DNA of 37,534 nucleotides from Syntrophomonadaceae bacterium (GTDB lineage: Bacteria > Bacillota > DSM-12270 > Thermacetogeniales > Thermacetogeniaceae), in the NCBI GenBank assembly GCA_012840405.1, contig DULM01000036.1, forward strand, positions 1-37,534. Direction: 5' to 3'. Positions 1 through 37,534 of the stretch are shown here, in pieces; within the stretch, counting starts at the first letter, position 1; every line of letters begins with the position of its first letter. A program made the translations under genes and the position numbers. Below the pieces are notes generated by a model. The model worked only from the letters and a program-made list of their open reading frames with translations. It did no database searches and was not told where the DNA came from.

Positions 1-514
1 CCTCCACATAAACACCATCACTGTTTGCTATCACCACCTGCTGGATGGTATCTGCATAGCCGACACTGACCTGGCGGATCAGCTTTTCATCTTTTGCCCG
101 GGCAGCCCTTTCCGCCTCTAAGACCAGTGCTACCTTTTGCTCGATCCCTACCTGGTCCGGCCGCTGCTCAACAGGGAGGCTCACCGGTGATTCCCGTTGC
201 TCAAAAACAATAGGAGTTGCGGCTTTTTTGCCCAACTTTGCCTCTCCGCCTGGTTCCCCCTGCCCTGCTGCTACCTGGCGGGCTAACTCCATCAGCCCCT
301 CCTTTGTGAGATCAGTTGTGTAGCCATAGGCGGTATTATCGCCCTTGATGACCCTGATCCCGGCTCCTTCGTCACGCCCCGAGATCACCCGCTCGATCTT
401 ACCGGCCTCCATGCTCACCCTGTTCTGGCTACTTTTTTCTATATAGATTTCAGCGAAATCCCCATTCTTGACAGCAACCTGTAAAACCTCTGCCAGATCT
501 TCTTTTGCAATCAT
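1..514 (-). CDS. tldD: TldD/PmbA-family metalloprotease, N-terminal part (runs off the window)
   Basis: About 171 codons are visible; the rest lies beyond the left edge. The N-terminus (MIAKEDLAEVLQVAVKNGDF, then AEIYIEKS and SGRDEGAGIRV) matches the first domain of TldD-type proteins, which act in paired TldD/TldE complexes that trim peptides. The HExxxH zinc motif would lie further on and is not visible here. The ATG at 514 is preceded by GAGGGAAG, a good ribosome site at short spacing. It follows pilB1 by 67 bp in the same direction, so it may be read through from the pilus operon, but nothing suggests a pilus role. The family is fairly sure; TldD rather than its partner is less so. Confidence 0.8.
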   Translation of the reverse strand, partial: MIAKEDLAEVLQVAVKNGDFAEIYIEKSSQNRVSMEAGKIERVISGRDEGAGIRVIKGDNTAYGYTTDLTKEGLMELARQVAAGQGEPGGEAKLGKKAATPIVFEQRESPVSLPVEQRPDQVGIEQKVALVLEAERAARAKDEKLIRQVSVGYADTIQQVVIANSDGVYVE

Positions 515-581
515 ACACTTCCCTCACAAACCTGGATATTATTTCTTTAAACTGTCTCTTCCATAATACTCCGGTTGTTTC

Positions 582-2132
582 CTATTGTCTACTTTTTCCC
601 CGGTGCATATGCAAAAAATAGACACCAACCCGCCCCTTAAAACCTGTATTGCTGCAACGAAAACAACCTTTGGGACGGTAAAGAGTCAGCTTCTCCTCTC
701 CGTCCTCTAGAGGAAAATCAGGAACATTGGACAGAAGTTCATCCCTGGTGATCTCATAAGGTTCCTTACAGTGGGTGCAGAGGACACGGGCCAGGCGTTG
801 AGCAACCACACCTACTAGTGAAGAGGCGGTAAGGAAGGGTTCAATTCCCATATCACTCAACCTGGTAATCGCCCCTGCGGCATCATTGGTATGGAGGGTA
901 GAGAAAACCAGGTGTCCAGTAAGTGCTGATTCTACAGCTATGCGGGCTGTTTCTTCATCCCGGATCTCCCCGATCATAATGATGTCGGGATCACTTCTCA
1001 ATATAGAGCGCAGTCCGCTGGCAAAGGTCAGCCCTGCCCGCACATTAACCTGTACTTGATTTAACCCCTCCAAACGATATTCGATCGGATCCTCAACTGT
1101 GATGATGTTCTTTTCTACAGTATTAATGGCAGCTAAAGTCGCATAAAGGGTTGTGCTTTTACCGCTGCCTGTAGGACCTGTCACTAATATAAAACCATAG
1201 GGCAGATGCACCAGCTTGCGGTATTTCTCCAACTCAAAAGGGGGAAATCCCAATTCTTCCAAGGTGATCAGCTTTGCAGAACGGTCGAGTAACCTCATAG
1301 TCACCTTTTCCCCATAGGCAGTCGGCAGGGTAGCAACTCTGACATCAACAACCTTATCTTCTAATTTTAAGCTGATGCGCCCATCCTGAGGAATGCGCCG
1401 GTCGGCAATGTCCATATTTGCCATCACTTTAATACGGGAAACCAAGGAGGGATGAAGCCTTTTGGGTGGCTGCATGGCATCATGCAGTACACCATCGATG
1501 CGAAAACGCACCCTCATGCTCTTTTCCTGTGGTTCAATATGGATATCACTGGCTCCAGCGCGAATTGCCTGGCTAAAAATAAGATTGGCTAGTTGAACAG
1601 CAGGTTTCTCTGCTGAATCATCCATTTCAGAAGGTGTTTCCTCGATGTCTACCTCTTCCTCAGGTTCTGCTTGCTCAATGTTGGCGTTAGTGCGACTGTA
1701 TCTTTCAATTGCTGCTTCCAATTCACTGTCTGGACAGACAACAGGCTGCACATCATAACCTGTATAAATGCATAAGTCATCAATAGCAATAATATCGTAA
1801 GGATGCTTCATTGCCACTACAAGTTTACCATCTCGAAAACCAATGGGAAGAGCGCTGTACCGTTGGGCAATTTCTGGAGTTATTAGACTGGTTGCAGCCT
1901 CATCAATACGATATGAGTCCAGGGAAATATAAGGAACATCATTTTGCAAGGCAACAACCCTGGCAATATCTTCCTCTTTACAATAGCCAAGCTTGACCAG
2001 TGTATTGCCGAGCAAACCCTTTCCACTACTTTGCTTGTTTTGATGCTTAAGAGCATCATCCAGCTGTTCCTTTGTGATGATGCCCATTTGTACCAGCAGA
2101 TCTCCTAGATAATTACGTCTCTGTATTGCCAA
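582..2132 (-). CDS. pilB: Type IV pilus extension ATPase PilB (GspE family), C-terminus missing
   Basis: This 516-residue cytoplasmic ATPase would power pilus assembly with PilC. An N-terminal MshEN-like region (residues 9-63) has two LGxxL...G...Q motifs. A charged linker (about 150-175) follows, then the ATPase core with Walker A GPTGSGKS near 317, Walker B region DPDIIMIGEIRDEE near 381, and a four-cysteine zinc site (CTHC near 450, GCFRC near 487). After GFKGRVGVY the protein ends in an unrelated 11-residue tail (FLHMHRGKSRQ). Family members, including the second copy in this window, carry roughly 60-80 more residues. Reading the other frames past that point does not restore the usual C-terminus, so this looks like a deletion rather than one frameshift. 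It may be inactive or may be a real variant. Confidence 0.88.
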   Translation of the reverse strand: MAIQRRNYLGDLLVQMGIITKEQLDDALKHQNKQSSGKGLLGNTLVKLGYCKEEDIARVVALQNDVPYISLDSYRIDEAATSLITPEIAQRYSALPIGFRDGKLVVAMKHPYDIIAIDDLCIYTGYDVQPVVCPDSELEAAIERYSRTNANIEQAEPEEEVDIEETPSEMDDSAEKPAVQLANLIFSQAIRAGASDIHIEPQEKSMRVRFRIDGVLHDAMQPPKRLHPSLVSRIKVMANMDIADRRIPQDGRISLKLEDKVVDVRVATLPTAYGEKVTMRLLDRSAKLITLEELGFPPFELEKYRKLVHLPYGFILVTGPTGSGKSTTLYATLAAINTVEKNIITVEDPIEYRLEGLNQVQVNVRAGLTFASGLRSILRSDPDIIMIGEIRDEETARIAVESALTGHLVFSTLHTNDAAGAITRLSDMGIEPFLTASSLVGVVAQRLARVLCTHCKEPYEITRDELLSNVPDFPLEDGEEKLTLYRPKGCFRCSNTGFKGRVGVYFLHMHRGKSRQ

Positions 2133-2165
2133 AAAGCTGCACTCCTATTATTAAAATTCTCGTAT

Positions 2166-2708
2166 TTATTTTGTAAATTGATTATTATTGAGAACCACTG
2201 TTTTTCCATCTAGAGCAAGTGTAACCTGATTTTTTTGCAAATCAATAGCAACAACCTGATAACCGTTGAATGTATCCCCTACAGTTGCATCAGTCAACTG
2301 GTTGCCACTCTTCAGTGATGCATACAGTTTTCCATTCTGTTGATAAACAGATACCAATTCAATGTTTGTCTGCGTCTGCTGTTCATCTGTAGTATTTGTG
2401 TTATTGTTACTAGTAGTTGTGTTTTTGTTGCCAGGATTTGAGGTATTTTGATTCTCCTTCGTCGTTACCTCATTAGAAGAGGAAACCTTAATCAAAGGCA
2501 CAAAAGGATCACGCGCCGGCACAACCACTGAAGCATTATCCACCTGAAAAATCTCTTGAACAGTTTTGTTCTCTTTACTGATATTCTGTTTTACGTTTTG
2601 TGTTTGAGGTGCAGAGGAAGCCGGCGAACTTTCTTCATTTGCAGCACAGCCTACAAGCACCAGAGCCAATAGACAAATACAGATAAAAACAGCTAACCGG
2701 TTTTTCAT
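2166..2708 (-). CDS. Putative lipoprotein, PilP-like
   Basis: This 180-residue protein has a lipoprotein signal: a short basic start, a hydrophobic stretch and the lipobox LVLVGC with Cys at 21. It should be anchored to the outer face of the membrane. A Ser/Thr/Asn/Gln-rich linker holds an RDPFVPL motif, which recalls the DPF motif of PilP. The C-terminal part (about 115-180) looks like a small beta domain. It follows pilO with a one-base overlap, which is the PilP position in pilMNOP operons. PilP normally links PilNO to a secretin, and none is visible here. The name rests on position, lipobox and DPF motif only. Confidence 0.55.
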   Translation of the reverse strand: MKNRLAVFICICLLALVLVGCAANEESSPASSAPQTQNVKQNISKENKTVQEIFQVDNASVVVPARDPFVPLIKVSSSNEVTTKENQNTSNPGNKNTTTSNNNTNTTDEQQTQTNIELVSVYQQNGKLYASLKSGNQLTDATVGDTFNGYQVVAIDLQKNQVTLALDGKTVVLNNNQFTK

Positions 2709-3268
2709 TATTGCGCCTCCTTCCCCTCTTGCTGATAAAATGCTGTCGCTGTTATTTCAGCCTTGATTTGAGGCAGGTCGTTCCTTCCTCTGGTTACTTT
2801 CACCTCATTAATGCGCAGTGCTCGGTTCCATGACTGCATATTATCCAAAAGACTCAACAACCCATGATATCTGCCTTCAAATGTCAAGACTACAGGCATT
2901 TCCTCGTAACCTTTTTGGGCTATCCTTTCATTAAAACGCACTTGCAAAAAGTCGGTATTTGATTGATCCGCTAACCCCTGGATACCGGTAATAAGCAGAT
3001 TTTCATTGGGCAGAGATGGGATCAATTCAGCGAGATATTTTTTCCGCTGTTCTAATTGCTCAGCCTGCTTGCTGAGCTGAATCAGATAGTTTATGCGGCT
3101 CTGCTCTTTTTGCAAAATGACCTGCTTCTCTTCCACCACAGCCTGCGCTTCTTTTAGTGCATTAATCTGGTGGTATAACAAAAAGATCATACAAGCCAGG
3201 ATTGCAATACCCAGTACAACTGTTATAACTATCTGTTGTTGTTTTTTGGTCTCGGGGTTTGTACTCAT
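2708..3268 (-). CDS. pilO: Type IV pilus inner-membrane alignment protein PilO
   Basis: A 186-residue bitopic protein with one membrane segment at about 13-32, a coiled coil (about 35-80) and a ferredoxin-like periplasmic-type domain. The stretch VVLTFEGRYHGLLSLLDNM is characteristic of PilO (the family motif is a beta strand followed by a helix of the L-x-x-F-L-x-x-L type). It pairs with PilN to form the membrane frame between the cytoplasmic PilM ring and the filament. It lies directly after pilN and overlaps the next gene by one base, so the genes are almost certainly co-translated. Confidence 0.85.
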   Translation of the reverse strand: MSTNPETKKQQQIVITVVLGIAILACMIFLLYHQINALKEAQAVVEEKQVILQKEQSRINYLIQLSKQAEQLEQRKKYLAELIPSLPNENLLITGIQGLADQSNTDFLQVRFNERIAQKGYEEMPVVLTFEGRYHGLLSLLDNMQSWNRALRINEVKVTRGRNDLPQIKAEITATAFYQQEGKEAQ

Positions 3269-3269
3269 T

Positions 3270-3896
3270 TTAGTCCCCTCCTTTTTGCACTGGCAATGAT
3301 GCTTTTATCTCAAACTCATATGCCTTTTGGCCTGCCAGTTCCTGTTCTGAAGAGAACTGGCAGCGGATATTGTCAACACCCTGAATAGCATGTAGATTTT
3401 TCACAAAAGCTGCCACATCTTTATGAGCTAAAGCCATGCCCCGAATAGTCAACTCACCCTCGGAAGAGACTTGGGTATTTTGGGTCTGATCACTTTTTGT
3501 GCCTTCCTGGGTTTGCTGCCCATCGGACTTGTTATAGCTAGCTGTGCATTCAGTCAGCCAGACTCCTTCAGGAACTTCTGACCCTACTTCAGCCAAAAGA
3601 CAATACCAATTCGGTATTCCGCCTACTGCTGCATTATTGATCTTTTCTAAAGTATCGACATCAGCCTTCAAGACTTCATACTTTTGGTATGGTACCGCTC
3701 TTTTTTGAATCTCTGCAATCTGCTCTTGTAATCCGTTAGCTTCATTCTTTTCCTGATAAGTTAAAAAAATCAACCCACCATAAATGCAGAGAAAAACCAG
3801 AACAACCACACCACTACACAACAGAGTAAGCCTCAATTGCTGGCGTAAACGCTGCTCTGCTTTTATCTCGGGAGGAAGAAGACTAATGTTTTTCAT
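3270..3896 (-). CDS. pilN: Type IV pilus inner-membrane protein PilN
   Basis: The 208-residue product starts MKNISLLPPEIKAEQR, and the short N-terminal INLLP-like motif (here ISLLPPE) is the known PilM-binding segment of PilN. A membrane helix spans about 21-45, followed by a coiled coil and an extracytoplasmic domain. I chose the ATG at 3896 because GGAGGTG lies seven bases upstream; a longer frame extends back into pilM but has no support. Residues around 125-145 form a Gln/Ser/Thr-rich insert (KSDGQQTQEGTKSDQTQNTQ), perhaps a flexible loop. It sits between pilM and pilO in the usual order. Confidence 0.87.
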   Translation of the reverse strand: MKNISLLPPEIKAEQRLRQQLRLTLLCSGVVVLVFLCIYGGLIFLTYQEKNEANGLQEQIAEIQKRAVPYQKYEVLKADVDTLEKINNAAVGGIPNWYCLLAEVGSEVPEGVWLTECTASYNKSDGQQTQEGTKSDQTQNTQVSSEGELTIRGMALAHKDVAAFVKNLHAIQGVDNIRCQFSSEQELAGQKAYEFEIKASLPVQKGGD

Positions 3897-3900
3897 CAGA

Positions 3901-4914
3901 TTACACCTCCAGTCCACGCAGCGCCAGGGCAGCGCTGACAGCAAAGTCCTGTGCTGTACTTTTGATCTTTTCGTGTTTGGCTGGAATAGAGATTCCTTCA
4001 AAGGGGAGTAAAACCATCACTGGCAATTCTAAACTGTCCTGCAGCTTGTTAGCCAATCCTTTAATCCTTGCCCCCCTGCCTGAGAGAAATACTCTTCTGA
4101 TAGATGCACCATTTTGCTGATTCTGATAATAACTCAATGATGAATTGATTTCCCCCGCTAGGGTTAAACTCCAGACTGAAACAGCATCCTCAGCCCAAAC
4201 AGGTTTACGTTCTGGTTCTGCAGAAACAATCTCATTTATAGAACAGTTGAATACTCCCTCTGCCGCCTTTAGACCTGTAGGTATGGTACGGGCAAAACGA
4301 GGGTTATCATTGTCCACCACAAGGATACTGCTCAATTCATCGCCGATATTGATAACAGCAGTTGTATCTTTGCTATCAGCAGAACTCAGAACTCTCTGGA
4401 GGGCGAGGGATGAGACATCTATATCTTTGACTTTAAGGTCGGCCCCGGAAACAACTTCTAAAAAGGCATCAAGCATATCCCGTTTTCCCGCAACAAGCAG
4501 CACTTCCAAAAGTTGTTCTGTATTATTGGCAGTTTCCCCAACTATGATATAGTCCAATACCACACTGCTCAAGGGAAAAGGAATATACTCCTGAGCTTGA
4601 TACCTGATCAGCTTGTCCACTTTACCGGCTGCAACCTTAGGAAAAGTAGCAAAGCGCACAAGAACTCCTTGATTGGATATACCCAGGATCACATCACGAC
4701 TGCTAAAACCTGCGTCATACCATAGCCGGTCTAGTGCCTCCTGTACCTTTTCTTGATTGCTAATCATCCCCTCTCTGACAGCACCATCAGGGAGAGGGAT
4801 GCGACCGTACTTAACAAGATTGGGTGATTGTGTACTGCCGCTCAGTTCAACAGCTCGAATCTCAGCTGTATCGATATCCAGGCCGACCACACTCTTAGCC
4901 TTTAAAAAACCCAT
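3901..4914 (-). CDS. pilM: Type IV pilus assembly ATPase PilM (actin-like)
   Basis: This 337-residue cytoplasmic protein has the actin/FtsA fold. The first phosphate loop is VVGLDIDTAEIRAVEL near residue 10; later blocks are AVINIGDELSSILVVDN (second phosphate region) and VFLSGRGARIKGLANKL (adenosine region). PilM forms a ring that binds PilN's N-terminus and connects the motors to the membrane frame. The ATG at 4914 is preferred to the GTG at 4926, since AAGGAG overlaps the latter and sits about 11 bases from the former. It is the first gene of the pilMNOP set and is separated from the prepilin upstream by a short gap with a hairpin. Confidence 0.88.
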   Translation of the reverse strand: MGFLKAKSVVGLDIDTAEIRAVELSGSTQSPNLVKYGRIPLPDGAVREGMISNQEKVQEALDRLWYDAGFSSRDVILGISNQGVLVRFATFPKVAAGKVDKLIRYQAQEYIPFPLSSVVLDYIIVGETANNTEQLLEVLLVAGKRDMLDAFLEVVSGADLKVKDIDVSSLALQRVLSSADSKDTTAVINIGDELSSILVVDNDNPRFARTIPTGLKAAEGVFNCSINEIVSAEPERKPVWAEDAVSVWSLTLAGEINSSLSYYQNQQNGASIRRVFLSGRGARIKGLANKLQDSLELPVMVLLPFEGISIPAKHEKIKSTAQDFAVSAALALRGLEV

Positions 4915-4983
4915 CCATATATTCACTCCTTTATCGATTAATCCTTTGTGCCGAAGGAGTAATCCTTTCTAACTAACAATTTC

Positions 4984-5007
4984 AAAGGCAGGTAAATACC
5001 GGCCTTT
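4984..5007. terminator. Intercistronic hairpin upstream of pilM
   Basis: AAAGGC (4984-4989) pairs with GCCTTT (5002-5007), and the inner GGTA pairs with TACC around a two-base loop, with one mismatch between the two stems. There is no strong T run on either side, so it may be an RNA-processing or attenuation structure between the prepilin genes and pilM rather than a full terminator. Confidence 0.4.
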
Positions 5008-5010
5008 ATT

Positions 5011-5526
5011 TCAAATGTTAGGTTTTGTATAGTATATTATTTCTGAACTTTCCTCATTAAGAGGATCTTTTATGTTAACAAGTAGTACTTCTGAGGAAAT
5101 ATCATAATCTTTTCTCAGTGTTTCTGCACTACCCTTGATATTGAAAGAGAGAAATGTCTTTTCACCATCATTTTCTATTGTGAAAGTAAGCTCCTCCAGG
5201 CAAGCTTCCGGTGTGATGGTCCGGGTCGATGTTGTTCCATCTTCTTTGTAAGTTTCTTTTTGAAGTGCTCCACCTTCCAATTTTAAGCAGTAATATGTTT
5301 TTCCTGCAGGCCCAGCCTTGGTGCTGATATAATCTGCATGGCGGATTTCCTTTGTTATATAATTGGCAGCTAAACGCACATTGCTCTGCACAGTGGTCTT
5401 TTTTTCACCTTCAGAATAAGTTCTTGAGCTGAAAAAGAAAAAAATAATACCAACTGCCAGTATAATAACCAGCAAGGCTAGAGCCACAGTATATTCAGCA
5501 AGTAAAAACCCGTGCTCATCTTTCAT
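5011..5526 (-). CDS. Minor type IV prepilin, PilW-like
   Basis: This 171-residue protein has a very short class III leader, MKDEHG, then FLLAEYTVALALLVIILAVG. Prepilin peptidase should cut after Gly6, leaving Phe at +1 and the diagnostic Glu at +5. The hydrophobic helix (about 7-30) is followed by a soluble domain. It lies between another minor prepilin and pilM, and such minor pilins usually prime assembly at the filament tip. There is no close signature for a particular subtype, so PilW-like is a positional guess. Confidence 0.75.
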   Translation of the reverse strand: MKDEHGFLLAEYTVALALLVIILAVGIIFFFFSSRTYSEGEKKTTVQSNVRLAANYITKEIRHADYISTKAGPAGKTYYCLKLEGGALQKETYKEDGTTSTRTITPEACLEELTFTIENDGEKTFLSFNIKGSAETLRKDYDISSEVLLVNIKDPLNEESSEIIYYTKPNI

Positions 5527-5594
5527 TTGACCACCGCTTTTCGGTTAATTATTCCGAACCTGTACATTACAAGTCGCAGTTTTACCGCCATCTA

Positions 5595-5948
5595 TCAAGG
5601 CTCTTCTGTTGGTTCATTTTTACTACTGGGTATAAATACAGTTAAGCCATTTTCAGTGATAATCTTTCCTTTAATTTTGATCTCTTCGCCGTCAAAATTC
5701 ATTATTAAAGTATAATCTTCAGCAGTTACGCCTTCTGCAAGTTCACTTTCCAGTTTTGTTTGCCCTTCGTAAATGTTCACTGCTTTGTTGCCAGATTTGA
5801 TAACGGTAATAAGGCTTTGATTGAAAAGCAGCAGTAAGGCAACAACTATGATCGTTAAGATAGCAATGGAAACCAACACTTCTACTAGGGTGAAGCCTTC
5901 GGTTGATTTTATCCATTTGAAAGGGCATGTTCTGCGCTTTCTTCCCAT
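5595..5948 (-). CDS. Minor type IV prepilin, PilV/GspI-like
   Basis: This 117-residue protein has a basic leader ending KSTEG, then FTLVEVLVSIAILTIIVVAL. Gly(-1), Phe(+1) and Glu(+5) are all present, so it is a clear substrate for the prepilin peptidase at 10.7-11.5 kb. The C-terminal domain is small (about 75 residues), as in PilV/GspI-type minor pilins. I chose the ATG at 5948, which has GAGGAG eight bases upstream; a GTG directly before it is an alternative. It is co-directional with the PilX-like gene upstream and the other prepilin downstream. Confidence 0.8.
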   Translation of the reverse strand: MGRKRRTCPFKWIKSTEGFTLVEVLVSIAILTIIVVALLLLFNQSLITVIKSGNKAVNIYEGQTKLESELAEGVTAEDYTLIMNFDGEEIKIKGKIITENGLTVFIPSSKNEPTEEP

Positions 5949-6056
5949 CACGGTTGCTCCTCTTTGTATTTTTAGTCGCTCCAGAGCCCTTTTTGATAAC
6001 CTTTGCTGACTATACCGATATCAATATCTGGTGGTAAATTATCAAGAACGGCGTAG

Positions 6057-7325
6057 TTAAGTGAAAAATGATTTTTTTTCTACATCCAACCAGTCTGCAA
6101 CAATTAATCCATTCACCACGGCGCCTTTCTCAAATTTAATTGTTGCATTTGGCGCATAAATAATGCCGTTAATCGTTGTGTCATTTTTTGCACTAAATAC
6201 ATAATTTGAATCTTCTTTTCCCGCCGAAATAATATGGCCATGTATTGTCATGTTATTAAATGTATTGCCAGTGCTTTTATTGCCAAAGAAAATCGTTCCC
6301 TTAAACACCCAACCGTTAACAAAATACATATTACTGTTATCACCCATGTACACTGTCAACGCATCTATTCTACCATTTTCATTAATTCTACAACTATTTC
6401 CAACGTCAAACAGCGAATTAACGTAAAGCTTCAAACACCCTTTCCCCTCTAATTTTATTGTCACGTTATTTCCGACAATTAACTCATCAACTAATACTTC
6501 TCGAACACTGTCACCAAGGTCTATTACCAAGTCGCCAAATATTTCAATTCTTTTGTAATAGCAATTATCCCTGATGCTGATTTCGCCGCTAAGTTCTTTT
6601 GTTTTTTCATCCTCGGGATCCAATTCGGGGAACTCAGGAAAATCAGGAATAGTATATGTTACCTTTGAAGTCAATCGTCCTTTGCTTATGTTAGCAACAT
6701 CTCCTGTTACTACTTCATCTGGGTCACCATTCGGTCCAACCAAGACTTTTCCGGTAAACGAATTGATCCCACCGAAATGGATACTTCCTGGCTCTTCTGC
6801 ATTAGTTCCAACATCGCCTGTTATCGTAACATGTTTTTGTGTGCTAATTCCTCTGTTACAAAAAACAGCGAATTCTCCCAGACTGTAAGATTGATAGGGC
6901 AGTAACTGCAACTTCACCGTTCTTTCAAAACCATCAACATTCCCTGTAGATTCTATTAACAATCCCTCATCAGGCTTTTCAGGGTTTATTTCAGTGACCT
7001 TCACTTTAAATGACCCTTCACCAAGATCTACGGGATCAGATTCCTCTCCCAAAAGTTCATCCACATCATCAGGATTTTTTATAATATAATCAGCAACAGC
7101 CTCGGCCCCTGATCTTGCCAGGTAATAGGCCTGCATGCGTTTCTCATCATTAACCACCTGCTGGTGTTCGGTTAAACTGAAAAATTGAAATACAGCACCT
7201 AAAATCGTTAAGACACCCATAATAATAAGCACCATTACAAGCGAAGAGCCCTTTTCACCTTTAATAACCTGAGACAGGTAACTTCGCCCCCTCGATCCAA
7301 AACTTGTTTTTAACAACTTGTTCAT
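6057..7325 (-). CDS. PilX-like protein with beta-rich polymer-type C-terminal domain
   Basis: This is a 422-residue protein. Near residue 24 it has KGEKG followed by SSLVMVLIIMGVLTILGAVF, a pilin-like hydrophobic helix without Glu at +5, as in PilX/GspK-type proteins. An YYLARSGAEAVADYI stretch, typical of PilX N-terminal regions, follows at about residues 68-82. From about 155 onward there are repeated short strands rich in Gly, Asn, Asp and Val (for example VTITGDVGTNAEEPGSIHFG), suggesting a right-handed beta-helix like those in bactofilin or polymer-forming domains. It sits just after the sigma factor and before two minor prepilins. It could be a tip adhesin; that is inference. Confidence 0.65.
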   Translation of the reverse strand: MNKLLKTSFGSRGRSYLSQVIKGEKGSSLVMVLIIMGVLTILGAVFQFFSLTEHQQVVNDEKRMQAYYLARSGAEAVADYIIKNPDDVDELLGEESDPVDLGEGSFKVKVTEINPEKPDEGLLIESTGNVDGFERTVKLQLLPYQSYSLGEFAVFCNRGISTQKHVTITGDVGTNAEEPGSIHFGGINSFTGKVLVGPNGDPDEVVTGDVANISKGRLTSKVTYTIPDFPEFPELDPEDEKTKELSGEISIRDNCYYKRIEIFGDLVIDLGDSVREVLVDELIVGNNVTIKLEGKGCLKLYVNSLFDVGNSCRINENGRIDALTVYMGDNSNMYFVNGWVFKGTIFFGNKSTGNTFNNMTIHGHIISAGKEDSNYVFSAKNDTTINGIIYAPNATIKFEKGAVVNGLIVADWLDVEKKSFFT

Positions 7326-7339
7326 CTCCCCGCCACCTC

Positions 7340-8044
7340 TCAGGCAAGATATTCCGCCATGCTCTGCAGTCCACGGTGCATTAAGCGGGAAACCCGGCGC
7401 TGGCCTATTCCCATTTCTTTTGCCACTTGCTGCTGTGTCAAGTCACGATAAAAAATCAGATAAATCACCCGGCGCTGCATATCATTTAGCCGCTTCAAAG
7501 CCTGCCGTACAGCAATTTGGTCCTCGATGGGCAGTTTAAAGTTCTCATAATAAATGTGCCTAAACTGACTTAAATCTAGGGTCTCCAGACTGACCCTGCC
7601 AGCCTGCAGTGCCTGGATTACTCCTTCTTTTCGGATATTAACTGCTTCTGCTACCTCCTCCAGGCTTGGAGGTTCTCCTGTTTTTTGGAGCAGATCATCC
7701 ATAGCCCGGTAGATGCGGGACTGGATATCTGCTACCCATCCCGGCCGGTCAAAGGATGCCTCCCGGCGCAGCTGGTGTCTCATCTCTCCCATGATGTAAT
7801 GTGATGCAAAAGTAACAAAGCGAACACCCTTCCCAGGATTAAAGCGCTTCAATGCTTTTAAAAGCCCTTCATATCCCGCCTGGATGAGGTCATCGAAAAA
7901 GCGGCTGCCCGAATAAAGGCTTGCGAAGTGATGCACCAAGGGCTTTCCCGCCATTATAACTTGTTTTAGATTTTCTTCGCTTCTGTCATTCCTATAAGCC
8001 ACTACCGCCTCTTCCAGATCCAGATGTTTACTTATTTTTTCCAT
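7340..8044 (-). CDS. Group 3 sigma-70 family factor inside the pilus operon
   Basis: The 234-residue product has region 2 (SRFFDDLIQAGYEGLLKALK and VRFVTFASHYIMGEMRHQLR, about 50-100), a region 3 segment (PPSLEEVAEAVNIRKEGVI, about 128-146) and a region 4 helix-turn-helix (LTQQQVAKEMGIGQRRVSRL, about 205-224). There is no region 1.1, so it resembles the SigB/SigF/SigG/flagellar class rather than the housekeeping factor. The ATG at 8044 has AAGGTGA at good spacing; a GTG at 8056 overlaps the pilC stop and is the alternative. Lying between pilC and the minor prepilins, it may control filament genes or an envelope regulon. Target promoters are not known. Confidence 0.85.
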   Translation of the reverse strand: MEKISKHLDLEEAVVAYRNDRSEENLKQVIMAGKPLVHHFASLYSGSRFFDDLIQAGYEGLLKALKRFNPGKGVRFVTFASHYIMGEMRHQLRREASFDRPGWVADIQSRIYRAMDDLLQKTGEPPSLEEVAEAVNIRKEGVIQALQAGRVSLETLDLSQFRHIYYENFKLPIEDQIAVRQALKRLNDMQRRVIYLIFYRDLTQQQVAKEMGIGQRRVSRLMHRGLQSMAEYLA

Positions 8045-8052
8045 TTCACTTA

Positions 8053-9258
8053 TCACCTTATTGAAGTAACCACATTAAACATAGGTAGGTACGGAGAAAT
8101 CACTATAAATGCAACAATACAGCCCACAACAATAATCAATAATGGTTCTATGACCGAGGCCAAGCCCTTAGCCATAGTAGCAACCTCTTCTTCATAAAAG
8201 CCAGCAACACGGCTCAGCATTTCCGGGAGGTTACCTGACTCCTCGCCCACAGCCACCATCTGAACCAGCATCGGTGGAAAAACCCCGCTTTCCTCAAGTG
8301 GTACTGACAGGGTTTTCCCTTCCTGAATCTCTAACCCGGTCATATTGATTGACTCTGCTACCAGTACGCTGCCTGCTGCTGGGCCAGCTGTTTCCAAGGC
8401 CTGCAGAACAGGTATCCCTCCTGCCAATAAGGTAGACATAATCCTGGCAAAGCGGGCCATCACCACACGGTAGAGCAGGTGGCCGATCACCGGGAGCTTA
8501 AATCTGATCCGGTCCCAGGCGCGGCTGCCTGATGGTGTCTGCAGATAATAGCGAATACCATAAACCAGCGCTATAACAGCAAGGATATAGAGATACCAGT
8601 AGGAGCGTAATGAATTGGAGATGCCCATTACAATTTTAGTAATCACAGGCAGTTCCATGCCCTCAGGAAAATAGTTCATAAAGATCGGCACTACCCCGAC
8701 CAGCATGGCGATAAGCACAACAAAAGCAAAACACAAAACCACTATGGGATAAAAGGTAGCAGCTTTGATATTATCCCTCAGGCTTTTCTCCCTATCCAGC
8801 TGATCGGAAAGCTGCTTTAAGACCTCATCGAGATTACCGCTGACCTCTCCTGATTTAATCATATTGATATACATGGATGAGAAAACATCAGGAAAGTTCA
8901 TTAAAGAATCTGAGAAACTCATACCGCTGTCAACACTTTGAGCAATCTGGCTAAGCACTTGACTTAAATCCCGGTTGGTAGTCTGAATGCTCAATGTTTG
9001 CAAAGCCCTGGTCAACGGTATACCGGACTCCAGGAGTGTTTGCAGTTGCCGGCTGAACATTGCAAGGTCGGCAAGCTTCACTTTACGTTTCCTCTGAAAA
9101 AGAGTGCTGAAGGGTGACTCCCTCACCTCTGCTACATCCAGCACAGTTAAACCCATTTTGCGGAGATTATCTGCAACCGCTATCTCATGGTCAGCATTCA
9201 TTTTGCCGGTTATGGTTCTTCCCTGTCTGTCCACTACCTCATATGAATAAAGCCCCAT
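8053..9258 (-). CDS. pilC: Type IV pilus inner-membrane platform protein PilC (GspF family)
   Basis: This 401-residue polytopic protein has two tandem GspF domains of about 120 residues. Each carries the family pattern FSRQLQTLLESGIPLTRAL (first, about 65-83) and FARIMSTLLAGGIPVLQAL (second, about 265-283). Three membrane segments are visible near 170-190, 210-230 and 370-395. PilC receives the force from PilB/PilT and passes pilin subunits into the filament. It follows pilT by about 20 bp and meets the sigma factor gene at its stop. A second paralogue lies at 14.5-15.7 kb. Confidence 0.92.
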   Translation of the reverse strand: MGLYSYEVVDRQGRTITGKMNADHEIAVADNLRKMGLTVLDVAEVRESPFSTLFQRKRKVKLADLAMFSRQLQTLLESGIPLTRALQTLSIQTTNRDLSQVLSQIAQSVDSGMSFSDSLMNFPDVFSSMYINMIKSGEVSGNLDEVLKQLSDQLDREKSLRDNIKAATFYPIVVLCFAFVVLIAMLVGVVPIFMNYFPEGMELPVITKIVMGISNSLRSYWYLYILAVIALVYGIRYYLQTPSGSRAWDRIRFKLPVIGHLLYRVVMARFARIMSTLLAGGIPVLQALETAGPAAGSVLVAESINMTGLEIQEGKTLSVPLEESGVFPPMLVQMVAVGEESGNLPEMLSRVAGFYEEEVATMAKGLASVIEPLLIIVVGCIVAFIVISPYLPMFNVVTSIR

Positions 9259-9279
9259 AAAACCATCCTTTCTGTGGTT

Positions 9280-10392
9280 TTACATCCCGCCCAGCAGGCG
9301 TTCCAATTCATTTCTTGACACACAACGGGAAATGGCAGTTTCCCTGCTAATCGCCCCTTGCATATAAAGCTCGGCCAGGGATTGATCCATAGTTTTCATC
9401 CCCTGCTGGTGTCCGGTCTGCATACAGGTATACAGCTGGTACTCCTTACCATCTCTAATTAAATTGCGCACAGCCGGAGTAGCAAGCATTATTTCTAAGG
9501 CCAGTACCCTTCCGCTGCCATCTTTGCGCAACAGCAGTTGCTGAGAAATAACACCCTGCAGGGCATCAGCCAGTTGCTGGCGGACCTGGTTTTGCATGTG
9601 TTCTGGAAAAACATCGATAATACGGTGGATAGTAAGAGGTGCTGTTTGTGTGTGCAGTGTCGATAGGACCAAGTGCCCTGTTTCCGCAGCTGTTAATGCG
9701 ATGGAAATGCTCTCCAGGTCTCTCATTTCACCGATGAGAATCACGTCGGGGTCATGCCGCAGCACATGTTTCAGGGCATCGGCAAAAGAATGGGTGTCTG
9801 AACCGACCTCCCGCTGCTTAACTATAGATTTTTTATGACGGTGTAGAAATTCAATGGGATGTTCAATAGTAACAATATTAAGGCTGCGGTTTTCATTTAT
9901 ATAATCGATCATCGCCGCCAGTGTGGTTGATTTACCACTCCCTGTTGGCCCTGTGATCAAGATCAGCCCGCGCGGAAGATTGCACAGATCAGCAACACAT
10001 GGTGGCAGTTTGAGAGATTCAATAGTCGGGATCTCATAGGGGATCACACGCATAGCAACAGCCAAAGTTCCCCTTTGCCGCATGATATTACCGCGAAAGC
10101 GGCTGACACCTGCTATCGAATAGGAAAAATCCAGTTCCCATTTTTCCATTAATTCATGACGCTGCTGTGTATCCAGTATAGGAAAAACAAGGTCTTCTAT
10201 ATTCTTGGGGGTTAAATTAGGAAAATCAAGACTGACCAGTTTACCGTAAATCCTTGCTACAGGTGGTGCACCTGCAGTTAGGTGAATATCAGATGCGTTT
10301 TTCTCAACAGCCAGTGTTAGCAGTTCTTTTAGATCCGCGGGATAAACCTGTCCACTACCTTCATCCTTAAAACTGCCAAAAGCTTTATTCAC
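9280..10392 (-). CDS. pilT: Type IV pilus retraction ATPase PilT
   Basis: This 370-residue hexameric ATPase has Walker A GPTGSGKST near 145, the Walker B block DPDVILIGEMRDLES, and HLVLSTLHTQTA. The C-terminal AVRNLIRDGK stretch corresponds to the AIRNLIRE retraction motif of PilT, which separates it from PilB; it also lacks the zinc cysteines and N-terminal domain of PilB. GTG is the start, with GGAGG ten bases upstream. It opens the pilT-pilC-sigma block, and its promoter is about 225 bases upstream. Presence of PilT implies retractable pili, not only a pseudopilus. Confidence 0.93.
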   Translation of the reverse strand: MNKAFGSFKDEGSGQVYPADLKELLTLAVEKNASDIHLTAGAPPVARIYGKLVSLDFPNLTPKNIEDLVFPILDTQQRHELMEKWELDFSYSIAGVSRFRGNIMRQRGTLAVAMRVIPYEIPTIESLKLPPCVADLCNLPRGLILITGPTGSGKSTTLAAMIDYINENRSLNIVTIEHPIEFLHRHKKSIVKQREVGSDTHSFADALKHVLRHDPDVILIGEMRDLESISIALTAAETGHLVLSTLHTQTAPLTIHRIIDVFPEHMQNQVRQQLADALQGVISQQLLLRKDGSGRVLALEIMLATPAVRNLIRDGKEYQLYTCMQTGHQQGMKTMDQSLAELYMQGAISRETAISRCVSRNELERLLGGM

Positions 10393-10695
10393 AAGTTATC
10401 CTCCATGCAATATAAAATATACCAATTATTTATATTTTTGGATGACATAACAGCAATCATCAAATTACCATACTATTAGACTTCCGGATTCATATTTAAT
10501 TCTTATGCAAATCCTAAAAAAATTAGTGTCATTGAAGAAGACTATACGTTATATAGTGTAAATACTGGATTTTATTGATATGGATAATGTGTCGAATAAC
10601 ATGAATGATCATGTTTATTATCAAAGAAATTTACTCAAAAGTCAACAATTTATTGGTAATATCTGTTTGTTAGTGTCTAAAATAAGATAATATAC
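10393..10695. other. 303-bp AT-rich gap between pilD and pilT
   Basis: I see no gene here. The gap holds the probable pilT promoter (10617-10645), an inverted repeat AACATGA/TCATGTT at 10598-10615 next to the -10 box, and about 200 bases of untranslated leader. I looked for c-di-GMP riboswitch sequence motifs, which precede pilus genes in some clostridia, and found none. Confidence 0.6.
10617..10645 (-). promoter_or_regulatory. Probable sigma-A promoter of the pilT operon
   Basis: On the minus strand, TTGACT (10640-10645) is followed after 17 bases by GATAAT (10617-10622). The transcript would have a leader of roughly 220 bases before pilT. The 7-bp inverted repeat at 10598-10615 begins next to the -10 box, around the expected start site, where it could be an operator or a 5-prime hairpin. 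Confidence 0.6.
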
Positions 10696-11469
10696 CTAAA
10701 TTTTTATAAAATTAATTAAATACCAATTAATTAGCTGATTGCCATAAAAAGCAGCAATGATTGTGCCAAGAACTATAAAGGGGCCAAAGGGTATTGGGTC
10801 TTTCCTGCCCTTTTTTTTCAATAAAAGAAGGAATATTGCTAATATCCCTGCTGCTAATATTCCCAAAAACAAACCTAATGGTCCTAAAGGCCAACCCAAA
10901 AAAAGACCGGTAACTGCTGCTAATTTAATATCCCCGCCACCTATGCCACCTCTGCTCACCAAAGCAACAATTAATAAAAACCCTGAGGTCACCAGCATAC
11001 CAATCAATGCTGATATAAACCCCACATCTCTCGCAGCAATATTCAATACAATACCACCGATCAGCCCAACGATAACCAGAGAGTTGGGAATAATGTAGTG
11101 CTCCAGATCAATAAAGAAGACCACCATCAGCAGAAGGCATAAAAAAAGGTATTTAACAAAAACCGCTGTAGCTCCGAAATAAAAGAAGAGCACTGCGGTA
11201 ACCAAACCGGACAAAAACTCAACAAGCAGATATCTAGGAGAGATGGGCGCACCGCAGGCCCGGCATTTTCCTAAAAGCAGAAGATAACTGAAAACTGGGA
11301 TTAGGTCATACCAGGCCAGGGTTTTTCCACATACAGGGCAGTGTGATCGGTCAAGGGCAATGGACTCACCGCGAGGCAGCCGGTAGATGACCACATTGAG
11401 GAAACTGCCGATGCACAGCCCAATAAAAAAAAGTATGATCAGCCAGAAATAGGCAAGCCCCTCTTCCAT
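10696..11469 (-). CDS. pilD: Prepilin peptidase/N-methyltransferase PilD (GspO family)
   Basis: This 257-residue polytopic aspartyl protease cuts prepilin leaders after glycine and methylates the new N-terminus. Two zinc-type cysteine pairs lie near 42-75 (CPVCGKTLAW, then CRACGAPISPRY) in the methyltransferase part. The catalytic aspartates are in FIDLEHYIIPN (about 120) and GGGDIKLAAVTGLFLG (about 174). Several membrane helices are clear. The ATG at 11469 has AAGGGGG at good spacing. It is the only prepilin peptidase in the window and probably serves both filament blocks. Confidence 0.94.
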   Translation of the reverse strand: MEEGLAYFWLIILFFIGLCIGSFLNVVIYRLPRGESIALDRSHCPVCGKTLAWYDLIPVFSYLLLLGKCRACGAPISPRYLLVEFLSGLVTAVLFFYFGATAVFVKYLFLCLLLMVVFFIDLEHYIIPNSLVIVGLIGGIVLNIAARDVGFISALIGMLVTSGFLLIVALVSRGGIGGGDIKLAAVTGLFLGWPLGPLGLFLGILAAGILAIFLLLLKKKGRKDPIPFGPFIVLGTIIAAFYGNQLINWYLINFIKI

Positions 11470-11666
11470 ATTTGTACCCCCTTATCAATAATTGCTAATC
11501 TCAAAATATCACGTCTGGATAAGTTACTCAAGCAGTTGTTATCGAAAAATAACTTTTTATAATAGTTAATGTACAAAAACCGTAAAAGACCATAAAAAAA
11601 TTACTTTATCATCTTTACCGGTAAAAACCTGCAGCTTTTGGCCTCTAAAATTTGTATCAGATCGCG

Positions 11667-12140
11667 CTATGGTTTTTGGTCGCTCACCCTTACCCTTCCG
11701 GTAATGGAGGCAATGATCACATATTTGCGCTTTCCGGTAACTGGATCATAGAGGGTAACAGTACCACCCTGGGGGCTGGGGGTTCCCTTGGCGGAAAAAC
11801 GGAGCACATCCCCGGGAAAATTAGTGTGCTCCACTCTGATTCCAGCAGGTAAAGATCTGGTTCCGAGCCTTTTCGGTGATGGATAAGCTGACTTTGTCAT
11901 TTGATAATGGTCTGTGAAAAAGCAGATCAGGTATTGGGAACTGCAATCACATATAGCCAGCTGCTGCAGTTCCCTGATATCAGCAGCCAATAGATTAGAT
12001 GAGCTGACCAGGTTGAACCGGGCGATCCCTTTGATGGTCAGGGGCGCTGTTGTAACAGTCATCAGCCCAATTATCAACAGCACCACTGTCAGCTCAATCA
12101 AGGTAAAAGCTTTTGATTTATTTAAGCTCTTTTTTACCAT
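11667..12140 (-). CDS. GspH/FimT-like minor pseudopilin
   Basis: The chosen start, ATG at 12140, gives 157 residues: leader MVKKSLNKSKA, then FTLIELTVVLLIIGLMTVTT. Glu(+5) is present, but residue -1 is Ala rather than the usual Gly, so cleavage may be slow. The rest (ADIRELQQLAIC near 50, and GGTVTLYDPVTGKRKYVI near 120) resembles the GspH fold. AAGGA and GGAG lie upstream; a longer frame to 12281 is open but has no ribosome site. A gap of about 280 bp separates it from the pseudopilin genes upstream, so it may have its own promoter. Confidence 0.7.
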   Translation of the reverse strand: MVKKSLNKSKAFTLIELTVVLLIIGLMTVTTAPLTIKGIARFNLVSSSNLLAADIRELQQLAICDCSSQYLICFFTDHYQMTKSAYPSPKRLGTRSLPAGIRVEHTNFPGDVLRFSAKGTPSPQGGTVTLYDPVTGKRKYVIIASITGRVRVSDQKP

Positions 12141-12417
12141 CTGCTCCATTCCTTTTAGGCCGATCATTATGCATGATCTGAAGGACAGACCTGACCCATT
12201 ACTAAAAACGTCAGGTCCTGCGAAGAATTCGGTTGCTGCAGACTGACACCACAACATGTAACAAACCTTAAACAAATGCATATACAGTGTTAATCATTCA
12301 ATTAAAGGTATTTGCACTCAGTCTACCAAAGTCTTCGCACAACTCTTGTGACTTTTTATCTTTGCGACAGTGATAAAATATCGCAAAACCACTAGGCACA
12401 AATCCGTCCGCGAAAAA

Positions 12418-12888
12418 CTACTCATTCACCTTCCACGATAAAACCCTAATCTTATATAACGATGGGGGATCTGCTGAAGAGCTTATTTCAGCCTCAACCC
12501 TTAGCACGCAGCGGGCCTGTTGAAAAATGCCCAAACTCTCCATGGTAATAATGTACTTCTCTTCACTATCCCCTGCTCGGAAAGCCTTTACATAACCGAT
12601 CAGTCCGCCGGCATAATCAGCAGCAATATAATCAGGTACAAAATGAACGGTTTCAGCGGAATCCACCGCTGACAGGTCGATACGGCCGGATCTGATAAGG
12701 GAGAAAGCCTGTTCTATTCCAGCCTCTGCAGTGTAATAGGCCTTTTGCCGGCATATTTCCAGTCCCGCATTTCTGCGGGAGGAGATGGAGAGGGCTAAAG
12801 CTGAACAGCCAATAATAAAAATATAGGCTGTCAAAATGATGATCAAAGCCAGCCCCATACCCCTTTGGTCTGTGAAAAGATTTTTCAT
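12418..12888 (-). CDS. GspK/PilX-like minor pseudopilin
   Basis: This 156-residue protein has a leader ending TDQRG, then MGLALIIILTAYIFIIGCSA without Glu at +5. AYYTAEAGIEQAFSLIRSG follows near 45, typical of PilX/GspK-like N-terminal parts. It is much shorter than GspK of proteobacteria and lacks its large helical domain. ATG at 12888 with AGGTGA eight bases upstream is preferred; a GTG at 12900 overlaps the preceding stop by four bases, so coupling is likely. It completes the minor pilin set (I, J, K-like). Confidence 0.65.
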   Translation of the reverse strand: MKNLFTDQRGMGLALIIILTAYIFIIGCSALALSISSRRNAGLEICRQKAYYTAEAGIEQAFSLIRSGRIDLSAVDSAETVHFVPDYIAADYAGGLIGYVKAFRAGDSEEKYIITMESLGIFQQARCVLRVEAEISSSADPPSLYKIRVLSWKVNE

Positions 12889-12896
12889 CAAAATTG

Positions 12897-13352
12897 TCAC
12901 CTGACCCGTAAGCTAACAGTTGTTGTCAACTCCTGTGTTTCACTGATGCCATTCCTTCCTTTTACTGTTATATCCACAACAGCAAGCTCTGGGTAGTACT
13001 GAAACAATACATCTTCAATATTGCTGGCAAAGGGCAGCCAAACGCCGTTGATATAGCTTTCCACTTCCCTGCTATAGGGATCATAACGAAACCCTGCTGT
13101 TCTCTCAGAGTTGTCAAAGGAAATTTTACGTCCATCATTGCTGATCCTGACCGTTGAGGGACTGGCAGTTTTGAGTTCTGTGCTCATTTTGCTGAGAGCA
13201 ATTCGGAGGCTTTCCTGTACTTCCACCTGCTGACTGGTAAATGTATAACTAGCTGTACCCTTTGCTTGCATATAGGCTATTACTGGGAAAAGAAGGGCAA
13301 GGACCGTCAGAGCAATAATTATCTCCACAAGGGTGAACCCCTGCTTACCCAC
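12897..13352 (-). CDS. GspJ/PilW-like minor pseudopilin
   Basis: This 151-residue protein starts from GTG and has a minimal leader MGKQG, then FTLVEIIIALTVLALLFPVI. Gly(-1), Phe(+1) and Glu(+5) are all present. The downstream domain (ESLRIALSKMSTELKTASPS, then a block of beta strands containing VRISNDGRKISFDNSE) fits GspJ/PilW proteins. It begins one base after the preceding gene ends and overlaps the next by four bases, a tightly coupled arrangement. Confidence 0.75.
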   Translation of the reverse strand: MGKQGFTLVEIIIALTVLALLFPVIAYMQAKGTASYTFTSQQVEVQESLRIALSKMSTELKTASPSTVRISNDGRKISFDNSERTAGFRYDPYSREVESYINGVWLPFASNIEDVLFQYYPELAVVDITVKGRNGISETQELTTTVSLRVR

Positions 13353-13353
13353 A

Positions 13354-14061
13354 CTACCACCCCGGCATATCAGCAGTCAGGGAAATCTCCCGGGGAACTG
13401 CCTGTCTTTGATCAAGATAAGTTACAGTAATGGTCAGAGTATCATTGACAGTAGGGCAGGTGGTGATTTGAAGGTGATCCCGGTATGATCGGTCCCGCAG
13501 CAGCACATAATTGCTACTCCCCTGAACCGGAACAACTGCCCAGGCCGGTTCAATAAAGGCTGTTTTTGACTCCGCATCAAAAGCTGTTATTTTTCTTACC
13601 TGCCCCTCCCCTGCACCTGAGGTAAGGGCGATCATCAAACCGCTGCAGTCGCTCCTTTCAGCTTCCAATATAATAAAATGCTCACCACCGCCGAGAGCAA
13701 CCCCACGCCGGCTTTCCGGTGCGGCTTTGATCTCTTCCAGAACACCCTGGATACAGTGCAAAGCTTTTATATTATGAGCAGCATGGGTTGCATACAGCTT
13801 GCTGGCATTGAACAAACTAATCAGAGCTGGAGAAAGGAGTGCCAGAATAAGGAAAGCAGCAGTCACTTCCAATAATGCGCTTCCCCCCTGGGGATCAGCA
13901 CCAGGCAGTTTTTGATACTTAAGCCTGTAAGCTGCTGCCTGCCTATATTTCTGCTTTACGGATCGATTATCCCGGGACAAATATGACTCTGCCCTAGCTG
14001 CTGCCTGCCTATATTCCCTCTTTACAGAATCAATATTTTTACAATGGGGGGTCAACAACAT
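13354..14061 (-). CDS. GspI-like pseudopilin with an unusually long leader
   Basis: The pilin helix is clear: DPQGG, then SALLEVTAAFLILALLSPAL with Glu at +5. The nearest ATG (14061) lies 60 residues before the cleavage glycine and overlaps the 3-prime end of the GspG-like gene. Prepilin leaders are usually 5-25 residues. The long leader is made of a 22-residue unit present twice (SVKREYRQAAA and SVKQKYRQAAA), encoded by a 66-bp DNA repeat. The real start could be a rarer codon inside this stretch, but I see no convincing ribosome site. The body of about 145 residues shows no domain I can name. Confidence 0.6.
   Translation of the reverse strand: MLLTPHCKNIDSVKREYRQAAARAESYLSRDNRSVKQKYRQAAAYRLKYQKLPGADPQGGSALLEVTAAFLILALLSPALISLFNASKLYATHAAHNIKALHCIQGVLEEIKAAPESRRGVALGGGEHFIILEAERSDCSGLMIALTSGAGEGQVRKITAFDAESKTAFIEPAWAVVPVQGSSNYVLLRDRSYRDHLQITTCPTVNDTLTITVTYLDQRQAVPREISLTADMPGW
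13930..14035. repeat. Two copies of a DNA repeat, period 66 bp
   Basis: AGCTGCTGCCTGCCTATAT occurs at 13930-13948 and again at 13996-14014. Similarity continues for about 20 more bases (CTTTACGG against CTTTACAG). The repeat falls between the GspG-like gene and the pilin helix of the GspI-like gene and is in frame with the latter. Confidence 0.8.
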
Positions 14062-14464
14062 CTGGCTCTTGGGACCTTCCCCATTTCCCACTACCGGCAA
14101 CAACCTTGTTTTGGCGAACCTGTGCGAAACCAGTATATATGACATAGCAGTTGTTTTCTCCCCCTTCTGTTGATGAAACCCTGATCATATAATTTTTTCC
14201 CCAGGGATCAAGAGCTGCTGTGTCAATACCTGACAACTGCTGTTCTGCTGCTGTGCTGGGATACATACCATTTTCGGCGTAATAGCTGTCCATAGCACCC
14301 TGCATAACAGAGATCTGGCTTTTGGCTTTTGTAATTTTAGAATTTTCGATATAGCCGTTGTAAAAGCCGATCCCCCCAGCGATCAACAGGCCGATGATCA
14401 CCAGCACGACGATCATTTCCATCAGAGTAAAACCTTCTGTTTGCAAAAACAGCTGTTTTTTCAT
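14039..14464 (-). CDS. Major pseudopilin, GspG-like
   Basis: This 141-residue protein has leader MKKQLFLQTEG, then FTLMEMIVVLVIIGLLIAGG with Glu at +5. The soluble part has AKSQISVMQGAMDSYYAENG, YPSTAAEQQ, and LDPWGKNYMIR. The DPWGxxY motif marks the calcium-binding loop of GspG rather than an ordinary pilin. ATG at 14464 has GGAGGGG five bases upstream; an upstream ATG at 14485 overlaps pilC2 and is less likely. As the only typical major subunit in the window, it may build the filament of this block or of both. Confidence 0.82.
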   Translation of the reverse strand: MKKQLFLQTEGFTLMEMIVVLVIIGLLIAGGIGFYNGYIENSKITKAKSQISVMQGAMDSYYAENGMYPSTAAEQQLSGIDTAALDPWGKNYMIRVSSTEGGENNCYVIYTGFAQVRQNKVVAGSGKWGRSQEPDVVDPPL

Positions 14465-14481
14465 CAGATCCCCTCCCAAAC

Positions 14482-15684
14482 TCATTGCAGTGTTCCGGAA
14501 AGGCCGAAAAGAGGCATATAGATTGACAAAGCAATAAATCCCACCAGCAGGCCTACAGCTGTGATCAGCAGCGGTTCCATCAAACTAGTCAGCCTGGCAA
14601 TGGACTGTTCCACATCCTGCTCATAATAGTGAGCGATTTTGTCCAGTATTTGTTCTAACTCCCCAGCCTCATCACCAATGGCCAGCATACCGGTAACCAT
14701 AGCAGGAAAGATGCGGCTGCCATGCAGTGTATGGGCAAACCTTTCCCCTTTTTGGATCAGATCAGATGCAGCACTCAATTCTTGAGCTGCAATGCTGTTG
14801 CCAATGGTTTTTTCCACAACAGAAAGTGATTCCAAAAGGGGGAGGCCGCTTTTCAGGAGAAGTGAAAGTGTGTGGGCGAACCTTGATATAATGACCCCTA
14901 CAGCCACAGAACCGAATCCAGGTAGCTTAAGCCATATAAGATCCAGCAAAAGCCGGTATTTTTTCGTCCTCTGTGCAACTTTGAAAAGAACAACTATCAG
15001 AAATAAGACTAATAAAAGTACCAGCCAGTGCTGACGCAGCATAGTGCTTATTGCAATCAGGATCTGGGTTGCTGCTGGAAGAACAGTCCCTGTCTGATTA
15101 AAAACCTCTACAAAAACGGGGACCACATAGACGAGAAGGACAATTACAGAGAGAAGGGCTCCTACTGTTACCAACAGAGGGTAAGCCAGGGCTGATTTTA
15201 TCTTTTCCTTGAGTGCTGCATCCTTTTCAAAGCTCTCTGCAAGCCTCTCCAGCGTTTGTTCCAGCGAGCCGCTAGCCTCAGCAGCCATCAGCATATTGAT
15301 TAGCAAGGGGGGCAACTGCTTACTGTTGGCACTAAATGCCTCTGTGATGCTCTCCCCTCTCTCCATAGATAGCAGCGCCTCCTCTGTGATCCTTTTCAAC
15401 TGCGGATCCCTGGCCTGCCCCATTAAGATCCGGAGACAGTAGGGCAGTGATAATCCAGCCCCACTCATAATGGCAAACTGACGGCAGAAGACAGCCAGTT
15501 CTTTGACCCCCACTTTTCTTGTGAACAGATCCAGTACCGGCTGACGGGCTCTACTTATTTTCACTATGATCAGGTCCTGCCTGCGCAGTTGCTCAACAGC
15601 ATCTTCATGGCTTACTGCCTCTATCCTGCCGCAGATGATCTTCCCTTCCTGGTCCCAGGCCCTGTATTCATAAGCTGCTCCCAT
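14482..15684 (-). CDS. Second inner-membrane platform protein (PilC/GspF family)
   Basis: This 400-residue paralogue of the protein at 8.1-9.3 kb has the same two-domain design. The repeated motifs are FCRQFAIMSGAGLSLPYCLR (about 65-84) and FAHTLSLLLKSGLPLLESL (about 265-283). Membrane segments lie near 170, 215 and 375-395. ATG at 15684 has GGGGGAG six bases upstream and overlaps the 3-prime end of pilB2 by 17 bases. With pilB2 and the GspG-like gene directly after it, it forms an E-F-G order typical of type II secretion and of comG operons. Confidence 0.9.
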   Translation of the reverse strand: MGAAYEYRAWDQEGKIICGRIEAVSHEDAVEQLRRQDLIIVKISRARQPVLDLFTRKVGVKELAVFCRQFAIMSGAGLSLPYCLRILMGQARDPQLKRITEEALLSMERGESITEAFSANSKQLPPLLINMLMAAEASGSLEQTLERLAESFEKDAALKEKIKSALAYPLLVTVGALLSVIVLLVYVVPVFVEVFNQTGTVLPAATQILIAISTMLRQHWLVLLLVLFLIVVLFKVAQRTKKYRLLLDLIWLKLPGFGSVAVGVIISRFAHTLSLLLKSGLPLLESLSVVEKTIGNSIAAQELSAASDLIQKGERFAHTLHGSRIFPAMVTGMLAIGDEAGELEQILDKIAHYYEQDVEQSIARLTSLMEPLLITAVGLLVGFIALSIYMPLFGLSGTLQ

Positions 15685-17020
15685 CCAGTACTCCCCCTTT
15701 TGTCCACAGGACAGCAGCTTTCAATCCCTTTAACAGCCTATTATCCTCACCGCAGACCCGTAGAACCTCTTGAATTGTTGTTAACCCTTGCACTGCTTTA
15801 TTAAAGCCATCCCTGCTCATGGGGATCATACCCTCCTTGAGAGCGGCCTCCCTTAATGCAGCTGCTGATACCTGCTGTAAAACAAGTTTTTGTAAAAAAG
15901 GGGTCATTTTTAAAACTTCATGGAGGGCAATGCGCCCCCGGTAACCGGTATGGTTGCACTTAATACAGCCCGGGGGATTGGAAAACTGCTGTATTTCAGC
16001 AGTTTCTGGCAGCGTATATTTCACATCACTTATCTGACGGCCTTCCCTGCAGTGTTTACAGACCCGGCGTACCAACCGCTGGGCAATCACACCCAACAGG
16101 GATGAAACAACCATAAAAGGCTCTACACCCATATCGATCAGCCTATTCAAAGCACCAGGGGCATCATTGGTGTGCATAGTGGATAAAACCAGGTGGCCGG
16201 TGGTGGCTGCACGCACAGCTATTCTGGCTGTATCTAAATCACGGATCTCCCCGATCATAATCACATCCGGGTCCTGCCGCAAAATCGATCTTAAATATGT
16301 GGAAAATGTTGCCCCTGCTTTGGTATTGATCTGTGTCTGGTTAACACCCTCAAGTACATATTCAACAGGATCCTCTACAGTGACAATGTTCTTCTCTGCA
16401 CTGTTGAGACTTTTCAGTGCTGTATATAGTGTTGTCGTTTTCCCACTGCCGGTCGGTCCAGTCACTAACAGCAGGCCATAAGGCCTCTGCAGAAAACTTT
16501 TGACGAGCCTGTAGTTTTCCGGAGAAAAATCAAGCTTTTCCAATGTGTAGTGATTGATCTGTTCTTTATTAAAAATCCGGATAACAACCTTTTCCCCGAA
16601 AATTGTCGGCACAGTTGATATCCGCAGATCCAAATCGATATTTGACATCTTTAGTTCAATACGTCCATCCTGAGGCAACCTGCGCTCTGTAATATCCAAA
16701 TTGGCCATCACTTTCAAGCGGGAAACAAGGGGATTGAGGATTCCTTTGGGGAGTTGGAACTTTTGGTGCAGGATACCGTCAACCCGAAAGCGTATCTGAG
16801 TTCTATCCTGAAAGGGTTCAATATGGATGTCACTTGCTTCCTCCTGAACAGCTTTGATAAACAGGTTGTTGACCAGTTCGATCACCTGGGAGCCTGCATC
16901 TGTACCCTCATTAATTTGAGATTTATCACAACAAGCTGGAGCAAGCAGTTCATCAACAACTGCTGACACACCCAACTTGATCACCTCTGCCATTGTCGAT
17001 AATGATTGACATTGTTTCAT
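15668..17020 (-). CDS. Second assembly ATPase (PilB/GspE family), N-terminal domain absent
   Basis: The product has about 450 residues and begins just before the ATPase core (SDIHIEPFQ near 65-75). Walker A GPTGSGKTTT lies near 190 and the Walker B block is DPDVIMIGEIRDLDT. The zinc site is CKHC and CIKCNHTG, and the full C-terminal region is present (MSRDGFNKAVQGLTTIQEVL). It lacks the N-terminal GspE/MshEN domain carried by the first PilB. No good ribosome site precedes any start; ATG 17020, TTG 17035 and ATG 16993 are all possible. It is the first gene of the pseudopilus block, just past the terminator of the aro operon. Confidence 0.88.
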   Translation of the reverse strand: MKQCQSLSTMAEVIKLGVSAVVDELLAPACCDKSQINEGTDAGSQVIELVNNLFIKAVQEEASDIHIEPFQDRTQIRFRVDGILHQKFQLPKGILNPLVSRLKVMANLDITERRLPQDGRIELKMSNIDLDLRISTVPTIFGEKVVIRIFNKEQINHYTLEKLDFSPENYRLVKSFLQRPYGLLLVTGPTGSGKTTTLYTALKSLNSAEKNIVTVEDPVEYVLEGVNQTQINTKAGATFSTYLRSILRQDPDVIMIGEIRDLDTARIAVRAATTGHLVLSTMHTNDAPGALNRLIDMGVEPFMVVSSLLGVIAQRLVRRVCKHCREGRQISDVKYTLPETAEIQQFSNPPGCIKCNHTGYRGRIALHEVLKMTPFLQKLVLQQVSAAALREAALKEGMIPMSRDGFNKAVQGLTTIQEVLRVCGEDNRLLKGLKAAVLWTKGGVLDGSSL

Positions 17021-17162
17021 GCACCGGTCAAACAACCATTGTTATCACAGCATCTGCGGTTGTTAGCACCGATATTCCATCTAATACCATATATTGGTTA
17101 AATGATATATTCTTCATCACAGTCTTATTTCCTTCATCAGATATAAACCTTTACAAATAAAC

Positions 17163-17188
17163 AAAAACGCTGAAATATCAGCGTTTTT
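17163..17188 (-). terminator. Strong terminator after aroB
   Basis: AAAAACGCTGA and TCAGCGTTTTT form a perfect 11-bp stem around a four-base loop, with T runs on both strands. It lies about 105 bp beyond the aroB stop and separates the shikimate operon from the pseudopilus block. Confidence 0.85.
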
Positions 17189-17293
17189 AGCACTTTTCGT
17201 GATTATTCATCATTAAATACACATATTAATAAATAATTCCTATTCTTTGATAATAACCATAAAAATACTCAATAGATAAAACTCATGTTCTCA

Positions 17294-18391
17294 TTATTCT
17301 TCTTTCTTGCGGCATTTTTCTATGGCTTCTCTGATCTCAGCTTCTTCAACATCATCAAAAAGAGCTGCTTTCCCTAAACCCAGAGGGAGCACAAAGCGAG
17401 GTCTACCTCCTTGTGCTTTTTTATCCCTAGAAAGGAGAGGGATGATCTCATCTGCACTAAAAGGAATAACTGTAGGAAGCCCGGCATTGGCAAGGAGTTT
17501 TGCCAAACGTTCAGCTTCCTCCCTGGCCAGCAGGCCCCTGTCTGCGGCTATCTCAGCAGCAGCAACCATTCCCAGGGAAACCGCCTCCCCATGCCGGTAT
17601 ACCCGGTAATCAGTCATCACCTCCAGGGCATGGCCTATGGTGTGCCCAAAATTGAGCAGAGCCCTTAAACCCCTTTCTTTTTCATCTTTTTCTACAATCC
17701 TGCCTTTGATTAAACAGGATTTCTTGACAACAGCAGAGAGCAGATCCAGGTCCAGGGCCTTGACCCCTGCTAAATGTTCCTCCAAAAAATTAAAAAAGCC
17801 TCGATCCTGTATGACACCATATTTGATCACTTCAGCCAGACCTGATCGTACCTCACGGGGATCCAGGGTTTTTAATACCTGCAGATCGATGAAAACCAGC
17901 CGGGGCTGATAGAAGGACCCGATCATGTTCTTGCCCAGGGGGTGGTTGACTGCAACTTTTCCTCCCACAGAACTGTCCACCTGGGCCAGCAGTGTTGTAG
18001 GCACTTGTATCAAAGGGATCCCCCGCATATAGGTGGCGGCCACAAAACCTGCCAGATCGCCGATCACACCGCCGCCCAGTGCGATCACAGCACTACCCCG
18101 GTCAAGGCCTCCTTTGATGGCACAGGTATATAGTTCCTCTGCAGACGCAAAGGATTTGTATTCTTCACCATCAGGCACCTGCTGGTATAAGGTCTTGTAA
18201 CCATACTGCTGTAGGGATTCCACTAAGCTGTTGCCGTAAAGAGGGCCTACCAGGTCATTGGTGATCACAAAAAGACGGTTTTTTTTCTCAAAAGGAAGAT
18301 ACTCCCCCAGTTTTTCTAAGGTGCCGGTGCCAACATAAATTTTATAACTGCCATTAGGTAAATCCACCTGTACTGTATCCAATCTCCACAT
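17294..18391 (-). CDS. aroB: 3-dehydroquinate synthase
   Basis: AroB converts DAHP to 3-dehydroquinate in the cytosol, using NAD and a metal ion. Seen here are GGGVIGDLAGFVAATYMRGI (nucleotide-binding loop), PTTLLAQVDSSVGGKVAVNH, KNMIGSFYQP, and FGHTIGHALE plus YRHGEAVSLGM (metal ligands). Length fits the family at about 365 residues. The start is unsure: ATG 18391 sits right after AGAGGGGG, TTG 18382 has better spacing, and the frame stays open to 18427. It is the last gene of the aro operon, preceded by the repeat-rich gap. Confidence 0.93.
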   Translation of the reverse strand: MWRLDTVQVDLPNGSYKIYVGTGTLEKLGEYLPFEKKNRLFVITNDLVGPLYGNSLVESLQQYGYKTLYQQVPDGEEYKSFASAEELYTCAIKGGLDRGSAVIALGGGVIGDLAGFVAATYMRGIPLIQVPTTLLAQVDSSVGGKVAVNHPLGKNMIGSFYQPRLVFIDLQVLKTLDPREVRSGLAEVIKYGVIQDRGFFNFLEEHLAGVKALDLDLLSAVVKKSCLIKGRIVEKDEKERGLRALLNFGHTIGHALEVMTDYRVYRHGEAVSLGMVAAAEIAADRGLLAREEAERLAKLLANAGLPTVIPFSADEIIPLLSRDKKAQGGRPRFVLPLGLGKAALFDDVEEAEIREAIEKCRKKEE

Positions 18392-18426
18392 CCCCCTCTT
18401 TACCCCGCTGTTTATCATCATGCCCA

Positions 18427-18747
18427 CTTAAGCTGATTCAAGGTTCTTATCCGCCGGAAGATCACCCAGGACAAGGCCCCGATTTGCAAAACTTAAGCTG
18501 ATTCAAGCTTCTTAGTTGCTGCATGTCGAAAGGCCGGAAGATCTTATTTAATCGGCTAAAGCACACTAGCAAACTGCGCCTTTAGTGCCGCCGGAAGAAC
18601 TTCTTCAATCGGCTTAAACCTTATTGCTGCAATATTTAGTTTTTATCTAAGCTCCGAAAGATCTCCTTGAATCGGATTAAACTAGGTTTCGCAGATAAGT
18701 CTCTTCCTGCTTTGCCGACAGGAAATCTTCTTCAATCAGCTTAAACC
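18427..18747. repeat. Array of about six related hairpin-forming repeats between aroK and aroB
   Basis: This 332-bp gap holds no gene. On the minus (transcript) strand, four units start near 18747, 18683, 18620 and 18563, each a variant of GTTTAAGCCGATTGAAGAAG followed by ATCTTCCGGC, spaced about 57-64 bp. Two more units near the aroB end (18427-18460 and 18492-18540) carry the CTTGAATCAGCTTAAG half inverted. The best unit (18590-18613) has stem arms GAAGAA/TTCTTC and GCCG/CGGC. The array would lie in the aroK-aroB mRNA. It may stabilise or process the message, or be remnants of a repeat family. Confidence 0.75.
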
Positions 18748-18759
18748 ACTTCAGGGATC

Positions 18760-19305
18760 TTATTTGCCTCCTGCAGCAGTGATACCCAATTGCCTGATGA
18801 TCTCTTCTGCCACCTGGCTCACACTGAGGTCCGATGTGTCAATAGAGATATCGCAGTCCCGGTAATATTTTTCTCTTGCCCGCAGGAGTTCTCGAATGAG
18901 CTTTATTTTATCATCTGCTCGCTGCAGAAGGGGGCGCGTTTCCCCACCTTTGAGGCGCTCTGCGATAACCTCCGGCCGTGCTGTCAGGAGCACAATCCTG
19001 CCCCTGCACCGCAGCGCTTTTATATTCTCCGGATTTAATACAACACCACCTCCGGTGGCAATCACACAATTACTGGAGGCGGCAGCCTTTTTAACTGCCA
19101 GCATTTCCTCCCGGCGAAACCTATCTTCACCATAGAGGCGAAAGATATCGGGAATTTTCATAACCGATTCTTTGATCAGTTGATCTGTATCGATGAATTC
19201 CATCTGCAGAAGTTGGGCCAGCTGTTTCCCTACAGCTGTTTTACCAACACCCATAAAACCGGTCAAAACTATATTGGACTTTGACTGGTCCACCAATCTA
19301 ATCAA
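18760..19305 (-). CDS. aroK: Shikimate kinase
   Basis: AroK phosphorylates shikimate with ATP in the cytosol. The P-loop GFMGVGKTAVG is at 16-26. FIDTDQLI (Asp pair binding Mg and shikimate), FRLYGEDRFRREE, and ATGGGVVL (shikimate-binding GGG) follow, then the lid Arg in GGETRPLL. Length is 181 residues, normal for the family. The start is ambiguous: TTG 19305 touches AAGGG, while TTG 19296 is better spaced. It follows aroC by 18 bp in one operon. Confidence 0.93.
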   Translation of the reverse strand: MIRLVDQSKSNIVLTGFMGVGKTAVGKQLAQLLQMEFIDTDQLIKESVMKIPDIFRLYGEDRFRREEMLAVKKAAASSNCVIATGGGVVLNPENIKALRCRGRIVLLTARPEVIAERLKGGETRPLLQRADDKIKLIRELLRAREKYYRDCDISIDTSDLSVSQVAEEIIRQLGITAAGGK

Positions 19306-19323
19306 CCCTTCTGCATCTTTGAG

Positions 19324-20532
19324 CTAAACAGTACCAACTATAATATCACGGCTGGCAGCAATGTACTCATGCCAGCGCTGTTGTATCTCACTAAAGTTGT
19401 CGCCACCGAATTTCTCCATCACCGCTTCAGCCAACACCCAGGAGACCACCGCTTCTCCGATCACTGCAGCAGCAGGCACAATACAAGTATCACTCCGTTC
19501 CACTGAGGCCAGGCTCTCTTTTCCGGTCCTCAGATCCACACTGGCCAGGGGTTTAAGCAAAGTGGGAACAGGCTTGACCACTGCTCTCAGCAAAAGGGGT
19601 TCGCCATTGGTAACCCCACCCTCAAGCCCTCCCGCCCTGTTGCTGGGCCGGTAGATCTTCCCTTCAGGGGTGCAGTGAATCGGATCATGGTAAAGGGAAC
19701 CGGGCAATCCAACTCCTCTGAAACCAAGGCCGAATTCCACCCCTTTGACCGAGGGAATCCCAAGTAGAGCAGCAGCCAAACGTGAATCAAGGCGCCGGTC
19801 CCAGTGTACATAACTCCCCAGACCAGGAGAAAGGCCGGTACAGATCACTTCAAAAACACCGCCCAGTGTATCCCCATTTTCTTTAGCCTGATCGATCTCA
19901 GCCATCATAGCAGCAGCAGTTTTAGCATCGGCACACCCCACAGGGGAGGCAACAGCCTGTTTCACAAATTCAGCAGAAAAAATATGATCACCATAGTCAG
20001 GTGCTCTTGATTCTCCGACCTGGACCACATGGCTGAAAACTCTGCATCCCAGTGACTCAATCAGGATCCGTCCGACTGTGCCCACAGCTACCCTGATGGC
20101 TGTTTCCCTGGCGCTGGCCCTTTCCAAAACATTGCGCAGGTCATGATGGCCGTATTTAATAGCGCCGGCCAGATCAGCATGCCCTGGCCGGGGCCTGGTC
20201 AACTCCCTTTCTTTTGCCTTTTCTCTTTGAAACTCTCCAGGGTCGCTGGACATAATCCCCTTCCAATTCTCCCAATCCAAATTCCTGATCTGCAGAGCGA
20301 TAGGGCTTCCCAGTGTGATGCCCTGCCGCACTCCGGAGAGGATTTCCACTCTGTCTTTTTCAATTTTCATCCTGCCCCCGCGGCCGTAAACAGCCTGCCG
20401 CCTGGCCAACTGTTCATTAATCCTATCCCCTGATAGCTCAACACCTGCAGGGTAACCTTCAATAACAGCACATAAAACAGGGCCATGTGACTCACCTGCT
20501 GTTAAAAAACGCAGCATACCCATCATCCCCAT
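19324..20532 (-). CDS. aroC: Chorismate synthase
   Basis: AroC makes chorismate from EPSP using reduced FMN, the last step of the pathway. The start region LRFLTAGESHGPVL is the first family signature. Others are RPRPGHADLAGAIKYGHHDL (second signature) and RASARETAIRVAVG. Length is about 395-402 residues. Four in-frame ATGs lie within the first six codons (20532, 20526, 20523, 20517); MLRFLTAGESHG at 20517 matches the usual start, while GGAAATGGGG favours an earlier one. It sits between aroE and aroK. Confidence 0.94.
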   Translation of the reverse strand: MGMMGMLRFLTAGESHGPVLCAVIEGYPAGVELSGDRINEQLARRQAVYGRGGRMKIEKDRVEILSGVRQGITLGSPIALQIRNLDWENWKGIMSSDPGEFQREKAKERELTRPRPGHADLAGAIKYGHHDLRNVLERASARETAIRVAVGTVGRILIESLGCRVFSHVVQVGESRAPDYGDHIFSAEFVKQAVASPVGCADAKTAAAMMAEIDQAKENGDTLGGVFEVICTGLSPGLGSYVHWDRRLDSRLAAALLGIPSVKGVEFGLGFRGVGLPGSLYHDPIHCTPEGKIYRPSNRAGGLEGGVTNGEPLLLRAVVKPVPTLLKPLASVDLRTGKESLASVERSDTCIVPAAAVIGEAVVSWVLAEAVMEKFGGDNFSEIQQRWHEYIAASRDIIVGTV

Positions 20533-20533
20533 T

Positions 20534-20633
20534 TCCGTTGGAACTCGACTATAACTATCTTTCTCACGTGAAGGTGGAGTTCATAGCCTGCTGTGGCTAC
20601 CGTTGGAACTCGACCATATCTATCTTCCTCCAC
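20534..20633. repeat. Direct repeat in the aroE-aroC junction, period about 65 bp
   Basis: CCGTTGGAACTCGAC occurs at 20535-20549 and again at 20600-20614, and both copies continue with related CTATCTT-containing sequence. A weaker third match (CTCAACCATCTTTATCTTC) overlaps the 3-prime end of aroE near 20646. The 115-bp gap between the genes is almost wholly made of this repeat. Confidence 0.7.
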
Positions 20634-20647
20634 AGCCAGTGCAAGCC

Positions 20648-21520
20648 TCAACCATCTTTATCTTCACCCTTCAGTGCTTTCAGCACAGCCTCCTCCATTA
20701 AGGCAGCAGGGGCTTTTTCCCCGGTCCATAACTGGAAAGCTAATGCCCCCTGCCAGACCAGCATCCCTACTCCATTTAGAAACCGGCAGCCTGCAGCCTC
20801 AGCCTCCTTAAGAAGCCTTGTTTGCAGTGGATTATAGATGAGATCACAGACCAGCAGCCCCTGATGCAGTTGATTCCTAGTGAGAAGGGGCTCTGCATTG
20901 TGGTTGGGGTACATACCCACAGGTGTGGCATTGACCAACAGCTCCGCACCCTTCAAGGCTGCTGCTAGATCAGAGGAGAGGTCGCCTGCAGTTGTAGGAA
21001 ATTGGTAGGCGGCGTTCAGGTCTGCAGCCAACTTCTCAGCCTTTTCAACACTCCTGTTGAAAATATGAATCCCTCTTACACCTTCCTGGGCCAAGGCAAA
21101 GGAAACAGCCCGGGCTGCACCTCCCGCTCCTAAGATCACAGCATTCTTCCCGGAGGGATTGAAACCTGCGGCCTTGAGGGCAGCCAGGAAACCCGGTGCA
21201 TCGGTATTATAGCCGCACAAACGGCCATCCCGGTTGATCATGGTATTGACCGCACCGATGAGTTCCGCCTCTTTCTCCACCTCATCAAGATAGGGCAGAA
21301 CACACTCTTTAAGGGGGATGGTCAGATTCACACCAGCCAGGTGCAGAGCCCTGACAGCTTGAACAGCGCTAGCGATATCTTTACTCTTAACCAGAAAAGG
21401 CAGATAAACGCAGTCCAATCCCAGGGCTTGAAAGGCTGTGTTGTGCATTATTGGGGAAAGGGAATGTTCCACAGGGTCACCAAATAAACCATATACCTTT
21501 GTCAGCCCGCTAATCCCCAT
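20648..21520 (-). CDS. aroE: Shikimate dehydrogenase
   Basis: AroE reduces 3-dehydroshikimate to shikimate with NADPH. SLSPIMHNTAF near 20-30 binds shikimate. NLTIPLKE near 65 holds the catalytic Lys, NTDAPGF holds the catalytic Asp, and GAGGAARAVSFAL near 130 is the dinucleotide site. At 290 residues it is a normal full-length AroE. ATG at 21520 has GAGGGAG seven bases upstream. As the first gene of the aro operon in this window, it diverges from the 49-codon sporulation-type gene. Confidence 0.94.
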   Translation of the reverse strand: MGISGLTKVYGLFGDPVEHSLSPIMHNTAFQALGLDCVYLPFLVKSKDIASAVQAVRALHLAGVNLTIPLKECVLPYLDEVEKEAELIGAVNTMINRDGRLCGYNTDAPGFLAALKAAGFNPSGKNAVILGAGGAARAVSFALAQEGVRGIHIFNRSVEKAEKLAADLNAAYQFPTTAGDLSSDLAAALKGAELLVNATPVGMYPNHNAEPLLTRNQLHQGLLVCDLIYNPLQTRLLKEAEAAGCRFLNGVGMLVWQGALAFQLWTGEKAPAALMEEAVLKALKGEDKDG

Positions 21521-21591
21521 GATACCAACTCCCTCATCTCTGACAGCTGACCCTTATTGTTTGCGGATCATATAATCTTGAAAACTCTAAT

Positions 21592-21621
21592 GCATATTTT
21601 TTCCTTCCCCTGCTCATAATA
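21592..21621 (+). promoter_or_regulatory. Sigma-G-type forespore promoter
   Basis: GCATA (21592-21596), 18 bases, then CATAATA (21615-21621). The Bacillus subtilis sigma-G consensus is GHATR, 18 bases, CATNHTA, and every position agrees. It lies 27 bases before the start of the 49-codon gene. That consensus is established; use of the promoter here is inferred. Confidence 0.65.
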
Positions 21622-21648
21622 ATGACAAAACGCAAAGGAGGTATTATA

Positions 21649-21798
21649 TTGTCATCTCATGTTCTTAATGAATTAGAAATTGCACCTATTTCCACAGAAG
21701 AACTTAACAAACTGCAAGAGGCTGAAAAAGCAATTAACAGTATGGGAAAGGGTTCTGAGGAAATCTACCTGCTCGCATTAAAGAGGCGGGGGAAATAA
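21649..21798 (+). CDS. 49-residue protein, probably forespore-expressed
   Basis: This short gene starts from TTG, has AAAGGAGG seven bases upstream, and ends at a strong hairpin. The product begins MSSHVLNELEIAPISTEELN and ends EEIYLLALKRRGK; it is acidic then basic and mostly helical, with no membrane segment. I do not recognise a named family. The sigma-G-type promoter suggests production in the forespore, where many small spore proteins are made, but it does not look like an alpha/beta-type SASP. It stands alone between aroE and the YqeG gene. Confidence 0.7.
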   Translation: MSSHVLNELEIAPISTEELNKLQEAEKAINSMGKGSEEIYLLALKRRGK

Positions 21799-21813
21799 TA
21801 ATCCCCGCTTCTT
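21781..21813 (+). terminator. Terminator of the 49-codon gene
   Basis: AAGAGGCGGGG pairs with CCCCGCTTCTT around an 11-base loop, followed by a T-rich stretch. The upstream arm overlaps the last codons of the gene. Confidence 0.75.
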
Positions 21814-21856
21814 CATTTAATGCAACTCCTTTTATTCACCACCGCAGGCCGACCCC

Positions 21857-22360
21857 TTATTTCAAATCATACCTTTTCTTGTTCTTCTCCAGTATGATCT
21901 TTTCAATCAGCCGCACCAGACGGGTGCCGATAAATTCCTTTTTGCTGATCGGTGATACCAGAACAGTAAATAAACCAAGCCGGTTCCCGCCCAAAATATC
22001 TGTGAAAATTTGATCCCCAATAACTGCTGTGTGTTCCGGTTTGGTATCCATCAAAGCCATCGCTTTTCTGAAACTCCGGCGCCGTGGCTTTTTCGCCCGG
22101 GCAACAAAGGGAATATCCACACGATCCGCTATTTCCTTAACCCGAAGATCTGTATTATTCGAAACAAAACACATCTTAAAACCGATTTTCTTTGCTTTTT
22201 CCAGCCAGGAGATGGTCCCTTTTGAAAGCTCAGGATTGTTCCACTCAGTCAGAGTATTATCCAGATCAAAGATGATACCTCTGATGCCGGAAGTATATAA
22301 TTGTACAAGGGGGATATCAAAAATAGAGTTGTATGTTTTCCTGGGCAGAAGAAGGTTCAT
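21857..22360 (-). CDS. YqeG family HAD-type phosphatase
   Basis: This 167-residue protein has the HAD motif I IIFDLDNTLTEWNNPE near 29, motif II FVSNNT near 66, and motif III/IV in AVIGDQIFTDILGGNRLG near 110-128. The order and length match YqeG (HAD subclass IIIA), widespread in Firmicutes and of uncertain substrate. ATG at 22360 has GAGGGG seven bases upstream; a TTG fifteen bases earlier is unlikely. It is divergent from sigK, so their promoters share the 140-bp gap. Confidence 0.88.
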   Translation of the reverse strand: MNLLLPRKTYNSIFDIPLVQLYTSGIRGIIFDLDNTLTEWNNPELSKGTISWLEKAKKIGFKMCFVSNNTDLRVKEIADRVDIPFVARAKKPRRRSFRKAMALMDTKPEHTAVIGDQIFTDILGGNRLGLFTVLVSPISKKEFIGTRLVRLIEKIILEKNKKRYDLK

Positions 22361-22501
22361 AGAAATACCCCTCAATTATCCTGATTTTTATTATTTATAA
22401 GAATAATAAACCAGTTATCAGGTGATAGCAAGACAGACAGGCACCATTTATTATCCCCAACCATATTATTAATAGGTGACTAATCAACGGAGGGGATCTA
22501 T

Positions 22502-22867
22502 GTGTCAATAGAGCTGTTCCTGGCAACAGCTTTCTCTTTTCTTCCAGGACTCGTCCTGCTGGCAGGTTATATCAGCAACAATGCATTCCCCAGGCCCCTT
22601 TCTGAAGAGGATGAAGCCTTGTACCTGCGCCGCATGGAAAATGGTGATGAAGAGGCAAGAAATATTCTCATCGAACATAACCTGAGGCTGGTAGCTCATA
22701 TCATCAAAAAATTTGACGGTGTGGGTGATGACCCTGATGACCTGATCTCTATAGGGACTATCGGTTTGATCAAGGCAATCAATACCTATAATACCGCTAA
22801 AGGAACAAAACTGGCCACCTATGCCGCCCGCTGCATCGAAAATGAGATCCTGATGACAATAACCTAA
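22502..22867 (+). CDS. sigK: sigK 5-prime segment: pro-sigma-K N-terminal half, interrupted
   Basis: Sigma-K directs late mother-cell genes in sporulation. This half starts at GTG 22502, six bases after GGAGGGG. Residues 1-22 are a hydrophobic pro-sequence ([20 protein letters not shown]), removed by SpoIVFB in relatives. [13 protein letters not shown] and region 2 ([34 protein letters not shown]) follow. The coding matches sigma-K through IENEILM, then runs into TIT and a stop inside the element. Codons 1-114 come before the recombination point; the other 121 are at 24622-24984. A weak sigma-E-like promoter (GATAGCA, 14 bases, CATTTATT at 22424-22452) may drive it. Confidence 0.93.
22841..22864. 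other. Left attachment site of the sigK element
   Basis: AATGA (22841-22845) runs into GAGATCCTGATGACA. GAGATCCT at 22844-22851 matches 24622-24629 at the other end. The inner arm CTGATGACA (22850-22858) is the exact reverse complement of TGTCATCAG at 24609-24617. The crossover most likely lies at GA 22844-22845. Confidence 0.75.
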
Positions 22868-24372
22868 CGGATAAACCCACCTGCATATCCAGGGTCTGCT
22901 TTCAGCACAATGGTCAACAGCATGCTGCTCAGGTTTTTCCCCGAGGAACCAGGCTCAGGCCTTCCCTTAACCATGATCTGTGAAATTAAAGCCCTGACCA
23001 AAAAGCTTTTATCCTTAAAACTGAGTTGATCGATCCCCTCCAATACTTGCTGTGCCAGCCTCTGTAGCTCTTTTTCCGCTATTGTTTTTCCTGCCCTTTC
23101 AAGCCGCTGTTCCAATTCCAGTTTTCTCTTTTTTAATCTCTCCTCCCGGCTTTTGATAGTCAAAAGCTTTTTCCTGGTTTCCTCATCCAACTCCAGGAGG
23201 CCGGCAGCCAGGGCTGAGGTAACAGTTATCCTTCCCTTTTCAATTTTGCTCAACCGCTTTATCAACAGGTCATATTCCCTTTTCAGTTCATCGATACTTG
23301 ATGCTGCAGCCGCCTCCCTGGCAACAGCCAGAGGGTCACAGAAAAAAACTTTAAGCTGTTCCCAAACTGATCTTTCCAGCAAATCAGCTGCCACTGTTTT
23401 GGCCGGACGGCATCCCTGTTTTTGTGATACAGCCCTGGAGCGGCGGCAGGTATAACAGCGTCTTCCTTTCCCCCACCAGCTCAGATAGGCACCACCCATA
23501 GTGTTTCCACAATCAGCACAGATTAATAATCCGGAGAGAAGATAGCTGCTGCTCTTTTTAGACCATTTCCTTTGGATAGAATGAAGTTTGTCCTGGGCCT
23601 GCTGCCAGGTTTCCCGGTCCACAATAGCTGGAACAGGTATAGTGATCACCTCATCTGGAGGCCGCTTTTTCCCGTACTGCCACTCACCCTTAAAAACCGG
23701 ATTGTTTAAGATCTGCTTTACCACCTGGCGGTGCCAAAAATCCTTCCCCCGGCGTGTGGGAACCTTTAAATCATTTAAGCGGTTGGCCACCCCTGCTATT
23801 CCGATCTCCTCTTGAGTAAACCAGCGAAAAATTCTGCGCACCACATCAGCTTCATCATCATCCAGTGAAACCTCTCCTGTGGCAGGGTTATAGCGATAGC
23901 CATAAACATCAAAATTAACAGGAATTCCACCCTGCCGGGCCTTCTGCAGCTTGCCCCGTGTGACCCGTTCCCTTATTTTTTCTCTTTCATATTCAGCAAT
24001 AGCGCCTTTGATGGAGTAAAATAAGCGGCCTTCTGGGGTTGTTTTCCACTCAAAATCGAGAAACTCCAACCTGACCCCTGCTTTTTCAAACTCTTCACTG
24101 AGCAAAAGCTGATGTGCTAGTTTGCGGGAAAGCCGGTCCGGATCCCTTAAAATAATGCATTCAACCTGCCCTGAATCAACCGCATCCCTGAGTGCGTTAA
24201 GGCCTGGACGATCTAAAACAGCACCTGAAACCCCTTCATCAGCGAAGATTAAGACCTTATCTGCACCTAGCTCTTTTGCCCTTTTACAGCAGGCTTCTTT
24301 TTGTTCGCTGAGACTATAGCCATGGATTGCCTGCTCCTCAGTGCTTACCCTGATATAGACCGCGGCGCGCAA
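22864..24372 (-). CDS. Large serine recombinase of the sigK element (SpoIVCA family)
   Basis: This 502-residue site-specific recombinase is predicted to excise the element during sporulation. The catalytic Ser10 is in [12 protein letters not shown]. The resolvase domain continues through RDPDRLSR and [11 protein letters not shown] (to about 145). A recombinase domain follows ([10 protein letters not shown] to NPVFKGEW), then a zinc-ribbon ([10 protein letters not shown] near 286, CYTC and GC about 30-45 residues later), a coiled coil (about 370-450) and a C-terminal tail. All catalytic-domain landmarks seem intact. It starts from TTG with GAAGGGAAAAGGGA before it, and overlaps the 58-codon gene by 28 bases. 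Identity as SpoIVCA rests on location. Confidence 0.92.
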
Positions 24373-24521
24373 TCCCTTTTCCCTTCTTTCTCCATTAACT
24401 CCAGCACCTTTTTACCCAGAAAACAAAAAGCAGATTCTATGCCATCACCACCTGCAAAAACAAACCGCACTTCCGGATCATTCTGCTTTTTGTTTGCTTC
24501 TTTGGTCTGAAGCTTTGCCAT
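24345..24521 (-). CDS. 58-residue protein of the sigK element
   Basis: ATG at 24521 is preceded by GAAAGGGGGG; the product runs MAKLQTKEANKKQNDPEVRF to CAPRSISG and contains FVFAGGDGIESAFCFLGKK. It is basic at the start, and its 3-prime end overlaps the recombinase start by 28 bases, so the two are likely translated together. I know no family for it. In Clostridioides difficile a small protein acts as the directionality factor for skin excision, so this could be a counterpart; that is inference. A weak sigma-E-like promoter (GCATAGG, 15 bases, CGTATTAA) lies about 20-60 bases upstream of its start. Confidence 0.65.
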   Translation of the reverse strand: MAKLQTKEANKKQNDPEVRFVFAGGDGIESAFCFLGKKVLELMEKEGKRDCAPRSISG

Positions 24522-24602
24522 ACTGAAGGCCCCCCTTTCTCTGAAATTAATACGAATCCCACAGATTGTCCTATGCATGGGCAAATGTTATTTTATTCCG
24601 CA

Positions 24603-24633
24603 GGCTTCTGTCATCAGCTTGGAGATCCTCATG
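24603..24633. other. Right attachment site of the sigK element
   Basis: TGTCATCAG (24609-24617) is the inner arm; GA at 24622-24623 is the likely crossover; GAGATCCTCATG (24622-24633) is in frame with the sigK 3-prime half. Relative to the left site, GAGATCCT and ATG match with one G/C change between them. Confidence 0.75.
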
Positions 24634-24987
24634 TTCCTGCGGGCATCAAAGAAGAGCAGGAGTGAGGTTTTCCTTTATGACCCTATCGGTACAGATAAAG
24701 AGGGCAATGAGATAACCCTGATCGATATCCTGGGAACAGACCCTGATTCTGTATCAGAATTGGTTGAGAAATTTTATGAATCCCGTCTGGTACTGGAAAA
24801 GCTTAAAAAATTAAGCAAACGGGAGCGAAAGGTTTTAGAACTGCGGTATGGCCTTGGAGGTGAGCGCCGCAAAACACAGCGGGAGATCGCCCGTTTATTC
24901 GGAATCTCCCGCAGTTATGTCTCTCGCATTGAAAAAAAAGCATTGACCAAACTGTTTAATGAACTGACCTCAAACAGCGAAAAATAG
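24622..24987 (+). CDS. sigK: sigK 3-prime segment: sigma-K C-terminal half
   Basis: Codons 115-235 of the reconstructed gene. EILMFLRASKKSRSEV finishes region 2, LYDPIGTDKEGNEITLIDIL is the family block after it, and region 4 is KTQREIARLFGISRSYVSRI, a near-perfect match to sigma-K. An open frame extends left to 24577, but those residues come from the element and have no ribosome site, so this half is not expected to be translated until excision. The C-terminus ends LFNELTSNSEK, shorter than in B. subtilis. The DUF1540 gene follows after 73 bp. Confidence 0.92.
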   Translation, partial: EILMFLRASKKSRSEVFLYDPIGTDKEGNEITLIDILGTDPDSVSELVEKFYESRLVLEKLKKLSKRERKVLELRYGLGGERRKTQREIARLFGISRSYVSRIEKKALTKLFNELTSNSEK

Positions 24988-25060
24988 ATGCAGAATAATT
25001 TTCGCAGTTACCGTCCACAATAGAAATGAAAAAATCTATCAAGGTAAAGGAGCGAAGAAA

Positions 25061-25312
25061 ATGGAACATAACCAGCATATTCACTGTTTAGTTGAGAACT
25101 GCCACTACTGGGGTCAGGGTAATGTTTGTCAGGCCAATGAAATCATGGTCACCACAGATGAATTTGGGGCAAGCCAGCCCGATGAGGTAGATGCCAAACG
25201 CGCCCCATCCCTTTCCACAACACCTGCAGATAGCTGTATGGATACCTGCTGCAAAACCTTTGTTCCTCGGAATGGAGATACCAAAGTTGACGGTGTTCAA
25301 AAAATGTCCTGA
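25061..25312 (+). CDS. DUF1540 protein
   Basis: This 83-residue Cys-rich protein contains CLVENCHYWGQGNVCQANEI near 8-28 and a distal DSCMDTCCKTFVP. This is the DUF1540 pattern (V-x-NC-x-Y...N-x-C, then a TxC pair), common in spore-forming Firmicutes and of unknown role; its cysteines suggest metal binding. ATG has AAAGGAG about nine bases upstream. It stands downstream of sigK and overlaps the next small gene by one base. Confidence 0.82.
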   Translation: MEHNQHIHCLVENCHYWGQGNVCQANEIMVTTDEFGASQPDEVDAKRAPSLSTTPADSCMDTCCKTFVPRNGDTKVDGVQKMS

Positions 25313-25452
25313 TGGAGTGTCAGCAGTTGGATGAACAAAAACAGGATCCTGCAGAACCCTTATTAGTAGAGGAAGATACAGGTTCGGCTCCATACATCGC
25401 AGTTAATAAAGATCGAACCAAAAAAATAAAACTGAACAAAAAGAAAAAATAA
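25312..25452 (+). CDS. 46-residue protein coupled to DUF1540
   Basis: TGATG links the DUF1540 stop to this ATG. The product starts MECQQLDEQKQDPAEPLLVE, is acidic in its first half, and ends in a very basic tail (NKDRTKKIKLNKKKK). No family is recognised. There is no separate ribosome site beyond the upstream gene, so translational coupling is likely. The bidirectional terminator begins six bases after the stop. Confidence 0.6.
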   Translation: MECQQLDEQKQDPAEPLLVEEDTGSAPYIAVNKDRTKKIKLNKKKK

Positions 25453-25457
25453 AAAGA

Positions 25458-25492
25458 TCAACCCCTGTCATTCCTCTGAAGACAGGGGTTGA
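25458..25492. terminator. Bidirectional terminator between the 46-codon gene and the PBP gene
   Basis: TCAACCCCTGTC and GACAGGGGTTGA form a perfect 12-bp stem with an 11-base loop; A- and T-rich runs flank both sides. The stop codon and last codons of the converging PBP gene fall inside the hairpin. Confidence 0.85.
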
Positions 25493-27168
25493 ATTTTGGT
25501 CTGCTGCAGAGCAGCAATTATGTCCTTGAACAGAACTGCAGCAGATTCTCCCCCAGAGCCTCCCTCCTCTACAAAAACAGCTACAGCCAATTGTGGTTTA
25601 TCAAGGGGGGCATAACCGACGAACCAGGCATTGTTAACAGGCTGCCCCTTTGCATCCTTTGCTCCGGTTTCTGCTGAACCGGTTTTACCGGCACTGCCTA
25701 AAAATGGGATATCAGCCTTTTTCCCTGTTCCCTCCTTTACAGTGAGTTCCATCATTTTCTGCAGTTCCCTGCAGACACTTTCAGGTAGCACCCTCGTGGG
25801 AGCAGGTCTCGTAATCTCCCTGACTGTTTCACCCCTTGTATCACAAATTTTTTTAACAAGAGAGGGTTGCAGATACTCCCCTCCTCTGGCAACTGTAGCT
25901 GCCAGTGCAGCCAGGTTAACAGGGCTGATTTGAACCCCCTCCTGTCCTAAAGCAGCATTACCCAGTTGTCCATCATATTTTCCGATCTTTATTTTGCCCC
26001 CCGGTGAGGTGGGTCCTTCATAACCAATCACAGACTTTGTCAAACCCAGCTGTTCTGCATAATCCTCCAATCTTTCCCGGCCCAGGCCCAGAGCCAGTTC
26101 TACAAAGACTTGATTACAGGAGTTGGCAAAAGCCTCTCGAAAAGAGATTTCCCCGTGGCCATCTTTTTTCCAGCAGGATATGGCCTCACCACTAGCAAAA
26201 CGATATTTTCCTTCACAGGTAAAGGTCTCATCAGGAGTAACAACTCCTTCTGCCAGAGCAGCTGCCGCTACCACAATTTTAAAAATTGAACCAGGGTGGT
26301 AAAGTTCTGTACTGCGGTCAATCTCTTCCCCAGACAGCCCAGCTTTACTATATGAGTAAGAGGGGCGGCTGGCTATTGCTCTCACTTCCCCTGTGGGAAT
26401 ATCGATTACAACTGCAGCCCCTTTGACAGCTTTTTCATCCAACACTTTTTCCACCACTTGCTGGACATCAAGATCCAAGGTGAGCACCACATCATTTCCT
26501 CTGGCAGCAATTCCCTTATCCCCCCGCAATAAAAGCTCTCTGCCAGGGATCGGCTTACCCCGCCTGTCTACCACAACGGCCAATTCCAGAGCGGGCTCTG
26601 CCGGAGACAGTTCCTCATTGTAAAATTTCTCAATCCCGCTTTTCCCCTCTTCCGGCTTTTGTTGAAATATACTGCCACTGGTATAGCCCACAATATGCTT
26701 GGCTAAATCAGACCCATGGCGCTGCTCATAGGAAAAAGAATAGATGCCAGCTATCTGTTGGGATAAGATCTTTTGTGCCTCACTCTCAGTTAGGGTAATG
26801 TCAGGAACAAAGGGGTTCCCCTTTTTCAGATTAGCCTCAAAATCAGCTGCTAGCTTCAGAGCATCATCTTCGGAAAGCATAGACATCAGTTGCTGGCAAC
26901 ACTCCACAGGATCAGATAGCAGAGAAGGAAAGACAACCATCCGATAGACTGTTTGGTAATCCAGCAGCGACCGGCCCTTCAGGTCTTCGATATCTCCCCT
27001 GAAAAAGTTGCCGATTTTATAACTGATAAGCCGCTGCTCAACCGCCTTTAAAGCCAGTTCTTCACCTTTAGCCAACTGTAGATAGGCAAGTTTTCCCTCC
27101 AGAAAAAGAAAAACCAAAAGAAAACAGAAAAAGAGGAAGATAAACCGTGATTCTCTCCGATAATACAA
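25468..27168 (-). CDS. Penicillin-binding transpeptidase (PBP2/SpoVD-like class B)
   Basis: This 566-residue protein cross-links peptidoglycan outside the membrane. A signal-anchor helix lies at about 9-28. The N-terminal pedestal region runs to about 230, and the transpeptidase domain holds all three motifs: SxxK in PGSIFKIV (about 292), SxN in ANSCNQVF (about 347) and KTG in AGKTGSAETG (about 494). No PASTA repeats follow. TTG at 27168 has GGAGGTG six bases upstream. It follows mltG and could act in elongation, division or spore cortex; I cannot tell which. Confidence 0.9.
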   Translation of the reverse strand: MYYRRESRFIFLFFCFLLVFLFLEGKLAYLQLAKGEELALKAVEQRLISYKIGNFFRGDIEDLKGRSLLDYQTVYRMVVFPSLLSDPVECCQQLMSMLSEDDALKLAADFEANLKKGNPFVPDITLTESEAQKILSQQIAGIYSFSYEQRHGSDLAKHIVGYTSGSIFQQKPEEGKSGIEKFYNEELSPAEPALELAVVVDRRGKPIPGRELLLRGDKGIAARGNDVVLTLDLDVQQVVEKVLDEKAVKGAAVVIDIPTGEVRAIASRPSYSYSKAGLSGEEIDRSTELYHPGSIFKIVVAAAALAEGVVTPDETFTCEGKYRFASGEAISCWKKDGHGEISFREAFANSCNQVFVELALGLGRERLEDYAEQLGLTKSVIGYEGPTSPGGKIKIGKYDGQLGNAALGQEGVQISPVNLAALAATVARGGEYLQPSLVKKICDTRGETVREITRPAPTRVLPESVCRELQKMMELTVKEGTGKKADIPFLGSAGKTGSAETGAKDAKGQPVNNAWFVGYAPLDKPQLAVAVFVEEGGSGGESAAVLFKDIIAALQQTKIQPLSSEE

Positions 27169-27169
27169 T

Positions 27170-27221
27170 AAGGCACCTCCCCAACAGCTTTATTAATATA
27201 GGGTGCTCCAGGAGGTGCCTT
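27170..27221 (-). promoter_or_regulatory. Hairpin that would hide the PBP gene's ribosome site
   Basis: AAGGCACCTCC (27170-27180) and GGAGGTGCCTT (27211-27221) are perfect 11-bp inverted repeats, 30 bases apart. On the transcript, the downstream arm contains the GGAGGTG that precedes the PBP start, so pairing would block initiation. There is no T run, so it does not look like a terminator. Confidence 0.6.
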
Positions 27222-27256
27222 CTTATACACAAAATACCAATCCAATATCTCAGCAA

Positions 27257-28324
27257 TTAATTTTGATAACGCCTTGATGCTTTTTGGTGTTCCTGAAAGG
27301 TTTTGCTGAAATAATGAGATCCATCCCCTCTGGCAACAAAAAACAGGTAGTCCACATCTGCCGGATAGAGAACAGCCTTGATGGAAGCCAGGCCAGGATT
27401 GGCAATTGGTCCCGGTGGTAATCCTGTATGCAGATAGGTGTTATAAGGAGAAGGATTCTGAAGATCCTTATTGGTCAGCTTTTCCTTTTGTTTACCTAAT
27501 ATATACTGAACAGTGGCACAGGACTCCAATCTCATACCCTTATCCAAGCGGTTTAAAAATACAGCAGCTATCTTGGGGCGCTCCTCCTCCAGTTTGGCCT
27601 CCCGTTCAACTAGGGATGCCAGGATCACAACTTCTCTGACAGTTAACCCCATCTCATCTGCCCGCTGCTGTAATTCGGCGGTGAAAACCGATTGAAATTT
27701 ATCCAGCATCATTTTAATTATTTCTTCCTCAGTCATACTCGGCCTTAGTTGATAGGTTGAGGGGAAAAGAAAACCCTCCATTCGCTGCGGGCCTGTCCCT
27801 GTTACATTCTCCAAAAAGGGGTATTCATAGTCAGCCATTAATGCTTCCTGGAATTGATCAGGAGTTACTATCCCTTTTTTGGTCAGCAGGTCCCCAATCT
27901 GTTTGACAGTGTAACCTTCAGGGATAGTAACAGTAATCGTAGCGATCTTCCCAGAACTGATGCAATCAATTATTTCCTTCATTGACCAGCTATTGCTGAT
28001 CTGGTAGATACCTGCCTGCATTTTTTTATCCTGTCCGGTCAAAAGCCCGTAATAGGCAAAATATTTGCTGCTCTTGATCAAATTATTGCGTGCTAAAGTT
28101 TCTCCTATATCTTTAATATTGGAACCAGGGCTGATCTCAACTGTAACTAGCTGAGCATCAGAAGGGGAGGTGCAGACAGGCTCTGCCAGCCAGTTCAGAT
28201 AATGCCAGCAGCTGATACAGACAATCATAAGCGATAGTATAATAAAAATCCCAAAACGCAGGGGATAAACAGCAGGTTTGAAAAATGAAAGCAGATTTTC
28301 TTTAATATTCTCTATGGATGGCAT
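27257..28324 (-). CDS. mltG: Endolytic transglycosylase MltG (YceG family)
   Basis: This 355-residue bitopic membrane protein cleaves nascent glycan strands. The membrane helix is at about 24-43. A LysM-like region with TVTIPEGYTVKQIGDLLTKK near 128-147 follows, then the catalytic block VVILASLVEREAKLEEERP with the key Glu near 240. FLNRLDKGMRLESCATVQYI and PYNTYLHTGLPPGPIANPG complete the family pattern. ATG at 28324 follows GGAGAGGGAAG. A clear sigma-A promoter lies just upstream, and the PBP gene follows. Confidence 0.94.
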   Translation of the reverse strand: MPSIENIKENLLSFFKPAVYPLRFGIFIILSLMIVCISCWHYLNWLAEPVCTSPSDAQLVTVEISPGSNIKDIGETLARNNLIKSSKYFAYYGLLTGQDKKMQAGIYQISNSWSMKEIIDCISSGKIATITVTIPEGYTVKQIGDLLTKKGIVTPDQFQEALMADYEYPFLENVTGTGPQRMEGFLFPSTYQLRPSMTEEEIIKMMLDKFQSVFTAELQQRADEMGLTVREVVILASLVEREAKLEEERPKIAAVFLNRLDKGMRLESCATVQYILGKQKEKLTNKDLQNPSPYNTYLHTGLPPGPIANPGLASIKAVLYPADVDYLFFVARGDGSHYFSKTFQEHQKASRRYQN

Positions 28325-28351
28325 AGCCAGCTTCCCTCTCCTATTTTCTTC

Positions 28352-28380
28352 ATTATAGCAACCTTAACAAAGAGTGACAA
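28352..28380 (-). promoter_or_regulatory. Sigma-A promoter of mltG
   Basis: TTGTCA (28375-28380), 17 bases, then TATAAT (28352-28357) on the minus strand, about 28 bases before the mltG start. Confidence 0.75.
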
Positions 28381-28454
28381 CCTTCGACATAATGAAAATG
28401 AAAAACAATCTTGCTTGCCATCTATTGGAAAACAATATTTCAATCTGTTGTTTC

Positions 28455-28463
28455 TGGTATAAT
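28455..28463 (+). promoter_or_regulatory. Extended -10 promoter of the metallo-hydrolase gene
   Basis: TGGTATAAT is a TGn-extended -10 box; no good -35 box sits at the right distance. It lies about 30 bases before the likely start. Confidence 0.5.
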
Positions 28464-28494
28464 ATAGTAAATAATTTTTTAAGGGGTGAGGGTT

Positions 28495-29451
28495 TTGGAT
28501 CAGGGAAAGGCAGAACTAAACAGAGGAGATCATGGATCAAATACAAAGAGAGCGCTGCAGCTATTGAAAAAGAAAGAGAACCAGCTACAAGTCTTTGATC
28601 TGGCTTTTCCCTTTAGAGACAGTGTGATCTCTTTGATCGGTATTACAGACTGCAACCCTGAACGCAATTTAGGGGATTATCAGAATATGGGATACTTTCT
28701 TCTCAATGAAAAGAAACAAAAAGCAGTGGTTATCGACCCTGGCCTGAGAGAAGCGGGTTGGATCAGGGATCTACTGGGAATCCAGAAGTGTGATGTTATT
28801 TTTTCACATTTTCACTTGGATCACTGGATCGGGTATGAAGCATTTTCCAATGGACATATTTTTGCTTCCTCATTATGTAAAACTGTCCTTACTAAAATGG
28901 TGGGAGCGGAGAGAACGGGAAAAAGTATTTTTGTAGAGGGCCGTCTCAACGATTATCACCGGCGCCCTTTGCCCTTAAGAGCAGTCAATGACGCAGAACG
29001 CCTACTTCCTTTTCGGGAAAGCATTGACACAGTTACTGAACTGCATCCCTATATTAACTCCGACTTTGGCTTGGAATTCTTTGAACTACCCTACGGGCAG
29101 ACTGAAGGAACCCTTTACGGCTTGCTGAAAGCCGCAGGACTCAAAATTCTTTTTGCCAGCGACCTCTTTGTGATGGTCAATAACAGAATCATGGTTGAAC
29201 CCCATTATTCCTTTAAACCTGATATCATGGTGATCAGCGATATTATTATTATGCTGCGTGCCATTCTGGGAAAAAGTCTGCCCATCCACATTGATGAGAT
29301 AACCAGCAATTATATGAAAGAGATTGCCTGCCCTGATCTGCTGGCTATGGGACACGGTGTTTTCGAATTTTCCAAATACCGCTTAGAACTGGAGCACCTG
29401 CTTCAAGAACTGGAGGAATTACTCCGCATCACCAAAGAACACATTATTTAA
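28495..29451 (+). CDS. Metallo-beta-lactamase-fold hydrolase
   Basis: The likely start is TTG 28495, following AAGGGGTGAGG; GTG 28486 is an alternative. The 318-residue product has a 60-residue N-terminal extension, then the fold with VVIDPGLREAGWIRDLLG, SHFHLDHWIGYE (the HxHxDH metal motif), FFELPYGQTEGTLYGL, ILFASDLF (second metal-site Asp) and a late MGHGVFEF histidine. Such proteins can be thioesterases, phosphodiesterases or redox enzymes; the substrate cannot be told. It is divergent from mltG and a single-gene unit. Confidence 0.8.
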   Translation: MDQGKAELNRGDHGSNTKRALQLLKKKENQLQVFDLAFPFRDSVISLIGITDCNPERNLGDYQNMGYFLLNEKKQKAVVIDPGLREAGWIRDLLGIQKCDVIFSHFHLDHWIGYEAFSNGHIFASSLCKTVLTKMVGAERTGKSIFVEGRLNDYHRRPLPLRAVNDAERLLPFRESIDTVTELHPYINSDFGLEFFELPYGQTEGTLYGLLKAAGLKILFASDLFVMVNNRIMVEPHYSFKPDIMVISDIIIMLRAILGKSLPIHIDEITSNYMKEIACPDLLAMGHGVFEFSKYRLELEHLLQELEELLRITKEHII

Positions 29452-29466
29452 TCGTTGGAACCCCTT

Positions 29467-29499
29467 AAAAAACCGGTGACAAACAACTGATCACCGGTT
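29467..29499 (-). terminator. Terminator read on the minus strand
   Basis: AACCGGTGA (29471-29479) pairs with TCACCGGTT (29491-29499) around 11 bases. The minus strand then reads TTTTTT, so it ends transcription coming from the vanW-family gene, although over 400 bp away. It may also stop readthrough from the metallo-hydrolase gene. Confidence 0.65.
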
Positions 29500-29939
29500 C
29501 AATGTGGGAAGCAGGGGGACGTTCTTTTTGCTTCCCCGCTAGGGGACTGTCCCCCTGACCGGTCGGTTTATCCCTGCTAGCGCAGCGACCTGCGTAGGTT
29601 GTTACTTGCCCTTGACGAAGGAGCAGTAACGACAGCCAAAGCAAATTGCACCGCAGTACAAGGAAGCAGTCCCCAACTAGGCAGAACGATTACTTAATAG
29701 GAATTTCTAAATAAGAGCTGGTAATGACACCTGATTCAAATTTCAAATTCTGGCATCAGACCTTCCGGCATCCGATTTCTAAAATGGACGGCGTCATAGG
29801 AGCCGGTCAACTGTCGCCTGCGGATAGTATATGGGCAAATTAAACCGGAGCTAATGTCGCAAGCGCAGGGAAAATAAAATCAATCACTGGAACTATCCCC
29901 CTGATCGGTCCGATCAGTCAACCTGTCCCCCTGATCGGT
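29500..29939. other. Gene-free 440-bp stretch with short GC-rich repeats
   Basis: No coding region is convincing. CCCCCTGATCGGTC occurs at 29897-29910 and 29927-29940, with a variant CCCCCTGACCGGTC near 29563. A palindrome-like GGGGACTGTCCCC lies near 29552. Unlike the neighbouring genes, this looks like scattered intergenic repeat sequence. The last copy touches the vanW-family stop codon. Confidence 0.55.
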
Positions 29940-31466
29940 CTAACCGGTGGGATCATCTTTTTCTCCATTATTTCCATTATCTCCACTATCTCCATTATCT
30001 CCGTTATTATCCCCATGATCACCGTTGCCGCCATTATCCTCTCCAGCACCATCATTATCACCTTCACCAGGTGGTTTAGTCGGTGGTGTTTTTGGTTGAT
30101 CTTGATCCTTACCATCACTGTCTTTCTGTTTTGGCGCCGGTTTGGTGCCAACTCTCACAACCCGGTCTATTGGCCGGTAATAGTCATTGGAAAGCAGGTG
30201 TTTGGTACCATTGATGATCCTGTAGGCAGTAACCCTGTATCCCTTTGCCCCACTGTTCTCCACTACTGTCTTGCCTTCCAGTAGATTGGGGTCTTTTTTG
30301 GTGATTACCTTGGGTGGGATCACACTGGTGATAGAGGTCTGGAGCTGCACCTTTTTTTTTTGCTGGGTGTTGCCAAAGATCTTCATAGTCAAAACACCCC
30401 TGCCCACATAAGTCTTGATACAGATATAGGAATCCATATTATTGCGAAATTTCAGGTCCTGATAGCCGTATGATACAGTGGCATCACGCCCAAGGGGTGC
30501 ATAAGCGATAGCCAGTGAGTGGTTACTCCTCTCCACAATCTCAAGACCAGCTAGGAGAACAGCATTATAAAGGGTTGTAGATACCTGGCAGACACCACCA
30601 CCAAGTCCAGGCACAAACTGATTGGCTTCAATAACTATAGCCTCCCGGTAACCCCTTTTCGCAGTACGGGGACCTACCTGACCATTAAATGAAAACACTT
30701 CCCCAGGTTTGACCAGACAATTGTCTAATGCTTTAGATGCCAGAGCGATATTATGAGATCTGTTAATATTGCTGGCATCAAAACTCGTACTGTATGTGGC
30801 CAGCAATCCATTGATGCCCCATGCCTGAACATCCTCTGTAGTGACCTCGGGTTCTTTCTCCCGGAACTGCAGTTCTACCGTAGCTGTAAAAGGCTTATGA
30901 AAAGACAATAAATCCACAAAACTGGACTCCAAATCAGCAGTCAATCCTGGTTTTCCCGGTATAATAGTGATCTGGTCCCGGTCATTGATGACCAGACGGG
31001 CGTTTTGCGGCTGATCACCAATACTCTTTGTCAAAGGTTCCAACACTTTTTCTGCTGTACTGTAATCAACCTTTACTTCCTCGCAGGGCAGTTCTATTTG
31101 ATGCAGATAAGCGGTCCAGAATTGGTTAAACCGCTTGACCAATGAACCGGACCTGCCCACAAGGTAGCATTTGTCAACAGCTTTTTGGGCATCCATAGAA
31201 AAACCAAGCTCAGCCCTGCTTGTTTCCAGCTTGTTTTCACCTGCTATAATCTCTACCGGGGCAGATAAAAACTCTTGCTGGGAAAGCTCAATCTTTTTGC
31301 GGGCTTCATCTTTTGTCAGGCCACCTACATCGATCCATTCCACCCGCACACCGGGCAGAATCTTGTCTTGATAAGACAAAAACAGAATTAATACACCACT
31401 GACTAGAACCACTAGCAGAACTGCAGCAGTTCCTAATAACAGCAGTGCTTTTTTCTTCTTTTGCAA
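29940..31466 (-). CDS. VanW-family cell-wall protein with G5 domain and acidic tail
   Basis: This 508-residue protein has an N-terminal anchor (about 7-30), a peptidoglycan-binding type segment (about 40-205), and a VanW core with SHNIALASKAL, VKPGEVFSFNGQVGPRTAKR and GLGGGVCQVSTTLYNAVLLA (about 235-310). A G5-like domain (about 370-435) precedes a tail of about 50 residues made almost only of Gly, Asp, Asn and Glu. TTG at 31466 follows GGAGGAG. VanW proteins are found in vancomycin clusters but also widely alone, as here; no resistance role is implied. The tail could be a spacer or metal-binding stretch. Confidence 0.88.
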   Translation of the reverse strand: MQKKKKALLLLGTAAVLLVVLVSGVLILFLSYQDKILPGVRVEWIDVGGLTKDEARKKIELSQQEFLSAPVEIIAGENKLETSRAELGFSMDAQKAVDKCYLVGRSGSLVKRFNQFWTAYLHQIELPCEEVKVDYSTAEKVLEPLTKSIGDQPQNARLVINDRDQITIIPGKPGLTADLESSFVDLLSFHKPFTATVELQFREKEPEVTTEDVQAWGINGLLATYSTSFDASNINRSHNIALASKALDNCLVKPGEVFSFNGQVGPRTAKRGYREAIVIEANQFVPGLGGGVCQVSTTLYNAVLLAGLEIVERSNHSLAIAYAPLGRDATVSYGYQDLKFRNNMDSYICIKTYVGRGVLTMKIFGNTQQKKKVQLQTSITSVIPPKVITKKDPNLLEGKTVVENSGAKGYRVTAYRIINGTKHLLSNDYYRPIDRVVRVGTKPAPKQKDSDGKDQDQPKTPPTKPPGEGDNDGAGEDNGGNGDHGDNNGDNGDSGDNGNNGEKDDPTG

Positions 31467-31535
31467 AGGCGTTCTCCTCCCCCTATTCCTGCTTACCTAA
31501 TAATACGCAGGAAAACCCCCGATGTTACATGGATT

Positions 31536-31802
31536 TCATATATCTTCATCATCCAAATTTAAATCCCGGTAAGTATCAACTACACGTTCCCATTCTTCAT
31601 CATCTTCTATTTCAGATAAATATTCCTCTCCATCCTCATCTCTAGTTAATTTAAAAATAATCTGCTCATCCTCATCAACAGGTTGAAGAATCACATATTC
31701 CTCATCATCCAGTTCAAATCTATCGATAAATATAAATTCATGCTCCTGTCCTTCTTCATCTTCGAGTATCACTTGATTATCTTCTTCCCAGTCAATGGTC
31801 AT
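31536..31802 (-). CDS. DUF1292 protein
   Basis: This 88-residue, very acidic protein has ILEDEEGQEHEFIFIDRFEL, EEYVILQPVDEDEQIIFKL and an Asp/Glu-rich end. It matches the DUF1292 family (YrzB type), found next to ruvX in many Firmicutes and of unknown role. ATG at 31802 has GGAGGTG seven to eight bases upstream. It is the last gene of the alaS-ireB-AKR-ruvX run. Confidence 0.88.
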   Translation of the reverse strand: MTIDWEEDNQVILEDEEGQEHEFIFIDRFELDDEEYVILQPVDEDEQIIFKLTRDEDGEEYLSEIEDDEEWERVVDTYRDLNLDDEDI

Positions 31803-31889
31803 AATGTGAACACCTCCATATTTTTTAAACCCTCTTATTCTGCATTGATGTACACTATTCCCTCTATCAGCAAAGATACGACACTTCCC

Positions 31890-32321
31890 TTACCCTTGCG
31901 CACCCCCTTGTTTGCTGCGCCAATCAAGATAGTTCTCGAGGATCAAGCAGGCTGCTACCCGGTCAATTAGCTCTTTTCGCCGGCGCCTCTTCACATCTCC
32001 CTCCAGCAGAGTGCGTTCCGCTTCTATGGTAGTTAAACGCTCATCCCAGTAAGTGACAGCTATGCCTGTCATTTCATGAATCTTCTCTCCAAAAGCAACA
32101 TAAGATGAAGCTTCCTCACTGGGCCTGCCATCCAGGTGTTTTGGGAACCCGATTACTACCTCTTGGACACCATATTTCTTAATAAGAGCACAAATAGCAG
32201 AGAGATCCTCTTTAATATTTTTGCGCTCGATTGTGGTCACTGCATGGGCTGTAATCCCCAATTCATCACTTACAGCCACACCGATCCGTTTGGAACCCAT
32301 ATCTATTCCTAGTATCCTCAT
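31890..32321 (-). CDS. ruvX: RuvX/YqgF family nuclease-fold protein
   Basis: This 143-residue RNase H-fold protein has ILGIDMGSKRIGVAVSDELG at the start (catalytic Asp), VVIGFPKHLDGRPSE in the middle, and YWDERLTTIEAERTLLEGD then DRVAACLILENYLD near the end. It matches the YqgF family (putative Holliday junction resolvase, involved in 16S rRNA processing in E. coli). ATG at 32321 has AGGAG before it. It follows the aldo/keto reductase gene by nine bases. Confidence 0.92.
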   Translation of the reverse strand: MRILGIDMGSKRIGVAVSDELGITAHAVTTIERKNIKEDLSAICALIKKYGVQEVVIGFPKHLDGRPSEEASSYVAFGEKIHEMTGIAVTYWDERLTTIEAERTLLEGDVKRRRRKELIDRVAACLILENYLDWRSKQGGAQG

Positions 32322-32330
32322 AAAACACTC

Positions 32331-33284
32331 CTAATAAACCTTAATATAAAAAAAGGGACATGCTGCAGCACAGTAGCCGCACAGCAGGCACTCCTCCTCA
32401 CGCAGATGAGCCTTTCCGTCATCCCCCAAAAATAGGGCCTCCTGTGGGCACTGTTCAGCACATTTCCCGCATCCTTCACACCAGGGGTCGATATGCAACT
32501 GTCTCTTTTCGCTGCCGATTAATCTTTCTAGTTGATCAGGGATCGGCAAGCCTTGAGCTGCCAGAACATTGATATCCACTTCCCAAGGTGCTTTCATCCC
32601 AACAGCCACAGCAGCTGCAAAAGGACGGCTGAATGCATATTCAAGGGCTTCTCGAGCTTGAGGCAGGAGATTGCCTCCTCCCAGTGCCTTCATTAAATAA
32701 ATACCCTTACCTGCAGCAGCCGCTTCCATCAAGACCTGCTCCATCTCCTGGCGTGTCCCATCCTGAATCCCCAGCCCTTTGATGTTCAAAAGAGGATGGA
32801 TCACATCGATCTCAGGCAACTCCAGTGCTCCCCGCACTCCTGCAATCCGGTGGGTTGAGATCCCTACTGCTTTTACCAACCCCTTTTCCCTGGCCTCCAG
32901 CAGATAATCCAGAGCTGCTCTGTGTCCCCTAATGGTAAGTGCTGATTCCTGCTCATGAAGAAGAAAAATATCGATATAGTCCCGGTCCAGCTCTCGCCTT
33001 GCTCTTTCCAGGCTCTGTTCCATTTCTTGCGCTGTCACAGCATAAGATTTTGTAGTTATGATCAGTTCTTTACCAGGAAAAGAGCGTAGCAACTCTCTGA
33101 GATAAGAGTAGTTATCATAGATTTCAGCAGTGTCAAAAAAATTAACCCCTTGCTCAACGGCATATTTGAGAACAGCTACACCTTCAGCAAGAGGCAAATT
33201 TGCCTGCAGGGGGCCTATGGTTAATAAACCGAAACAAAGGCGTGACACTCTAATACCTGTTCTGCCCAAATAGCTGTATTCCAT
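32331..33284 (-). CDS. Aldo/keto reductase with C-terminal ferredoxin domain
   Basis: This 317-residue protein has an AKR barrel: GRTGIRVSRLCFG, NFFDTAEIYDNYS (catalytic Asp and Tyr), IITTKSYA (Lys), DYIDIFLLHE (His). The C-terminus carries two 4Fe-4S motifs, CEGCGKCAEQCP and CLLCGYCAAACP. Such fused proteins are common in anaerobes; the electron partner and substrate are unknown. ATG 33284 follows directly after the ireB stop, with GGAGAA about ten bases upstream. Relatives usually keep ireB, ruvX and DUF1292 adjacent, so this gene looks like an insertion in that set. Confidence 0.88.
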   Translation of the reverse strand: MEYSYLGRTGIRVSRLCFGLLTIGPLQANLPLAEGVAVLKYAVEQGVNFFDTAEIYDNYSYLRELLRSFPGKELIITTKSYAVTAQEMEQSLERARRELDRDYIDIFLLHEQESALTIRGHRAALDYLLEAREKGLVKAVGISTHRIAGVRGALELPEIDVIHPLLNIKGLGIQDGTRQEMEQVLMEAAAAGKGIYLMKALGGGNLLPQAREALEYAFSRPFAAAVAVGMKAPWEVDINVLAAQGLPIPDQLERLIGSEKRQLHIDPWCEGCGKCAEQCPQEALFLGDDGKAHLREEECLLCGYCAAACPFFYIKVY

Positions 33285-33548
33285 TTATCGATTCTTCTCC
33301 AAATAACTTGTTATCAGTTCTTCCAATAGTTCATCGCGCTCGTATTTCCGGATCAGGTTGCGGGCATTGCGGTGATTAGTGATATAAGCTGGGTCCCCGG
33401 AGAGAAGGTAGCCTACCAGCTGGCTGATTGGATTATAACCCTTCTCCTTGAGAGCAGTATAAACTATCAGCAAAGTATCCTGAGGGGAAACCCCTTCTTC
33501 ACCGCGAAATTTATACGCCATTGTTTTGTCCAGTTCATCTGACACCAT
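33285..33548 (-). CDS. IreB family regulatory phosphoprotein
   Basis: This 87-residue protein contains [40 protein letters not shown] and [20 protein letters not shown], an almost complete match to the UPF0297 (IreB, YrzL) family. IreB is a substrate of the IreK Ser/Thr kinase in Enterococcus, with phosphorylated Thr residues near the start. I chose the ATG at 33548 (MVSDELDKT), which has AGGGGTGA seven bases upstream; the frame begins earlier at 33578 without a ribosome site. It sits between alaS and the aldo/keto reductase gene. Confidence 0.9.
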
Positions 33549-33636
33549 CCTGTAGTCACCCCTGGTCTTGATAGGCATAGTTCTATATTTCTATATTAAA
33601 TAAAACGATCCTTCCTGAAAGGAATAATTTTCTAGA

Positions 33637-36273
33637 TTATGATTGCAGCAGATCACGCACTATCTCTAAACCTTTTTTCAAGGCTGCATCCAATTGTGCT
33701 GGACTCTTTCCCCCAGCCTGAGCCATTTCTGGTTTGCCACCGCCACCACCATCAACTATGCGAGCTATATCCCGCAACAGTTTCCCTGCATGGAGTCCAC
33801 GGTTTTTTACCAGGTCGCTGCTCACAAAACACACAAGGCCAACTTTATTATCCAGCGGGCTCCCCAGGATAGTCACACCTGAACCAAGGCGATCCTTTAA
33901 CAGATCTCCTAGAGAACGGAGAGCATCCATATCAGGCACATTTACCTTGACAGATAAGAGATTGACTCCATCCACACTAACAGTTTGAGCCAATAAAGAA
34001 TCAACCTGGCTGACCAACACCTTATTGCGCAATTGTTCAATTTCTTTTTCCTGCTGATCAAGTTGCTGGAGCAACTGCTGCAACCGGGAGATAACCCCAT
34101 CAGGATCCGATTTCAGCAGTTCTGCTGCTGTTTGTAATACCTTGGTCTTATCCCGCCAATAATGGAGCAGTTTTTCCCCGGTCAGAGCCTCAATGCGCCG
34201 CACACCAGTGCCGATACCGCTTTCTGAAACAATATGGAAAAACCCTAATTCACTGGTCCGGCGCACATGGGTACCTCCGCAGAGTTCTTTACTGAACTCC
34301 CCAACAGCCACTACCCTTACGGTATCACCATATTTCTCACCGAAAAGAGCAATAGCATCCTGAACCCTAGGGTCATTGTGATCCGCTTCAAAAACATTGA
34401 CTAGGACATTATTGATGATCTGTTCATTTACCAATTCTTCCACACGGTTAAGTTCTTCATTTGTAAGGGGCGCAAAATGGGAAAAGTCAAAACGCAGCCG
34501 CTCTGGTGTTACCAGTGATCCCATCTGCTGTACATGGTCCCCCAGGACTTTACGCAGTGCACTGTGCAACAGGTGTGTTGCAGTATGGTTGCGGGCTGCT
34601 GCCAGCCGGTTCTTTTCATCTACTTCTGCCAGCACAAAATCACCTTTGTGTACAGTTCCACGGCTGACAGTGCCGTAATGGACAATTACCCCATCAGCAG
34701 CGCTTTTTGTATCATTTACTGTGATCTCGCCATCAGGCCCGCTCAGGATCCCCTGATCTCCTACCTGGCCGCCGCTTTCGGCATAAAAGGGTGTTTGGTC
34801 AAGAATAACCTGGACCTGTTCCCCTTGAGAAACCTCTTCTTTTTCAGTTCCTCCAACCAAGAGGGCAAGTATCTGAGAGCGGGTGGATAATGTATTATAT
34901 CCTTGAAAATCAGTTTTACTGCACTGATATGTTGTACAGACACTGAAACTGTCTGATGGCATAGTTTCCATCCAGGCGGCTCTTGCCCTGGCGCGCTGTT
35001 TTTCCATAGAATCCCTGAAGCCATCCAGATCCACATTCATGCCTCGTTCTGCCAGAATCTCCTGGGTCAATTCCAGGGGAAAACCGTAGGTATCATAGAG
35101 CCTGAAGGCAACATTGCCGGGAAGGCTCTTTTCGCCGGTCTTTTCGTACTTTGCCAAATAGTCCTCCAGGATCTGCAGGCCCTGTTCCAGGGTTTCGCTA
35201 AAACGCCTTTCTTCCTGGCTAACGATTTTCTCAATATATTCGGAACGGTCTTTCAGTTCCCGATAGGGATCCTGATAAAGATCAACGGTCTTAGCTGTAA
35301 GCTTATGCAAAAATAGGTCATCTATCCCCAGCAGTTTCCCAAAGCGCAAGGCACGGCGCAGAATCCGCCGCAGGACATAACCGCGCCCTTCATTAGAGGG
35401 AATCACACCATCTGCAATCAGGAATGCCACCGCTCTGGCATGGTCAGCGATCACTTTGAGGGCCACATCACTCTCTGGGCTGGCCCCATAACTGACACCT
35501 GAAACCTTAACAGCCTCTTCTACCAGAGGGAAAAGCAGATCGGTCTCAAAATTATTGGGAACATTTTGCATCACTGAAGCAATTCTTTCCAGCCCCATCC
35601 CAGTATCGATATTCTTGCGCGGCAATTTGCTGAGACTGCCGTCTTCCTCACGGTTAAACTCTGTGAAAACCAGGTTCCAGACTTCCAAATACCTGCCGCA
35701 TTCACATTCTACTCCACAATCGGGAGAACCACACCCACGCTCGGGGCCTAAATCTACGAGAATCTCCGAACAGGGTCCGCAGGGTCCTACAGAGCCTGCC
35801 TCCCAAAAGTTGCTTTCCTTCCCCAAAGGAACGATCTTCTCCCTCGGCACACCGATTTTCTGATGCCAGATCTCTGCAGCCTCATGATCATCATGATAAA
35901 CAGTGATCCAGAGATCCTCAGGGGGAAGGCCTAGTTCTTTGGTCAAAAACTCCCAGGCCCAAGCTATTGCCTCTTTTTTAAAATAGTCCCCAATGGAGAA
36001 ATTCCCCAGCATCTCAAAAAAAGTATGGTGGCGGGCTGTTCTTCCCACCTGTTCCAGGTCCGGTGTGCGCAGGCACTTCTGAGCTGTAGCAAGCCTTGGG
36101 TGCGGTGGCACAGCTTTTCCCTGAAAATAAGGTTTAAAAGGCACCATACCCGCAACGGTCAGCAGTAAACTGGGATCATCCTTGGGAATAAGAGACGCAC
36201 TTGGTAAGATCAGATGGTCGCGTAAACTGAAATAATCAAGAAATTTTCTTCGTAATTCCGCTCCAGTAAGCAA
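33637..36273 (-). CDS. alaS: Alanine-tRNA ligase
   Basis: This full-length 878-residue enzyme charges tRNA-Ala. The catalytic core shows FLDYFSLRDHLILPSASLIP, HHTFFEMLGNFSIGDYFKK and NIDTGMGLERIASVMQ. A Cys cluster (CGSPDCGVECECGRY) near 190 is a family feature. The editing domain has HTATHLLHSALRKV and CGGTH, and the C-terminal domain has GGGGGKPEMAQAGG. TTG at 36273 follows GGGAGTG at seven bases. Its own promoter is clear, and it leads the ireB-AKR-ruvX-DUF1292 genes. There is no room for a T-box: only about 103 bp lie upstream. Confidence 0.96.
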   Translation of the reverse strand: MLTGAELRRKFLDYFSLRDHLILPSASLIPKDDPSLLLTVAGMVPFKPYFQGKAVPPHPRLATAQKCLRTPDLEQVGRTARHHTFFEMLGNFSIGDYFKKEAIAWAWEFLTKELGLPPEDLWITVYHDDHEAAEIWHQKIGVPREKIVPLGKESNFWEAGSVGPCGPCSEILVDLGPERGCGSPDCGVECECGRYLEVWNLVFTEFNREEDGSLSKLPRKNIDTGMGLERIASVMQNVPNNFETDLLFPLVEEAVKVSGVSYGASPESDVALKVIADHARAVAFLIADGVIPSNEGRGYVLRRILRRALRFGKLLGIDDLFLHKLTAKTVDLYQDPYRELKDRSEYIEKIVSQEERRFSETLEQGLQILEDYLAKYEKTGEKSLPGNVAFRLYDTYGFPLELTQEILAERGMNVDLDGFRDSMEKQRARARAAWMETMPSDSFSVCTTYQCSKTDFQGYNTLSTRSQILALLVGGTEKEEVSQGEQVQVILDQTPFYAESGGQVGDQGILSGPDGEITVNDTKSAADGVIVHYGTVSRGTVHKGDFVLAEVDEKNRLAAARNHTATHLLHSALRKVLGDHVQQMGSLVTPERLRFDFSHFAPLTNEELNRVEELVNEQIINNVLVNVFEADHNDPRVQDAIALFGEKYGDTVRVVAVGEFSKELCGGTHVRRTSELGFFHIVSESGIGTGVRRIEALTGEKLLHYWRDKTKVLQTAAELLKSDPDGVISRLQQLLQQLDQQEKEIEQLRNKVLVSQVDSLLAQTVSVDGVNLLSVKVNVPDMDALRSLGDLLKDRLGSGVTILGSPLDNKVGLVCFVSSDLVKNRGLHAGKLLRDIARIVDGGGGGKPEMAQAGGKSPAQLDAALKKGLEIVRDLLQS

Positions 36274-36310
36274 TATTCAACACTCCCAGGATTTTCTCAT
36301 ATCAAAGGTC

Positions 36311-36340
36311 ATTATAGTATACATTTTCTTTTAATGTCAA
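36311..36340 (-). promoter_or_regulatory. Sigma-A promoter of alaS
   Basis: A consensus TTGACA (36335-36340), 18 bases, and TATAAT (36311-36316) on the minus strand, about 38 bases before the alaS start. Confidence 0.85.
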
Positions 36341-36376
36341 TAAAATTGGTGCTTATGGCAGCCGGCAGCAAGGCTG

Positions 36377-37396
36377 CTAGATGATCTTCTCCCAGATAAA
36401 ACCGATGATCACTTTGAGCAGGCCGGCTGCAGGTACAGCAAAGATCAGCCCTAAGGGGCCTGCCAGATAGCCGCCAACAAGGAGAACAAAGACTGTAGCC
36501 AGAGGATGCAGCCCAACCCGTTCACCTAACAAACGAGGGGTGAGTATACTGCCTTCTATCTGCTGCACCAACAAAAAAATACCCAGCATCAACACACCCT
36601 TCCAGCTGCTGATGGAAAGGGCAAAACCAACCACTGGAATCGCTGCCAGTATAGGGCCGAAAACCGGAATTAGGTCAGCAATGGCGGTAAAGATCCCAAT
36701 CAGGATGGCAAAAGGTATTTTGAGCAGAGCCGCCCCTATCCCTGTGAGGAAACCCACTATTAAAGATATCAACAGGTGTCCCCGCAGAAACTGGCTGAAG
36801 ATCAGGTCACCTTCGCGCAGCAAAAAAAGCAGATCACTACGCAAATTAGGGGGCAGAAAGGCTAAAAATTTTTTTTTCAAATGGTCGAAATCCCTGATGA
36901 TGTAATAGGCCAAAAAGAGAGCAAGGAGAAAACTAGGCAGTAGGTAAAGGCCCTCAATCAGCATCTGAGCGAAACTGCGCATCCCCTCAAAAATAGAACT
37001 GCGGAGATCACCGATGGTTTCCTTAAGAATTTGATATGCTTCAGGGGGTAGATAGGTGCGTGTCAGCAGTTTGTCAAAAAAACTCTGCACCCTTGCCCAT
37101 GTTTCAATATAAACAGGGATTATACTGGCAAAGGATTTAAGTTCTTGATATAATGCCGGTACAAAAAATCCAAAAAAAATGCCGGCAATGATCAATACTG
37201 CGGCATAAACAGTCAAGATGGATTTTGTTCTGTTTACCCCCCTGTTTTCCAAACTACGGACAAGGGGATAAATGATATATGCCATGATAATGGCTAAACC
37301 GAAAGGAACAAATACAAAGCGGACATAATAGAAAAACAGCCCTGTAAATAACCCTACCAAACAGAGAATAAGGATGCTCAGGGTGCGTCGCTGCAT
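36377..37396 (-). CDS. AI-2E family transporter-like membrane protein
   Basis: This 339-residue protein has about seven to eight hydrophobic helices, with FFYYVRFVFVPFGLAIIMAY near the start and conserved family blocks IADLIPVFGPILAAIP and GLHPLATVFVLLVGGYLAGP near the end. It fits the AI-2E/PerM/YrrI family; some members export AI-2 or act as Na+/H+ antiporters, so the substrate is open. ATG at 37396 has GGAGGA seven bases upstream; a TTG 15 bases earlier is unlikely. It sits directly upstream of alaS, as in many Firmicutes. Confidence 0.88.
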   Translation of the reverse strand: MQRRTLSILILCLVGLFTGLFFYYVRFVFVPFGLAIIMAYIIYPLVRSLENRGVNRTKSILTVYAAVLIIAGIFFGFFVPALYQELKSFASIIPVYIETWARVQSFFDKLLTRTYLPPEAYQILKETIGDLRSSIFEGMRSFAQMLIEGLYLLPSFLLALFLAYYIIRDFDHLKKKFLAFLPPNLRSDLLFLLREGDLIFSQFLRGHLLISLIVGFLTGIGAALLKIPFAILIGIFTAIADLIPVFGPILAAIPVVGFALSISSWKGVLMLGIFLLVQQIEGSILTPRLLGERVGLHPLATVFVLLVGGYLAGPLGLIFAVPAAGLLKVIIGFIWEKII

Positions 37397-37414
37397 ATAA
37401 TTATCCTCCAAAGG

Positions 37415-37534
37415 TTAACGGCGCATCATCTCCAGCATTCCTCTGGATATACCGCGCAGGACACGCCTGGCACTTTCCCCCATTTCCTCTGCTTTTCTCA
37501 TATCATTTCCCTGACGAGATGAAATAAATGCCCC
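37415..37534 (-). CDS. C-terminal end of an unidentified small protein (partial)
   Basis: Thirty-nine codons and a TAA stop are visible; the gene begins beyond the right edge. The sequence reads GAFISSRQGNDMRKAEEMGE, then SARRVLRGISRGMLEMMRR, a basic, helical tail. It is not long enough to name a family. It lies 18 bp upstream of the AI-2E family gene in the same direction. Confidence 0.5.
   Translation of the reverse strand, partial: GAFISSRQGNDMRKAEEMGESARRVLRGISRGMLEMMRR

Follow-up and report, generated by a model that had tools for sequence, protein, structure and literature searches.

The window, by which we mean the whole stretch of 37,534 nucleotides analysed here, contains a sigK gene that spans positions 22502-24987 and is interrupted at codon 115 by an element of 1,778 bp. 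The 5' part (22502-22843; codons 1-114, with a GTG start) and the 3' part (24622-24987; codons 115-235 and the stop codon) both lie on the plus strand, and the sequence GAGATCCT is found at 22844 and again at 24622, a spacing of exactly 1,778 bp. Fusing the gene at this repeat produces a single frame of 235 amino acids, from the GTG at 22502 to the TAG at 24987 (114 + 121 codons); the unexcised 5' frame stays open to 22867. The fused protein scores 360 bits against the SigK profile PRK05803 (cut-off 252) and 352 against TIGR02846 spore_sigmaK (cut-off 298.65) and remains below both SigE cut-offs, and either half by itself falls below the SigK cut-offs. These scores agree with the preliminary description of the locus, according to which the halves are collinear, in frame and rejoin to a pro-sigma-K of 235 residues. 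The rejoined protein begins with a stretch that resembles the hydrophobic pro-sequence known from pro-sigma-K.

Between the halves, the open reading frames and domain matches reveal just the two genes first described: a large serine recombinase (int; 22864-24372, minus strand, 502 aa, TTG start) and a 58-codon gene for a putative recombination directionality factor, or RDF (rdf; 24345-24521, minus strand), which overlaps the recombinase start by 28 nt. The recombinase comprises the Pfam domains Resolvase, Recombinase and Zn_ribbon_recom, and its catalytic-type Ser10 is invariant among relatives. Also within the element are a block resembling a promoter and a pair of att half-sites. Phage structural, packaging or replication genes are absent from its 1,778 bp, which have room for the recombinase and the small gene only.

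The same structure is present in independent assemblies, including that of the cultured Syntrophaceticus schinkii Sp3, which makes it neither a chance arrangement nor a misassembly. A second complete sigK, for which the preliminary description had left room, was not found in the window genome (2.13 Mb in 261 contigs, 84.9% complete). The sole other match above the SigK-model cut-off, C163, is 52% identical to SigK, stands beside a second sporulation-type sigma gene and was read as SigE. SpoIIID and BofA are both encoded in this genome, and the retention of BofA together with the pro-sequence suggests that sigma-K is probably under another control too. Elsewhere in the window, a type IV pilus-like gene cluster contains a gene for a SigB/F/G-type sigma factor (7340-8056, minus strand), which scores below every equivalog cut-off.

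Attachment sites and promoter-like blocks

When both ends of 16 elements are aligned on the sigK frame, their common core narrows to GA(A/G) at codon 115. The attP site, i.e., the predicted sequence of the excised circle, forms an inverted repeat around the middle of this GA that is shared by the 16 elements, with a mean of 15.2 pairs out of 26 as against 6.9 +/- 0.56 with shuffled arms; the subset of nine more distant elements still averages 15.0 of 26. In the window, the 26-nt arm at the left end of the element (22850-22875) is 73% complementary to the half-site at the right end (24592-24617), with which it pairs in the dyad analysis. The hybrid attL and attR dyads score 7.9 and 9.3, and that of attB is also weak, averaging 9.9 of 26, which leaves placement of the crossover to rest on attP. 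The attP dyad looks as one would expect for a site of a large serine integrase, and it places the predicted crossover at the GA in the dyad centre, that is at 22844-22845 within the attL core (22844-22851, plus strand) and at 24622-24623 within the attR core (24622-24629, plus strand). The element combines a short direct repeat at which its removal restores the frame, a large serine recombinase adjoining an att site, and a serine-integrase att dyad with GA as its non-palindromic central dinucleotide.

Upstream of the small gene lies a SpoIIID-like box, TAGGACAATC (24564-24573, minus strand), which is matched at 10 of 10 positions in all 12 family elements and at nine or more in 22 of 34 elements, versus 67 of 2,000 shuffles. 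A putative -10 element of the C(G/A)TA type, CGTATTAAT (24546-24554, minus strand), follows 12 nt past the TAGGACA of the box, a spacing that is fixed in related elements; the -35 is not clear. Box and -10-like element occur together a single time in the window genome, at this position. In Clostridia bacterium DTU068 the distance from att site to box is about 500 bp greater and that from box to gene is kept; because the position of the box is tied to the genes rather than to att, it belongs to the transcription unit. The consensus for SpoIIID is WWRRACARNY, which TAGGACAATC fits, and the block appears to resemble SpoIIID-activated mother-cell promoters. Sigma-E/K promoters usually carry an A where the -10-like element has a conserved G. 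The 5' part of sigK is preceded by its own conserved block (22435-22471, plus strand), a presumed promoter that emerged from an alignment of nine family members and consists of AGACAGGCACCATTT followed by the -10-like CATATTATTA, with a similar SpoIIID-like site. In B. subtilis, SpoIIID activates both spoIVCA and the 5' sigK part (PMC517825), and the window element has a SpoIIID-like box ahead of its genes. The B. subtilis sigma-E promoter precedes the start of spoIVCA by over 200 bp (PMC6957869), and the putative promoter of the window element lies at a similar distance, about 200 bp, from the start of its recombinase. In C. difficile, TGTAACAAT serves as SpoIIID box (PMC5025042).

Proposed excision in the mother cell

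We consider it very likely that the window element is a miniature sigK-intervening (skin) element, consisting of attL-int-rdf-attR and nothing else, which is excised in the mother cell. In the sporulating mother cell, a single promoter of the SpoIIID type would drive both genes, presumably through sigma-E with SpoIIID. The 58-aa protein would switch the recombinase to the excision direction; recombination between attL and attR at the codon-115 GA would then release a 1,778-bp circle and permit production of intact pro-sigma-K. The forespore would retain the unexcised allele and, given such confinement of excision to the mother cell, the element would be transmitted to the offspring. S. schinkii, which bears the same element, has been described as forming terminal endospores (PMC4642661) and hence needs some way of restoring sigK, if sigma-K is required there.

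Substitution rates point in the same direction. The dN/dS of the recombinase is 0.13-0.18 within the genus and 0.08-0.15 in the sister genus. Within-genus dS is alike for the recombinase (0.25-0.33) and the sigK parts (0.13-0.36), from which we conclude that element and host gene have been co-inherited for a long time; across the two genera, recombinase dS exceeds 1 in places. What these comparisons show is selection on the presumed excisability of the element, and they do not show selection for the interruption itself. That the element is a dead insertion, with sigK a pseudogene and late sporulation lost in the lineage, is hardly credible, because even though the window genome is a MAG without phenotype and with 15% of the genome missing, the sigK halves are under constraint (dN/dS about 0.04-0.21), the recombinase is intact, the att dyad is retained, and SpoIIID and BofA are present.

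The overlapping 58-codon gene probably encodes the excision factor. Its position, size and overlap agree with those of B. subtilis skr, a gene of 64 codons just upstream of spoIVCA that overlaps it in another frame (PMC6957869), and it was taken as a putative RDF on these grounds. In most related elements the small gene terminates 25 nt beyond the recombinase start, and a core of approximately V.VV(F/Y)...G.GL..A..LLAKK.LE is found upstream of nearly all related recombinases. This core sits upstream of the overlap and is kept across divergent elements, and small-gene dN/dS with the overlap left out (36 codons) is mostly below 0.34, apart from one noisy pair at 0.81. Both observations, like the identical position of the RDF gene in the B. 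subtilis skin, argue against other roles of the 58-codon gene, for instance as a leader or in coupling translation to that of the recombinase. We regard such a role as unlikely, but it would suit a protein that has no family match in Pfam, NCBIfam or PHROGs and whose structure model is a single helix of low to modest confidence; moreover, conservation in the final codons of the gene is confounded by their overlap with the recombinase. In dozens of elements, such a recombinase is preceded by a protein of about 45-65 aa that likewise matches nothing in these three collections; together these proteins form a candidate new RDF family.

Among the closest parallels are the skin elements of B. subtilis and C. 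difficile. The former splits sigK and has a serine recombinase, SpoIVCA, with Skr as its RDF, as proposed here, but measures 48 kb, compared with 1.8 kb without prophage genes in the window. The latter likewise employs a serine recombinase, CD1231, and a small RDF, CD1234, which is under sigma-E and SpoIIID, sigK being excised in the mother cell (PMC5025042). In contrast to the window element, it contains 19 genes, its RDF gene lies apart from that of the recombinase, and the recombinase is made in vegetative cells; its attB has been reported in another region of sigK than the B. subtilis attB (PMC6957869).

Related elements and other interruptions of sigK

A search of 100 related genomes identified recombinases 90-92% identical to that of the window in three genomes of the same genus and about 60-66% identical in eight genomes of the family; the named counterparts are Clostridia bacterium DTU068, Syntrophaceticus MAGs, Thermacetogenium MAGs and the isolate S. 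schinkii Sp3. Measured between the same sigK codons, the elements of six species have 1,778 (window), 1,781, 1,784, 1,794, 1,780 and 1,796 bp, and those of two further species 2,106 bp (including 191 N) and 2,286 bp. The complete 2.94-Mb genome of a T. phaeum-like family member, presumably T. phaeum, harbours an element of 3,723 bp, and in G013, from the same family, a gap of 28.2 kb separates the sigK halves. In the recombinase tree, the eight small family elements constitute one clade (100/97), which the T. phaeum-like element adjoins with weak support. The Sp3 recombinase (L048) is frameshifted near its C-terminus, owing to a sequencing error or to (early) decay, and the Sp3 small protein has GGVG for GGDG. 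Related recombinases at L067 and L069 have no detected sigK half adjoining.

More distant genomes have elements at codon 115 too. Those of Desulfocucumis, Pelotomaculum, Desulforamulus and others span 3.2-8.2 kb, whereas Bacillota Ch109 has one of 1,802 bp, with the recombinase (L068/L105) in sigK orientation. The DTU068 and T. phaeum-like elements have an extra gene in common, in opposite orientations, and DUF2225 genes are found inside the T. phaeum-like, Desulfocucumis and BRH_c4b elements, the Desulfocucumis call being based on likeness to the BRH_c4b protein. This pattern would fit a larger ancestor that shed cargo of non-phage type, although the direction is not proven. No obvious phage genes accompany the DUF2225 genes in the larger skin-type elements L064, L058 and L073; in BRH_c4b they come with a cyclic-nucleotide-binding domain. 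Close phage relatives of the window recombinase were not found, identity reaching at most about 40% in phage records and 33-34% in IMG/VR, nor were close plasmid relatives. The best-ranked phage match (39.7% over 67%) is carried by the Alicyclobacillus phage MMB025 (105 kb; PMC13141910), which, like C. perfringens phiS63, also integrates within sigK; unlike the window element, both are particle-forming phages.

Four sampled genomes of the family have the uninterrupted sigK alleles that the preliminary description proposed to look for. In others the gene is cut elsewhere. In G006 (L081, G006:C102:28500-34500) the cut lies at about codon 144, with the core AACGA, an element of 2,277 bp and a different serine recombinase. 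A third kind of recombinase is found at codons 65-69 in G012 (L084; core ACATATCATCAA, 4,384 bp), G005 (L082/L083) and G016 (L078-L080). G016 appears to bear both this element and one at codon 115, so that its sigK may be in three pieces; the expected middle piece is absent from the assembly. Outside the family, G042 (L106; 2,366 bp) and G108 (L107; 2,740 bp) have small elements at the usual site with distant recombinases. As small elements are associated with unlike recombinases, and in one case with another sigK site, they probably arose more than once. Among 140 genomes sampled from the phylum, the sigK 5' part is recognisable in 109, and in about 15 of these its frame is shortened, a rough lower guide because at least one known case escaped the open-frame measure. 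In G034 (C1) and G146 (C9, C18), a single full-length sigK is accompanied by one truncated 5' part of the gene.

The window element is therefore not unique, since at least eight such elements make up one clade and several other small ones lie outside it. It is the smallest sigK element measured here or found in the literature searched, which included few subscription papers; within that scope, no sigK element near 2 kb was found described. The statement in the preliminary description that known skin elements are phage-derived and tens of kb in size calls for a correction. A phage origin is not universal among gene-intervening elements: gin in gerE of B. cereus ATCC 10987 (28.6 kb, three recombinases) and the sigK island of B. 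cereus bv. anthracis (22 kb) have no phage genes (PMC5595907, PMC10745906) but, unlike the window element, many other genes.

Retention of the interruption

Stripping to the switch, as first described, is borne out by the lack of phage genes, and the element has descended vertically under purifying selection. That it is kept for regulation follows neither from small size nor from conservation. Any element inserted into a gene essential for sporulation has to remain excisable, whether helpful or not, and its conservation is explained equally well without a benefit.

The element may thus excise as proposed and yet be a locked-in selfish remnant, a reading to which we give an even chance. A copy that no longer excised would abolish sigma-K; recombinase, RDF and att sites therefore cannot decay, whereas cargo can, and cargo has apparently been lost while int and rdf remain under purifying selection. 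The four family members with an intact sigK manage without the element and, according to PMC10745906, which cites this result, deletion of skin is harmless to B. subtilis sporulation. Less easily accommodated are the fact that none of the eight genomes sampled from the two genera lacks the element, over distances at which recombinase dS is above 1 in places, the recurrence of small elements with unlike recombinases, and C. difficile strains lacking the insertion, which are reported not to sporulate. A more tentative suggestion, to which we would give somewhat less than even odds, is that mini-skins are domesticated developmental switches. The interruption itself would then be selected, elements of unlike origin having repeatedly been pared to attL-int-rdf-attR, and DNA excision in these bacteria would be a means, inherited vertically, of timing sigma-K rather than the exit of a tolerated parasite.

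The mechanism is known in kind; new here are the paring down to the switch itself, the fact that a clade has kept it, and its probable repeated origin. The mini-elements provide very small natural sets of recombinase, RDF and att sites for the study of serine integrase directionality. Moreover, whether skin is a parasite or a regulator is hard to settle with the described elements, which are large and contain many other genes. Here the interruption is the switch only, in a clade of eight species whose family also includes uninterrupted alleles and much larger elements, which allows the effect of interrupting sigK to be tested without cargo.
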